DNA from: Nitzschia sp. DOCU1
Lineage: Eukaryota > Bacillariophyta > Bacillariophyceae > Bacillariales > Bacillariaceae
Assembly (NCBI GenBank): GCA_951394045.1
Contig: OX596000.1
Coordinates: forward strand, 186,001 to 250,000
Direction of reading: 5' to 3'
DNA: 64,000 nt
The translations under genes and the position numbers were made by a program. The notes under the pieces are model-generated. The model did not search any database, was not told the DNA's origin, and saw only the letters and a list, made by a program, of their open reading frames with translations. Positions 1 through 64,000 of this stretch are shown here, piece after piece; positions within the stretch are counted from its first letter, which is position 1; each line of letters opens with the position of its first letter.

Positions 1-381
1 CGTCTCTTTAGAGTTGTATGGTAGCTGTGTCATACTTGGAAGGTCCCTGCAGGGACTGAAGTTTTCCCGAAAAAAGCAACATTTGAGCTCGTTCTATGCC
101 CGTAAGGCAACATTTGGAGAACGTTTGCTTCATTGTCGTTAGCTTCGCTACCCCGTTCACTAAATAAAGTTGATGGTATTTAGGCAGCCACGGTTTCACC
201 ATGTTTATGTTCATGATTCTATCGAATTGTACCTCTATTTCGGAAGTCAGTGAAAGAGAACAACAACACACCGGTTGTCATGGATCTGGTAAGGTAATTA
301 GCACTTCCAGAACATATTTACCTGCTTCCGCGCCTAAACATTAGTTGAAACGGCGGCAACCCTATTTATGAAAAGATATTA
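1..381. other. 5' edge, no gene called
   Basis: A short minus-strand open frame (8-271) lies here but has no recognisable domain and no coding-like composition. The right part is presumably the promoter and 5' UTR of the ankyrin gene at 382. Confidence 0.5.
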
Positions 382-1608
382 ATGTTTCAAGGCTTACTTA
401 AGAAAATGACCACTCTGCATAGGGAAGAAGGGAAGATGACCGCGAACACCTACGAGGGGGGCGCTTTCTCATCCTGGAATGGCGGGTTTCTCACCATAGA
501 TCCGTCAAGCGAAAATGTTCCGATACCGAACTTTTCGCAGTACCGAGCGCAACCACTACAGAGCAGTTTGGATCTCACAATTTTTCCTTTTCAGCTACCG
601 AACGATAGCGACCCCGTCGCCACCTTCACCATGTTTGAAGTTTCTCACGATGACTTTATCCCTCTGTTCCTATTCTTGGAAACTAAAGAGTGGGGCACGT
701 GCGTCAAGGAGGCCAAACGAGCCCCGCAGCTGATCGAAGAACGCAAGACGGTCTTTGGTTTCTTCGGAGACAAAGCCGAAACTCGGATCAACGCTCTGCA
801 CCAAGCGGTTGCAATCCCTGACTGTCCCACTTCCGTTATTGAGGCATTTTGCAAATTTAACCAGAAGTGTCTTCAAAGTCTAGAAACGGCGTATCGTCGC
901 ACGGCACTGCATATTGCCTGCATGAAGGGGACCGACTACAAAATCATCGGGACATTGTTGCAGTTTGACGATGACAAGTGCGCTCAGACGCCCGATTCCC
1001 TAGGTCGTTTACCGATTCATTATGCAGCCAAGAATCGCACGACGAATGGCGACAAGACTCTGCGTCTGTTGCTTAGGGCCCACCCAATATCATTGATGGT
1101 TCAAGATAAAGCTGGTTTTTCACCTTTGCACGTGGCCTGTCGTATGGGACAATCCATGGCCATGATTCGTCTCTTTTTGCGAACGGCGCCCGATAGCATT
1201 GTGCTACGTACTTTAAAAAAGTCCTACGCCGTCCACTGTGCCAAGCAGTGTACTGGTGTCTGGTCTAAAGAGCACCATGACGAAATTCTCGATTATCTCA
1301 AGACCGTCACCGAGGTAACTAGAGACACTCTAAAGGTCAGTGGCTATGAAAGCATTTCTTACCTTGGAAAGGAAGACGACTCCATGCGAACATTTATGGA
1401 CGATATTGCTTTGTCCGTGGACAATCCGTCTGTTCGAAGTAGCCGGGCGTCAGGAAGAACCGGTCGTCGAACTGTTCTTGGTGGAGGCAGCAGCGTCCAC
1501 TCGAAGTCGTCCATTCCCATCAAGATTACTATGGATGTGGATTCTACCAGCAAATGCTCAGTCGTCACGGATGAAGAAAATAGCGAAGATTCTTTCGGCG
1601 ATCAATAA
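382..1608 (+). CDS. Ankyrin-repeat protein, 408 aa
   Basis: A single uninterrupted frame from ATG to TAA. Residues about 175-310 carry ankyrin-type repeats: RRTALHIACMKG, then LGRLPIHYAAKN, then AGFSPLHVACRMG, each followed by a helix with an LLL-like or RLFL end. Ankyrin repeats are protein-binding scaffolds, so no enzymatic role is implied. The N-terminal third has no domain I recognise. The C-terminal 80 residues are Ser/Arg-rich (SSRASGRTGRR) and end in an acidic stretch. No signal peptide is evident, so it is probably cytosolic or nuclear. In-frame Met at residues 9 and 19 are alternative starts. The partner is unknown. Confidence 0.85.
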   Translation: MFQGLLKKMTTLHREEGKMTANTYEGGAFSSWNGGFLTIDPSSENVPIPNFSQYRAQPLQSSLDLTIFPFQLPNDSDPVATFTMFEVSHDDFIPLFLFLETKEWGTCVKEAKRAPQLIEERKTVFGFFGDKAETRINALHQAVAIPDCPTSVIEAFCKFNQKCLQSLETAYRRTALHIACMKGTDYKIIGTLLQFDDDKCAQTPDSLGRLPIHYAAKNRTTNGDKTLRLLLRAHPISLMVQDKAGFSPLHVACRMGQSMAMIRLFLRTAPDSIVLRTLKKSYAVHCAKQCTGVWSKEHHDEILDYLKTVTEVTRDTLKVSGYESISYLGKEDDSMRTFMDDIALSVDNPSVRSSRASGRTGRRTVLGGGSSVHSKSSIPIKITMDVDSTSKCSVVTDEENSEDSFGDQ

Positions 1609-2242
1609 CCAGGGATATTGATAATGCGAGCGTCGTGGGGGTTTCGGGACGACGCAATTCCATATGACACGTTTTATCACTATAGCTTTATTAGTTACGG
1701 GGATAACTCAGGTTTTAGTCCTAGTAGATGCATATCCGTTTCCTCAATAGATTTTTTAAGCTGAGACTCGAAAGGGTCATCAAGTTTTCGTCAACCCGCC
1801 AGATAGAAAAAACAGAAGCAAGTTAGCACCGGCTAGACAATAGAAGCAACGAGGAATTCGCTGTTCTGTAGCATCAGCGAAAACTTCAAGCCCCACCTGA
1901 CGGTCTCGCATAAACGCCTGGTCTGCTGCTGGAATGGGCATGAGCGAAGAGGAGATATGCATCACCAAGGCAGGAGAGCACCATGACCGTGAAATTTTAT
2001 CGGCATTGTTGCTTATCTAACGACTCCCCACAACTCCACGGCAACTTGAAGCGAACTAGTATTCATCAAGTGATTACTCCAATCGAGGGCAGTTTTTATA
2101 TCGTACGCTTCTGTAGTCCAAGGGCAGCGGGCTTCCGTGGTCCCTAGAATTACGATACTTTCTTGTATCTGCGTCGTCGATTGTCTGAGCATATTCGTTT
2201 CAATCAGGCATCGGTCGATGTAGGCTCAAGTAGTGACGCGTA
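1609..2242. other. Intergenic, between two converging 3' ends
   Basis: The ankyrin gene (+) and the phosphoglycerate-mutase-like gene (-) converge here. Short open frames exist (for example 1780-1968 minus, TTG start), but nothing supports coding. Confidence 0.5.
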
Positions 2243-3472
2243 TTACTCGATTGCAGCAAACGCGGTTGTTTTATCCGTGTCTATCTTGATTTGTTCACCA
2301 CCATGCAAATACGTGGCCGCGGCACGCGTCGTCGTCCTACCCGACCTTTCCATGATTCTTGGTTTCATTGGAATCGAACTGAGAGGGTACACTGGCAACT
2401 CTGGTACTAGCCCCTTGAGTCGTTTCGAGCGGTATACCTCCTTTTTGTGAATGGGAGAAACAAAAGGGATACCATTGACATCGCAAGCTTGATAGCAATA
2501 CGACTTGTGGCCTTGTCCGTCTGGTTCAGAATTATCCAGGCGACGACGTCGAAACCGCAAAACCAACGGAACACCCGTCTGTAACCTCAAAGCTTCCAGC
2601 TTTTTTAAAGCAGCAGGGTCGTCTTGAACATTACAAATGACACCAATCAATGCGCGTAGTGAATTGGCATGGGCCACGACTAGACCCGTTCCTCCCGTCA
2701 TCAATGGAAACGACGACGACGAAAAGCCTTCTTGCACATTTTGTGCTACTCTTTGTTGCGCCGCCTCGTTCAGAACAGGAACCAATCGTTCTTCCAAGAA
2801 TGGGTTTATCCGATGATTAGCCACTTGTTCCAACGACTCACCACGAGGTACAAACTCGTCGCCCCCACAATAATTTGAAAAGGCCCGGAGTTCGTCGAGA
2901 CGCCGTGGATCATTATCTTCTAGCAAAGGCGGAACTGTGTACCAACTGCGCCTCCATTGTTGTACAAGGGTAGGATCATGGCCATACATTCCCTTTTCGA
3001 CATCTTCCTTGACGAGTCCTTGTAGTGCACCATAATGCCGTTCATTCAATCGATAATCTTGAAAATAGCGCCGCGGCGCCAAAGCATTGGGCTTTTCGGA
3101 AAATCCCCACAGACAATAATGGGCTGTCAGTTGAGCACGCTGCAAAATGGAAGTAAAACAGGCATCAATGCCCAGTTCAAACTCGGACACTTGACGCCCC
3201 GTGGCTTGTGCTTCGGCAATGCCTTTTTGCGACAAGGGTACATTTGTCCAGCCCGTAAAGGTTTCCCGACATCCGGGCTCTCCTCCATTCCAAATCGAAT
3301 CACCGTGGCGACAAAGAAGTAAAGTATGGACAAAGGAATCTTCTGGGTATGAGTACGGCAATCCCTTGGAAGACGACGACGACAAGGCCACGACGGACAC
3401 CCGACAGTTGCAAATTGCAGCAAGAAGAAAGAACGTCAAACCCGAAACTCGGAGCCCACGACGTCGTATCAT
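2243..3472 (-). CDS. Phosphoglycerate mutase-like (2,3-bisphosphoglycerate-dependent type), secretory or plastid N-terminus
   Basis: A 409-aa histidine-phosphatase-fold protein. The signature RHGDSIWN at residues 55-62 carries the phospho-accepting His (about H56). GCRETFTGWTNVPLS follows, then LNERHYGALQG with the family's acid/base Glu (about E144). The second catalytic His lies in VVAHANSLRAL (about H268). These are hallmarks of dPGM, which interconverts 3- and 2-phosphoglycerate in glycolysis and gluconeogenesis. The first 30 residues look like a signal peptide with a hydrophobic run (GLTFFLLAAI) ending near VVA, so the enzyme is probably sent to the ER/plastid route or another organelle. 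Two oddities are AHAN in place of the usual AHGN, and a C-terminal extension of about 90 residues that is longer than bacterial dPGM. It is divergent in orientation from the kinase gene at 4180. Confidence 0.88.
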   Translation of the reverse strand: MIRRRGLRVSGLTFFLLAAICNCRVSVVALSSSSSKGLPYSYPEDSFVHTLLLCRHGDSIWNGGEPGCRETFTGWTNVPLSQKGIAEAQATGRQVSEFELGIDACFTSILQRAQLTAHYCLWGFSEKPNALAPRRYFQDYRLNERHYGALQGLVKEDVEKGMYGHDPTLVQQWRRSWYTVPPLLEDNDPRRLDELRAFSNYCGGDEFVPRGESLEQVANHRINPFLEERLVPVLNEAAQQRVAQNVQEGFSSSSFPLMTGGTGLVVAHANSLRALIGVICNVQDDPAALKKLEALRLQTGVPLVLRFRRRRLDNSEPDGQGHKSYCYQACDVNGIPFVSPIHKKEVYRSKRLKGLVPELPVYPLSSIPMKPRIMERSGRTTTRAAATYLHGGEQIKIDTDKTTAFAAIE

Positions 3473-4179
3473 TCTTCTTCAAAAGCTTGATTCTGAAGAT
3501 CAAGTGTGGTAATGTAGGGATTGATAACCACAGGCAACGATGCCTTTCATTCTCATTTTATGGTTTGTCCTGACGACTTCAATGAGAAAGTTGTGCGGGT
3601 GGCTGGAAATTGGAAAGGGAATCGGAATGCAGCAACCTCACGTTTTTTCCCTTTCATTCTAGCCTGATGACGTGTCCCCGAAAATGAGACGCTGGCTGTC
3701 GTTCGATCCCGTTGAAGTTCCTTTGGAAGCAGGCTCATGACCCAAAGAAACAGTCGGATGGATCATTTTGCGCGATACCCGCCATTCGTCGATTGCTGCC
3801 AACTCGGAGTCTCACTTTTGCGTCCGTCTTCTTCGGCACAAAATTCCGCTCTCATGCCGGGAAAGTACACACTGACGTGGTGAGGCATCGAAGGCATGGA
3901 ACAGCAACATGTTTCTTGTCGAGCATATGAAAAGGGATACACAAGGACACAAATGCAACACATCTGGACAAATGGAGAGTTGGCGACGTCAATTCGTTTT
4001 TCCTCTTGTGTAGCACTCCGACTGATGGGTGATCGGCAACCAGCACCGATGGCAAACCAACGCATGTGTGGCCTCACTTTTTCCCTAAAGCACTACAATC
4101 GTCGCAAGTCTCAACTTGAAACGACACACGAACAGGCAAAGATTAAGCTCTCTTGCTTGGGTCGTTCGGAATATTGACA
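3473..4179. other. Shared divergent promoter region
   Basis: About 700 bases separate the ATGs of the mutase-like gene (-) and the P-loop kinase gene (+). No domain-bearing frame is seen on either strand, so this is probably a bidirectional promoter. Confidence 0.45.
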
Positions 4180-5124
4180 ATGATTCCCGCCGTTTTAATT
4201 CTGGTCCTTTCTTTGAATGCTTTGGTGGCTGGTTATGTCCCTTCTTTTTCCCACAGACCCGCCGCTGCATTTGTTCATAATCATCGAACATCTGCTTTGA
4301 AAGTTTCTTTTGCTGATGACATTGTAACAAATGGCTTGGATGACAATGACGACGAGGATCGTTCGCGTACGGCTGTTGCGAGCGAGAAGCAAATTACAGA
4401 GACTAGCACATTTCCAGAATGCGTCGTTCTTTCCTGGGAATGCGACGTGGAAGCACAAATCCGTGACGAACTTTCTCGACGAGGCCCCGTCTCATGTCAA
4501 GTCTCGAACCAGCCATACATGGTAGGCGTCGTAGGCATTCCAGGCTCTGGAAAATCAACCTCTGGCTCCATCTTGACCAACTCTTTGGCCGACCTTGGGT
4601 CTCTGTTAATGCCAGTGGACGGGTACCATTATTCGATCGCCGAACTTTTGCAATTTGAAGACCCTGACGATGCCATTTATCGACGAGGGGCGGCCGATAC
4701 CTTTGATGTGAAATCACTACAAGTGGCCTTGGAGCGCATTCGATTCGGAGACGATGCACAGGTCAAAGTCCCAGGATTTGACCACGCTCGCGGAGACCCC
4801 GAATACGATGCCCATACATTTGATCGCCAACAACACCGAGTGGTTATTGTGGAGGGATTGTATCTTCTCCACGACGAGGCTGGGTGGGAGTCCATCAGAG
4901 ATAATTTTGACTTGACCATTTTTGTGGATGCCGATGTCGATACTTGTGTTGACCGTCTCAAGATTCGCAATCAATGCATTCCCGGTTACACCAAGGAAGA
5001 AATTGAAGTCCGATGCGACGTTGTGGATCGTGCGAATGCCATGGCAGTCGATAAGTCCCGTCAATACGCGGATATGATTGTGCAAGGCGTCGCCTCCAAG
5101 TCCAGACAGCACCAGCTGCTTTAA
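4180..5124 (+). CDS. P-loop kinase of phosphoribulokinase/uridine kinase class
   Basis: A 314-aa protein. The open frame extends upstream to a TTG at 4153, but the first ATG is 4180. The N-terminus is a signal-like hydrophobic run (MIPAVLILVLSLNALVAG) followed by a basic, Ser-rich stretch including PAAAFVH. That suggests secretory or plastid targeting. The Walker A motif GIPGSGKST sits at residues 119-127 and MPVDGYHYS at about 144-152, the acceptor/base region of this class. YRRGAADTFDV and VPGFDHARGDP follow, then VVIVEGLYLL, the strand before the Walker-B-like position. This arrangement resembles the fungal YFH7 and bacterial FrcK-like kinases more than true Calvin-cycle phosphoribulokinase. 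The substrate cannot be read from sequence. The ending after GVAS is abrupt; a missed 3' exon is possible. Confidence 0.82.
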   Translation: MIPAVLILVLSLNALVAGYVPSFSHRPAAAFVHNHRTSALKVSFADDIVTNGLDDNDDEDRSRTAVASEKQITETSTFPECVVLSWECDVEAQIRDELSRRGPVSCQVSNQPYMVGVVGIPGSGKSTSGSILTNSLADLGSLLMPVDGYHYSIAELLQFEDPDDAIYRRGAADTFDVKSLQVALERIRFGDDAQVKVPGFDHARGDPEYDAHTFDRQQHRVVIVEGLYLLHDEAGWESIRDNFDLTIFVDADVDTCVDRLKIRNQCIPGYTKEEIEVRCDVVDRANAMAVDKSRQYADMIVQGVASKSRQHQLL

Positions 5125-6221
5125 TGAGTTGCTGCTAGTGCAGCGGCACCATCCATCCTTGTCCGACTCTACCTCTTTCCTTCTTTTCCACCTCACCCAA
5201 GCAAGCATCGCGATTGCTTGCATCTTAAAGAACCACGCGCCAAGAATGTTGTTCTTTAGAAATTTCTGTACTACTATTTAAAATCATGATTTTTTTAATC
5301 GACGCCGCGACATGAAAAGCGCAGCACCAGCAACTGCATGTTGTTATAGCATGCCCATACTTCTTGACTTTGGATCTTGATCCCCGGATGATGTTGGAAA
5401 AGGTAGCGAGAAAGGCCAAAGTCGTAGAACTTGTTAGCTTTTGGGTGCTGGATCAATCACACTTCCTGATGATGGAAAACGGTGAGTGAGCGTCTTTTTA
5501 GCATTTCGAATTAGTAGTAGCTAGTGAGTTCTTGTGGAACCCGGCTTAATTTAACGCCGAGATTGAAAAGCTTGTTTGTTCTCACTATCTACCGACCTTG
5601 CTGTGCTCCCATGAGTGCTGAGCTATCTTTGGTTCATTCGCCATGGTAGTGGCGCCTTCCACTCCTGGAACTATGTACAATCGCCTCGAAATCTGCTTGG
5701 GCGTTTCTTTTGGAGGATCCTTAATTGACATGAGGAACACAACGACAAATAATTGCAAGGTACTAAATCTTGTATTACACTGTGCATTTAGGAAGTTCGA
5801 TAATCTTTCAAGGATGTGGAATGGAAGAACTTTAAATTCTTCTGATGATCTGAAAGGTTATGCCTAGTGGGTCAGTTCCGGCTCCATGATGCCATCGCCA
5901 TGTTCTCTTCGTCTCTTTTCTTCTTTCAAACAATTAGCGTCGTCTACCGGTATTCGGTGTTCGCGATGATAGAGTAGAAAATGAATCTTATCATAGATTA
6001 CTGCCGGAACGCCGGAAGTGCCTTCCCCGGATATCTATTGGGACTATGACTCCTTCTCCCGTGCTTTCTGCCACCAACACCAAGATTTCTTCGAACCAAA
6101 GCAGAGAACAAAAAACAGAGCAGCAGACTAAATTTCCCACATCCTCACGTTTGGTTGTTGATTACGCTTGCCATTCCTCTTTACAACGCTATTGCTACAA
6201 CTGTTAAGAATAACAAGAATC
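5125..6221. other. Intergenic, no gene supported
   Basis: About 1.1 kb between two plus-strand genes. Only short frames without domains are seen (for example 5643-5867). It must contain the kinase 3' UTR and the promoter of the DUF6824 gene. A one-mismatch copy of the CTACCGGTAG palindrome lies at 5944-5953. Confidence 0.45.
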
Positions 6222-7838
6222 ATGTGCAAATGTCCACGTCGTTACAAAAATAAAGGCACTGGTGGCGCCAGAACGAAAGACCAAAGAAGAAGCCGCTCCC
6301 CAGCTCGTCCCACGACGAACGATTCAGTGACGATCGCTGGTCCATTAGAAGACGAAGACTTCGTGTTGATTCCTGGCTTGGTCACGGAGGAAGAAAACGG
6401 CTCGGCATTTCAGTCAAGCCAAGACGGTTCGCCCCATGAAGCAGATCAAGAAGCCCGTTCCGTTCAAGACGAACCTACTACTGAAGATCTCCTGCGCCGA
6501 TCCAAACGAAGGCACCGCCCCCAAGTTTCCTTTTCCGAACGCAACGAGAAATTGGAAAGGTCGAGCTCCCCGATTCTAGGCTCTCGTCGAGTCCGACGCA
6601 AATGCCGAAAGTCTTGTAGTTTGACGGGGTCTCGACGAGACGAATCTAACAAGTTGTTCACTCCTGAATCGTTGGGGCTTCCTGCTGTTTCTTCTTCTTC
6701 AAAGAACATTCCCCATGCACAGCCCCGCCGCCAAGCATGTATGCCTTTTCCAGCATCTGCCCCCTTCCACCACTATGATTCGGCAGTAGCCGCAGCAGCC
6801 GCTCAGGATTGTTGGATCATTCCAAACATTCCCGTTACCTTTTCAACGCTTCCGTTTTTGACCAAAAAGAAGGTGGATCATCGAGCGCCAAAAATTGCCC
6901 CTGGCGAGGCTCCCAGTAACTCATTGCTATCAGAAGTATCGTCCTCGTCATCGTATATGGAGGATTTGAAGCCCGCGGTGGTGGCTCTCCCGCCCATCAA
7001 CAACACCAAAGGCTCGACAAACAAATCCAGCAGTCAAGAGGAGCCCCGTGTTAATAGAGGTGCTGCTGCTGATTCGATTTCTTTCAACAACTACTCCAAG
7101 TGGTACTGTTCGGCCACATCCTTGGGTCCAAACTTTTGTCCCGGTCCTCACGATGTGATCTGTGCTCGCGGCAAACGTACCTATAACCACCCTGGCAATG
7201 AACGGTTTCGATCCCTCGTCCAAGACGCGTACCCGCAGTACAAGAATGCTAAAAGCAAGAGCGAGCGTTCTTCCATTGTGTCTGGCATTGTCAATCAGGT
7301 CCGGCGCTTCATGGTGGCGCCACCAGATGCGCCAGCAAAACAAGATGCAACTAACAAAGCACCTGTTCTTTTGGGTGGTTTTGTAAAGCGGGAAGCCGAT
7401 GGGAACTGGATCGAAGTGGGAGAAACCTTGGCCCGTGAAAAGATTTCCCAAATGATGCGTAATTTCGTCGGTGGATCGGAATACAGTTCCAGTATTGAAC
7501 ATAAGCGTCGAAGGAAGCATGCTCGAAAGGCTAATCCTCAACGTTTGGAGAGATTGCATCAAGTCGTCTTGAGCAATCCAAAAGTCAAAGCAGCAGTCAT
7601 CGAATTGACCAATCATGTCGCTCATCATCATCAACAACAACCGAATCAGAATGAACAAGCATCCATGGCACTGTTCCATTCCTTGACTCAAGACATGTTG
7701 TCCGCCATTAAAGCCGACTCCGAGATGCTAGCTCGATTTTTGCAAACAGAACAAGATCTTCGATTGGAGGAGCAGCAGTCTCCCACCAAGAAACCGCGGC
7801 AACGTGCTTCTTCAGGCGACCATGACAAAGAAGAGTAG
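6222..7838 (+). CDS. DUF6824-domain protein 1 (diatom family)
   Basis: A 538-aa protein from the first ATG; the frame continues upstream to a TTG at 6168, which I reject. The conserved domain spans about residues 306-417. It starts PGPHDVICARGKRTYNHPGN, continues ERFRSLVQDAYPQYKNAKSK, and ends WIEVGETLAREKISQMMRN, the layout of DUF6824, which is very abundant in diatoms. The function of this domain is not established. The N-terminal 300 residues are low complexity, rich in Arg, Ser and Pro, with basic runs suggesting a nuclear protein. A His/Gln-rich stretch follows the domain. The C-terminus (LTQDMLSAIKADSEMLARFL) is also conserved in the paralog at 18681-19913. An antisense open frame of 247 codons overlaps it and is treated as a shadow. 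Confidence 0.85.
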   Translation: MCKCPRRYKNKGTGGARTKDQRRSRSPARPTTNDSVTIAGPLEDEDFVLIPGLVTEEENGSAFQSSQDGSPHEADQEARSVQDEPTTEDLLRRSKRRHRPQVSFSERNEKLERSSSPILGSRRVRRKCRKSCSLTGSRRDESNKLFTPESLGLPAVSSSSKNIPHAQPRRQACMPFPASAPFHHYDSAVAAAAAQDCWIIPNIPVTFSTLPFLTKKKVDHRAPKIAPGEAPSNSLLSEVSSSSSYMEDLKPAVVALPPINNTKGSTNKSSSQEEPRVNRGAAADSISFNNYSKWYCSATSLGPNFCPGPHDVICARGKRTYNHPGNERFRSLVQDAYPQYKNAKSKSERSSIVSGIVNQVRRFMVAPPDAPAKQDATNKAPVLLGGFVKREADGNWIEVGETLAREKISQMMRNFVGGSEYSSSIEHKRRRKHARKANPQRLERLHQVVLSNPKVKAAVIELTNHVAHHHQQQPNQNEQASMALFHSLTQDMLSAIKADSEMLARFLQTEQDLRLEEQQSPTKKPRQRASSGDHDKEE

Positions 7839-8777
7839 CTTCTTTTTGTACGTGCTTCCGCCCATGTGTCTATGTATGTATGCATAGAATACCATTAGTA
7901 CCGCAGATATGTGGATGTGTAGACTTGGTCGCAAACGCCAATGCTAGCGTAGTATTCCTGAAGACAACACATCAACCCGAGCATCATTCTCATCTTTTCG
8001 TCGGCATTGTCGTCGCGATGAGAAGATTTTGTTGCAACAGGCGGAATTCACGGGGATCCGTTGCGGCTTCATTTCTGGGTCTATAAGAATGAAAAAACAT
8101 GATGTATCGCAAACAAACGTGAGAGTGGATTGCTTTTGTGAAACGAACAACCACACACATTTGCAACACTTGCTGTTTGTGAGATAGCGACCAGCAGCAA
8201 TTTGGAGAAGATAACGAATAATTGACTGGTTATTAAGTCTCACGAGCCCATGATGGCACGACGACGACGGCAATTGTCATCCTCGCCACCCATCTCTTAT
8301 TGACATACCTTCTTCTTGTCTACCTCATTGTTATCAACTGTTATCGTCAATGTAGCCATGTATGATAGTGCCAACGAGTGAGTAGAGAGAGCAGCAAATG
8401 ATGATGTCTTTCGCCATTGTCGTTGTCGCGATTGTTTGGTGTGCCAATGAGCGATGACTGACTCGACTCATCGGGTCACAACAGTCAATGTCGAACATTT
8501 GTTCGTTGTCGTTCGTAAGTTGGCAGGGGTGTCATGGTCTTCGCCACGTTGGCCGGCCCGTGTCAGCACGACACGCGTTGATTGGATAGCCGCGTGTGCG
8601 AGGTGGCGATCTTTTTACCTTCGAGCTTTTTCCTTTTTGCGAGGTCTCTCCCTCTAAAACACACGAACAAAACGATCGACGACGACAATGATGGATCGAT
8701 CGCGAATAAAGTGTGTTGCTGGCAGAAGATTGTTCTGAGAACACCCCACTTTTCACTGATTGTCGCATATATTCATC
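7839..8777. other. Intergenic, no gene supported
   Basis: About 940 bases between two plus-strand genes. Short frames on both strands lack domains. It contains the 3' UTR of the DUF6824 gene and the promoter of the small secreted-protein gene. Confidence 0.45.
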
Positions 8778-9461
8778 ATGTTCAAATCCTCTCGTTCGTT
8801 TCACCTCGTATGGGCCTGCTTGTGTGCTACTTGCCTTGTGCACGGTTTTGTCGAGAAGAATCCTTTGCAGCCTAAAATGAGAATGCCTTCTTCTAGACAG
8901 GAAACATTGTACAACGACTTGGAATCGCTCTATCAACAACAAACGGCGGAATATGGGGTGGATTTAGCCAAGCAATTTCAACGAGAACAACAAACTCGAC
9001 GACGACGACGCCGACAACGCCGACAACCAAGTGTCGTGAGACAAACTCTTGACCAAGAACAAGACGATATCGCATCTGCAGATTCTCCTGGGTTCTTTCC
9101 ATCTAGTAGCACGGGAACCACTCGCAGCATTTCGAGTATACCGACACGGGCTCGACAACGCTTGGGGGGTCTGCTTTCTACAACACCTCCTTCTTCTACT
9201 ACTAACAGCAGCAACAATAATGGAGACAATTGGTTTTGGATCCTGTCGGCATCCGTGACGGCGTCCTACACAAGTTCAGCACAAGCAACATCATTACTCT
9301 TTCTTTCCGCCATTGTAATGCTGTGCTTGTCGCTGAGTCTTGGACCCATGATAGGCGAGGAATTGTCGCCTCTTTGGACTACGACGACACCCAGTTTACT
9401 TTTGGAACCACCCAGCATTAGCATCATTAGCCAGACGACGATGACGGAAGCCACAACGTAA
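8778..9461 (+). CDS. Hypothetical protein with signal peptide and C-terminal membrane segment, 227 aa
   Basis: The frame opens at a TTG (8760); the first ATG is 8778. Residues 1-22 look like a signal peptide (SFHLVWACLCATCLVHG), with Phe directly after the likely cleavage site (HG|FVEKNP). That resembles the diatom plastid motif, in which Phe at +1 directs import. Residues 35-75 are helical and charged, with an Arg run (RRRRRRQRR). The middle is Ser/Thr-rich. A hydrophobic segment near residues 170-192 (LLFLSAIVMLCLSLSLG) could span a thylakoid or envelope membrane. No family is recognised. Plastid location is an inference from the N-terminus alone. Confidence 0.65.
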   Translation: MFKSSRSFHLVWACLCATCLVHGFVEKNPLQPKMRMPSSRQETLYNDLESLYQQQTAEYGVDLAKQFQREQQTRRRRRRQRRQPSVVRQTLDQEQDDIASADSPGFFPSSSTGTTRSISSIPTRARQRLGGLLSTTPPSSTTNSSNNNGDNWFWILSASVTASYTSSAQATSLLFLSAIVMLCLSLSLGPMIGEELSPLWTTTTPSLLLEPPSISIISQTTMTEATT

Positions 9462-9590
9462 TCCAGTACGGCATCCTCATCCTCCTTGGTCAATCCTTTT
9501 CAAGGTCTATAGTATATCTAATGAACTATGTATGTATAATATAACGTGATTCCATTTGCTACTATTATTTTATAGTATTCAACTATTTTA

Positions 9591-12500
9591 TTATCCAGCC
9601 GTTCGAAAGCAGAAGGTTCCCACTCGGCCATCTCGTGTATTCTCCGAATCGGACATGAGCAAGACAATTTCGGCGCCTCCTTCGACGGCCGAATATCGCA
9701 TCACGGCATCCACCACGTAATGACCCACATGTTCTTGAGCAATCAATTCCAAACCGGTATCGGCCAATTCATAGGCTACCACCAATCCTTTGCGTCTCAC
9801 AATAATCACAATCGTCGAACCCAACGAACAACACAAAACTTCGGGCCACGTTCCCATGGCCAAGGAAGGGGGTTCATAATTCATGTCGGCATAAGGAGCT
9901 TGTTCAATCAAGGCATCTGTCATGACTTCGGTCAAGCCAATACTAGCGTCTTGGTCGGTGACGGCCGATACGCACACTACCAAATCGCCTTCTTCCGACT
10001 CGACAACAAACAACAACAACGGCATCCAAGCTTCGTATCCCACGTCGGGAGGACGACACAAACAAGCACCCAATACATCACTGTTGTAGTAGGAAAAGGA
10101 GGAAGAAATGAATGATACATATAAGAAAGGCGAATGAATCCATCCAGCCATCCACGCGTCGCCACAGCCACTCCAACAGCTCCTACTCATAGAAGTACTT
10201 ACTCGGACGAACACACAGCTTGAGAATCTCCACAAATAGGAACCAACCACGCTTCCAATCGTCCTCCCGTCGCGGCATTTGTGACTAATAGCATGCCGAC
10301 TTTGGACAGCATGTCCGGTCCATCCAATCCATTCGAGCCACCTTCTTCATAACAGACAATTTTCTTGGATTGCAATTCGGGCCCACGTTTCCATACTTGA
10401 CGAGGTCGTGGCGATTCATCCAGAGGCATCCAATGAAAGCCACCGACCGGCGTTACCAACATGAAACATAAAGTATCTTCGCCCGCTTCGGGAGGAAGAA
10501 ATCTCCAAAAGTTGAGCTTGGTGGTCATTTGCAATTCCACCACGACAGTACGAGTCGATAATTCAAAGACGACCATGCGCTTGTCCTTGGCCAAGAAACA
10601 ACACAAGAATTCAGACCCATCTTCGTCCATTTGATCACTGACAATGGCACCACTCGCTCCAATTGGGTATGTCAAGCCTGGAGGTACTTGATCGTCTCGC
10701 CACACAATTGTCTTTTCACTACCACAAATGGAAATAGCTCCCACGCCCAGGCGTTCGAGTTCCCGATAATCGGGCAAACCACCTCGGTTGCCTCCAAAGT
10801 GGCGCGTGGCGGGTGGACCGCGAATCAACGCGGCGGCCGCCGACGACCGCACTTGCTCGGACAAGGGGATGGCGCTGTCCCATAGTGGCGAGATTTCAAT
10901 TTCATCGTCATAGTCTTCCTCTGCTTCAGCGGCATCTTCAGCTTGAAGTCCAGCCGACGGCGGAGTTAACGCAGAGGCCGGGGCGCCAAAGGCCGAGTCG
11001 AACGCGGGAGCAGGCTCGGCCACGGCGCCAAAGCCAGTTCCAAAGGCGTCTCCTCCAAAAGCAGCGGTTGGAGTCGCCGCTGGCTCGGCTCCAAAGCCAC
11101 CAAAGCCTAAATCCGCCTCCTCCTTGGGTGATGCGAGCTGTTCGGCCTCGTCGGTGCTCTTGGGCGGGGCCAACAAGCCTTTGCGTGCCGGCTTGTCTTC
11201 TTCGGGAGAAGCCAATCCCTTGGGCGGCGATAGAGCTCCTTTGGGACGAGCCAATCCAACCTTGGGAGGAGCAAAACCGCCGGGTGCCGCCAGTGCTCCC
11301 TTGGAAGTAAGCTTGCCCTTTGGTGCTCCCAGAGTCAGCTTTGCACCACCGCCGCCAGCTGCTTCGCCTCCCTTTTTCTTGATCTTGACTCGGAACTTGC
11401 GCTTGATTTCGGCTGGTTCCAAGTACTCGGTCATCATGGTACGGATATCATCCTCGTCTCGTTCCGTGGCCCAGATTCGAAGCTCCGTCAGCCGAAACGT
11501 TGCAGGGTGATCGAGACCAAAAACCAGGTACGACTTCTCCAAAATGGTGTCCAATCCCGACGCACCGGCGAAATCGTCTAGATCAAAGCTGGGAGGCTTG
11601 AAATCCAGTGTCTTGGAGCAGACGTTGTTGCCTTTCACCAAGACAGTGACGGCCGACGTTGTGATGGATTCTTGTTTGATAGTCAGGCACACATGATTCC
11701 ACCGACTAAACTGAAGAGTACTTTGGGGGCCCTCGTCATCTTCGCCAGCTGGTTTGGGAGAACTTTTGATTTTGCCGCCAGCGGCGGTACGGAATTCGAT
11801 CTCGCCCTTGGAGGTCATGACCAATTCCCAAAGGGCGCTCTCCTTTTCGGCAGCTTTGCAAGCGTTCTCCAAATCATCGGCTGATGACCCAAAAGTTCGG
11901 CGCGTGAGTATGATTTCCTTCTTGACCTTTTCCGGGACCCAAAACCAAAATTCGAGAGTGCACTTTTGACGAAAGGTATGTTCAGGGCCGTGCATCAGCC
12001 CAACATCCAAGCTACCTCCGCGGGATGCGGGAATTGCCAGCGCATGTGCTAGGCCTACTCCCGCTTGTTCAAAGACGAGATCGAAGATTTGCCTGACCTT
12101 GCCAGGGTCACCTTCGTCCACAGTGGACGAGGACTCGAGGAGTTTGGCGGTATCGTTGCACCCCACAAGACTAGCTTTGACTTCATATTTGGACAAATCT
12201 GTGAATCCTTCTTCTTGCCAGGAGTTATCTTCATCTTCTCCTTCGGAAAACCGAAAGTAGGCCGAAAGCTTGTCTTCGTCCTTCTGGCCTTCTCCCACCC
12301 CATCGACCCAACCATCTTCGACATCGTCTTCGGCGTCGCCACCGAACGAGTCGTCATCGGGTTGTGCCAAAATATCGGCCAAAGTAGATGCTCCCCGATC
12401 TTCGGCACTCTTGGCTCCTTCCTTGCCTAGAATGACGGGTCGTCGTCTTCCAAACCATTCTTGGATATGATCCAACATGAGCAAATTTTCCTTCTCCCGG

Positions 12501-15500
12501 TTGGGGCCCTCGTTCCACACCAGCTTGGATTCATTTGTTTCGGAAGAAAAGAGACGGTCTTCAAGCGGGGCTGACCTTCCAATCACTTCAAATGCTGATT
12601 CTCCGATAATGCGTGGTCGAATCCTTCCAATTTTACGGCCCCGCTGCATGGAAGGGGCTAAAGGGCGCATCCATTGCTTTGTAAAAGCATCTTCGGCTGA
12701 CGCTCCACCCTTTTTGAGTTCGGCTGCAAGTGCGGCCAGTGACGCCACCGAACTCGAAGCTGAAGCCTTGCCCATTTGCGAGTCGGACTGAAAGAGGGCG
12801 TTCAATATGGGTGTCACGTCCTTACCGTCCACCTGCATTGCCAAAGCCAGTTGAAGTAACATAGAATCTGACGCTTCTGTTCCTACGACATCCAACATTT
12901 TGAAGGCATCCAAGGCCCGGCCTTGTCGAAGAGCTTCCATCGCAAAATGCTGACAAGTGAACGCCGAAGGGTCACTCGGTCGAGGCAGGGTGGCCGTCAT
13001 GTTGTTATCTGGGGACTTGATGTATTCGGAAAAGTACTGATCGCCATTAGCAATCACGTGCAGATGTGTATCGGCATCGATGGCAGCCTTGACCTTGGCT
13101 GAAATAGGCATCCAAGCCGGCAAGAGCCGACTATTGGCGGAACGATCGAACCTAGTCGTTCCGGTCAAGAGCCAAGAAGCGGCCGCCTTGAGATTGTAGT
13201 ATTGTAAGAGTTCAAAGACGCGAGGCGTCATGCCCGCCCCATGATTGCCGATACCTTCTCCTTCGCCGTGCGTCATTGTGGCTACTTTTCGGCCGAATTT
13301 TTCCACAATGGTACGGAAGAACGGCTGGAGGCTCGTCTGATTGCCACCTGTCGCAATCGCATTGGCAATCATTGGTTCCAGGAGCAAGGCTGGGCGGGTC
13401 ACCGCCGTCGGCATGAGAAAGACGTGCGAGTCTTGACCTCGTTCGACCAGACGTGTGCCGGTATGCCACGATGTGTAGACGATTCGGTCCGGCCGAATTG
13501 CAAGAATAAAGTGAGGATTGTAGGCATATTGTGGAAGAGGGAAAGAGGCGATCAGACCCGACGCGCCAAAGGCGCCAGGCACACCGCTCAAGTAGCGAAT
13601 CTTGTAATCATCTTGAGACGAGTACGCCACGGTATACGACCCCATGGGAACCAAGGAGCTAGGGGCCACTCGGACTTCGACGCTGGAAAGGATCTTCATT
13701 GTGGACGGCGCAAGCATCAAGATTCGTCGAGTGGTCGCCACGGCAATGCCGCCTTGGAGACCGTCTTGTGGGGGCAACGAGACAAGCGTCGAGACTTGCT
13801 CGCCAGGCTCGAGCCAGACTGCGGCATCCTTGTGAAGATTGGGCAATAGTTTCGACCAGTTCGATCCCTCTTCGAGAGTTTCCAATTTGCTAGCAACAAT
13901 ACAAGACGTGCCCTTTGAGATTCGGTGGCCGACAGCCACCAGCCCCACATGATCCTGAAAACGGATCGACAACAAGCGTTGACAGTCGACATAGTCATCG
14001 GCAGACGATTCGTCGACTCCGACAATGGGTCGATATGATCCTTCGGCCAGGGCCCATGCACTTGCTTGCTTTTCCCAACACGTCACTGATCCACCATTGG
14101 CGCCAAGTACGAGGAGTTGCAATGGGTTCGAGCCGGGCACAAAGACGGCATCTCGTCCTTCCAAAACCTGAACAATATTGCTCTTCGTCTTATTTTCTTC
14201 ATCTTCCATGCTCTCGTCGTCCACCAAGGCAATCAAGGTCTGGGTGTTCCCCATGACCGACGAAAAGACTACGGCGCCAGCGCCATCATGCCGTACAATC
14301 CGAATGGGCATCATTTGACTGAGAGGTCCTAATCCTCCCAATTCACACACGACTGACGTGGTAGTCCCACCCGCCACGGCATCTTCGTCCCCGCCCAAGG
14401 ACAAGGCTACCGCCGAAGCTTCCTTGCAGTCTCCAATTAACGTTTGAACAAGCCAGTGGCGACGCATGGGCACGGCCCATTCCAAATACTCTTCATTCTT
14501 TTTGCGTTCGCAATGCAGAGTCGTATAGACGTGCCAAATGGCATCCTTGTGAGGATTACCCTTTTCGGACGAACAATCCGTGTAGCAATTCACTCCCACC
14601 GTATTTAAGCCAGCCGCCACACTTCCCAATCCACCACGAATCAATCGGGTGGCGGCTGCGTTCTTTGTCTCGGACAAGGACGAATGGACGACCGGTTGGC
14701 TCAATTCCATCAATTGCAAATGGGAATCCGAAAAATATAAGACGCCGCAGGTAGATGCTCCTGGAATCAAACCTCGTGGGACTGTAGAAGTGGGACAAGA
14801 TGCAAATTCACGCGAATGCCACACTTTCAAGTCAATGGCATCATTGGACGACGAGGACTTGATACTTCCATACATGGGCAATGGACAAGTAGCAAGAGCG
14901 ATGCGGGCATATTCCAAATTGGTGTCCAGACCCGTCACTAGGATAGTGAGTGAAGGTGGAATGTGCGGACCCAAATCACAAAAGCTGGCGTAGGCATAAT
15001 GATGGACGGCCGGAAATCGCAACAAACCAAACGGCTTGATGGAAGGCGTGGAAGACAGTTGTGTCTTTTCAGATGGTTCCTTGAGCGAGACATAGGAGGA
15101 TCCTTTTTTGCTAGTATTGGACTTGTCCAAGGTCTTTGGTAATGCGACATGATACAAACAAACTCCACCTTGAAAGGAAGCCGCCAACATCAAAAGTTGG
15201 TTGTGAGCACTAGCACGGGGCGAGACCCATTGCAAGTGGGTACAATAACCAACTTCCTTATTAGCGGGATCTAGAAACAACAAGGCCACATAATTACAAG
15301 AGAGGTTAGCAACAGCGACAATAGTCCGGGTCCCACATGAACAAGTAGAAGATTCAAGTACGTACCAGTACTTGTATTGCGTTCCCAATCGGTGGACGAA
15401 ACTCCACGCAAAATCTTTGTGCCTTCCAGTTTGCACAATGGAAACAAGAGTCTTCGAATCGTATTGTCCGGGGTCGTAGTATTGTTTTTCGTAGATACCT

Positions 15501-17238
15501 TGGTGGCGGCTTCATAAGTCCATATCGATAAACTTCCATCCGTCAAGGCAATGGCCAAATATGGCAACCGAGGAGCTTGGGCCGGTTGCTGTTGCAAGGC
15601 GCCCACACTAGCCGTTAGATTCTTCTTGGAGGTTGCGGTTGTAGTAGTAGTACTGGAGGATGGCGTTTCCATGGTATAGACCCCACAAGGTGTCACTGCC
15701 ATGTTGGCAATCCGAGCCGATTCTTTCCCCACAAAATTCGCCGACCAAGTTTCCTTGACGGTAGGCTTGGATAAAAAGACACAGGGTCCCTTGGGGCTCG
15801 CACCACTCACAAAGACACACGAGTCCGCAATCAAGAGCGACGAAGGATTGTAGGAAAAGTCAGATCCACTGGGGGGACTCAAGACACTCTGAAGAGGAAC
15901 CAAATTATTGGTATTGTGCGATGAAGAGGTAGTCGATGTGGTGGTACCATACCCCCACTGCCAAATGGCAATGACTCGCAAGACCTCCTTTTTGGTACTA
16001 GTTGCCGAAGAATCGTCCACGACCAATACATCCATGAGACAGGCGACACGAGGCCGTGTATATCCTTGAGCTTGGTGGACACCCACAGCAAGAGTGAGAA
16101 TAGTATCCACAGCGGTTGCTACTACCCCCTTGTACTTTTGAGCAATTTTGCGCTGTAATTCCGTCGAAAAGACTGGAACACCTACGACTTGACTTCCTGT
16201 AGTAGGATTCCATTCTACCAAATGCCATTGTTTGGTAGAGTTACCCAGTGCCCCCGCTACTTGACGGCAACAAATAACATTGCCCGTCAAGGGATTGGTC
16301 ACTGGAGTAGCCGTGGGGGGAGACGTTTGGACCAAAATGGGGCGGGGTAGTTCCAATCGAATAATGGCAGAAGTGCAATCTGGGGGCACGGGTGGATTTT
16401 CAATGGGAGTCGTATCCGCCTTGGCTGGAGCAAAGCTGGAAGCAAATCCAGTACCACCAAACGACGGTGGTTCATAACCAGCATCATCACCTTCATGGTC
16501 ATGTGTCGTAGTCTTGGTGTTGGTAGTTGCCGTGGCAGGAAAGCTTCCAAAATCGGCAGGAAAACTTCCAAAGGCTTCTTCAAAGGCCGCTCCAGATCCT
16601 CCACCACCTCCACCCGCGCCAGCATCTCCCGATCCAAACCCCCCCGTAGTAGCAAACATGTCCGTCGAAGAAAAGGCACTTCCACTACCAAAAGCAGCTG
16701 CAAAATCGGCAGCTTCAGTAGTACTCTTATGTTCCTGGTCTTCATCTGCACCACCGCCTGAAATGGACTTGGCAGGATGCGACTGGGTTCGTCTAGGACG
16801 GCTGCTGGATGATGCACCACTAGTAGAACTCTTGGTAGATCGATGGCTCGCTGGTCTGGAAGAACGATTATGTGCGCTTCGATCGTCACTAGCAGCAGCA
16901 CCTGCGCTACTGGTAGCACTTCGACTGCTGCCGCCGCTGCTGCTCGTGTGATGATGTCTTCGATGAGACCGGTCTCGTTCACTACTTTCACGTTCATTAC
17001 TTCCTTGAGATGTAGCACTCGCTACTGTCTTGTCATCGACACTGGATGCCGTACTGGTCGATCGAGGAGGACGTCGAGGACGACTACTTCGTGATTTGGC
17101 GGCATCCTCGACCGAGTCCCCGCTTTTACTGCCGCCACCACTCCGTCGACTGCTACTACTAGTCTTACTGGCAGCTTCACGGCTTGATCCACCTTTCATC
17201 ATGTCCTGTAAGGACCGACTATTCCCTTCATCGCTCAT
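9591..17238 (-). CDS. Giant propeller-like/LamG-like protein, 2476 aa, three exons
   Basis: Coding exons are 15366-17238, 10203-15270 and 9591-10080 (minus strand), giving 2476 codons plus stop with all phases consistent. The start is ATG at 17238; an upstream TTG is rejected. Domains in order: a Ser/Arg-rich disordered head (1-200); a Phe/Gly/Ala tract (FAAAFGSGSAF, AFGSFPADFGSFP) at about 195-265; long beta-rich segments with WD/propeller character (about 300-1150), such as LTDGSLSIWTYEA; a helical stretch (about 1200-1420); an acidic linker; a concanavalin/laminin-G-like domain (about 1715-1900, CTLEFWFWVPE, WNHVCLTI, LTELRIWATE); a Lys/Pro/Ala-Gly repeat linker with a second Phe-Gly tract; and a final beta-rich region to the end. 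The order propeller-helices-propeller plus FG-like tracts is reminiscent of coat or trafficking scaffolds, but I cannot assign it to a named family. A cytosolic scaffold role is inference. Confidence 0.82.
10081..10202 (-). other. Intron 2 of the giant propeller-like gene (122 nt)
   Basis: On the minus strand the donor is GTAAGT right after TCGTCCGA. The acceptor is a pyrimidine-rich TCCTTTTCCTACTACAACAG. Splicing is phase 2 and joins ...VCSSD to DVLGACLCRPP in frame. Without it the protein would stop two residues later. Confidence 0.85.
15271..15365 (-). other. Intron 1 of the giant propeller-like gene (95 nt)
   Basis: The donor GTACGT follows ...AGTACTG and the acceptor is CCTTGTTGTTTCTAG. 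Splicing in phase 1 joins RNTST to DPANKEVGYC. It merges two large open frames that overlap here on the same strand. Confidence 0.85.
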
Positions 17239-17996
17239 GGTTAACAAACAGCAAGAGGGTTAACGATGAAAGGGACGATGTTTGTATCCTCAGAGTTAAG
17301 TCGATGTGATGTGCGTCTTTTTTGCGGGGAGAGTGTGAAATGGATCGCGTCGCTGCTGGCCATTGAAGTCGGGTGGGTCAAATTTGCAGCCTTCCGTCCT
17401 TCATCCGTCGGAACTCCGTCAGTCGAATAAATCGATTGATCAAAAAGAAGTCGCATGAATCGTCGCTGGGAAAAGGCTGCGAACGAAGTAGTAGCGCTCG
17501 CAGTGCACTCAGCCTAGCTAGTAGAGGCTAGAGGTGGTAGCCCGATATATTAATGGTTGAATTGATGCATCTACTCGCTAGTAGCTTGTAGCACTCATCG
17601 TATTACCGTGGGGGGGAAGTCGTTGTTGTGAAATGTACTACTCGTCGTCGGCCGTTTCCGACGACGAGCAGCAAATGGCAAGATTCAAAGAATATCTCAC
17701 TAGAAAAAACTAAATTATCTCGTTTGATGACCACAAACCATCTACAAGGCGACAAACTAGCCAGAAAGAAAGCCAAAATACCGTTTTGATTGTTCCTCAA
17801 AACAAATGCCCCAAATACTAAATCAGAGAAGTATAATTCTAGTATACTCATTCTTGTTCTTGCATAGCGTTTTGCGTGGCGCATACGACAGCACGACTAG
17901 TCCCAATCATTATAAATCCATGATACTCCGATATAAGTAGCGGTAGAAATAGTGTTTGATTGCGTGGACTCAATACTATTCCACTGCCTCCCTTTT
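17239..17996. other. Upstream region of the giant gene and 3' region of the next gene
   Basis: About 760 bases holding the promoter of the giant gene and the 3' UTR of the hypothetical gene at 17997. No supported coding frame. A perfect GC-rich hairpin lies at 17641-17668 (listed separately). Confidence 0.5.
17641..17668. repeat. Perfect 11-bp inverted repeat (hairpin)
   Basis: CTCGTCGTCGG, then six loop bases CCGTTT, then CCGACGACGAG. The arms match over all 11 bases. It lies about 330 bases past the stop of the gene at 17997 (minus) and about 400 bases upstream of the giant gene ATG. Confidence 0.8.
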
Positions 17997-18611
17997 TTAT
18001 GTGGTTATTGTCGACTTTTCTCTACTGCTGCTGGACGTAGCAGAAGAATTGTTTACTATCGGCAGACTCATGTGAACTTCCACGACAGGATCCAACTTAT
18101 CGTCGTCGTCATCATCATCTAATAAACCTCCATGTGATTCGGATTCTACTTTTTTCCACCAAAAGGGTTGTTGAAATAACAACATGAGCGAAGGTCTTGC
18201 CGAAGCTTGACACGCGGGTGATGCTGGGACGTCGTCGTCCTCATCATCATCCATTGTTGCTTCGAAATCCATCATGGCCGCCGTCATGTGGGTGGAAACG
18301 ATGCTGCTCGCTCTTGTAATTGAAAACGAAGCCATCGATAATAAGGAAACGCGAGGAAGATTCGCCGATTCGATGCATTGATAACTGAGCCTTCTCCCAT
18401 TCTTGCCTTCCGGTTGGAAGGAAGAAGAAAACATTTCCGAGCAAGAGAGGTTAGACGAAGATGCCTGATGTGCCTGGTCATTGTTGAAATTACTTGTAGA
18501 TTCGTCATTAAAGGCATCGTAAATCATGTCGTCCAAATCTTCCAGCTCCTTCATCGGATAAAGACTGCCCGGCAGCAGTTTAGCTGCTGGTTGTTCCTCC
18601 TCCATGATCAT
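17997..18611 (-). CDS. Hypothetical acidic protein, 204 aa
   Basis: The frame opens at a TTG (18680); the first ATG is 18611 (MIMEEEQPAAK). No domain is recognised. Visible features are an acidic patch (KELEDLDDMIYDAFNDE), Ser-rich stretches, and two Asp-rich runs (MDDDEDDDVPA and LLDDDDDDDKLDP). It lacks a signal peptide or membrane segment. Its ATG is only 69 bases from the proposed ATG of the divergent DUF6824 gene 2, which is tight for two promoters and leaves one of the two starts in doubt. Coding status rests on length and open frame only. Confidence 0.5.
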   Translation of the reverse strand: MIMEEEQPAAKLLPGSLYPMKELEDLDDMIYDAFNDESTSNFNNDQAHQASSSNLSCSEMFSSSFQPEGKNGRRLSYQCIESANLPRVSLLSMASFSITRASSIVSTHMTAAMMDFEATMDDDEDDDVPASPACQASARPSLMLLFQQPFWWKKVESESHGGLLDDDDDDDKLDPVVEVHMSLPIVNNSSATSSSSREKSTITT

Positions 18612-18680
18612 CGCGTGAAGCAATCGACCATGTCGTACTAGACGTTGCTGTGCTTTGCTGATTGAGAGTTGACAGTGCAA

Positions 18681-19913
18681 ATGGGTAGCAGCGTGCAGGT
18701 CATGTGTGCAATCTATGATAGGCTCGATGGTTTAGATCCACTCTCGGCAACGTGGATTTCCCGAGACATTTTGATGCCTGCAGTGCCATCAATCCCCGTC
18801 GGTGTGCAGGATCTGCAAACCAAAATGGAAGAACTGGTAAGTGGTGAATCATTTATGGATTTTCGACCGAAATATGCCTTCTCCTTCTCAAACAATTAAC
18901 AGAGGCATGTTCGTCTTCTGACACAGTTAAATAAGCACCCATCATTTTTAGACATGAGTCGCTTACGACGTCTCCTGTTTCGGAGCATATGCCTCATGAA
19001 GCGAGCGCGCCATGAAGGACTCAAACACAGATCGAAACCCACATTCCATTCACCTCATGGTTGTGGCGCTTCATTCATTCCAACACACAAAATTAACCGA
19101 CCGCCCAAGTTCATGATAGCTACAATGGATAATATGACTACACTCACCAACAACATTCCTTTGGGCTCCCATTATCAGCCTGGCCCGCACGATGTTATTT
19201 GTGGCCGTGGCAATAACGTTTGGAATCATCCAGGCAATCAATACTTTCGTTCCCTGGTGAAATCGATGAGCTCCCGCTATGCACGTGCAACTCGTACCCA
19301 ACGCCAACACATTGTGACAGACATTGTCAATCATATCAAATCCAAAGGCAACATTGGCTTTATTAAACTGGACGAGCAAGACGGTGTTTGGTATGAAGTC
19401 GACGATAACTTGGCACGAGAAAAGTGTGGAAGTATCTTTCGAAACTGCCTGGGGGCAGACTTCAAGTCATCTCATGTTAGCAAGAAACGACGACAAGCAC
19501 AAGTTGCTCGAAAGCTGGGAATGCAATTGCATCAGATGATGAAAAGCCATGACATGGTTGGCGCGCGCATGGAATCACTGCAACAACAAATCACTCGTCT
19601 ACAGGAGAAGCAGCAGCAGCAACAACAAGTAGTACTACGACCGCAAGAAAATCAGCAACAAACGGGTGACGAAGCCCTTCTGGGAACCTTTACTCAAAAC
19701 CTGGTCGTCATGCTCAATTACATCAAGAGCGATGCCGATTTGAAGAAACGATTTCTCCAAGTCGAACAAGAACAACAACAAACAGCAGATGAGCCGTCGT
19801 CGTCGTCTTCTAGCAGTCTTGCTGGCAATGATAATGAAGATGACCAGGAGGACGAAAATGCACCATACGACTACTTCAACGAAGGAATCATTCATGCTGG
19901 TATTTGCCTTTAG
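18681..19913 (+). CDS. DUF6824-domain protein 2, two-exon model, 388 aa
   Basis: Exons are 18681-18836 and 18903-19913. The core frame alone would start at ATG 18954 (319 aa). A consensus donor (CTG|GTAAGT) and acceptor (AATTAACAG) upstream splice in phase 0 and add 69 residues beginning MGSSVQVMCAIYDRLDG, so the longer form is preferred. The domain spans about residues 143-235: PGPHDVICGRGNNVWNHPGN, then YFRSLVKSMSSRYARATRTQ, then WYEVDDNLAREKCGSIFRN. A Gln-rich coiled stretch follows. The tail FTQNLVVMLNYIKSDADLKK aligns with the tail of the paralog at 6222-7838, so the two share more than the domain. The role is unknown; a nuclear location is plausible from basic runs (KKRRQ). Confidence 0.75.
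18837..18902 (+). other. Candidate intron of DUF6824 gene 2 (66 nt)
   Basis: GTAAGT donor and a CAATTAACAG acceptor. Removal keeps frame (phase 0) and avoids a TAA at 18897. Its small size fits other introns in the window (73-187 nt). Confidence 0.6.
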
Positions 19914-20161
19914 TCGTCCATCAATATTGGTCGGGGTCTTGAATCATAAATTAATGATCATGATAGTATCTGATGATTTGGCTATTCGCGCTCTAAAGAG
20001 TCGAAACGGAGTACTAAGATCAATGATCGAGAATAATCCCAGCCACAAAATGAAAAACTCAAAACCATCTAATAGTTAGTAGTGTATGTTTCGTCGAAGA
20101 TCGGGGCGCAGCGCTGAAAAAGGCAGCTGCTGTTGCCGTCTTGAGCTTGTATCGTACGACT

Positions 20162-21106
20162 CTATACGTGCACTTCACCGGAAGAATAGAATGTGCTTCG
20201 AAGCCGCTTGTCATCGTGTTGCAACAACAACACCTTCTTTTGATACGTGGCCGGCGATGAAAATTGATTATCATAGACAATGGTGATGCTTCGCTTGCTA
20301 CTGCTTGTCGTGCTGCTGCAAGAAGGACTCTCAAAATGTAATGGAAAAATGGGGGCCCTCGTCTTCAAGGTCGTGATTGTAGCAGGCGGGGCAGACGGCT
20401 GTCGGTGGGTCTTGCCCGTGGTGTCCTTTTGCTGCTGTTCGCGTTGTTTTCCCATGGCGGCAAATGAGGTTTCAACTACTGATTCGTAGATCGAAACTTC
20501 GTCGTCTGAAAAATCGTTCGAACAGTCCTGCTCTTCCTTTTTGACCTTGGATTCAAAGTCGTCCAAGGCTTTCACATAAGGTGCATGATATTTCGGGTCT
20601 ACAGTGCCCACAAAGTTGCTTGATTTCAGCATCTGTAATAGCTCCTCAACGCCCTGATCAAGCTTGTTTTTGGTGTAACTGGAGTCAGCACGACGAGACC
20701 CCAGATGATTGTGTTGCTGGTAGCTATTGTTCCTTCTCGAGTTGAAATAAGCGCTCGACTCCACCTTGCCATGGCAACTTGCTCTGGAATCCAGAGTCAG
20801 TTCTTGGGCAGGCCATGGGCTATTCTTACTAGGAACGCCGTGGGATGCTGTCATTCTCTTGGCATTCTTGTTAAAGTCACCCCAAGTCGCGTTATGGGAA
20901 GAAGTTCGGTGATTCAACATGGAAAGCCCCGAGTTCACCATTCCCTTGCTTGATCGATAATACAGGGAGCCCGCGTTCTTCCGGGGAGACGACGGTGGCG
21001 ACTTTAGGAGTAGACGCGACAACATTGGGTCATCTAGTCCTCTCTTCGATGATTTACTGCTTAATATAACGATTTCTTTCATCGTTGTTGTGGACGTGGA
21101 TGCCAT
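20162..21106 (-). CDS. Hypothetical Ser-rich protein, 314 aa
   Basis: First ATG at 21106 (MASTSTTTMKEIVILSSKSS); the frame extends upstream to a TTG. No recognised domain. Residues about 150-225 are the most structured part: VEELLQMLKSSNFVGTVDPK and YVKALDDFESKVKKEEQ look helical, followed by an acidic DDEVSIYESVVETSFAAM. The rest is Ser/Asn-rich and probably disordered. No targeting signal. It converges with DUF6824 gene 2. Confidence 0.6.
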   Translation of the reverse strand: MASTSTTTMKEIVILSSKSSKRGLDDPMLSRLLLKSPPSSPRKNAGSLYYRSSKGMVNSGLSMLNHRTSSHNATWGDFNKNAKRMTASHGVPSKNSPWPAQELTLDSRASCHGKVESSAYFNSRRNNSYQQHNHLGSRRADSSYTKNKLDQGVEELLQMLKSSNFVGTVDPKYHAPYVKALDDFESKVKKEEQDCSNDFSDDEVSIYESVVETSFAAMGKQREQQQKDTTGKTHRQPSAPPATITTLKTRAPIFPLHFESPSCSSTTSSSKRSITIVYDNQFSSPATYQKKVLLLQHDDKRLRSTFYSSGEVHV

Positions 21107-21999
21107 TTCCAGAATGGTGTTGATAAATTTGGCGTGTGTCAATCAATGAAACTTGATCTCTGCAACGATTGTGATGGAAAGGCGTTTGGTGTTTTTGATG
21201 TGTGATTTTGTAAGAGCAACAAAAGCTTTTCTCGGAGGGAATCGGAACAGGCCTCATTCTGTATACTTATTGCCAAATGAGGTAGTATGGGACGATGGGC
21301 ACAGAAGTTGAGTGGGGTTACGTTCCTGGGCATATACGTCAGTTCTCATCAATGTCCCAAATCTCGCATTTGTAGTAGATGGAATGCAGTTGTCGTACGT
21401 GTAGCGTTCGCAAGCTCAAAGTGCCGAGCCTTCTGCGTCCTTGCGTTTCGGGACATCCAATACCGAAATATGCATTGCGCGAAGGTTTGGGGAATGTCGA
21501 ACTACCGTACGTTGGTAGCTCTTTGATAGTGTATGACTGAATTCGCGTCCTCATCGTGTCCTACTTTGATAGCGCATTTATGGACACTTTGATAGCTCGT
21601 TTAACACTACGACACAAAAGATTAAAATTTGACATTCGATTTACCAATTTGAAGCTTCTTTTTGTGTATTCTTGATATCTTGGGAGCGCGCCTGCTCCCT
21701 CCCATGCCAGAAGAAACTAGTGATAACAACTTAAGCTCACGATAGTAGCACCAATAGTAGTTCCTTCTCGGTTCTTGGTTAACCAGCCTCGTTGCTCGAT
21801 AGCTCTCAATCATGATAGCAAGGAAGAACGACGACGATTGACGACATGCGACACCAAAAAAGAGACAAGTCACATGACCAGACTTTCTAGTTCAAGTGCA
21901 TTAGCAACGTCTACTATAGTGCAATCCCTATTTCAAATCAGCAGAATCATCCTTCTATCATTCCCATGAATCATGATTTGAAGTTGATTGTGCATTCCT

Positions 22000-22430
22000 C
22001 GTACGATTTGAAGTTGATTGTTGCATTCGTTGTATCCTGTCAAAAGAACAAAACTAGGAGTTCAACGAAAGAGTGGTGGGGCGGCAGCGACTGCGTAGAG
22101 GTAGCAGCAAATAATGAAGTGTATTGTAGTGTAGTAGTTGTAGTGGCCATGGCAGCTTGTAGACGAATTCACAGCCATTCAAAGTTGATTGTAGCGTTCG
22201 ACCCATGAACAAAATGATCGATGAGATGAAGAAAACAATAGTGGCGCGGCGATGGCTTCGTAGAGGTAGCCATGAATAATAAAGTGTAGTGTAGTGTAGT
22301 AGTGGTGGTGGCAGCTTGTAGATGAATCCACAGCAATCCAAAGTTGATTGTAGGGTTCATTGGCAGGGAAACAAAACGATGACTGACGAGTTGAAAGTGG
22401 CGGCGGCGACGGCAGCTTCGTTTTGGGAGT
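22000..22430. repeat. Degenerate tandem repeat tract
   Basis: The phrase AAAGTTGATTGTAG or close variants recurs (about 21980, 22010, 22185, 22340). The block GTAGAGGTAGC followed by AATAATGAAGTGTATTGTAG and GGCAGCTTGTAGA appears at about 22095 and again at about 22260, diverged. The unit is roughly 165-170 bp. Confidence 0.6.
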
Positions 22431-22803
22431 AGCTTGGCAGCAAAGGCCACAACAGGCGAGTTGTAGAGATGCTGGGTGTTGAACAGGTTGTCAGGTCTAC
22501 ATGACAATGTTAGTGAAATGCATGAATCAAAATACTTTGGTCCGCCATAGAATGCACATACCTTGGTAATATTGAAGTAGTAATTGAATAATAACTAGCA
22601 ATCAAATAATACTGCTGCTGGAACGGCTGTAAAGCGCCAATCAAGGAGTTTATACACATGCGGTGGTAAGAATACAGCTGCAGTACTCAAGAATTGCTCG
22701 CAAATAAAAGTTTGACAGTGAAAGAATGGATTTTTGTGTTGCGCCATTGTCGCCGCTCGTCCAATTCAAAGACAAATTTGGACCAATTCGACTTAACGGC
22801 CAG

Positions 22804-22826
22804 CGGCTTGCGCGCCGCGCAAGCCG
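22804..22826. repeat. Perfect palindrome, 11-bp arms around one base
   Basis: CGGCTTGCGCG, a central C, then CGCGCAAGCCG. The arms are exact reverse complements. The surrounding DNA is AT-richer, so this GC-rich palindrome stands out. Confidence 0.8.
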
Positions 22827-23142
22827 GCAAAAGACTGTTCCCAGCGGTAAATCGCATTCCTTGATACAAACGAAACATCGATTATTGCTTTCAAAATGTT
22901 CTTCGAACTTTTTCTCTTCTTTTTCCTTTCTTTCCCTTTATAAAAATTTCGCTACCTACGTAGCTAGACATAGGCCACCTTCGAAGGTCGGAAGAAAAAA
23001 TGGAGGACCCCAGCGACGAAGTCATAACCTCTCAGAAACGTCTGGTTGAACATTCTGTGAGATGTAGTTAAGAGTGAGGTTCAATAGGGAGCTATAATCC
23101 AGCTTTGTGTAGTCATCAAAACGCCTCCATTGAATGTTTTTC

Positions 23143-23280
23143 CACGTGATAAAACCTCGCTACGTCACTTAGCCGACGCTAATTTAAGGACCCGAGCGCC
23201 TCATTGACTCGAGTTCGTTTTTGATAAGCCCATTGCAGGTTGGAATTGTCATACACGTGGTAAAAGCTCGCCACGTCGCT
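23143..23280. repeat. Two direct repeats with CACGTG and ACGTC boxes
   Basis: CACGTG at 23143-23148 with ACGTCAC at 23162, and CACGTG at 23254-23259 with ACGTCGC at 23273. The boxes are 19 bases apart in both copies. The intervening bases are also nearly identical (TAAAACCTCGCT versus TAAAAGCTCGCC). The copies are offset by 111 bases. CACGTG is a G-box/E-box; ACGTC is a bZIP/CRE half-site. Confidence 0.7.
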
Positions 23281-23723
23281 CAAAAACGTATGATAACATC
23301 ACGGATCGGGAATGTTTGTTCAGTGTTTGCTAATTGGATGCATACGATGCTCCGCTAGACCGAGCAACGAAGAAATCAAGAAGGTGACATTAAAGTTCAA
23401 CAGCATCAGAACCTCAAAGGCTCTACTACCGGTAAACTTCGATGCACTGACTGTACAAGGTTCCTCGATGGAGCTTTCCGTGGCGTTCTTCGTTTCAGCC
23501 TCAAACTGAAGACGCCTGTTTGACGCCACCACATTCAATTCCGCCCATAAAGTCAAAAACGGTCGTGTGGATGGCGTGAGACGTACGACACCAAAATTTG
23601 ATTAGATGCGATAGATCTAACCCTGTCACCTTGCTACGGGACATAGTGAATTCGAAAAACGACATTGGTAGAATCACTCAACAAGTAGTATCAAAAGTTG
23701 GCAGCCTGGTCGATGATCCAATA

Positions 23724-23733
23724 CTACCGGTAG
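23724..23733. repeat. CTACCGGTAG palindrome, copy 1
   Basis: Perfect 10-bp palindrome in intergenic DNA, one of six in the window. Confidence 0.8.
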
Positions 23734-23751
23734 TCCAACATAACGAGCACG

Positions 23752-23812
23752 AACAAGAAGATCAAGAACGAGCTACTACTAGTAGTACGACTAGTTCTTG
23801 CTTCTTCTTGTT
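23752..23812. repeat. Imperfect inverted repeat with palindromic loop
   Basis: The left arm AACAAGAAGATCAAGAAC (23752-23769) pairs with the right arm GTTCTTGCTTCTTCTTGTT (23794-23812), with one inserted base and one mismatch. The 24-base loop itself contains the palindrome CTACTAGTAG at 23776-23785. Confidence 0.75.
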
Positions 23813-24081
23813 AGTACTAGTACGTTGTTACTCTGTTTCGTTCTTGTTTCGTTGCTGTTGAACAAACAGTCGTATTGGCACCGACAACATTCTCTAGATT
23901 CTTGGATGACAAAATGTAGAAAGAATTGAGAATTATATAAATGGTGATGGTGATTCCAACAGCAGGTACTAGTAGAACCTTCTCTACATTTGTGGATATT
24001 ACTACCAATCAGCACCAGCAGCGATGTTTGACGATGACGATATCATTATATCTTCTCTCGCAGCTCCCATCGCTTGTCATT

Positions 24082-24957
24082 TTACGCCGATAGTCGTCGC
24101 ATCATGAGTTTGGTCGTACGAGGACTCATGAGATATTCTCGGACGGCCTCTTGATCGGCCTTGGCTTGTTCGGCGGCTTTTTCGGGCGACGTAAAGGTGG
24201 TGGATTTATACAAGTCAGCAATGCGTTGATCATTAAAGACACCCGTCAATTCTTGTTCGTCTTGTTCTAGCAAGACAGTATCCCAAGCTCGATTTTTCAA
24301 AATCCGTCCCGATCGATCCAAATATTTTTCCAATCCACGAATATCATCGTCTTCACCTAACGCTGCATGGTGTTGGTGCGTCGATTTGTGTTTTTGAACA
24401 ACAGCACGACGTTCTGTTTTCATCTTGGCAAAATCTTCTGGTTGTAACCACAATTCACTACACGACGCATCTTCCGTGACAGGAACTACTTCTTTGACTT
24501 GAACGGTAGCATTGAAATCAATCGAACGGCGACGTTGAATCGGATATCGTTCTCCCCGAATACGAACTTCTACCACTTCCGTCGCAGTACATCCCATACT
24601 GGCACGACGAGCATTGACTCGATCCGCCAATCGCATCGTTGGAGCTGTTGTCCCAGTACCAGCTTTGAGAGACGATCGACGAGGAACTTTGGAGTGATCG
24701 TACTGGTGTGTCTTGTGACCTACTTCTTCTTCTTCATTGTCCTCTCGGTTACTCTTGCCCGGAGATGCCGCTTCATAACCCAAATCTTCGGCCGTGGGAA
24801 TGGATTTTTTCTTTACGCTAAGGACACTAACCTGACGAACAGGCAAATTAGGGGATTCGTCCTGAAAATTGTGCAATTTGGCCGTGCCACCACTACCACT
24901 GCTGTGTTCGCTATCGGAGCGATCTAGAAAGGGCAACTCTGGAAAGTCATTGGCCAT
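24082..24957 (-). CDS. Small basic diatom-family protein A (K/R-S-V/I-x-F family), 291 aa
   Basis: A clean ATG-to-stop single exon. It is homologous by eye to the protein at 39796-40314. Both share a strand with RRSIDFNATVQVKEVVPV (PSVAFDARVRVRNVLHV in the other), then a Trp followed by (T/P)(D/E)(E/D)FA(K/S)MK, then a charged region with RGLEKY (RGAETQ in the other), then a helical tail with Gln-Glu-rich AVL.EQ-like and AEQAKADQEAVREYL. I recall this layout as a recurrent diatom protein family of unknown function but cannot name it. The N-terminal half is Ser/Glu-rich. No targeting signal. RRSIDF resembles an RVxF-type protein-phosphatase-1 docking motif, which is a weak hint only. Confidence 0.75.
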   Translation of the reverse strand: MANDFPELPFLDRSDSEHSSGSGGTAKLHNFQDESPNLPVRQVSVLSVKKKSIPTAEDLGYEAASPGKSNREDNEEEEVGHKTHQYDHSKVPRRSSLKAGTGTTAPTMRLADRVNARRASMGCTATEVVEVRIRGERYPIQRRRSIDFNATVQVKEVVPVTEDASCSELWLQPEDFAKMKTERRAVVQKHKSTHQHHAALGEDDDIRGLEKYLDRSGRILKNRAWDTVLLEQDEQELTGVFNDQRIADLYKSTTFTSPEKAAEQAKADQEAVREYLMSPRTTKLMMRRLSA

Positions 24958-25369
24958 TTTAGATTGTCGTTGATACAGTTAGGAATGCAGAGTGGGGGGA
25001 GGGGGGAGGGTCGATGAGATGGATGATACTCTGCTGTTGTTCAGTGGATGTTATGATTCATGGCGGCTGATCTATTTTACCGCTCCTCCGCTTTCTTTGC
25101 CGGCCCACACTTCGCTTTTTGGTGTACTATTTGAACCCGCCGACAAAGGAGAAGGACGTGTGTCCTCGTGAGAAATGGATGTGGGTGTATCTGGGCGGTC
25201 ATTAGGCCTACGACAAATGACCTGTCCCAATGAGACACTTATACATATGCCTGTGGCATTTGGGATCGCCGTTCTCTAGAGGCATACGTCAGTCACAAGA
25301 GCCAGGATCAATTTTTGGAGGCATTTTTTCCGGCACCATCAGATTCCATGGGTGTCAATCAAATCATTC

Positions 25370-26490
25370 CTTGGCATCGTCTCATCGACCATTGCGACGG
25401 GGAAGATAATACCGGCAATCAACCGCGAGGTTAAGGAGAGGGGGATGGAATGAGAGATAGTGGAACCGCTTCTTCGTTATAAGGTACAGTCAGTACCGTT
25501 TATAGCCTGCTGGGCGCCGGGGGTCTGTGGGGGTCAGCATTGTCTTGGTGGAGGGTCTCCTTTGGTGGTTGCTTGTCGCACTCTTCTTCAAATCTGGACG
25601 ACAGCTTTGACCTACTACGGATATCATAGCTCGCGATGTTCCACCTATGTCATGGCAATAATCCATGACAAGCGACACATGATCGTCTTTTAAGTGCAGC
25701 CGTGTAGATATTTGACACTGCCTACCGGTTTCACGCCACTCTGAAGGAAACGATCCGAGACTCGGCCTAAATGCACATACTACAGTTGCAGAGGAGATGC
25801 AAAATCTACAGGAATGCAAAGATAAAAGGGGTTGATGCTACGTGAGTATTCGGCTCCTACCAAAACTTTGAGTCATCCACGGACGGTGCTGGATGAATAA
25901 TGCCATGGGCAATGTGCTGATGGCTACTTCAGCTGGGCTGGGCAGGGGGGACCCAGCGCCGTGGCGACAACAACGCCAGCACCATCAAGAAGAAAAAAGG
26001 AGTCTACAACAGGTGCCTCATGATGGGAGGAAAAACTACTTCCAATGATCGAGCCAAATCATTTGTTCATCGATCGATCGACCACGACGACGACTGCGAC
26101 GATCACGCCGGCAATCAACAATCAACATCAAAGTTAAATACAGGGAGATGATAACCCAGGAGATGATTCCCTTGAAACCTCAAAGGCACAGTCAGTAACG
26201 TGTAGCCTCTTGCAGGGGGTCGCGAGAGGGGCGAGCTTTCGCATATGCCGCGGTAGCATGATATGCGGGTTGACATTGTTTTTCCGGGTATCCTTTGGCT
26301 GTTTCTTGTTTTGGCTCTCCAAACCTGGACGAGCAGCAATTGACGTGTTGAGTTCCTCCAATATCTTTGTCTGTAATGATTCATCTGTGTCACGCAACAA
26401 TCAATGACACTCGGAAGAAGTCGTGGTATCATGCAGATGTGTAGATATGTGATACTGCCTCAAAGGAAGATCCGAGACTCGTCCATATGC
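25370..26490. repeat. Diverged duplicated segment, two copies about 700 bp apart
   Basis: Copy 1 covers about 25370-25770 and copy 2 about 26075-26490. Matching landmarks in the same order: CCGGCAATCAAC; a purine-rich stretch ending GATGGAATGAGAG or GATGATAACCCAGG; AGGCACAGTCAGTAACGTGT versus AGGTACAGTCAGTACCGTTT; a CATTGT box followed by CCTTTGG(T/C)(G/T)GTT; CAAATCTGGACGA versus CAAACCTGGACGA; TGTGTAGATAT; GATCCGAGACTCG. Boundaries are approximate. Confidence 0.65.
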
Positions 26491-26711
26491 AAGTACCTAC
26501 AAGCGCAGTTGCGGTCCAAGATCACCAGCCATGCCATTGTCCAAATGGGTTGATACTGCTTGACAATTCGGCTCGTGCAAGAGCTGGGATTCTGGCTGCG
26601 TCCTGTGGGGGATGCATAGAACAATGGCGGGTAAACGCGACGAAAACACCGCCGACTCCAACACAACACGAAGTGAAAAGTCAGCGCATCGCGGATCTGG
26701 AGCTACTATGA

Positions 26712-26721
26712 CTACCGGTAG
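26712..26721. repeat. CTACCGGTAG palindrome, copy 2
   Basis: Perfect 10-bp palindrome in intergenic DNA, next to the decayed duplication. Confidence 0.8.
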
Positions 26722-26787
26722 GATAACTGAAAGGAGTCGTTTGTACCTGATGCTAATAGTTGCTTGCCTGCTACCAAAGAAAAAGAA

Positions 26788-27013
26788 GAAGACAAGGGCA
26801 TTCAATGTTCTCGTTGATATGTTATTAAGTTTTCATTCCATGTAATGTTGTGACGAATGATCTATCTTCTCTTCTATTTTTCTATTGCGGATCAAAGGTG
26901 TGTGTGATGTGAAGACAAGGGGCATTCAATGTTCTCGTTGATATGTAATGTTGTAACGAATGATCTATCTTCTATTCTATTTTTCGATTGCGGATCAATA
27001 GTGTGTGTGGTGT
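26788..27013. repeat. Tandem duplication, unit about 120 bp
   Basis: GAAGACAAGGGCATTCAATG and the following ATGTTCTCGTTGATATG, then GAATGATCTATCTTCT and TTGCGGATCAA and GTGTGTG, occur in order twice, starting near 26788 and 26911. Confidence 0.7.
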
Positions 27014-27100
27014 CTTGAGGTTAGGGTAAATCATTGAGAAACGTGTTGGCTGTGTTCATGCATGTGAAAAAGTGCACTCATATCGTTTGCCTTTCTGTAT

Positions 27101-27586
27101 TCAGGCGGCACCGGCGGTTGATTGGGTGGATTCTTCTGGAAAGGTGCCCGGGGCAAAACGAACACTCTTGCCACCGAAACCAAGTCGTTTCAGTGGGTTC
27201 TCGAAAAGTTGTGGTGACTCGGGTCGTCGTCTTTGTTCTTTCGAAGTTGAAGATCCTTGTGATGATGCTGCTGATCGAAGGCGCATTAGGAAACGAGTTG
27301 CCTGAACAAGGGGGCGAACTCGAGACCGGGGGGGCGCTCCGTTGGTGCTTGTTCGTCGACGCGGCTTGTCATTAGTGCTGTACTTCTGCTGAGAAGTTTG
27401 CTGGCTTTTCGGAGATGGCTCAGGAGTAATTGGAGGGGAGTAAAATTCCAGCTCAAAGGTGATTTCGGTGGTCGACATTTCATCTACGTTGATGCATGCA
27501 AACTCAATGGCGGCGGGGGTTCCCTCGCAAAGTGGACGGCTAAAGTCATCATCAGTAGGGTCGAAAGTCATGGTATATTCAATCAT
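27101..27586 (-). CDS. Small basic protein with KSVRF motif, 161 aa
   Basis: First ATG at 27586 (MIEYTMTFDPTDDD). The first 60 residues are acidic and could form strands (ATEITFELEFYSPP region). The rest is Pro/Ser/Arg-rich and disordered. Near the C-terminus GGKSVRFAPGTFPEE contains a K-S-V-x-F motif like those in neighbours at 24082 and 28827. No domain, signal or membrane segment. It stands alone between gene-poor stretches and converges with nothing. Coding is supported by the open frame, the ATG and the motif shared with its neighbours. Confidence 0.5.
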   Translation of the reverse strand: MIEYTMTFDPTDDDFSRPLCEGTPAAIEFACINVDEMSTTEITFELEFYSPPITPEPSPKSQQTSQQKYSTNDKPRRRTSTNGAPPRSRVRPLVQATRFLMRLRSAASSQGSSTSKEQRRRPESPQLFENPLKRLGFGGKSVRFAPGTFPEESTQSTAGAA

Positions 27587-28826
27587 TGTCAATAAATTTC
27601 TTCTGCTAGATTGCGCTTTGTTTTATGGAGTAGCAATCGTTCCAAGTTTTGCCTTCACTTACCGGGTCGATCGTACATGTTTTCGAATTTCCCGTCAGTA
27701 CGTTCCGACGGGCAATAATAATCGCAGCCGTCTGTTGCCCAACACATGTTTTGAGGCCCCGTGACTCAGCACAATATGGCGCCTTGCCTATGGAAGTTAT
27801 CGAATTTTTAGGCGACAGATGACAGGATCAGGGCATATTAAATCTAGTTAGCAGCAGCTGTTTGAGAGCTCCGTGACTCCGCCCATTATGGCGATTTCGG
27901 CAACGGAATTTTCCCATTTTCGACAATGGTAGGAGTAGCTCCATGTGCATCCTCTTGATACATCTGAAAGTGTGAGACGATCCAATGCACAAAGTGTTGG
28001 TCGAAAGGACAAGGAGATAGAGACACATGAATTACATTTACACCTTGTGTGCCAACATGCGGTCGTGCAGAGAGAGAAGTGGGGTAGGACCGATCATATC
28101 ATAGCAGCAACAATTAGACCTCGAAGAGAACTACCGTAGTACGAGTCATAGTAGCAATAGCTCTCGAAGGGACTAACGCACCTAGGACGAGCAGGACACC
28201 AAGAAAGTACGACAGTTGGGGGAGCAATAACCCCGCCGGTCGGCAATGGGACTCCAATAATGATCTTTGGTAGTAGCTAGTAGTCGTTGCAGCATCATGC
28301 CATGATGATAGAACACCAACAGCGGCGATGTGCTATCGTAGACTATATCTGTTACTAAGTGCTCAGTCATGGAGCTTTTTATTCCTATTTTTGGTGGGAT
28401 TCTGCTTCAGTTATCTACAAGCTTTTGCAGCAGCAGTGCCTCCGCATCTACCATATAATCGCAGACAATGATCGCTTTAGGAATGATCTACTGCTACGTT
28501 GCATTACCTATCGAATTGCTACTCTACGTTGCATTGAATATTGCTAGTAGCAGCCTAGTATCATTAACATGGGTTAAGTCAGTTGAGTTATATTGCTGCC
28601 GTAGCATCGAGTTACCTCTACTAGGAACCATCCACAAGCGTTTGCAGTAGCATCAGTCGGCCAGCACGAAACTGTGGCAGAGATGGAGAGTAGCCTAGTG
28701 ATTTCTCCCGCGCGTATCTGCTACCCCCGGACAGTATGCTCGACCCCCCAGGCACGACAGACCCAACACCTAAATGGCCTGTTGGACCACCCATAGTCCC
28801 AGTTTAGAGCCGGAACTTAAGTTTCA
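27587..28826. other. Intergenic, no gene supported
   Basis: About 1.2 kb of repeat-like AT-moderate DNA with short frames only. Two related phrases (CCCCGTGACTCAGCACAATA near 27758 and CTCCGTGACTCCGCCCATTA near 27870, each followed by TGGCG) suggest a small decayed duplication. Confidence 0.45.
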
Positions 28827-29309
28827 TCAGGAACTGTCTCGATCATCGCTGAACTTCTCCACTCGTCTCCGGACAAACGCTCGAACTCGAATAGGGATAA
28901 CATCGACATCATCCGAGAAATGAACCGATTTCTCGACCCCACCGCTAAAGAAAGACTCGCACGATGCGTGGCCATAATCAGAGAAAGAATCATGATGTTT
29001 CAGGATAGACTTTTGATGCCCTGAATTGGACTGCAGCGATAGTCGAGGGGGACTCACGCTTCCATCGTTCTTGTTATTATTGTTGGCTGCTTCTCTTGTT
29101 CGAGGCCAACTACTTCGATCATTAACTCGACGTCGCGAGAAAGTACTCGCGCCCTGGTTTTCGTTTCGTAGATGCTGCGGATAATTAATAGATGACAACA
29201 CCGGGGGCTCTACCCGCACCATGTCCGGCTCGCGGAGCTCTTGCTCTTGCTCCGCCAACAACATCATTTGCTGGGGTATTATTTGGGTAGAAGACATCCG
29301 ATGGGGCAT
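28827..29309 (-). CDS. Small protein with SILK and KSVHF motifs, 160 aa
   Basis: A single exon from ATG 29309. The N-terminal half is Gln/Glu/Arg-rich. About residues 97-104 read HQKSILKH, and about 30 residues later VEKSVHFSDDVDVIPI. S-I-L-K followed by K-S-V-x-F in that order is the pairing seen in several protein-phosphatase-1 (PP1) regulatory proteins, where SILK and RVxF motifs dock on PP1. This is a motif-level suggestion, not a homology call. The tail is basic then acidic. No signal or membrane segment. Confidence 0.55.
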   Translation of the reverse strand: MPHRMSSTQIIPQQMMLLAEQEQELREPDMVRVEPPVLSSINYPQHLRNENQGASTFSRRRVNDRSSWPRTREAANNNNKNDGSVSPPRLSLQSNSGHQKSILKHHDSFSDYGHASCESFFSGGVEKSVHFSDDVDVIPIRVRAFVRRRVEKFSDDRDSS

Positions 29310-30172
29310 CGTGTGTTCTGTTTGGAAGTCGTAAAAGTAAATGAAGAGAGTCGTTACAGAAGATGAAGGCAGTGAATTTTTGAACGCTCTGGTACCTTGG
29401 CCTTTTTCCGGCGGGCGCTACAATCGATGCGCTTCTTTGGCGTTTGATAGGCGGAGTTGACATGTCTTTGTCTTGTGTAGAGAATCAATCATGAATGCTA
29501 TTTTGCCGTAGTCTCTCAGGCCTAATAAATTGCAGTTCGCCACATCACTTCTCAACCTCAACTGGCCGTTGCACACGACACTCGGAGGAAGAAAGTGCAC
29601 ATTCAACAGTGCCCCCGAGCTCGCGAAATCCCGCTTCGCATCAGCGTGAGACATACTACGGTAGCAGCGCGGAAACGAATTTGGCGGGAATAAGCTCTTC
29701 CGCCGAGAGGCGAGGCCTCATTTCCAAAAATACGCAAAAATAAAATTACACTAGGATAACACGAGTTATCGCGCGGCGCCAAATTTTTTGAAGAGCTTAT
29801 GGATGGTTCCGCTTCCCGCGGGATGATGTCAGATTGAATCGTGAGAGTCCACTAATGCTGACGCAAGCAAACGGGACTGGCTTTTTCATTCGTGGAAGAA
29901 AGCATCTACGAGCGAGCCGGCAGAAAAGTCCAGCTGTCGGGGGAAAGAATGCAAGAATGCTCCCATGAAAGAACAACGCGAACCTTTCTTCGTTTGTGAT
30001 GTTGTTCCCAAAAATGGAAGCCCTTCATCTGTTGCCGTAGCACTGAAGCCCGACCTGGTAGTATTTCTCGGCGATCGTACATTCTCATAAAACTGCCGGT
30101 AGATCCCCAGCAATCCTACATAACATAACAATCATTTGCTTCAGCAGCACCGTCCTCGACGACTCGAGTAAC
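29310..30172. other. Divergent promoter region
   Basis: About 860 bases between the minus-strand gene at 28827 and the HSP20-like gene at 30173. No supported coding frame; probably a shared regulatory region. Confidence 0.5.
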
Positions 30173-30682
30173 ATGGCACAAGGGTACATCCGACGAAACC
30201 CAACGACTCACTGCACTGTGGAAGAAGATGAGTTCCAATATCTCATCAAGCTAGAGTTGCCGCCACAAGTTGTACCTCTTCAGAATACGACACAACAACA
30301 CCACCATCATCATCGTAACAGCAGGAATCAGGAAACGTCCCTGATGATCAAGTGTACCAGCAAAGGATCCGTCCTCCATGTGGAGGTTGAAACAGTTACA
30401 ACAGGCGAGACTTTACTGTCACGGGTATTCATGCTATCCGATGATGCAGTGGAAGATAAAATATATTCGGCCTTGCAGAAAGAAGGCAACACGTTAGTGG
30501 TCGTCATTCCCAAGCGTTCGTCCTCTAAAGACGATGATACTGAGACGACTGCCGACGACTGCTTGTCCGAAAGCAGAGAACCCGTCTCTCCGATACGAAA
30601 AACAACGCGACGTTTACTCCATACGTTGTTTGGAAAGAGCGGTGAAAACACCCCAGTGACCTATACGGAGACTCTGGTATAA
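30173..30682 (+). CDS. HSP20/alpha-crystallin-like small protein, 169 aa
   Basis: A single exon with a clear ATG. Residues about 18-115 have the HSP20 pattern: EEDEFQYLIKLELP (strand pair), LMIKCTSKGSVLHVEVETV, LLSRVFMLSDDAVEDKIYSA, then NTLVVVIPK, which corresponds to the GVLTVTVPK end of the family. Between the first two strands is a His/Gln/Asn-rich insert (QQHHHHHRNSRN). The C-terminal 50 residues are Asp/Thr/Ser-rich and then basic, and lack a clear IxI motif. Small heat-shock proteins are ATP-independent chaperones that oligomerise through the domain. The divergent sequence and absent IxI make a classical sHSP role uncertain. It may instead be an HSP20-fold adaptor. Confidence 0.68.
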   Translation: MAQGYIRRNPTTHCTVEEDEFQYLIKLELPPQVVPLQNTTQQHHHHHRNSRNQETSLMIKCTSKGSVLHVEVETVTTGETLLSRVFMLSDDAVEDKIYSALQKEGNTLVVVIPKRSSSKDDDTETTADDCLSESREPVSPIRKTTRRLLHTLFGKSGENTPVTYTETLV

Positions 30683-31281
30683 CCGTAACCGCTTTTACGG
30701 GCCACTCTCTTCTTCTGCCAGTTCGACAATTCTTCCGCCTCCAAACTTTCGAATCCAAATGATTAGTTTGAATACTCTTCAAGAATTCATAATGTTGTAT
30801 TGCAATTTCTTGCACGCATTCGATTCTCCTTTGGAATATACATGATCGAATGTCCCTACACCCAACCAAGAGCGACTCCCAAAAGTATAACTATGATAGC
30901 TCGTCGATAACTGGCACCGACAAATACTAACGAAACAACTTTAGTATACAATATTCAAATCTTTTAGATCTATTAGTCGCCCATAGAACGAACTCACGGA
31001 TCCGCCTACTACTACTAGAAACATCTCACCCTTTTCTGGAAGAGTGTTCCTTTCGGTCTTCATGATAGGATGTCGCTACACCCAACCAAGAAAGACTATG
31101 ATGCCTCGTCGACAACTGGCGCTAACCAATACTAATGAAACAATTTTAGTATACACCTTACTAAATCTAGGTCGAGTAGTCCTCTGTAGAACGAACGCTT
31201 GGATCCGCCTACTAGCACCATCTCGCCCTTTTCTACTCGAAAGCTTTTTTTGAACTTTCAAGAAGCCCATCAACGACATGT
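30683..31281. other. Intergenic with a 220-bp direct duplication
   Basis: Two genes converge here (30173 + and 31282 -). The only structure seen is the tandem duplication 30841-31240. Confidence 0.5.
30841..31240. repeat. Tandem duplication, offset 220 bp
   Basis: CATGATCGAATGTCCCTACA starts copy 1 (30841) and CATGATAGGATGTCGCTACA starts copy 2 (31061). Both continue with CCCAACCAAG, a CTCGTCGA block, AATACTAA(C/T)GAAACAA, TTTAGTATACA, then GGATCCGCCTACTA and CATCTC(A/G)CCCTTTTCT. Confidence 0.75.
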
Positions 31282-32166
31282 TTATCCGGTAATGGTATAT
31301 TCCACAGGCCCCGATCCTGGCTTTTTCGGATAAGGGTCCAAATTCAGCCAAAAGCTTTGTGCTACAAGCTCTCCAATGTCCAATACTCCAGTAGCAGAAG
31401 AATAAATAGCTTCATCTTCTAGCACGTCATCTCCAAAATCAAAGATATTGGTTTCGTCTTGTCGTTCCATCATTTGTTGCAATTCCATCATGTCACTGAT
31501 ATTCGAAATGCGATTCGATCCTGTTTTGACTGTTTTGTTGGAGGATCGCTTGGATTTGTTCTTTTTGGGCTTTTCTTCCATCTCATCTTGGTCTTTGTTG
31601 TTAGCTCGCAGATTATTAGTGGTAGACACAGGCTTGACAATGGCCAGTAATGGAAATTCGACCGTCACTTCGAAATCTTCATTGGTTCGGACACAGGTTT
31701 GCGTCAAACTAGCCAATATGGATCCCTCCACTTGCACCGTCAAAAATGGACTATTAGTTCCACCAATGGCATACGATGGAAGACTTAGTGACAAGTCTGC
31801 CTTGAGACTATCGAGTCGCTTGAGTTCAAATCGGCTAGCCAGTGCGGCACATTCGTCTGGATTCGCTTCGATAGTTGTTTGATAGTCGCGGTACGAACGA
31901 CGGGTATTTCCAGAAGAAGTCTTGAGTATCCGATCCGTATTCAGTGGTCGAGAGAATTCATTCGGAATGGGTGTCGCAAATAAGGTTAGCGGTGAATGTC
32001 GATAATCCTGCCGTTGTCGTGATGGTCGTTGATACCCTGAGGAAGATGGGGCATGATGTTCTGCTAACGCGATGGGCGGCAGGCAAGAAAACCCACGGGC
32101 ACTATCCAGCACGAGAATGAAAAGCTGAGCGGCGCTCAGAACTCTTGCTTGAAAGAAGGACTTCAT
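31282..32166 (-). CDS. DUF177/YceD-family protein with plastid-type N-terminus, 294 aa
   Basis: The frame starts at TTG 32220; the first ATG is 32166. Residues 1-26 form a signal peptide (VLSAAQLFILVLDSARG) with Phe right after the predicted cleavage (ARG|FSC), the ASAFAP-like feature of diatom plastid proteins. The body fits DUF177/YceD: KRLDSLKADLSL, then VEGSILASLTQTCVRTNEDF, then a basic and Lys-rich loop, then the hallmark ending GVLDIGELVAQSFWLNLDPYPKKPG at about residues 255-285. YceD proteins are linked to 23S rRNA and ribosome assembly in bacteria and plastids. A role in plastid ribosome biogenesis is therefore inferred. A long Lys/Asn insertion (about 170-215) is unusual. It runs convergent to the HSP20 gene. 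Confidence 0.82.
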   Translation of the reverse strand: MKSFFQARVLSAAQLFILVLDSARGFSCLPPIALAEHHAPSSSGYQRPSRQRQDYRHSPLTLFATPIPNEFSRPLNTDRILKTSSGNTRRSYRDYQTTIEANPDECAALASRFELKRLDSLKADLSLSLPSYAIGGTNSPFLTVQVEGSILASLTQTCVRTNEDFEVTVEFPLLAIVKPVSTTNNLRANNKDQDEMEEKPKKNKSKRSSNKTVKTGSNRISNISDMMELQQMMERQDETNIFDFGDDVLEDEAIYSSATGVLDIGELVAQSFWLNLDPYPKKPGSGPVEYTITG

Positions 32167-32280
32167 GGTACAAATTAACCTTGTCGACAAGGGTCGGCAA
32201 TAGAGGAAATGAATCTTCAAAAGAACAAAATGAGCAAACTGATGGCCAGTCGGAGAAGCAAGGAACGGATGGCCACGAAA

Positions 32281-32368
32281 GTTCGAAGCGTTGGCAGCAG
32301 AATGACTAAGCCGACCACGACAGTTCGAAACGCGCGGGCGCTATGCCGATAAATGACTAAGCCGACCA
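32281..32368. promoter_or_regulatory. Duplicated element, candidate regulatory site
   Basis: AATGACTAAGCCGACCAC (18 bp) occurs at 32301-32318 and 32352-32369, and GTTCGAA occurs at 32281 and 32323. TGACTAA is a bZIP-like core. The elements lie 115-205 bases upstream of the ATG of the DUF177 gene, so they could regulate it. Confidence 0.4.
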
Positions 32369-32471
32369 CTCCTTTCGATGCTGACGTGTAATTCGTTCGA
32401 CAGCCAGACGACGAAGAACGTTATCGACTCGCTGCTTTGATTGTTTCATAGTAGCTAGACTAATACTCTAG

Positions 32472-32481
32472 CTACCGGTAG
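32472..32481. repeat. CTACCGGTAG palindrome, copy 3
   Basis: Perfect 10-bp palindrome in the 574-base spacer between the receptor kinase 3' end and the DUF177 gene ATG. Confidence 0.8.
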
Positions 32482-32740
32482 CTTGGAGATCGTCTCCCAT
32501 GGAACCGCAAACGCTTTGCGCCACGAGCTCTATCTTGCCTCTAGTAGTACTCTGGTTCAAGAGGAATGATAGCATGACCGTGTTGAATGATTCGTCATCT
32601 CGTTTCTTCGTGTGCAACAAGTAGGTCGTTTGGATTTCTTCTTCGAGACCATATCGTTCGCACTGCGTCTGTGTTTGGATAGCTACTTCAAACGATCGTA
32701 TTATATGTACTTGATCGTTACTTTAACTAATTCCCCTTAG

Positions 32741-35700
32741 TTATTTCCCCCCGCCAAATCGAAAGGAGACCGATACCCCTGATCCTGTTGACCGCCGAGA
32801 TTTGGACACGTTTGAGCGCTCCGAGCTGTCCATGATCGTATTGACAGGCGGTGCTGTGTTGCGATTCCAGCTTTCACCATAGGCAGGAGAGTATAAACTG
32901 CCAGTCCCAATAGAATGATGCAATACCTCCTTGACGCCTTCTACCGTACAAGGTTTTGGTAGGTACCCAATGGCGCCATTGTCGAGACAGGTTTGTCGGA
33001 ACGTATCCGACACGTGGGCAGTGACAAAGATCACTTTTGCAAGAACATGGTTGTCGGGACCAATCTTGCGCAAGTTGATTGCTCGGCACGCTTCAATTCC
33101 ATCCATCTTGGGCATTTGCATGTCCATCAGGACCAAATCAAACGCCTCCTTTGCCTCCATTTCGACAGCCTCTACACCATTTCTGGCAATTTTGATAGCG
33201 TCAACACCGAGGCGATTCAGGATTCGTGTCAACACCTTTTGGTTGACGATATTATCCTCGGCAATCAGTACGCGCAAATCTGCCCACGGGGACTTGGATT
33301 CGTCTACATCGAGGGAGAAAAGATTACCTGTGTCCGTCACGTTTCTCAGTTCGAGTGCCAAGCTTCCGAGTTTATGGACAAGAACAGAGGGGAAGGTTTC
33401 CACTAACGAACGCCAGTGCTTCCTTGTCATGCGCTCGATGGAAAATTTCGGGCCAAACGTGACAAGTGCCGCCGGCAAATTTGCCACCAAGAGCTCAAAA
33501 GTTTCAAGGTCGCAAAGATCCTCATGAGATAGGCAAATGTATGCATCTGTATAGGTAGCGAAAGGACCCTCGCGCATGAGCAAAGCCTGGTTGAGATGTC
33601 TCATCGAGTTGAAATGAGAGTATTCGGTGTTGAATTGCTCAAAGTAGGATTCGACTCGCGCCGTGTCGGGATCCAGTCCATCCGCAACAAAGAGAACGGT
33701 CGCTTTTTGTAGACGCGCCGACAGATCCGGTATGCTTGCAGGCTTGTTATTACCGCCGAACGGGAAGTCGACTGTGAATTGAGTCCAACTTCCGTACTCG
33801 CTATCCACAGCGATTGTACCACCCATGGCGTCCACTAGTTTCTTTGTAATGGCCAAACCCAGCCCAGTACCACCGGCCGTATTGCTCAGACCCGTTTCGG
33901 TTTGACGGAACGGTTCAAAGATCTTTCCAAAGTCGCTTGATTCGATGCCCTTTCCAAAGTCCTTGACAGAAAATCGAACAATGGCTGAGGATGGTAGAAC
34001 CGAAACACGAAATTCTACAGTCCCTGCTTCGCCACTGAACTTGATTGCGTTTCCAAGCAAGTTGTACAAGATTTGTTGGATGCGACGGCTGTCGGAATAA
34101 ATGTTTTCCGGGAGTAGCGGGTCGTAGTAGGTGACAACGTTGAGTTTCTTCTCGGTGGTGATATTGCTCGTCTTGATCAGATGAATCACGGCGTTTAGAG
34201 TATCTTGAAGGTTGATCTTCTGGACAAGGACTTGTGCATTTCCAGACTCCAATTTCGAATCTTTTTGGACAAAGAAGAGCGAGGCGTGAGTATAGTCCTT
34301 TTTCGAAAGTCCAAAACTAAGAATGATACTTACAATCAAGAACATCATCCACAATCTGCCGTAGCAGCTTTCCGCTAGAGACAATCATTTCCATAGACTC
34401 CTTCTGCATCGAATTAAGCTCCGTTTCTTCCAATAAACTCGACAAGCCGATAATACAGTTCAATGGTGTTCGAATCTCATGAGACATGCAAGCAAAATGC
34501 TGAAGCTGCATTGCCGAAGCCGAGGCGATCCTGTTGTTTGCTTCTTCCAGATCCTTGTTGAGCGCCTCTAGACGGCTGGTACGCTCTTTCACTTTGAGTT
34601 CCACTTTGAGCGCCAAGTCTAGCTGCTCCGCCGATGGCCGTTCAAGGGGGTCATGCTCAAAACAATCGGCCATGATTTTGGCAATTTTGGCCGGGCAGTG
34701 CAGCGGGATGGGAGGTCGCTTGCGAATGTACGGGTTGCAGATATCCTTGACGACATCTTCAAAGGCTTCTCCAGCATAGGGGGCTCGACCAGAGTAGATT
34801 TCGTACATGACCATACCGTAGGCGTACATGTCCGACGCTGTAGTATTCACGCCATTTTCTTGCAGTAGCTCGGGACTCATCCAGTAGGGGGTACCCACAG
34901 CACCAATCTGCTTCTTTCCCGATAGACCAAAGTCCGTGACTTTAGCGCAAAAGTTTGTGTCGATCAAGACATTTTGCGCTTTCAGGTCGCCATGGACGAC
35001 TTGAGGGGTAGCTGAGTGCAAGAATCGCAATCCTTGAGCAACATCTTGAAGAATGGCCAAGATTTGCTCTGGCTTGAGAATGATGGTACTATCCCGCAGT
35101 ACATCATACAGGGAACCATGAGACATGTATTCCATGATCAGCATGGGTTCATCGTGTCGTGTAGGCATCACAGCACCCATGACTGTCGTAATACAGGGAT
35201 GGCGGAGTCGAGCGAGCTGTCGAATTTCACAGACGAATTCCGCCTTGAGACGGGCATGAGCCTCAGCGTCTTTCAAGGAATCGTCACAACCATGAAGCAA
35301 CTTGTGTTTGACACGCTGAAAGACGTTCCGACTAGCAGCATGATCGGCTTCGAGGTCGGTTCGCTTCCTGGCTTGTTGTTTCAGGTGCTGCTTGAGTTTG
35401 CCGGGGGCCATACTTTGCATGCCCGGGTGCATATTATAACCCGACTCCACATCTTCGTCATCTCCAGCAGTAGAAGATCTCGAGTCGCTTATACGGGAAG
35501 CATCAAAGAGACGCGCGTTCCCTCTTTCCTTTCCACTCGAGGGAATCACTCGCTTGACAGCCACACTTGTACCGCGATAGTCGGCTAGAAGCACCAGACC
35601 AAAAGTACCTCTTCCAATGACCGTGGGAGGATCTCCAAATTCCAATTGAGACGGTTGAACGATCCACAAGGAATCGGATTGCTTGCGTTTGTATTCCACG

Positions 35701-37259
35701 TAAAAATGCACCAATACCCCGACCACTAACAGGACGGACAGAATGATGCATGGCAGAAAGATGGCTAAACTGACACAGCGGCCATTCACCTTGATCGAGT
35801 TCACGCACACCAGCTCATAGGGCAATTCGCAAGGGCGACAGATGCACTGGTATCCTTCTAGACATTCCAGACCGGCCTCCGCACAGCCGTTCTCTACTTC
35901 TGCCTGCGTCTTGCGGTTATAACCGGCGGGGCACGTGATGGCATCGTAAATCTCTTCGGACCGAACACATCTCCAGATGCGTGTCTCGGGTTCCATGCTA
36001 ATGAATCCCGTCGCCTCTTGCATAGTTCGTAAGGGCATGTAGCTCAACGACGTGGTCCATCCGGCGTAGGTACCATTGGTTTGCGCCGTAAAGGCTGACG
36101 CCACCACAGCATGGGTCGCACTGCATTTCAGTGGTCCTTCATAAATATCCCACAAGTCCACGTTTTCACAATAGTCGGTACCATTGACGGCCACACATTC
36201 GCTTAGTGCTTGACCGACCTTGCCGTAATCGGCAATTGACAACAAGGCCCGTTGGACTTCCCGACTCACGGTCGGACTGACATGCGTTAATGCACCCACA
36301 TTCCATTCGGCGTACAGTTCCGTGGAAGATTGAAAAGGAAAGGGCACCCCATCTATTTCCAAGCCAGGTTTGGGTTCAATAATTTTGAATTTGGACATTG
36401 GCACCAAATTGCCATCGGCATCGGTGGTTCGTTCCAGTTGATCCGTTCGGACAAACCCCACATCAAAGTCTCCACTCAAGAGTCCGTTGACTACCGTCCC
36501 TTGATTGCTAGTAAACACTAATTGCTTGGGATCTTGCAAATAGTTCATGCCTCGAGAGATCATTTCATTGAATTGCAGTTGCCCACTACCCAAACCTGAA
36601 ATGGATGCCGCAGCCACCACTTTATTCTTCAAGTCTTTTACAGTTTGAATATCGTCACGTTCCGCCAAGGTGGCAATGACACCCCCAAACTTTTTCAAAT
36701 CATAGACTTGATCACCGACCTCTCGTCGACTCACTTGGCTCACCAACGATTCGGCTTCGAATTCCGATTCAATGCAGCTGTAAGCGGAAGGATTGACGTA
36801 AATGTAGTCAACCGCTTGGGTTTCGACGTCGGTAAATAAGGTAACAAAATCCAGGTATTTCATTTCGAATCGAATGGGGGGATCGAATCGTTTGCCGGCT
36901 GTTTCACTGAGGTAGTCCGAAAAAGTGGCATTGAATTCTAGATAGGCATCTTCAGGGCCACGAATCCCCAGGACACCGATTGTATAAAGGGGCTTGTGAC
37001 CTTTGGCGGGATCAAACTTGATAGGAATTTCACAGTAATAGTCTACATCATCACCCTGCAGCTGCTGTAAATCACGAAATGACGGATACTCTTCATCGTC
37101 TGCTTCTATTGCTGATCGCCAGGAATAATCTTCGACTTTACGGTCCATGTGCTCAGCGGCGCCACAGACAGAAACTAGCTGCAGTAGCAGCAGAGTTCCT
37201 AGAACTAGCAAGGGAGTCGCCGCCGAGGGAAAAGGTAGAATCAGTCTCCTACATGCCAT
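32741..37259 (-). CDS. Fused receptor: PhnD-like binding domain, TM, protein kinase, hybrid histidine kinase-receiver, 1481 aa
   Basis: Exons are 34334-37259 and 32741-34260 (minus), in phase. Signal peptide 1-34. Residues about 80-380 resemble phosphonate-type periplasmic binding proteins: DYIYVNPSAYSCIE, GGVIATLAERDDIQTVKDLK, VVNGLLSGDFDVGFVRTDQL. A Cys-rich segment follows (430-495), then one membrane helix (about 497-520). The protein kinase spans 540-880: GRGTFG (549-554), VAVKR (K569), a long charged insert, HGDLKAQN (756-763), DFG (776-778), GTPYWMSPELL. A short coiled coil leads to a HisKA domain with SHEIRTP (phospho-His H927). The ATPase follows (N1046, GGTGLGL), then a degenerate region (1150-1290), then a receiver whose LMDMQMP carries D1355. 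All motifs needed for both kinases are present. Type: probably a plasma-membrane sensor in which a ligand-binding ectodomain drives two kinase outputs. Ligand and signalling order are unknown. Confidence 0.9.
34261..34333 (-). other. Intron of the fused receptor gene (73 nt)
   Basis: Donor GTAAGT after GTTCTTGATT and acceptor CTTTGTCCAAAAAG, phase 1. Splicing restores VLDYSKLESGN, the canonical continuation of the HisKA helix; without it both frames end. Confidence 0.9.
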
Positions 37260-38086
37260 GGTCGTTAATGTCTGTTTGCAAGAAAGAGTCTCTATCCAAG
37301 GAAAGGATCGTTAGTTTCCGTCTTGATGTAGGCGGATGGGATGATCGAGGACGGAACGACGATGATCCAACATCATTCCCAAAAGCGCTTTGTCGTGGGA
37401 GTCCGGTGACTTTGCCACGAGCCGCTGGCTACTGGTATTATTCCGTCTTCGAACCTTCCCAAAGAAAATGGGAAGGGCTATTTCCAATTTCTGCTGTTGT
37501 TAAATGAAAATTTTCTCCGACTGAATTCGCAGGGCTTATCTCATTGCGTCATCTGTTCTGGAGCATGTAGAACACACGAGGTGGAGTTCTACCGAAACAC
37601 TTTCCACGAGCAGGGCGAACCTGGTATATGTATGGGAGAACAATCCTGCGCGCTAACGAATGAGAACCTCCCCGAAGCCAGTACGGCTAAAGGGCATATC
37701 CTTACTTTTGCTCGAAGCCGTCACTTAAAGGATAAGTTTGTCACAAGGTATTGGAATTCTTAACGGATTGTCGAAATGGCCGATACAGATCGCTTTGGGA
37801 TCTTCCGTGGTGCAAATCCATCAATGATAGGCTACTTTCTATCAAAGCAACATATGCATTGGGAGAGATAGCTCCCGACGAGAATGACGTCAGAGCAGAA
37901 AAATGATGGAACGTCATCCACCTCGCTCTCGAGAGAGTTCGAAAGGCCTCTCTCTCAAAACGCAAAAATTCTATTTCGGACGGCACACGCCGACTCATTC
38001 TCGTTGCTTGCATCATTGCAGGTAGCAAAAGCCAAAGTAATATCAACGCATTATCGATCGGCTCCTGTTGAATACTACCCACCAAG
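37260..38086. other. Divergent promoter region of the receptor and oxygenase genes
   Basis: About 830 bases between the two ATGs. No supported gene. Both genes may share regulatory sequence. Confidence 0.5.
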
Positions 38087-39539
38087 ATGCTATCCGGTTT
38101 GCTCCTTTCGTTTCTGGTGGTGCTTTACCACGGCCCATGGAGGATGGCTCTGGCATTTCCAGTTGGACAATCGCCACGAAACACCGAGCACGCCATCAGA
38201 TTAAAGACTAGACCCATCTTTTCCAGTGTCTTGGACGACCCGTCGTCCGAGACTACTACTAGAATCATCGTGCCAGTGTCGCCACCGGGGACAAACACAC
38301 AAGCACTAAGACAGCACCATCGCCCAGCTGCCACTTCCAAGATCCGGATTACGACGGTGGAACCCAAAGAGTCAGTTATTTTGTCGTCGCCACCAGATTC
38401 GCATTCTGATACTAATAATCATGTAAAAGAAGAAGGATTGTTGACCTTGATTCCACTGTCACCTAACCCACTTTTGTTTCTATCATCGACACCTCTTTTG
38501 ACATCGGAAGAATGTCAAGTATTGGCGGAATGGTGTCGCTTTTTGGACGGGGCTGGGTACTATCTATCAGATATTTTGGACAATGATCAATACGTATCAC
38601 CAGGGAAGCAAATATTGCAAAAACTTCAACGATTGGTTCATGAATCGGTGTTGGGCATGAAGGATGCTACAGAAGCAGCCCATGTCGTTCCTAGGTTCTT
38701 GCACTATCAATCATCACCATTCGAAGACAACAAGGTCACCGTAGACCGACTTTTGCCGGATGGCCTTCACGTGGACACAAACAACAATAAACACTTTCGG
38801 CACTGGTAAGTTTCATTTGTTGCGGCGAGTGGGGAACTACTAATCTGCTCCACGTACTCCCAAATTTAGCGTCGCAATGGAATTCTGGCTGCTGGCTTCA
38901 ATGATGGACGAGGTCGTTCGACTGGGTGACTGACAAAAATGAATCTCCCAACATGGTTGTTGGGTTCTCGTTTTTCCTCGGTGCGTCTGTAGGACGGTAC
39001 TCGTGTACTTGGATTCGCCGCCATCTACGTCGGCGGGTGGTGCAACTACCTTTCCCCTAGCTGAACGCTTTGGCAACAACTTTCATCGCGACTTTCTTGA
39101 TCGTTCGAACAACGCAGCGTGTAATGCCGCTCAAGAGCTAGTGTTAAACGCCAACATTCAACATACTCGAATTTCCAAAGACGATCGGTTTCTAAATCTT
39201 GGACGAACCATTGAAGAAGCCGCACTGCAACTCTATGTCGACGAAGCATTCTTTGGCAATGCTGCTGCTGACTCCAGCCCCAACCGCCAAAACCGTGGCG
39301 TTCGAGTCGTTCCTCGTCAAGGTCATGCGTGTGTCTTCTCAGGACTTTTACATAATGGTTATCCCAACCCTCTATCCTTTCACGCCGGCGAAGCTATGCT
39401 GCAAGGTGGTGCTGCTAGCAAGCATGTGCTTACGTTTTTCTATGAAGTTCCCTATGGCACATTTTCTAATCGAGCCGAGTTTGGGGAGCAAGTACGCATA
39501 AGAGAAGAAGCGTTTTTGCGATTTCATGGTCTTATCTAG
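38087..39539 (+). CDS. Prolyl 4-hydroxylase-type 2-oxoglutarate/Fe(II) oxygenase with plastid-type N-terminus, 421 aa
   Basis: Exons 38087-38805 and 38993-39539. The N-terminus is a signal peptide (LLLSFLVVLYHGPW) followed by MALA|FPVG, with Phe at +1, an ASAFAP-like plastid motif. Residues 50-130 are Ser/Thr/Pro-rich. The catalytic domain (about 150-421) contains the iron ligands H228 and D230 in GLHVDTNN. After the intron follow TVLVYLDSPP, GGATTFPLAE, a long loop, and RVVPRQGHACVFSGLLHNGY. The third iron ligand is probably H370 in SFHAGEAML, with a 2-oxoglutarate-binding Lys about 13 residues later (K383). The order matches the P4H double-stranded beta-helix. The substrate is unknown; plastid or secretory location is inferred. 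Confidence 0.82.
38806..38992 (+). other. Intron of the oxygenase gene (187 nt)
   Basis: GTAAGT donor after CGGCACTG and acceptor GTGCGTCTGTAG. Phase 2 splicing gives HFRHWTVLVYLD, joining the HxD motif to the next strand. Confidence 0.85.
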
Positions 39540-39795
39540 TGGAAAGACAATTTTTTTGGCGATGGGGAGGGTTCTCGATCAAGGATCAGTGACATAATAC
39601 CCACCACATGGCGAGCAGGGGATAATATGTGGCTGTTTTTGTTTCGAGTGGGCCGCAAGTGGCATAACCATCTCTTTCAACTGATATAATGTAAAACTAA
39701 GCTGTATTCATTTTCACTTTGTCTCTACGTATATTAGAAGTTGTTTCCATATGTTGCAATGACTTGTGTGTACGTTCAACGAGTAGTATGTATGT

Positions 39796-40314
39796 TCAAA
39801 GGGCTGCTTCAAGCTCGTCTTGAAGAGCCATCTTTCGCGCCGCCTCTCGAGAGTGGGCGCATTTCGTCGCGTATAGTGCGGCGATGAAATCTGGATCGAA
39901 TGATCCTTCTTGCCATTGCAGCCCTTGTTCGTTTAGTACTGCATCAATGGCTGCGTTTCTTGCCTTCCTTCGTCGGCGTGATTCAGGCTGAGCCTGGGTT
40001 TCGGCGCCCCGACGACAGTATTGGCTATTGTCACTGTCGAGGAGACCTTCTTCGATCTGAGTTGCGGTAGCTCGAACAGTTTCCTTCATGGATGCAAACT
40101 CTTCATCCGTGAACCAGCACGCGTTGAGTTCCTCATCGGTGTATTCAAACACATGAAGTACGTTTCGCACTCGCACTCTCGCGTCAAACGCCACCGAGGG
40201 TTTCGATTCTTTCTTGCTGCCCGCCACAGGAGAGGAGAATGAGGATTTCCTGGAAAGACATTGCTCGGCAATGAAAGCAATTGCCGGTTGGGATGTTGTT
40301 GCAAGAGGGGCCAT
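39796..40314 (-). CDS. Small basic diatom-family protein B (paralog of 24082-24957), 172 aa
   Basis: The open frame runs up to an ATG at 40464, but the coding-like part begins at ATG 40314 (MAPLATTSQPAIAF). It shares with protein A a strand PSVAFDARVRVRNVLHVFEY, then DEELNACWFTDEEFASMKE, a Cys/Arg-rich linker, RRRRKARNAAIDAVLNEQGL, and a helical tail REAARKMALQDELEAAL. This is a diatom protein family of unknown function. The alternate 222-aa start adds residues without clear coding character. It stands in reverse orientation between the oxygenase gene and the repeat-rich region. Confidence 0.75.
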   Translation of the reverse strand: MAPLATTSQPAIAFIAEQCLSRKSSFSSPVAGSKKESKPSVAFDARVRVRNVLHVFEYTDEELNACWFTDEEFASMKETVRATATQIEEGLLDSDNSQYCRRGAETQAQPESRRRRKARNAAIDAVLNEQGLQWQEGSFDPDFIAALYATKCAHSREAARKMALQDELEAAL

Positions 40315-40870
40315 TTTTATTTGATCAGTTTGTGTGATGATTCGAAATTTTATGAGCGTGGAGCGAGAGATAGTGGTGCCAACACATAGTTTTGAAAGAT
40401 AAACGCTGGCATCCCAACGAGAACCGGAATAGTGGCAAATACGCGATGCGACTGAGTCAGTCATCCGTTTCGATTAGTTGCGTTTTACAGTACTATTGTG
40501 GCAATTCCTTAGAGGCCATTTAGGAGTATTAAGCCATCATCAGTCCCAAGTTCGCCCGATGCCTTCCCCCATAATTATCCAAGATCGATGAATGGTAGCA
40601 AAAAGTTTGGTTTCGCTGTAATCGGTGTTGGCGGCGGTATTGATTTTCCGAATAAGGCAATTGTAATTTCGGGACAATTAATATGCCCTGTTTCCCCGAG
40701 GACTAAGGGCTATACATTTCTGCCACATAAACCTGAGTTGCAACGTGGGAATAGAAATTCCCCTGCACGACGTGTCGTTGCAAAAATGAGGGATTGTAAT
40801 AGGGGAAAAGATAACTGTCGGGCAATAGATTTTGCAAATAGAGTCCGTTTCACCGACAAACGCATATTGG

Positions 40871-40880
40871 CTACCGGTAG
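40871..40880. repeat. CTACCGGTAG palindrome, copy 4
   Basis: Perfect 10-bp palindrome between protein B and the giant repeat gene. Confidence 0.8.
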
Positions 40881-41508
40881 TTGCCGTCGCATGATGGGAT
40901 GAAAATTCACAAACCGAAACATAGCTGCCTCTTATCAGTCATGTTGCAAAAGGCAATTACACCTGGCGCCGCGCTTGTAGGGATGCCTCGTCGCGAGCTT
41001 ATCTATCGCAAAAAATTATGGCCTCTATTAGTATCCTATGCTCGTCGGGCGAGAGAGGCCTGTCAAGAATTCAGCACTGTAGTAGCTAGGTACACAAAAC
41101 GCCGACGTGGGATGATGCATCATTATGGACGCCCGCATGACGAGTGTTCTTTGTGGTTCTTCATTCTTGAGCGCCGCCGCCGCTAAAAGTACTCCACTGT
41201 CCTCGCCCCCGTACTCTTTCAAATGGTGGGTGCCGCCGACGACTCCGGGATTGATACTTCTCTTTTGTTTTCTTCGAAAGTACAAACAGCAAAACTACTG
41301 CTGGCGACGGTCTGTAGTAGAGGCCGTCTCATTTGCAGCATGTCGGAGCAAACGCCGTCGTGCGTCATTGCAAAGGTCGACCCGGCGGACTACAATTTCG
41401 CATCCGCCGGCCGGCCATCAAATCTTCGATGACTGGGAGATGCGATGATGACTCTCGCATCTCACTCAATGCATGGAATGCCATTTTCGAATCCATCCAC
41501 CATGATGC

Positions 41509-41518
41509 CTACCGGTAG
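41509..41518. repeat. CTACCGGTAG palindrome, copy 5
   Basis: Perfect 10-bp palindrome about 180 bases past the stop of the giant repeat gene. Confidence 0.8.
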
Positions 41519-41697
41519 TGGTATGTACGGCATTGCGTCGACCAGAACGTGATGCACAAAGTGACTTGATTTGTTGAGCGCGTGCGTGTTGTTCCTCAAC
41601 GAATCTACTGGTTGGAGCAGTTGCATTGCGCGAGTTTGCCTTTGGACGTGATGGCGATGGAAAACTCGGTGACATGCATCGATGGAAATCGTTATGG

Positions 41698-44600
41698 TTA
41701 AATGGCCGTACAAGTGGCGAAGCAATCTGTACACTCTACCAAAGATGGCCAGATAGTGCCATCGAACCCATCACAGGTGCAACTCGCGCAAGCCCCATCC
41801 GCAATGACCACAGAGTTGGCATTACTCACACCAACATTTTGACACGCTTGAAAACCGACACATGAACCGTCGCCAATGTCTACCGATGCATAATAACCAA
41901 GAAATAAACAAGCTCTCGTACCTCTGCACGATCCGATGCCAATCGATATAGAATCTGCGTATCGTCCTAAATCTGAGCAGACTTCGCCGCCAACGCAAGA
42001 ATCGTCGCCAATCAATACTTCGACTGCATACCAATCACCAAGTCGCGAGCACGCGAGTGGTGTCCCCTTGCATGCATTGTCCCCAATCACTACAGTTTTG
42101 GCACTATAACCGAGTTCCGAGCAGTAAAGCTGATCGCCAGTACAAGAGTTGGTGCCAATCGAGATTGTATTGGGATCACCGTTGGATTCATAATTACCAA
42201 TGTAATCGCAAGCTTGCATGCCATTGCAAGAATTTGAAAGAATCACTACTTCCACACCGGTATACTGACCAATGTAAGCGCACGCATCATATCCATTACA
42301 CGAATTGGAATCAATGAATATGGTACTGCCTTGCACATCAGCAATGTACTGGCACGCTCCTGTCCCGGTGCAAGAATTGGAACTCACAATGATAGAGGAT
42401 CGTTCCGAGGTGCCAAATTCACAGGCAGCCGTGCCTGTACAAGCATCTTTAAAGATTGTGGCGTCCCCGCTCCAGGAACATGAAGTAGCAACTGTGCAAC
42501 AATTGCCCGAATACAAGTCGCACCAATCCTTGACCTGCTGTGCTGTCCCAGTGCACGAGGCTGAGTTGGGGAGGCACGAATCAGCACTCGGGCTGCTGCT
42601 TGGTTTGTCGCTTGGGAATGGTGTACTCGGAGACGCCGATGGGAACGAACTTGGAAACGAGCTTGGAAACGCACTTGGGAAAGCGCTCGGAAATGCGGAG
42701 GGCATGGCACTGGGAGTTTTGGTGGCTGTTCCGGTTTCTATTTCGTAGATACCCAAACTTCTCGCCGCAATATTGTCGGCCGCAGTGCGCAAAGTAGCGC
42801 CTTCACCGGCAAGAATCGCATCGATATTGGTCGCGTAAATGTTCCCTGTGACCGTCATGGATGCAAACATTACAGTAAAGTCTTGCAGGAGCTGCCTTGA
42901 GGTGCTGCCGCTATTCTTCTCTCCCCTCAACAGCTCGCGACGGCAACCAACAAGGGAAGACTGGTCAATGACGACGTTGGAGACTTGAAGGTAGCCTGGC
43001 TCGCAGGTGAAACGTTCCAGCTGCATGTTGGAATTGAAAGCGTCCAAGAATAAGGTGGATATTTGTTGGAAATCCGCCACCGTCAGACACCCGCCATTAG
43101 ATAGACGAGCAAAAAACCTCATGGTCATCGTGGTCGAGGGCCCCGTTGGAATCGTTGGGCACGGAACCTCAACTTGCACTGGCAATCCACAAACTGAAGG
43201 ATTCTGCGCCCAAGGCAGTTGGTCTGGAACCAATGCTGCCAAGCCAGTCCGAACCGCATCCCGGCTGGGAGCGCTTCGCTGCGAAATCGATGTGCTGTCG
43301 CACAGACATGTCAACCCGGCGGCTTCTTGAAGTCGGCGCTGCTTGGATTCTTGCTGAGAAGCTTCTTGTCGTACAAGTTCCTCGAGCAGCCTTCGATTGA
43401 TTGTGCTGCTGCCGAATAACGGGATTGGTGTGCCAAGGGCTTGGCAACCACGACAAAGACCGGTAACGCTGAATGTGGCCTTGTAATTGAAGCATCCTTG
43501 CATGTTGTTCTGCAGGTCCCTATTGTGCCTCTGGGCTGGCACAGTCGTACGCTGCAAGCTTCCTGCCACAAAGGTCAAAGAGATGGAATTGCGAAAGTAC
43601 TCGTCGCAGAAGTTTCGTACCAAATCATTGTACACTTTTGCAATGACATTGCCCAGACCTTGGACGTCCGCGGGATTGTTGACTACCCACTCGAACGCCG
43701 AGAAAGCAAAGTCAATAGTCGTAGAGAACGGTGTCTCTACGACGCATTCCACTCTTGTCAGACCAGATACAGCTTCAACAATTGTGATCGTGTTGCTGAG
43801 TTCTGCCAACTCCTCCTGAAGGATTTGAAGGAGAGAGACTTGCTGGAGATCGGGGACAATCTCAACCGATCCAATCGGGCAATAGCAATCGGATTCAGGG
43901 ACCTCCCCTACCCCATCTTGCAAGAACCGCGCATTTTCGTTCTCAGCATTTCTGATCTGATTGGTTCGTCTCCGGCGAACATCATTCGCTTCGTTCTTGA
44001 AAATCAGCTCCGTTGGACACCCGTTGCATACTCCAGATGCATCAAGCACGAAAAACTGAGTATCGTCTTCAAATAAAGAAGTTGGAGCCGCAGTTGGAGC
44101 GTCGCTAATGTTAGTGCCGGACCCAGCCCAGGAGTACATGAATGTACTTGTCGGTTCCGAAGTTGGAGCCGTGCTCGCTGTAGGACCTTCAGTTGCTGTT
44201 GCCATATCCTGGAGCTGCCGCCTTGCAGCCGTCTGGTTAGCGCTCTTCTCCACGCTATTGTAAACGAATTCGAGAAAGTATTCAGTATTGGTGACAGCGC
44301 CAAACCAAGGGTTGCATTGCGTGGCGTTTCCACCGCCAACTACCCTGTTCAATGCATTTGTATATGCGGTTTGCAAGATAGCTGCAGTTTCCTGGAGATC
44401 AGCGGCAAGGGTTTCGTTGGCGGCCGCGACTTCAACGGTATTGTTGACTGCCACTTCAAGTAGAACGCTCGACGTGAAGCCCGTCCCGAAGTCACACGCG
44501 GTCGTGTTGGCAACGCACGAGGTTTGGCCGGCATCTTCCTCTTGCAGCAAAGATAGGCGAAGCGCATCGACGACTTCGGCTTCCGAAGGGGCCCGCCTGG

Positions 44601-47600
44601 GTAGTGTTGCCTCACAGCTACACATCCCCCCCGCTTCTTCGTACAAATGTCTCCTCGCATCCCCTGCTGAACCCACCATTGTCTCGTTTATCGGGGACTG
44701 GGGGAATCCGTAAACGTTGGTATCGAGCGGATCGCAACCGAGGCAAACTACCGTGACTTCGATCTTGAGTGGCAAGCTGATGCCGTCGGCCAGAAAGGCT
44801 CCAGTCTCAACAACCTTGGCGGAGGTCACTTCCAACTTGAACGGGTCGCAAACCGCACTGCCAAGGGCATTGTAGGCTGTAATGTAAGCCGATTCGATCT
44901 TGGTTTCATCGTTGGCAGATAACTCAGCAGAACCGCAGGTGGCTTGGACCTCCAAGGTGACATTTCTCTGGAATGTCGTCGCCACATCCGAACAGGGGTA
45001 ACGATAGAGGCCGTCGATCATGTCACCGGGTTCGACCTGTTGGATTCCTAAGATCTCGAGCTGAAGGCGCTCTTCCAGTGTCGTTTTGAACTCCTCGAGT
45101 GCCAAAAATGGCGAAGCAACGACTTGGGAGTCAATGGGGCAGAAGCAGTTCGATTCTGCCGTCATGTTGCTCATATCTTGAAGCTTGCGCCCTGAAAGCG
45201 GACGATCCACCGATACGATTGTTTGGTGGAACGATTCTCGAAGAAGGCGTCTTCTTGCACTAACGTCGTTGTCCAAGAAAACCTCACTTCCACATCCAGA
45301 ACAAACTCCCACAACGTTCACGATCGCGGTCAGCGAAGGAGCGGCAAACAAAGCAGAAGGTGATTGCGTTGGAGCCACTGAAGCAGCGCTGCTACCGCCG
45401 AAAAGAGTTGTAGGCGATTCGGATGGAGAGATGCTGGGGGCATCAATTTGCTGGAGCTTGCGGCGAACATCTGGAAATGCCACGCTTGCGGTCTGGAAGA
45501 CCCGGAACTCGGGAAAGCAGAGATCGGAGTCACTATCAGGGTTGTAAAACTCGTTGAACGTGCTCAATGTCTCGGGGCCAATACGTCCAGTTGCATTTCT
45601 GCTTGCCTCTGGATCGGCGAATGTGATTGCCAAGGCCAACTCGAAAACGGTACCAAAGGAACATTCGGCCAGTTGGAGATCGGGGCAGTCTAGGCCAACG
45701 TCTTCTTGTGCTTGCAATAAAGATAGGCGAAGCGCATCGACGACTTCGGCTTCCGAAGGGGCCCGCCTGGGTAGTGTTGCCTCACAGCTACACATCCCCC
45801 CCGCTTCTTCGTACAAATGTCTCCTCGCATCCCCTGCTGAACCCACCATTGTCTCGTTTATCGGGGACTGGGGGAATCCGTAAACGTTGGTATCGAGCGG
45901 ATCGCAACCGAGGCAAACTACCGTGACTTCGATCTTGAGTGGCAAGCTGATGCCGTCGGCCAGAAAGGCTCCAGTCTCAACAACCTTGGCGGAGGTCACT
46001 TCCAACTTGAACGGGTCGCAAACCGCACTGCCAAGGGCATTGTAGGCTGTAATGTAAGCCGATTCGATCTTGGTTTCATCGTTGGCAGATAACTCAGCAG
46101 AACCGCAGGTGGCTTGGACCTCCAAGGTGACATTTCTCTGGAATGTCGTCGCCACATCCGAACAGGGGTAACGATAGAGGCCGTCGATCATGTCACCGGG
46201 TTCGACCTGTTGGATTCCTAAGATCTCGAGCTGAAGGCGCTCTTCCAGTGTCGTTTTGAACTCCTCGAGTGCCAAAAATGGCGAAGCAACGACTTGGGAG
46301 TCAATGGGGCAGAAGCAGTTCGATTCTGCCGTCATGTTGCTCATATCTTGAAGCTTGCGCCCTGAAAGCGGACGATCCACCGATACGATTGTTTGGTGGA
46401 ACGATTCTCGAAGAAGGCGTCTTCTTGCACTAACGTCGTTGTCCAAGAAAACCTCACTTCCACATCCAGAACAAACTCCCACAACGTTCACGATCGCGGT
46501 CAGCGAAGGAGCGGCAAACAAAGCAGAAGGTGATTGCGTTGGAGCCACTGAAGCAGCGCTGCTACCGCCGAAAAGAGTTGTAGGCGATTCGGATGGAGAG
46601 ATGCTGGGGGCATCAATTTGCTGGAGCTTGCGGCGAACATCTGGAAATGCCACGCTTGCGGTCTGGAAGACCCGGAACTCGGGAAAGCAGAGATCGGAGT
46701 CACTATCAGGGTTGTAAAACTCGTTGAACGTGCTCAATGTCTCGGGGCCAATACGTCCAGTTGCATTTCTGCTTGCCTCTGGATCGGCGAATGTGATTGC
46801 CAAGGCCAACTCGAAAACGGTACCAAAGGAACATTCGGCCAGTTGGAGATCGGGGCAGTCTAGGCCAACGTCTTCTTGTGCTTGCAATAAAGATAGGCGA
46901 AGCGCATCGACGACTTCGGCTTCCGAAGGGGCCCGCCTGGGTAGTGTTGCCTCACAGCTACACATCCCCCCCGCTTCTTCGTACAAATGTCTCCTCGCAT
47001 CCCCTGCTGAACCCACCATTGTCTCGTTTATCGGGGACTGGGGGAATCCGTAAACGTTGGTATCGAGCGGATCGCAACCGAGGCAAACTACCGTGACTTC
47101 GATCTTGAGTGGCAAGCTGATGCCGTCGGCCAGAAAGGCTCCAGTCTCAACAACCTTGGCGGAGGTCACTTCCAACTTGAACGGGTCGCAAACCGCACTG
47201 CCAAGGGCATTGTAGGCTGTAATGTAAGCCGATTCGATCTTGGTTTCATCGTTGGCAGATAACTCAGCAGAACCGCAGGTGGCTTGGACCTCCAAGGTGA
47301 CATTTCTCTGGAATGTCGTCGCCACATCCGAACAGGGGTAACGATAGAGGCCGTCGATCATGTCACCGGGTTCGACCTGTTGGATTCCTAAGATCTCGAG
47401 CTGAAGGCGCTCTTCCAGTGTCGTTTTGAACTCCTCGAGTGCCAAAAATGGCGAAGCAACGACTTGGGAGTCAATGGGGCAGAAGCAGTTCGATTCTGCC
47501 GTCATGTTGCTCATATCTTGAAGCTTGCGCCCTGAAAGCGGACGATCCACCGATACGATTGTTTGGTGGAACGATTCTCGAAGAAGGCGTCTTCTTGCAC

Positions 47601-50340
47601 TAACGTCGTTGTCCAAGAAAACCTCACTTCCACATCCAGAACAAACTCCCACAACGTTCACGATCGCGGTCAGCGAAGGAGCGGCAAACAAAGCAGAAGG
47701 TGATTGCGTTGGAGCCACTGAAGCAGCGCTGCTACCGCCGAAAAGAGTTGTAGGCGATTCGGATGGAGAGATGCTGGGGGCATCAATTTGCTGGAGCTTG
47801 CGGCGAACATCTGGAAATGCCACGCTTGCGGTCTGGAAGACCCGGAACTCGGGAAAGCAGAGATCGGAGTCACTATCAGGGTTGTAAAACTCGTTGAACG
47901 TGCTCAATGTCTCGGGGCCAATACGTCCAGTTGCATTTCTGCTTGCCTCTGGATCGGCGAATGTGATTGCCAAGGCCAACTCGAAAACGGTACCAAAGGA
48001 ACATTCGGCCAGTTGGAGATCGGGGCAGTCTAGGCCAACGTCTTCTTGTGCTTGCAATAAAGATAGGCGAAGCGCATCGACGACTTCGGCTTCCGAAGGG
48101 GCCCGCCTGGGTAGTGTTGCCTCACAGCTACACATCCCCCCCGCTTCTTCGTACAAATGTCTCCTCGCATCCCCTGCTGAACCCACCATTGTCTCGTTTA
48201 TCGGGGACTGGGGGAATCCGTAAACGTTGGTATCGAGCGGATCGCAACCGAGGCAAACTACCGTGACTTCGATCTTGAGTGGCAAGCTGATGCCGTCGGC
48301 CAGAAAGGCTCCAGTCTCAACAACCTTGGCGGAGGTCACTTCCAACTTGAACGGGTCGCAAACCGCACTGCCAAGGGCATTGTAGGCTGTAATGTAAGCC
48401 GATTCGATCTTGGTTTCATCGTTGGCCGATAACTCAGCGGAACCGCAGGTGGCTTGGACCTCCAAGGTGACATTTCTCTGGAATGTCGTCGCCACATCCG
48501 AACAGGGGTAACGATAGAGGCCGTCGATCATGTCACCGGGTTCGACCTGTTGGATTCCTAAGATCTCGAGCTGAAGGCGCTCTTCCAGTGTCGTTTTGAA
48601 CTCCTCGAGTGCCAAAAATGGCGAAGCAACGACTTGGGAGTCAATGGGGCAGAAGCAGTTCGATTCTGCCGTCATGTTGCTCATATCTTGAAGCTTGCGC
48701 CCTGAAAGCGGACGATCCACCGATACGATTGTTTGGTGGAACGATTCTCGAAGAAGGCGTCTTCTTGCACTAACGTCGTTGTCCAAGAAAACCTCACTTC
48801 CACATTCGGAACAAACTCCGCCGACAAGAAGGATCATGGTGAGCGAAGAAGCAGCGAACAAGGAAGATGGGGATTGTGTTGGAGATACTGAAGCAGGGCT
48901 GCTACCACCGAAAAGAGGCGTTGGCGATTCGGACGGGGCAACTGTGGACGATGGAGCTGGTCCTTGTTTTACGAGACGCGTCGGTGGCGACACTGAGCCT
49001 GGTTCCGTGGACGGAGCTTCCGCAGGACTTCGAAAATGGAAAAGTCGCCCCAGCATCTGGCGACGAGAATCTTGAAAGGCAATGCTTGCAGTTTGGAAGA
49101 CTCGGAATTCGGGGTAGCACAAATCGGGATCATCAGGTGCGTAAAATTCGTTGAACGTGCTCAATGCTTCAGGGCCAATAAGTCCGCTTGCATTCCTGGC
49201 TGCCTCTGGATCGGCAAATGTAATTGCCAAGGCAAACTCAAACAAGGTACCCAACGCACATTCGGCTACTTGGAGATCGGGGCAGTCAAGAGTGGATGGA
49301 GCCGAAGTGCCCATTACCACGCCTAACTTTTCCATAAACTCGGGCTCGGTCGGACCCCGGTTGCTTACAATGCTAGATCCTGTATTGTTCGACCCGGGGC
49401 AAGCACACGTTTGCTCCTGTTGCTCAAGATTAACTGTCCCCTCCTGCTTCGGAACATCGAACAAACCGATCTTATCGACGTCGCAACCCTCCTCGGATTC
49501 TTTGCAACGTAGCGTGCCCAGGACTTTGATTTCCAAGGTCAAAGCGCCGCCCTCCAGCGACGAAGGCGACTGAGCAGAAGGCGATACTCCTTGTCGCACA
49601 ATCTCGACGCTTGTGACGTTGCGGAAATATGGGTCACAATATCGCTGTGCCAAAATGGCGAACGTGGTGACTATTGCATTCTTGATTTGTGCCGCGTCGT
49701 TTTCACTCAAAACGCCGAATGTCCCATCGTCGGAAGCACCAACGCAAATGTCTTGGGGGCTGTTAAGCTTCATGAGCATCAGGTAAACAAAAGGCGTTTC
49801 GTCCGAGAGGACACAGTCGACATCTTCCTCTTGGAGCACCCTGATAGGGGCGTCGTTACGGAGGTTATTGACGTCCTCCTCATCGTCCCTTTCTTCATGG
49901 TCATTCTTGTTCTTCTTGCTGTTGATGGTCTTCGTTTGCAGCTTGCCGTTGCTGCCGTCGGGCTCAGTAGAACCAGAGGAGGAAATGATTGGAAGGAGTG
50001 GGCTTGGTGACCTGGCTTGCCCATGTTCGTCAGGCTCGAGCACCACAGTGCTTGAAATCATGGGCATACTAGTGCTAGTAGTACGTTCGGTGGTGCTGCA
50101 GAAAAGAAAAGCAAGCAGGAGGGCCATCACGATGACAACTAGGAAGAAGAAGGTGCCGGTCGTCTTCGTAACTCCGCTGCATCGAGGATGAAGAGCAATG
50201 TCACCCCCACCAACAGAGGGCGAGGATTCACCTTTCTTTGGCTTTGGCGGCGCCCTCGGCCCCGCTGCTGCAGTTACCTCCATCCTGTTCTTGTCGCTAC
50301 GGCTATCAAGCTCTTGCTGGTAGTTGCTCTTCATCCTCAT
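41698..50340 (-). CDS. Giant tandem-repeat membrane-anchored surface protein, 2880 aa, intronless
   Basis: An uninterrupted frame from ATG to TAA. Residues 1-60 are charged and proline-rich (cytosolic side); one membrane helix follows (about 63-81, FFFLVVIVMALLLAFLF), so it is likely type II with an extracellular body. The body is built of Cys-containing modules. Residues about 513-1930 are 3.6 nearly identical 390-aa units, each of two related halves (see Findings). Diverged modules lie on both sides. Many N-x-S/T sequons and short S/P/T linkers suggest glycosylation. Residues about 2545-2585 form a PSxFPS repeat spacer. The last about 290 residues hold roughly ten repeats of about 24-30 aa with the form SCxGxxACxxLG, a Cys-rich beta-solenoid-like array. 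RxL-type sites recur (RRLLRE, GRKLQD, ARRHLY, VRRKLQ). A cell-wall, adhesion or mating-surface role is inference; no enzyme motif was found. Confidence 0.88.
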   Translation of the reverse strand: MRMKSNYQQELDSRSDKNRMEVTAAAGPRAPPKPKKGESSPSVGGGDIALHPRCSGVTKTTGTFFFLVVIVMALLLAFLFCSTTERTTSTSMPMISSTVVLEPDEHGQARSPSPLLPIISSSGSTEPDGSNGKLQTKTINSKKNKNDHEERDDEEDVNNLRNDAPIRVLQEEDVDCVLSDETPFVYLMLMKLNSPQDICVGASDDGTFGVLSENDAAQIKNAIVTTFAILAQRYCDPYFRNVTSVEIVRQGVSPSAQSPSSLEGGALTLEIKVLGTLRCKESEEGCDVDKIGLFDVPKQEGTVNLEQQEQTCACPGSNNTGSSIVSNRGPTEPEFMEKLGVVMGTSAPSTLDCPDLQVAECALGTLFEFALAITFADPEAARNASGLIGPEALSTFNEFYAPDDPDLCYPEFRVFQTASIAFQDSRRQMLGRLFHFRSPAEAPSTEPGSVSPPTRLVKQGPAPSSTVAPSESPTPLFGGSSPASVSPTQSPSSLFAASSLTMILLVGGVCSECGSEVFLDNDVSARRRLLRESFHQTIVSVDRPLSGRKLQDMSNMTAESNCFCPIDSQVVASPFLALEEFKTTLEERLQLEILGIQQVEPGDMIDGLYRYPCSDVATTFQRNVTLEVQATCGSAELSANDETKIESAYITAYNALGSAVCDPFKLEVTSAKVVETGAFLADGISLPLKIEVTVVCLGCDPLDTNVYGFPQSPINETMVGSAGDARRHLYEEAGGMCSCEATLPRRAPSEAEVVDALRLSLLQAQEDVGLDCPDLQLAECSFGTVFELALAITFADPEASRNATGRIGPETLSTFNEFYNPDSDSDLCFPEFRVFQTASVAFPDVRRKLQQIDAPSISPSESPTTLFGGSSAASVAPTQSPSALFAAPSLTAIVNVVGVCSGCGSEVFLDNDVSARRRLLRESFHQTIVSVDRPLSGRKLQDMSNMTAESNCFCPIDSQVVASPFLALEEFKTTLEERLQLEILGIQQVEPGDMIDGLYRYPCSDVATTFQRNVTLEVQATCGSAELSANDETKIESAYITAYNALGSAVCDPFKLEVTSAKVVETGAFLADGISLPLKIEVTVVCLGCDPLDTNVYGFPQSPINETMVGSAGDARRHLYEEAGGMCSCEATLPRRAPSEAEVVDALRLSLLQAQEDVGLDCPDLQLAECSFGTVFELALAITFADPEASRNATGRIGPETLSTFNEFYNPDSDSDLCFPEFRVFQTASVAFPDVRRKLQQIDAPSISPSESPTTLFGGSSAASVAPTQSPSALFAAPSLTAIVNVVGVCSGCGSEVFLDNDVSARRRLLRESFHQTIVSVDRPLSGRKLQDMSNMTAESNCFCPIDSQVVASPFLALEEFKTTLEERLQLEILGIQQVEPGDMIDGLYRYPCSDVATTFQRNVTLEVQATCGSAELSANDETKIESAYITAYNALGSAVCDPFKLEVTSAKVVETGAFLADGISLPLKIEVTVVCLGCDPLDTNVYGFPQSPINETMVGSAGDARRHLYEEAGGMCSCEATLPRRAPSEAEVVDALRLSLLQAQEDVGLDCPDLQLAECSFGTVFELALAITFADPEASRNATGRIGPETLSTFNEFYNPDSDSDLCFPEFRVFQTASVAFPDVRRKLQQIDAPSISPSESPTTLFGGSSAASVAPTQSPSALFAAPSLTAIVNVVGVCSGCGSEVFLDNDVSARRRLLRESFHQTIVSVDRPLSGRKLQDMSNMTAESNCFCPIDSQVVASPFLALEEFKTTLEERLQLEILGIQQVEPGDMIDGLYRYPCSDVATTFQRNVTLEVQATCGSAELSANDETKIESAYITAYNALGSAVCDPFKLEVTSAKVVETGAFLADGISLPLKIEVTVVCLGCDPLDTNVYGFPQSPINETMVGSAGDARRHLYEEAGGMCSCEATLPRRAPSEAEVVDALRLSLLQEEDAGQTSCVANTTACDFGTGFTSSVLLEVAVNNTVEVAAANETLAADLQETAAILQTAYTNALNRVVGGGNATQCNPWFGAVTNTEYFLEFVYNSVEKSANQTAARRQLQDMATATEGPTASTAPTSEPTSTFMYSWAGSGTNISDAPTAAPTSLFEDDTQFFVLDASGVCNGCPTELIFKNEANDVRRRRTNQIRNAENENARFLQDGVGEVPESDCYCPIGSVEIVPDLQQVSLLQILQEELAELSNTITIVEAVSGLTRVECVVETPFSTTIDFAFSAFEWVVNNPADVQGLGNVIAKVYNDLVRNFCDEYFRNSISLTFVAGSLQRTTVPAQRHNRDLQNNMQGCFNYKATFSVTGLCRGCQALGTPIPLFGSSTINRRLLEELVRQEASQQESKQRRLQEAAGLTCLCDSTSISQRSAPSRDAVRTGLAALVPDQLPWAQNPSVCGLPVQVEVPCPTIPTGPSTTMTMRFFARLSNGGCLTVADFQQISTLFLDAFNSNMQLERFTCEPGYLQVSNVVIDQSSLVGCRRELLRGEKNSGSTSRQLLQDFTVMFASMTVTGNIYATNIDAILAGEGATLRTAADNIAARSLGIYEIETGTATKTPSAMPSAFPSAFPSAFPSSFPSSFPSASPSTPFPSDKPSSSPSADSCLPNSASCTGTAQQVKDWCDLYSGNCCTVATSCSWSGDATIFKDACTGTAACEFGTSERSSIIVSSNSCTGTGACQYIADVQGSTIFIDSNSCNGYDACAYIGQYTGVEVVILSNSCNGMQACDYIGNYESNGDPNTISIGTNSCTGDQLYCSELGYSAKTVVIGDNACKGTPLACSRLGDWYAVEVLIGDDSCVGGEVCSDLGRYADSISIGIGSCRGTRACLFLGYYASVDIGDGSCVGFQACQNVGVSNANSVVIADGACASCTCDGFDGTIWPSLVECTDCFATCTAI
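42595..42720 (-). repeat. PSxFPS codon repeat (spacer)
   Basis: Repeated CGCTCGGAAATG- and AACGAGCTTGGAAA-like codon blocks encode PSAFPSAFPSAFPSSFPSSF-like units between the modules and the Cys-rich solenoid. Confidence 0.75.
44551..45720 (-). repeat. 1170-bp coding repeat unit, copy 1 (most C-terminal)
   Basis: Begins at AGATAGGCGAAGCGC. It matches the next unit at an exact offset of 1170 bp. Homology drops away left of this point: the last bases differ (CTTGCAGCAA versus CTTGCAATAA). Confidence 0.9.
45721..46890 (-). repeat. 1170-bp coding repeat unit, copy 2
   Basis: Row-by-row identical to copy 3 by eye over the whole unit. Confidence 0.92.
46891..48060 (-). repeat. 1170-bp coding repeat unit, copy 3
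   Basis: Identical by eye to copy 2. Confidence 0.92.
48061..48804 (-). repeat. 1170-bp coding repeat unit, copy 4 (partial, 744 bp)
   Basis: Matches copy 3 with two synonymous differences seen (48427 C for A, 48439 G for A). Right of about 48804 it changes into a diverged older module (CACATTCGGAACAAACTCCG versus CACATCCAGAACAAACTCCC). Confidence 0.9.
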
Positions 50341-51248
50341 GATGATGCTACAATAAAAGCAGAAAGAAAAAGGCTATCTGTACGCGATTCCTTTCTTGGC
50401 GATGTTTGCTCTATGGATGGGGATGAGCAATTGGCTTCCGCAAAATGGTGAGGAAGCACCACGACTTTTTCGCCACACCACACCTGGAACTTTTAACCCT
50501 CGACTCGTGCCAAACACCCTGGTTGGACGATTTGCCGCCAGAATCCGTTTGGAATGTAGTGAAGCCAGAAACGACGACGCCACCAAGTACCGGACCCAAC
50601 GAAAGAAGGAATCTTGAACCTTTCACCTGGGGCGAGGGGTAGGTTTGCTCGGGATGCATGGGATGAAACGCACCGAAACTCTGCCTATCTACTACCGGTA
50701 GGCGAGCTTTTGTGTGATGCACGGCCATACGAAGTTACCCCTTCTCCCAGATGTTGTTCCCTTGCGAAATATGATATTGGCAAAAATTCCGGTAGGCCGC
50801 TTACTTATTGACGAGCGCATTGAGCCAGAAATCTAGAGGTGCCGGCTCTCCCTACATAGCACCAATGAAGATACCTACCCAATAAGAGCAAATTGGGACT
50901 GACTGAAACGTCTCATGCTTGCACGCCGGTCATCCTTTTTTCTTTCCATTTCTGTCTGACTCAGCGGATTCTAGTAGGAGATGTCTCGTCGTCAAACATG
51001 AAGTTAGATTTCACAATCGGACTTGTTTTGATGCTTTGGATGTAGCGTCTTTTGTTTCCATCATAGAATATGCTTTCAACAGTTGCATTGTAGGCGCTGT
51101 TAGCCTTGGCATGGCGCGAGGCTGAAGGATACGTTCTGCTGGTATAATCACCCCAGAGAAGCAGAGTCCCCTCTAAATCACGTTGAAGCCCGGGCGACAA
51201 CGACATGACTGTTCGATCTCGTCATTGTCCTCGACAGAACTTCCGACG
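50341..51248. other. Upstream region of the giant gene and of the next plus-strand gene
   Basis: About 900 bases, divergent orientation, no coding frame with support. A CTACCGGTAG palindrome lies at 50692-50701. Confidence 0.5.
50692..50701. repeat. CTACCGGTAG palindrome, copy 6
   Basis: Perfect 10-bp palindrome about 350 bases upstream of the giant repeat gene ATG. Confidence 0.8.
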
Positions 51249-52050
51249 ATGGAACAATTATCCAGGGACACCTTTGGAAAGCAGGTGGGTCATGGTATGA
51301 GCTTGACTTTGGAGCTACGGAACAACCCAAGTGGTGACAGCAACTTTTATCTTCAAAAAGCCATCCAAGCCCAGCTTTCCCACTCTGACGGAATTCGTGA
51401 AGTATCCTATCTGACCGCCGACGAGTCTCCTGCCGACCAACCTGAGATTCCACAGGCGTTGATGGAAGCTCTACAGGCACAAATGAAATCCGAGGCGGTT
51501 AATGAACTGGTATCTTTAACATGTACGTGGTGGGGCTTCGACGTTGGTTATGCATGGGGTATACCGAAATACTTTTCCAACGGCGAAACGCGAGCGGAGC
51601 ATTTTGCATCATCCAGTGACTAATCTTTTTTCGTCTCTTTCGTGATACAGGTATGAATGTGATCAAGCCTACAGCCATGATTACAATGCATCAAGACCCC
51701 GAACTCTCGGCAAGTTCAGCTCGAACGGCCAGACGTGGCGTTCGCATTCTGAAAGCCCTTTGCGACTATCCTGCCGTGGTGCAAAACGCGAAAGCTATAT
51801 TGCAAGTTGCCCAAGGCACAAGAAGTCAAGATGATATAGAGCAGATGGATTCCAAATTGATCAAGGTACGCTGAACGATTGTTCGACGGAGCTTTTCTGT
51901 TGCAACAAGGGATGGTTACCACCAATGGGCGCATTTCCTAATGTTTGTTTCCTACTTTCTCATCTCTTAAAGTATTGGACTGAAAAATGGGGTTACAAGG
52001 AAAGGCAACGAGCAGATATTGCCAAGACCATGAAAGATCTTCTCGGCTAG
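51249..52050 (+). CDS. Hypothetical protein, three exons, 188 aa
   Basis: Exons 51249-51522, 51651-51865 and 51973-52050 splice in frame to MEQLSRDTF...KDLLG. I start at ATG 51249 because the open frame extends only to a TTG. Each junction has GT/AG: T|GTACGT...GATACAG|GT, then AAG|GTACGC...TTAAAG|TAT. The protein has a central helical part (RRGVRILKALCDYPAVVQNA, KAILQVAQGTRS) and a basic C-terminal helix (YWTEKWGYKERQRADIAKTM). No family recognised. It has no signal peptide or membrane segment. The internal splicing, kept in phase across two introns, supports a real gene. Confidence 0.72.
51523..51650 (+). other. Intron 1 of the 51249 gene (128 nt)
   Basis: Donor GTACGT after TTAACAT; acceptor CTTTCGTGATACAG. 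Phase 1. It removes in-frame stops. Confidence 0.75.
51866..51972 (+). other. Intron 2 of the 51249 gene (107 nt)
   Basis: Donor GTACGC after ATCAAG; acceptor TTTCTCATCTCTTAAAG. Phase 0. Confidence 0.75.
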
Positions 52051-52593
52051 TAGCAGCAGCCCAATTTGGTACTCTAGGAGTACGCCAAATGACCAGCGAT
52101 GAGACGCCTCCGTTTATTCTCTGTAGCAACAAGCGACGAGTGTCCATTTTGATCAAGAGTGGTGACACGTGTACTCTCGACTCTACTACTTCCTAGCCGG
52201 CGGCGCCATGCATTGTGATTGAAAGAATCCGGTGGTATGCCTTCTTGATTCCGGCGCCGCGGCCAATCTACTGTTTCTGCCTTGGTGTCAACTAGCATTG
52301 ACAGTAGTAATAGTCCCGTTTTTACTTCTATAATGTAAACAAGGATTGGCTAGCTGCCATCCATCGTCTCCTGCCATTTGAATCACGAACGAAAACAAAT
52401 CGTGCATCGCAAGTAGTCGTGTAGGTCATTTCCATGGCGGGCCTATGCAATCTTTCGCCCAAATCGAATTGTTGTTTCCCGCCAAAAATCTTTGACCATG
52501 GCGTATCTTTGCACTTCCATTTCTGGACTCTTTTGACGACTCAGTACACACTATCTGATAAAATATACTTCTGTCCTGTCAATCACCATCATC
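52051..52593. other. Intergenic, one GC-rich inverted repeat
   Basis: About 540 bases. GCGGCGCC (52200-52207) and GGCGCCGC (52253-52260) are inverted copies with a 45-base loop. No gene is supported. Confidence 0.45.
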
Positions 52594-53616
52594 ATGTTTG
52601 TTACCAAGACCAAGCCTGACATGTACTCGCAAGAGCATCCCATCGAAAGTGAGGAGTTGATCCTGGCCAAGTTGGACGAATTACAAACCGAACTGGACGG
52701 CATCTCCGACAAGGACAAGGCGACCTATTTGCAAGCCTTGGAAAAGTGTCCCCGGCTTGTCTCCAAAAAAGAAAAGCTGCAATTTCTACGATGTGAAGTC
52801 TTCAATGCCGATGTAAGTATGATTGGAAATTCTTGCTGGAGACGATACTGAAAAGGCCAGCCGACGCCACGCGGACATTTCACAGAGTTTATCGTTGTAG
52901 CATCCACCAGTTTCCCTCCATCTAATCCCCGCTCGTTCGTGCAAAATAATACTTTATAGCTGGCAGCCAAGAGAATGGTTGCATATTGGGATAAGCGCTT
53001 GGAAATTTTCGGGCCCGACCGTGCCTTTTTGCCCTTGACGATCACGGGAGATGGTGCGTTGCAAGATGGAGATTTGGTGGCCCTGGAACGGGGTGTGATT
53101 CGATTGCTGCCAGAGAAAGCGGACCCGGGACATCGCAATATCTTATTCTTTGATCCTTCGCGCCAAGATCGCACCAAATACACTACAATGGAGATGGTTC
53201 GAGCTGCCTGGTATGTCATTCATGTAGCGTTGGAAGACGAGGCAACCCAATGTAAGGGACTTGTCATGCTTGGATATCCCCACAAGGCCACACTTGCACA
53301 ATTTGATCGCAATCTAGCCAAGAATCTCATGGGAAGTATCCGAGGGTGTCTGCCGATGCGTCTCAGCGCATTGCATTTGTGCCATCCACCCGTCTTTTTT
53401 CAAGCCATTTTTCCAGTCATCAAATTGCTGCTGGGGGAGCGACTGCGAAAGCGCATCAATATTCATTTTGGAAGTCAAGAACACGTTTTGGAGCGGCTGG
53501 AGCAAAAGTTTGGATTACACCGCGAAAAATTGCCGAACGAATTGGGTGGATCCATCGTTCTGGACCATGAAAAATGGATTGAAGATCGTCGAGCCAAGGA
53601 ATCTGTATCTTCCTAG
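52594..53616 (+). CDS. CRAL-TRIO (Sec14-like) lipid-binding protein, 291 aa
   Basis: Exons 52594-52812 and 52960-53616, phase 0. The N-terminal part (EELILAKLDELQTELDGISD, TYLQALEKCPRLVSKKEKLQ, LRCEVFNAD) is helical, like the CRAL-TRIO N-terminal bundle. After LAAKRMVAYWDKRLEIFG the lipid-binding domain (about 110-275) has KGLVMLGYPHKATLAQFDRN, GCLPMRLSALHLCHPPVFFQ, and FPVIKLLLGERLRKRINIHF, followed by LPNELGGSI, the standard end of CRAL-TRIO domains. These proteins bind and move hydrophobic ligands or phosphoinositides. The ligand is not predictable here. No targeting signal is evident, so it is probably cytosolic. Confidence 0.88.
52813..52959 (+). other. Intron of the CRAL-TRIO gene (147 nt)
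   Basis: Donor GTAAGT after GCCGAT; acceptor ATACTTTATAG. Joins FNAD to LAAKRM in phase 0. Confidence 0.85.
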
Positions 53617-53993
53617 GCGGTGTCCATGGCTATAGCACTGCCACTACACGCAAGTACTCAGGAGTTTGCAATGAGCCATGCCGCCGGCTTTCCAAGTCTT
53701 CTTTCTATTTGGGCTGGCGTGATGGATGCCGAATACACTGCATGAAGCAAACCATTGCGATATTTTCGCCCCCGAACATAGCATCGCGTTTAGATGTTTG
53801 TCGTCCGTGAAATTTTAAAGTATACAGCACACAATAGCAATGTGGACTGCCGTTTCAGCCCCCGCTCTATAATTGCACTCTAATAGTCTTTGACCAGATG
53901 TTCTCGTTAGACAGTACTACTTTATATATCTCACATTTTTAGTCAATGCCACGACGAAAGATGATAGAAGTCGTGGACTAGTGGAATGTCGTA
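53617..53993. other. Intergenic between converging genes
   Basis: About 380 bases between the CRAL-TRIO gene and the J-domain gene 3' ends; nothing further is seen. Confidence 0.5.
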
Positions 53994-56014
53994 CTAGATT
54001 GTGCTTTGTCTATGAAATGTTTCCTTCGTCTTCGTCTTCTTCTTGTTCTTATTGGCGCCGCCCTTCTTGGACGATTTAGTGGCGAGTGGACATGCCAAAG
54101 TCGACTGGTTCAAGTCCATCACGGACGTTGGACTGCCCCAGCCAATCGAACTCGATCGCGTAGTAGTTCGTCTCATCTGCTGCTCGCTGGGGACTGACAC
54201 ACTACTACTACTTGTGACCGATCGGGCTCGCATCGGGCTCCTGTTCTTCTTGCTCTGTTTGTCTCTCTTCTCTGTACTCGAAGCTTTATCGAGATCCTCG
54301 GCGCCTGTCACTGCGTTGCTTTTCCAGAACCATGACAGTACCGCTGGACTACTGAAATGCTTTTTCGGTTTTGTTGATGTCATCGATGATGCTCTGTCGC
54401 TTGGTGCATCAAGATGGTCAACAATACTGGATTGTTGCTTTTCTCTCTTCTGTGGTGTCTTCTTGTCGTTGGTGGTGCTGGCGGGGTTGCCCTCCTCCGC
54501 TCCTGCCTCAAATACTGATGTCCGGAGAGAAAGCTTGGTGCGGAAGAAGAACGTTTTGGCTTTGCCGGTGGCAAGTGCTGACTTTCTTTGAACTTTGTTA
54601 GCTTCTTGCCGTCCTTCTTCTTCATCTTTGTCACCGATTTCGCATGCTTGTCTTTCTTCTTGGCAGCAATCGGATTCTCCTCCACAGCCTTCGGTCCTCC
54701 CTTTTTGCTTTTCTTCGACGATTTGGCGGCCGGCGTCATATTCGTAGCAGTAGTCGCCACTGAGGAAGAACAAACACTGTTCCTTCTTGTAGGGATCCTA
54801 GCAACACTAGTACTGCTTCTGGGGTGGGCTACCCCATCCACCGGGAGACTGCTCATAGTAGCGCGTCGTTGCGCAGAGCGGGGAGGAGTCTGCAGCTCGC
54901 GCTCATTGTCATCAACACCATATTCGTAGCAAGAAACCCACCCTCCTGCGGGCGACAGTAACACATCTGCCTTCCTTGCTCTTCGTACTCCTAGGGGCGT
55001 ACTGGTGTGTCGGGTATCCCGTGTCAATTCTTTGAAGAGTTTTGAGCCAGCGAAACCGCAATCATGCTGCTGTTGCTCTTTCTTCTTCTTATGATTGTGA
55101 CTCTTTTGGGTGGGAGATGTAGACCGACTCCACGACGACCAAGCTCGAGCCCGAGGGGGGGCAGGTAGATTTGCGTACAAGGGTGAGGTTGAACGCCTGT
55201 CAACTCCTCGGCTTACTGAACGGCCTCTTCGCTCAGCGCTTCGTCGTTCTTTCTCTTCTTCCTCTTCCAGCGCGCGACTTCTGGGTGCTTCGGTCCACCA
55301 CGAATGTGGGACCTGAAGTCCCTCCCTGCTGACCGCCCTCCGCTGCAGCTGACGTTGGTCTGGGAACTCTCGGCTGCCGGGCGGGCCATGCAATGATTGC
55401 GAGAGAGTATCCACTCTCTTATTGGCTGTTCTTGTCTGCGGGCTGCTGCAACCATATGAAAAACTTGTGGTGCGACCACGACAGCGTGGAGGGTTTGTTG
55501 CTTCACCCACCGTTTGTTTTTGGTGATGATGGGCAGTATGGAGGGACGTTCTTCTTGCCTGCTGCTGCTGACGTTGGTCTGGGAACTCTCGGCTGCCGGG
55601 CGGGCCGTGCAATGATTGCGAGAGAGTATCCACTCTCATATTGGCTCTTCTAACTTGCGGGCTGCTACCACCATATGTAAAACTTGTGGTGCGACCACGA
55701 AAGCGAGGAGGGTTTGTTGCTTCGCCCACCGTTTGTTGTTGGCGATCATGGGCAGTATCGAGGGACTTCCTTCTTGCCTGCTGCCGGCACTGTCGTCCTT
55801 GACTCCAGTCGAATCTCTTGACAGGATCCATCAATATATCATATGCTCCACTAATCTTGGTAAAGGTGTCGTGGGCAGATTTCTCGTCTCCTTCCGAGGT
55901 CTGACGATCAGGATGGTACTTCAGAGCGGCTTTTCTGTAGGCTTTCTTAATTGTCGACTCGTCGGCGCCAAATTCCACACCCAGTATCTCATAGGGGTCG
56001 TCCATTTTCTTCAT
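53994..56014 (-). CDS. J-domain protein 1 with long basic tail; frame break near 54515-54583
   Basis: ATG 56014. J domain at residues 5-70: DPYEILGVEFGADESTIKKA, then ALKYHPDRQ with the HPD triad, DTFTKISGAYDILMDPVKRF. After it the protein is Ser/Arg/Pro-rich and basic, ending in runs of Lys. Two open frames carry it: one ends at 54380, the other runs to 53994. Joining needs either a 68-nt intron (54515-54582, GTCAGC donor, weak; acceptor CTCTCCGGACATCAG) or a single-base indel. The intron model gives 650 aa, close to the 638-aa paralog at 60020-61936, whose tail shares SxxGSPTSV and RARSV-like motifs. Hsp40 proteins recruit Hsp70; the tail probably selects clients or location. A 219-bp tandem duplication lies in the tail. 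Confidence 0.72.
54515..54582 (-). other. Candidate intron or frameshift in J-domain gene 1
   Basis: The 68-nt segment has acceptor-like TTTCTCTCCGGACATCAG but a poor GTCAGC donor. Removing it keeps frame with L congruent to 2 mod 3. Confidence 0.35.
55349..55790 (-). repeat. 219-bp tandem duplication inside J-domain gene 1
   Basis: GACGTTGGTCTGGGAACTCT occurs at 55351 and 55570 (offset 219 bp). Encoded copies begin RKSLDTAHDRQQQTVGEATN and RTSLHTAHHHQKQTVGEATN and end LHGPPGSREFPDQRQ. Confidence 0.85.
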
Positions 56015-56233
56015 CGTGATGTTGTTGCTACTTGGTTTGGAGTTGTAACAACAAGAGAATGTTATGCTGCTATCGGCGAGCCGTGTAAAACAATCGTGTG
56101 GTGAACCAATGCTCCGAAAATGAAAAAAGTACTTTCATCTCCTCTTAGGGCAAAGGCGACTTCAACGCGGTCCCTGACGATCAGCAACCCTTCAGGATTA
56201 GTGATTCTCTACCATGCACCTTCCCTGTTTCGC

Positions 56234-56337
56234 CCAACACAGAAATCCGGGGTATTGAAGGCGCAGAAGAATAATTTTTGGTGGACCAACACGGAAATCT
56301 GGGGTATTGAAAGCGCAGGAGATTAGTTTCTGGTTGA
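56234..56337. repeat. Tandem duplication, unit 52 bp
   Basis: CCAACACAGAAATCCGGGGT (56234) and CCAACACGGAAATCTGGGGT (56286), both followed by ATTGAA(G/A)GCGCAG(A/G)AGA. Confidence 0.8.
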
Positions 56338-57157
56338 AGAAAGGTGAGACGCAGAAGCGGAGAAAATTTGAATTATGCCTTGGAGCTTCTTGGAAATCAT
56401 GAACAGCAACATTTATCGAATGAACATTTATAGGTGCGGAAGCCAACTTTGGCGTCGACATAATCGGGTGCACTAATAGAAAGTGCTGCCGCTGGGAAAG
56501 AGAGGAGAAGTTGAGATGCCGTCGAGGTTGACGGCCGGTGTATCATATGCCGACGATCTACCGGGAAGGAATGTCGTTTGGGCCTTTCTCGGGCCCTTGC
56601 AGTATGCTACTCCGAGTCGTTCAATTTTATCGCCAACATTGCTTTCGGGCTCCTATGCTACTATTACAATGCACGCCCACTACTATGTTACTGCTTTACT
56701 AGCGCTTGTATGATACTAAAAGAGTACCCGGTAGTCGTAGCAGAAGAAGGAGAGACGATAGGCTGCTACTACGCATCCTTCGTTCTTTTTCGACGACTAC
56801 TAGCTAGCTACTAGCGGGTTGTTCTCTCTAGAGGAGGGCAGCACCACGATGGCTCCAGTCTTGTTTTGACACAAGTTGGACTAAAGGAAGGTCTGCTTCC
56901 TCAACGGCGCTTCGTCAAGAAGTTTCCACAGTATACCATGAAGCGAACAGCCCGACAAGGAGAACAATAGCACTAACCCTACGCCGGTTGTTCTCTAAAA
57001 AGAATTATGCCGGATCCGCCGTCGGAAGAATGGTTCACCTTGACGCTGCACAATTAGCTTGAATCGACTTGGGAGTAATGTAGAGCATTATAACCAACAA
57101 GCAAACAGACATATCCATATTGTACCAAGGATCGGATCCATGTCTTTGACGCCCGAT

Positions 57158-57189
57158 GTAGTAGTAGTAATAGTAGTAGTAGTAGTAGG
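57158..57189. repeat. GTA microsatellite
   Basis: GTA units repeated about ten times with one GTAATA interruption. Confidence 0.9.
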
Positions 57190-58450
57190 ACGGCGCCAAC
57201 GGCGGAAATTCAGTTTGCTAACAGCGCCAGCGAGGACAAGGCGACCACAGACAGTAAAAGTTGTAAGATGATCGCCACCGCTCCCGAGAAATGACTCTCG
57301 ACAAGAAGATACGCGACAGTCCGGATCGATCATCAGATGTAAGCAAGGATTGGCTTTTGCCTCTAGACACTTGTTGTTGAACGTGACAAAACCCGCGACC
57401 TCCTTCTTTCGCAGCATCATCTTGCCTTCCAGCACCATCTAGTAGAATCAGATATGATTGGTTCCTTTTTGGGGGCTCCATCCTTCATCGCCGCAGGCCA
57501 TTGAAACCATTTCACTTTGGACATGGAACAGTAGTGGAGAGATATGTTTTCGAAGAGGGGGCAAGCCAAAAAAAAGGGTGGTACTTGAGTCCACGCGTGA
57601 TCATCCTCATGGCTCGGACAAAAATCCCCATTATGCAGGTCTCGGTGGTGCTTTTCCTGGTCGTACGACAGCGACCATTTCTCGATCCAACGCCATTGTC
57701 GGCATAAGTCATCTTGACCGAGTCACCTTGGCTTATCCCTGTATGTGGAACCATGCTGACACCTACCAGGCCGCATCATCAGCAGACTCCAAGAACCAAA
57801 GTAGCGCTCTCTACTCCCTTGCCGGAAAAAGAAATTGACAATTCTCACACTGCTGTGCTCAGAATGAATCGGTTCCGGGGAAAGGTGGATTTTCCATTGT
57901 GATGTTCCCGCCGGATTTGCGAACCATTGGATGGATGGACGACGCTTGCTGGATTTCTTGGAGCTATCAAAGCGTGACATCTTTATCATGCATAGCAATT
58001 TTTTTCTCACACTTCGCCTGGGGCTATTCAAGCGGGAGAACTGAAACTAGCGGTAAACGTGCTCAATCAACGTTGTTAAGCCCTGGGAAGCACATTTAAG
58101 ACAATTTCGTAACTTCAGCTATTGGTAAGTTTTGATACGCTTATCGATTCCCACTTATCGAATTCTTGTGACACTTTCCATCGCTCGGACCCCTAATTGA
58201 TTGCCCATTGTTAAAACTAATGCGAGACACGGCCTTAAATGAAGGCCATTATGCCGAAAACATTTATTGTTTCGGTTCAAAAATTTGTTAATGAAATCAA
58301 TTCTAGTCACCTAGCTAAGATTTATTCCCTGAGTGAAGGCATAAATAGACAATTTGGAAAATTCACACCACTTTCATAATTACCAGGTACGCTGAACGAA
58401 GGCGCAACGCGTTTCAGATTGGAAGCGCTTCTTCGCAGTGAACAGTGTCG

Positions 58451-59392
58451 ATGCTCCAACGTTTCTTCGCGAATAATATCAGCTTCATCGTCCGGAAACG
58501 AAAATCTTCTCCGTCGGTGTCAAATGGTCCTTCCCTCATAATCTCCAAAAAGTTTGTGACTACAAACTACATCAACATGATCCAAGCCGTTCAGCAGCTC
58601 AACAACCAAGCTACGTTCCTGATTGAAAATGGGTACTACAAGCACGCTATTCAGCTATTACGAAAGGCGAATCGCATGCTAGTCACGGAAATGGAAGCGG
58701 TGCATCAAGCCAACGGCGGAGACGAAATGGATCAGGACTCGGATCGTTTGCCTATCATCAATTACGCCTGCACTACTGCTGGTAATCGACAAGAAGTAGA
58801 AGAAAGACGATTGGACGTGGCTCCCAGCAAGCCTCAGAGTCCATCATCTGCGACGACTTCGCCTTCTTCTCTTCGGCCTCATCAGCAGAGAAAACGAAGA
58901 CTGATGCTGGCTCAGCGGCGCCAACTTCTTCGAAGCGACGAGGCCTTTGTATACCACAGACCTATTGTTGTTACGTATCTTCCCGCAGAACGGCAGAGAT
59001 ACATTCTATCTGTCATTCTCTTATTTAACATGGCCCTGTCCTATCATCTCGTGGCCCTGGAGCTACTAAAGAAGGAGAGTCCGGTGAGAACCAGGCTTTT
59101 GAGAGAAGCCCTGAAACTATACCAGTTAGCCTTTGTCATGAAGAATCGTGGCAAGCTCCATGTCGACACGACGATCATCTTGGCCATGGTAAACAATACA
59201 GCTCATATTCAACGAGAAATGGGCCGCCCACAGCGGGCCATGAAACTACAAGAGCTCATGATGTCGACCTTGATGATGGTTGTAGATAATGGACAATCGG
59301 CTCTGATTGATGAGATGGATGGATTTATGGTGACTGCATCTCTCGGAGTGAACAAGGGGTCATCGGCAGCTTGCTTGGCTCTGGCTGCATAG
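58451..59392 (+). CDS. TPR-like protein of a diatom family, 313 aa
   Basis: Frame opens at GTG; first ATG is 58451. Residues about 40-80 read QAVQQLNNQATFLIENGYYK then HAIQLLRKANRMLV, a TPR-type helix pair. A Ser/Pro/Arg-rich loop follows (about 95-160). The C-terminal half has LLFNMALSYHLVALELLKKE, TRLLREALKLYQLAFVMKNR and a further pair, as in diatom TPR-like proteins that place a LYxLA motif after an FNxALAYH helix. TPRs mediate protein interaction; the partner is unknown. It begins without a signal peptide. The neighbour on the left is gene-poor; on the right a tandem repeat. Confidence 0.78.
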   Translation: MLQRFFANNISFIVRKRKSSPSVSNGPSLIISKKFVTTNYINMIQAVQQLNNQATFLIENGYYKHAIQLLRKANRMLVTEMEAVHQANGGDEMDQDSDRLPIINYACTTAGNRQEVEERRLDVAPSKPQSPSSATTSPSSLRPHQQRKRRLMLAQRRQLLRSDEAFVYHRPIVVTYLPAERQRYILSVILLFNMALSYHLVALELLKKESPVRTRLLREALKLYQLAFVMKNRGKLHVDTTIILAMVNNTAHIQREMGRPQRAMKLQELMMSTLMMVVDNGQSALIDEMDGFMVTASLGVNKGSSAACLALAA

Positions 59393-60019
59393 TAGTAGAA
59401 TGGTTCATAGCATGTAGTAAAAAGGCACTACTTTGCATCTACGAATAGTACTACTAGTAGTAGCGACCAATGCGATCTATGTGCCGACCTGGCTTGTACT
59501 TTTTGCGATAGTTCGAGTTCTCGTCCCCTTGCCATCGAAAACACAGCATTACTTATCCCAACAAGATGTCTACGAAGTACTAGAATAGGAAAGAATTTGA
59601 TGATAGTGTCCATGGCGACCGCTACCAATCATGCTCTACTACTTGTGGTTGTAGTTCTACTTGGTTCTCGTTCCTTTGCCATCGAAAACACAGCATTGAA
59701 TACTACCAACTTATTCCAAGATGTCCACGAAGTAGAATAGGAAGGAATTTGATAGTGTCCGTGATGACCGCTACCAATCATGCTCTAGTGGTTGTTGTTC
59801 TACTTGGTTCTCGTCCCCTTGCCATCGAGCACACGCGTAATAGTATTAATTTGTCATCTATGAACACTATTGCCTTATCCCAAGATGTCTACTACGATGT
59901 GGAATAGAAAGGGAACTCGATAGTACCCGTGAAGCAACCAAAACTGCTGTAGTGGCTGTTGTTGTGAAAACAGAATATGTACTATATCGACGGCATTCAT
60001 CCAAGACGCAGCTAGGTAG
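59393..60019. other. Intergenic with a threefold repeat
   Basis: About 630 bases between converging genes. The only structure is the tandem repeat described next. Confidence 0.5.
59500..59935. repeat. Imperfect tandem repeat, three units of about 145 bp
   Basis: The phrase TCTCGT(C/T)CC(C/T)TTGCCATCGA begins near 59518, 59665 and 59808, each followed by AACACAGCATT (or CACACGCG), a CAAGATGTC(T/C)(A/C)CGA block, GAATAGGAA(A/G)GAATTTGATA and GTGTCC. CTACTAGTAG lies just left at 59451-59460. Confidence 0.75.
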
Positions 60020-61936
60020 CTACGCTGGTGTTCCCCGCGATGGTCGTCGCCCCCGCTTTTCCATGGGATTGCGATGGTCGATAAAGACTTGATCACGCTT
60101 GCCTCGTTTGGGCGAGGCCACATAGCTGTACGAAGTGTCCGCACAATCGTTCCAATCGGTAACCGAGGTGGGACTTCCAGCGCTGGATGTAGAACGTGTC
60201 GATTTGCTTTTGAACAAGGAAAAGCGGCGAGACGGCGCTTGTGACGATGATGATTGGACAAGATTAGGTGGCGGACCAGACACGGATTTGGACCGGCGGG
60301 GTTTAGGAGACGACGACGTAGTGGATGCAACTTCACTTCGACGCTTTTTGAGTTGCTTGCCAGTTGTAGTCGTTGTGGTGGCATTGTCGTCGGCTGGGTT
60401 GTCCGAAATTCTGCGGAACCACATGACAGCGGATTTGGCTCGTTTGGGAGTAGTAGAGGTGGTAACTGTCGTACCCCCGGAACAGGATGCGTCGTCTTTG
60501 GCTTCTTTTTTCTTTTTCTTTTTGTCCTTTTTCGCCTTTTTCTCCTCCTTGTCTTTTCTTTCTTTTTCCTTCTTTTCCTTTTTCGTCTTGGTCGTTGCTG
60601 CAGATTTTGTCGATTTTCGAGTCCCCGTGGTATTTCGGCTCGAGACACTGGCAGCACCCGATAGACTTCCCGATGCGGATCCCCGAGGCAAACTCTTGCT
60701 ACGACGTTGTTGCAAAAATGCCGCAAGTGGTGGAGCCTCACCTCGTGATGACGACACCACTGACGTGACATCGGATTTTCGTCCTCGTCGAACGGGTTTG
60801 CTCGTCGTGCGAGTATCTCGTGACAATTCTGCCAGTGCACCGCCCAAGCCCATGAACGAACGAGCCTTGGTAGGTGGTGGTAATTGAGAAATATCTTGGG
60901 TTCGTCGTTGGGAAGCTGCCCGTGGGGATGAGGATCGTGGTCCAGCATCTCGACTCACGGAACGAGAACGACGTGCTGCTGGCATAGTAGATGGCGCAGC
61001 TGCCGATGCTGCAGGTTGTGTCGGCACCGAACGATCGCGACTGACAGATCTGGCTCGATTCTGAATCGGAGTGGTGGAACGAGAGGATCGAGAGGCTGCC
61101 GATGGCACAAACGACGACGTTGACGCTCTACGACTGGGCTGCTCTGACTGGGGCTGCTTGTCGGCAAAGATGCGACTGGAAGCATTTTGAACCGTGGAAG
61201 AGTTGGGTCGTAAATCTTCCCTCAGATTGTTGGTGGAGTAAGGAGCATAACTGGAAGCTCGACGTGGTTGTGTGGGTTGTCGGTCGGCAAAGATTCTGCT
61301 ACTGCTGGGCGTTTGGGGTGATCGCAGATTTTCCTTAGAATTTGGAGCAAAACTGTAAGACCTGGTGGAAGAGGGAATGTTGTCGGCTCGTTTCGGATTC
61401 GGACTGGGGCCGGCACTGAATCGATCGGAAGAAAAACTATTGGCCCGACGAAAGGGAGGAGGATCCACTTTTTTACTACCAGACGCAGCAGCAGCAGCCC
61501 CCCCACCAGTGGACGACTTTTTGGATCGAATATTGGCGTTGTCATCGTCGTCATCAAAGGGCGGTGGGGGTGGAGCCTGCTTCTTGGGTGCTGTTGGCTT
61601 CCAGGTAGTCGACGCCGTCGGCCGGGCAGGAGCGGATTGTGGACAAGTGGGGGCGGTGGCCTTCTTTTTAGGTCCTGGCGCGGGAGTGGCCGGGACACCT
61701 GCCATTTTGGCAGCGTTGGCTTGCTTCCAGTCATAACGCTTGACAGGATCCGTCAAGATATCGTATGCTCCACTAATTTTGGCAAACGTATCATGGGCAG
61801 ATTCTTTGTCTTCTTCGGTCGTTTGACGATCTGGATGGAACTTCAGAGCGGCCTTGCGGTACGCCTTCTTAATCGTCGTTTCATCGGCGTCATACTCCAC
61901 GCCCAGAACCTGATAGGGATCATCACCTTTCTCCAT
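60020..61936 (-). CDS. J-domain protein 2 with long basic disordered tail, 638 aa
   Basis: The open frame runs to 62395, but the J domain itself begins at ATG 61936 (MEKGDDPYQVLGVEYDADET). The J domain has ALKFHPDRQTTEED with HPD and ISGAYDILTDPVKRYDWKQA, nearly the same as in the paralog at 53994. Residues 75-300 are Pro/Ser/Arg-rich with SRIFADRQP and SRIFADKQP repeats. Tail region 300-520 has RSVSRD-like Arg/Ser repeats, then a strongly Lys-rich segment (KKEKKEKERKDKEEKKAKKD). The end resembles the paralog. A nuclear or RNA-associated Hsp40 is plausible from Arg/Ser repeats, but this is inference. Confidence 0.85.
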   Translation of the reverse strand: MEKGDDPYQVLGVEYDADETTIKKAYRKAALKFHPDRQTTEEDKESAHDTFAKISGAYDILTDPVKRYDWKQANAAKMAGVPATPAPGPKKKATAPTCPQSAPARPTASTTWKPTAPKKQAPPPPPFDDDDDNANIRSKKSSTGGGAAAAASGSKKVDPPPFRRANSFSSDRFSAGPSPNPKRADNIPSSTRSYSFAPNSKENLRSPQTPSSSRIFADRQPTQPRRASSYAPYSTNNLREDLRPNSSTVQNASSRIFADKQPQSEQPSRRASTSSFVPSAASRSSRSTTPIQNRARSVSRDRSVPTQPAASAAAPSTMPAARRSRSVSRDAGPRSSSPRAASQRRTQDISQLPPPTKARSFMGLGGALAELSRDTRTTSKPVRRGRKSDVTSVVSSSRGEAPPLAAFLQQRRSKSLPRGSASGSLSGAASVSSRNTTGTRKSTKSAATTKTKKEKKEKERKDKEEKKAKKDKKKKKKEAKDDASCSGGTTVTTSTTPKRAKSAVMWFRRISDNPADDNATTTTTTGKQLKKRRSEVASTTSSSPKPRRSKSVSGPPPNLVQSSSSQAPSRRFSLFKSKSTRSTSSAGSPTSVTDWNDCADTSYSYVASPKRGKRDQVFIDHRNPMEKRGRRPSRGTPA

Positions 61937-63237
61937 TGTCGTCGTAGGAGTCTGAAGTTGTTTGTTGTTCTGATGATTCAGGGGGCTTCCAGCAACTGGT
62001 ATGGTCGACGAAAACGAGCGTTCTGAAACGGCGTGAAAAGATTGCCAGTCTGCACAGTTAAATCTGCATGCAGGCACACATCTCGCTATGTATGCATTGC
62101 CCACCACCGAGGCTCTCCTCGTTCTTATTCGTGGGTTCTCGACGGCATTGGATGGAGTTGCATTTCTAACCTTTTTATTAGTGCCTTGAAGTCTAATTGT
62201 TTCGGAGGGCTTAAAGAGTAAAAGACCATTTGGTCCCCCGTTGTCTTGGAATGGAATATAATCATACCTGCCAGAGGAGAATTCGTGATTGCTAACTATT
62301 GCCTCGGCATCCAAAGCATGAATCGCTGGTTTTTGGGCATATATCATTCGACATAAAGGGTTACCCGTATTCTTGCCATCCGAACGCAACAGCACCTTCG
62401 GAGCTGCTGTCAGCTGACGTGTTGTGACCGAGCTCGCGCTCAGCCTCTTAGACCCTCTAGCTCAGTGTGGTTATGAGTATGCATCGTAGATACATGCTCA
62501 CCGTACAAAAGAAAGCGCAGGACAGCGAGGTTCACGACAAAAACAAAATGAACACGGCGCCTCTTCAACTTCAAGGTTTCTATCAGAAAACTGAAAATGT
62601 CTCAGCTACTAATATCGGCAGCCTGGTTATGGACAGTCTGGCCTTTGCTCTGGTCCCCCTTTTGGCCCTGGATCGTTTTGGGGGCGGTGGGACCAGACGA
62701 TCGGGACCGTTTTCATCTTGTATGATAGCTATCCCGGAGATCTCGGAACATCGCCATGAAAGCTTGATCGGGTACTATCATATAAAATCACCAACTGCGG
62801 AAGTAAATCATAATACAGAACCGTTTCCGGCTACAGAATTGTATGGAAACAAATTAGGGAGCTCAGAGGGTGCTACCAGACAAGAACGACCTTACGACTA
62901 AGCGTTTCCCTGTTGTCGAGGTTATTTCTCTTGGTCCTTTTTATGGGGTATCTCATTGGAATTGAACTACAACGTTACGATGATTTCCCAGAATAGTCTT
63001 TTCATTAGTTTACATCCCTGTTGTATCGTTGTTCTTACTGAAGAGGTGGATCCTGGTAATACTACAGCAGGAACCCGTCGTTATAGGTAGACCGACCGCA
63101 TAATATAATAGGCGCTACCTGCCCCATGACTTTTTTCATCAATGCTCACTCTTGCCAAAACGTGACGTTACCGCAAGAGAATGATTGGATTCCCAGTCAG
63201 ACAATCACGCCGCCCCAAGAAAAAGGAAGTGTTCGCA
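61937..63237. other. Upstream of J-domain gene 2; no gene supported
   Basis: About 1.3 kb. A plus-strand frame 62473-62901 (GTG start at 62467) has no domain or signal. The upstream extension of the J-domain frame (61937-62395) is likely leader or non-coding. Nothing else is called. Confidence 0.45.
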
Positions 63238-63660
63238 TCATGACATGGTTCCGAAGGGGCACGGCGACGCGTACATGGGATTAGCGAAAGATTGCTGTGG
63301 GCTTTGCGCGTGTAGCAAACTGGGTAGGGCTAGGCGTTGAATATCAGGGGGCATGCCTGGGTCTTCGTTGCCCAGGGAGGAGGACGACCGGCAAAATCTT
63401 CTGCCCCCAAGCGAGGGACGAGGTGGGGAAGCAAGACGAAGGCGCTTGCTGGCACGTTCCAGACCTGAAGTAGATTCCGCTTGGTCAGAAGAAGAGCCAG
63501 TGATTGAATCGTTCGCCGATTCAAAGAGCCATGTCAGCGGCGAGGATGACCCGGATGCCGTCCCTGACGCTGCAGTCAATTTACTCGAAGAATATCTACT
63601 GTCTGGACTGCAGTTTGCAGCATTCATTGAAAAGTGTTGACTTGTAGGGATGAAATTCAT
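63238..63660 (-). CDS. Hypothetical Ser/Arg-rich protein, 140 aa
   Basis: The open frame reaches ATG 63852 (204 aa), but the coding-like part begins at ATG 63660 (MNFIPTSQHFSMNAAN). Residues 25-60 are Ser/Thr-rich with a putative helix (SPLTWLFESANDSITGSSSD). The C-terminal half contains RASKRLRLASPPRPSLGGRR and SLGNEDPGMPPDIQ, and ends FANPMYASPCPFGTMS. A basic KRLRL could be a nuclear signal. No family recognised, and no neighbour in the window clarifies it; the gene lies near the window edge. Confidence 0.45.
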   Translation of the reverse strand: MNFIPTSQHFSMNAANCSPDSRYSSSKLTAASGTASGSSSPLTWLFESANDSITGSSSDQAESTSGLERASKRLRLASPPRPSLGGRRFCRSSSSLGNEDPGMPPDIQRLALPSLLHAQSPQQSFANPMYASPCPFGTMS

Positions 63661-64000
63661 GGTAGCAATGCGATGAATTATAAATGACGAATCAAGAATG
63701 ATGTTTCCCCTGGATGAAAAAAGTGAAGGATTCAATGGCCAACGACAAAGCAATTGAAATCCATTGAGCGCGGGGATGAACGATTTGGCGACAATTTTGG
63801 TGCCATAATGATCTTGTGTGAGACTCAAGGTGGCGCCTCGGCTTGGGCTCATTCATGTGGATGCCAGTCTCGCTGTCTTGTTCTCTTTGTTTGAACCCTG
63901 TTGGCGGCAGAAAACAGCGATTTCGCGATGACTTCATCCCTGCCAACGATTGCCATACTTATTGAGACGTAACGCTCGTAACGATCATCATAATTGTCGA
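63661..64000. other. Right edge, no gene called
   Basis: Sequence upstream of the 63238 gene. Open frames overlap it but show no domain. Confidence 0.4.

Follow-up and report, generated by a model that had tools for sequence, protein, structure and literature searches.

The window, i.e., the whole 64,000-nt stretch of DNA analysed here, carries on its minus strand a gene extending from an ATG to a stop codon (32741..37259); all features given below lie on this strand. The gene consists of exon 1 (34334-37259, 2926 nt) and exon 2 (32741-34260, 1520 nt), separated in codon 976 by a 73-nt intron (34261..34333, GTAAGT...AAAAAG) that was placed by junction comparison and a splice-pair scan. The spliced product comprises 1481 codons and a stop. 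In the region 34200-34400, a script scan found 24 GT-AG pairs that keep a frame of more than 1300 aa; three of the 24 have the consensus donor GTAAGT, and only one of the three, that of the 73-nt intron, produces VLDYSKLESGN. The junction was compared in 36 relatives having both a protein kinase and a histidine kinase: [VI]LD[YF][SN]K occurs there in 27 of them, and the landmark is absent in one (P0006). VLDCK is read at the same junction in 8 relatives (P0001, P0002, P0004, P0008, P0009, P0013, P0016, and P0039), which indicates unspliced frames entering the same donor. VLDYSKL is read in other relatives, including P0015 and P0020, which are MMETSP entries, i.e., transcriptomes, and each of which unites the five Pfam domain types on a single protein. 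The sequence-only reading had joined two frames by this intron at VLD|YSKLESGN into a single fused receptor, and both claims were borne out: the GT-AG pair, the 1481-aa product, and the relatives agree, and Pfam returned Phosphonate-bd, PK_Tyr_Ser-Thr, HisKA, HATPase_c, and Response_reg on the spliced protein, all above their curated cut-offs. Before splicing, the frames are two separate ORFs, as would be the case for two adjacent genes or an assembly artefact; this explanation was rejected as extremely improbable, because independent sources show the identical domain order on one protein and the intron start is identical in 8 of the 36 relatives.

The N-terminal part of the protein begins with the start codon and a signal-peptide-like stretch found by a hydrophobicity scan (residues 1-33; 37161..37259). 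Three features follow: a TtrS-sensor-like type II periplasmic-binding-protein ectodomain of PF12974, supported by Pfam, NCBIfam, AlphaFold2, and PDB folds (residues 108-344; 36228..36938), a Cys-rich stalk that leads from the binding protein to the membrane and is marked by conserved Cys columns (residues 379-492; 35784..36125), and a single transmembrane helix (residues ~495-517; 35709..35777; hydrophobicity peak 3.0). Besides the signal-peptide-like stretch, hydrophobicity gives only this helix, as had been proposed.

The ectodomain had been described as PhnD-type and linked to phosphonate uptake. The Pfam name stands (Phosphonate-bd, residues 108-344, 2.3e-17), but the link to uptake needs revision. 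When the ectodomain alone was scanned against NCBIfam, its nearest curated model was that of the TtrS sensor histidine kinase (NF040750; 1.5e-14; 53.4 of 750 bits, below the cut-off); the transport model TIGR01098 scored more weakly (2.3e-5; 24 of 112.05 bits, also below the cut-off), and TIGR03431 gave no match to the query at E 0.1. Phosphonate uptake was rejected as the nearest source of this domain. Nor is the domain a free periplasmic ABC-importer protein, since it shares one chain with a membrane helix and the kinases. In the bacterial relatives examined, it is part of sensors or adjoins chemoreceptor genes, a result that covers part of the neighbouring frames and leaves room for transport genes nearby. 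The scan of genome contigs gave 7 matches among 62 pattern-bearing stretches, a sample biased because its two peptide patterns were chosen from the diatom family; the plasmid search, of which 3 of 16 records were examined, is free of this bias. Phage records gave no match. The AlphaFold2 model of the ectodomain (mean pLDDT 92.2) matched the folds of PtxB, XAC2383, ArrX, AioX, and PhnD in the PDB, with 9-17% identity to PtxB/PhnD. Searching the PDB with the ectodomain sequence alone yielded no useful match (best E 0.23). Two findings would suit a receptor for phosphate or phosphonate as nutrients, as the Pfam name suggests: PF12974 exceeds its cut-off, and proteins that bind phosphite, phosphonate, or arsenate are among the best folds. 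We nevertheless consider such a receptor quite unlikely: TIGR01098 is far under its cut-off and weaker than TtrS, the signature GFVRTDQLE is common to the ectodomain and binding proteins encoded next to chemoreceptor genes, and domains of this kind serve different anions, e.g., phosphite in a passage of PMC5700983 and, as the likely ligand, tetrathionate in a passage of PMC5408782.

The membrane helix is followed by a TKL-like protein kinase (residues 546-880; 34620..35624), supported by Pfam, the family alignment, the AlphaFold2 model, and PDB fold. Its N-lobe contains a variable insert (residues ~578-665), and the Pfam PK_Tyr_Ser-Thr match covers residues 666-880 (3.7e-49). Judging from the nearest PDB folds of the model, CTR1 (closest) and TNNI3K, the kinase is assigned as TKL/CTR1-like. 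It has VAVK at 566, HGDLKAQN at 756, and DFG at 776; K569, E678, D758, N763, and D776 are all present, as are the APE Glu and the helix F Asp in the family alignment. The full catalytic set is kept in 67 of the 74 aligned members: 20 of the 24 histidine-kinase-type members, including the query, and 47 of the 50 cyclase-type ones, with output classes assigned from the list of 117 ectodomain matches described below. In P0015-P0017 (Cylindrotheca/Bacillariaceae), however, NVS, NVG, or NIS replaces DFG, while the histidine kinase and receiver motifs are retained. The kinase is the most diverged domain of these three proteins: its identity to the query is 51-54%, versus 64% in P0012, while the corresponding values are 56-59% versus 64% for the receiver, 65-66% versus 72% for HATPase, and 60-61% in all four for the ectodomain. 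Thus, normal kinase catalysis seems to be dispensable in one lineage. For the query itself, the earlier argument from intact active sites against a pseudokinase is valid; the three relatives, in contrast, have lost the DFG Asp.

The C-terminal half is a hybrid histidine kinase, in which the following are combined in one chain: an intron-split HisKA/DHp domain (residues 919-982; 34241..34505; Pfam 1.2e-17) with SHEIRTP at 926 and the phospho-accepting H927 (34479-34481), a HATPase_c domain (residues 1032-1143; 33758..34093; 4.5e-26) with the N-box NLLGNAIKF and GGTGLGL at 1105, and a receiver (Response_reg; residues 1306-1420; 32927..33271; 2.5e-23) with LMDMQMP at 1353, the phospho-acceptor D1355, and K1411. 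Hence the key residues of both kinase types are at the positions previously claimed, including D758 and H927. A candidate for an HPt protein was found in a 104-aa frame with the motif HVIKGAASNL, which scored just above the cut-off (27.1 versus 24.6 bits).

The connection between the two kinases is predicted to be a continuous helix (residues 877-943; 34431..34631), based on the AlphaFold2 monomer model and a count of ERT positions. In the model, the last helix of the protein kinase passes through ERT (892-894) into the DHp helix bearing H927. ERT lies precisely 35 residues ahead of the His in 20 of the 24 rows with binding protein, protein kinase, and histidine kinase, and the same spacing is seen in 13 of 17 kinase-less histidine kinases taken from the best 120 of 7966 matches. 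It precedes the cyclase in only one of 41 cyclase-type rows and, among the matches listed, is absent in the remaining 4 of the 24 rows and in all 12 protein kinase-histidine kinase rows with other ectodomains. It therefore seems that the histidine kinase brought a signalling helix of its own. Such a helix is expected to form a parallel coiled coil with a central ERT ahead of a catalytic domain; in the query, the ERT and the predicted continuous helix are seen. PMC1592074 places the signalling helix both in histidine kinases and in receptor cyclases, in the latter after an inactive kinase.

Sequence comparison identifies the query as a member of a diatom receptor family, the commonest form of which ends in a guanylate cyclase and is built like the natriuretic peptide receptor. 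Among 117 ectodomain matches, the precomputed Pfam lists give a guanylate cyclase for 42 and HisKA for 23, and a protein kinase is present in all of these 65; P0039 was counted as histidine-kinase-type though PF12974 is missing from its list. For the models, alignments A1 and A2 comprised 67 and 57 of the 117 matches, respectively, and another row set contained 24 of the 50 cyclase-type, 25 binding protein-kinase-histidine kinase, and 12 other-ectodomain rows. Pfam found no guanylate cyclase (PF00211) in the query, whereas it is present in the paralogues: the same genome has seven other genes for ectodomain, protein kinase, and guanylate cyclase, plus a weaker eighth; for four of the seven, the ectodomain was found in an adjacent frame, which an intron presumably links to the rest. 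With these paralogues, the gene is not a single oddity. A family profile search gave as the best PDB entry atrial natriuretic peptide receptor 1, in one stretch over kinase and cyclase; a PDB profile search with alignment A3 was discarded, as it was dominated by the GGDEF-EAL part of P0117. One metagenomic protein has the sensor joined to a seven-helix GPCR core. A description of the architecture was not found in a literature search, within whose reach most subscription papers did not fall.

The trees point to one change of output in the kinase lineage and perhaps to a more complex history of the family. In the kinase tree (24 histidine-kinase-type and 50 cyclase-type rows, the latter being 42 from the 117 matches and 8 frames of the same genome), all 24 histidine-kinase-type kinases form one clade (support 100/100), with one output change. 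The histidine kinase tree, which was flagged with a long-branch warning, contains 51 chosen rows, including 14 of the 25 binding protein-kinase-histidine kinase rows; its 26 rows with both kinases form one clade (99/92) among 17 protein-kinase-free histidine kinases, 9 of which list a GAF domain and 5 of which are named diatom. Further proteins with both kinases may exist, because the list used was the best 120 of 7966 matches. By exon 2, the closest other histidine kinase of this genome is of the GAF-histidine kinase-receiver form. The ectodomain tree (75 of 125 sequences, leaving out fragments without a called output; L016 and L017 absent) does not show the histidine kinase rows as monophyletic: 5 cyclase rows and 2 kinase-less histidine kinase rows fall among them (90/80), a pattern that another fusion, or an exchange, may have produced.

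The query has several partial counterparts. It shares with receptor guanylate cyclases of the atrial natriuretic peptide receptor type the order binding-protein ectodomain, membrane helix, kinase, helical linker, and output. The ectodomain of the natriuretic-peptide-type receptor cyclases is a type I binding protein, whereas that of the query is type II, its output is a hybrid histidine kinase, and its kinase residues are intact. In ethylene signalling, where CTR1 and ETR1 are partners, a CTR1-type TKL kinase is paired with a histidine-kinase-type receptor; in the query the two are on one polypeptide, with a different sensor. The fungal group X dual hybrid histidine kinases, with Mak2/Mak3 and Chk1 as examples, also combine a Ser/Thr-kinase-related domain with a histidine kinase and a receiver, and have a GAF domain between the two kinases. 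Pfam found no GAF domain in the query, which also differs in having an extracellular binding protein, a membrane helix, and a kinase of the receptor-cyclase lineage. Group X is given for fungi, algae, and amoebae in a part of PMC6944256, whose table key includes a Ser/Thr-kinase-related domain. The TtrS/ThsS-type sensor histidine kinases, as described in a part of PMC5408782, have a PhnD-like ectodomain beside a histidine kinase, as in the query; however, the bacterial ones examined are without a protein kinase among the NCBIfam matches listed, and the histidine kinase of the query groups with diatom hybrid kinases.

We consider it probable that the protein is a receptor hybrid histidine kinase that uses the chassis of a diatom receptor guanylate cyclase, crosses the membrane once, and is presumably dimeric. 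The TtrS-like ectodomain would close on a small ligand, and this movement would be transmitted through the Cys-rich stalk and the membrane helix to the TKL-like kinase domain, whose last helix is predicted to continue first as the ERT signalling helix and then as the DHp helix. Movement of this helix would switch the autophosphorylation of H927, from which the phosphate would pass to D1355 of the protein's own receiver and onward, by way of an HPt protein, to a response regulator. Like the kinase-homology domain of natriuretic-peptide receptors, the protein kinase would act chiefly as a coupler, but its catalytic residues are retained in this lineage, and it may have substrates of its own. Against this explanation stands the full catalytic set in 47 of the 50 cyclase-type and 20 of the 24 histidine-kinase-type kinases, a conservation beyond the needs of a pure coupler.

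Two other roles of the protein kinase were weighed against this. One, a less likely reading, is a dual output, the circuit of the sequence-only reading, in which one ligand would control the His-Asp relay together with an active Ser/Thr/Tyr-type kinase that has substrates of its own: all tested catalytic positions are intact in the query and in most members of both output types, and the kinase clade tracks the histidine kinase output, but P0015-P0017 have kept the relay motifs with a strongly diverged, DFG-less kinase. The same loss in one lineage, together with a kinase placed, like that of the natriuretic-peptide receptors, between the membrane and the signalling helix, would fit a kinase that is dead in practice and serves as an ATP-binding allosteric domain only, as in animal receptor cyclases. 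This is rather unlikely, as the catalytic residues are retained in 67 of the 74 members, and the animal receptors differ in that their kinase is described, in a passage of PMC1592074, as appearing inactive. Broader still, and doubtful, is the idea of a diatom plug-and-socket family, in which one bacterial-type sensor drives a cyclase, a histidine relay, or, in the one metagenomic protein, a GPCR core; with an active TKL kinase in the path, one ligand event would lead to Ser/Thr/Tyr as well as His-Asp phosphorylation, and the kinase would either phosphorylate the relay or gate its signalling helix.

The halves of the preferred receptor hybrid histidine kinase are already known, as receptor cyclases with a kinase domain and as PhnD-like sensor histidine kinases, and fusions of a protein kinase with a histidine kinase are known in fungi. 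The family presents a natural output swap, in which a like sensor, membrane helix, and kinase lead to a cyclase in 42 and to a histidine kinase in 23 of the 117 matches. Because intact and DFG-less versions share one chassis, the view of the kinase as a passive coupler in receptor cyclases now becomes testable. In Seminavis, the expression of 45 receptor-type cyclase genes changed with quorum-sensing-related compounds (a part of PMC7296067), and sex pheromone changed that of 17 cyclase-domain genes (a part of PMC8027222), the ectodomain type not being stated in either case. The receptors described here are a candidate class for the responses of diatoms to dissolved small molecules.

On the minus strand, exon 1 (37259–34334) and exon 2 (34260–32741) fuse over a 73-nt intron (34333–34261, GTAAGT...AAAAAG) into a continuous protein of 1481 residues, as the sequence-only reading had proposed, and VLDYSKLESGN is restored at the junction. 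Just one of the 24 long-frame GT-AG pairs in the stretch tested, the pair bounding this intron, restores the motif. When the junction was compared among 36 relatives, 8 were found to have VLDCK at this codon, as expected of an unspliced frame that continues into the same donor, and 27, including two MMETSP entries, to have [VI]LD[YF][SN]K; the landmark is missing from one. Thus, the intron is common to the relatives and is removed. All of the motifs listed in the earlier reading were found in the spliced protein, and a Pfam search returned PF12974, the protein kinase, HisKA, HATPase_c, and the receiver, each over its cut-off. Judged from these sequences, the fusion is real and common to the relatives.

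About 160 residues (1144–1302; 33281–33757 in the window) link HATPase_c to the receiver. The Pfam search gave no match in this segment, which by eye is perhaps a degenerate receiver. The neighbors in the window are ankyrin repeats (349–1605) and DUF6824 frames (6162–7835 and 18900–19910) on the plus strand, and a histidine phosphatase family member (2246–3478) and two DnaJ proteins (54383–56134 and 60023–62461) on the minus strand.

The ectodomain search, which scored just the 7,996 candidates with the most words in common, yielded 117 proteins, and wherever the organism name was readable, it was that of a diatom; from this kinship, we assign the window's own genome to a diatom as well. According to precomputed Pfam lists, 42 of the 117 carry a guanylate cyclase, always together with a protein kinase, and 23 carry HisKA and a protein kinase. 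P0027 and P0033 have a different histidine kinase and receivers (two in P0033) and no protein kinase, P0056 has a class C seven-helix GPCR domain behind the same ectodomain, and P0117 is a PAS-GGDEF-EAL protein, bacterial by its domains; the remaining 48 are fragments or have no called output. In P0027 and P0033, the partner attached directly to the ectodomain is an HEVRNP-type histidine kinase that is distant from that of the query (27% identity); close relatives of this kinase occur in the window's own genome apart from the ectodomain matches (C3:1052824–1054170 and C5:3303988–3305247). The metagenomic P0056 (1028 aa; PF00003 match, 5.6e-34) has a type II binding protein, while the ectodomain of class C receptors is usually of type I. 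For the family profile, which includes full-length cyclase-type relatives, the best solved structure was atrial natriuretic peptide receptor 1, in a single match spanning kinase and cyclase.

Scanning of the own genome (52 Mb, 63 contigs) for PF12974 revealed ten places, among which the query alone carries a histidine kinase. Seven loci (L009–L015) have a kinase and a cyclase; in L012–L015 the ectodomain lies in an adjoining frame, presumably joined across an intron. L017 is a weaker PBP-kinase-cyclase gene split among three frames, and L016 combines a PBP part and a flavin monooxygenase in a single frame (877 aa, partial PF12974 first; L016:2624–5254, contig C9). The first 370 kb of contig C2 (20000–370000) contain five PBP-kinase-cyclase genes, along with a three-receiver histidine kinase at 79–83 kb and histidine kinase fragments at 45–47 kb. 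Another kinase-cyclase gene, in two overlapping frames, was found at C13:1545776–1547391 (L044:4777–6392); the frame upstream of it has no PF12974 and a weak PAN match under the cut-off.

In the histidine kinase tree, in which the bacterial end drew a long-branch warning, the 26 kinase-HK rows all fall into a single clade (99/92), set among histidine kinases that lack a protein kinase; of 17 such kinases, 5 are named as diatom and 9 list a GAF domain. The closest other histidine kinase in the own genome is a GAF-HK-receiver protein. Our reading is that a diatom hybrid kinase, probably of the GAF type, took the place of a cyclase behind the kinase domain, bringing its own signalling helix. The kinase tree agrees with this replacement, since its 24 HK-type rows form one clade (100/100) with one output change. 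The ectodomain tree agrees only in part: five cyclase rows and two kinase-less histidine kinase rows fall inside the HK group (90/80). Among the best 120 of 7966 matches, 12 kinase-HK proteins with other ectodomains, three of them with FG-GAP repeats, nest within the PBP-kinase-HK group, which suggests that the kinase-HK engine later acquired other ectodomains. The kinase-HK-receiver engine lies under FG-GAP propeller repeats in P0119, P0124, and P0128, and ectodomains without a Pfam match accompany it in P0120, P0122, P0126, and P0129.

The model of residues 514–975 (mean pLDDT, 84.7) predicts a single helix (877–943) that starts at the last helix of the kinase and passes H927, the phospho-acceptor; ERT, at 892–894, lies within it. 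This triplet marks the signalling helix, described in PMC1592074 for histidine kinases and also for receptor cyclases, in which it comes after an inactive kinase. ERT stands exactly 35 residues ahead of the phospho-acceptor His in 20 of the 24 PBP-kinase-HK rows having the landmark, whereas just 1 of 41 cyclase-type rows has it at any position of the linker. Among the best 120 of 7966 matches, 13 of the 17 histidine kinases that lack a protein kinase carry it, and none of the 12 kinase-HK proteins with other ectodomains has it at that spacing.

The reading we favor is that the ligand would close the ectodomain, the movement would travel by way of the kinase to the signalling helix, and the transfer from H927 to D1355, with an HPt next, would be switched. 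An HPt-like frame (104 aa, HVIKGAASNL) scored 27.1 bits against a cut-off of 24.6 in the own genome, where 51 receiver matches, many in repeats, were also found. At C11:43877–191086 and on further contigs, receiver frames resembling one another, most of them 160 aa long and several scoring identically, recur every ~16–21 kb, perhaps as a large tandem or mobile repeat. A dual output from one receptor is possible but less likely.

The nearest folds of the query kinase are CTR1 and other TKL kinases. In the family alignment, 20 of the 24 HK-type proteins, the query among them, and 47 of the 50 cyclase-type ones have intact catalytic positions. The seven exceptions comprise two gaps, one APE Glu changed to Asp (P0004), and four changed DFG motifs, three of which belong to HK-type relatives (P0015–P0017) found in Cylindrotheca and in a Bacillariaceae MAG. 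These three are 51–54% identical to the query in the kinase, as compared with 64% in the relative P0012, while the ectodomain identity is 60–61% in all four; the drop is smaller in HATPase (65–66 versus 72%) and the receiver (56–59 versus 64%). The branch leading to them measures 0.79–0.95 in the kinase trees; in the ectodomain tree its length is 0.32, and in the HK tree, where two of the three were sampled, 0.33. These relatives retain the motifs of the histidine kinase and of the receiver. In this lineage, the kinase seems either to do without normal catalysis or to be nonfunctional.

PhnD-like sensor kinases, receptor cyclases with a kinase domain, and kinase-HK fusions are each already known. 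As to these fusions, a Ser/Thr-kinase-related domain belongs to the fungal group X hybrid kinases. One table of PMC6944256 contains both the group and a domain of this kind. In the open-licence PMC literature, no description was found of this domain combination or of an output swap on one chassis.
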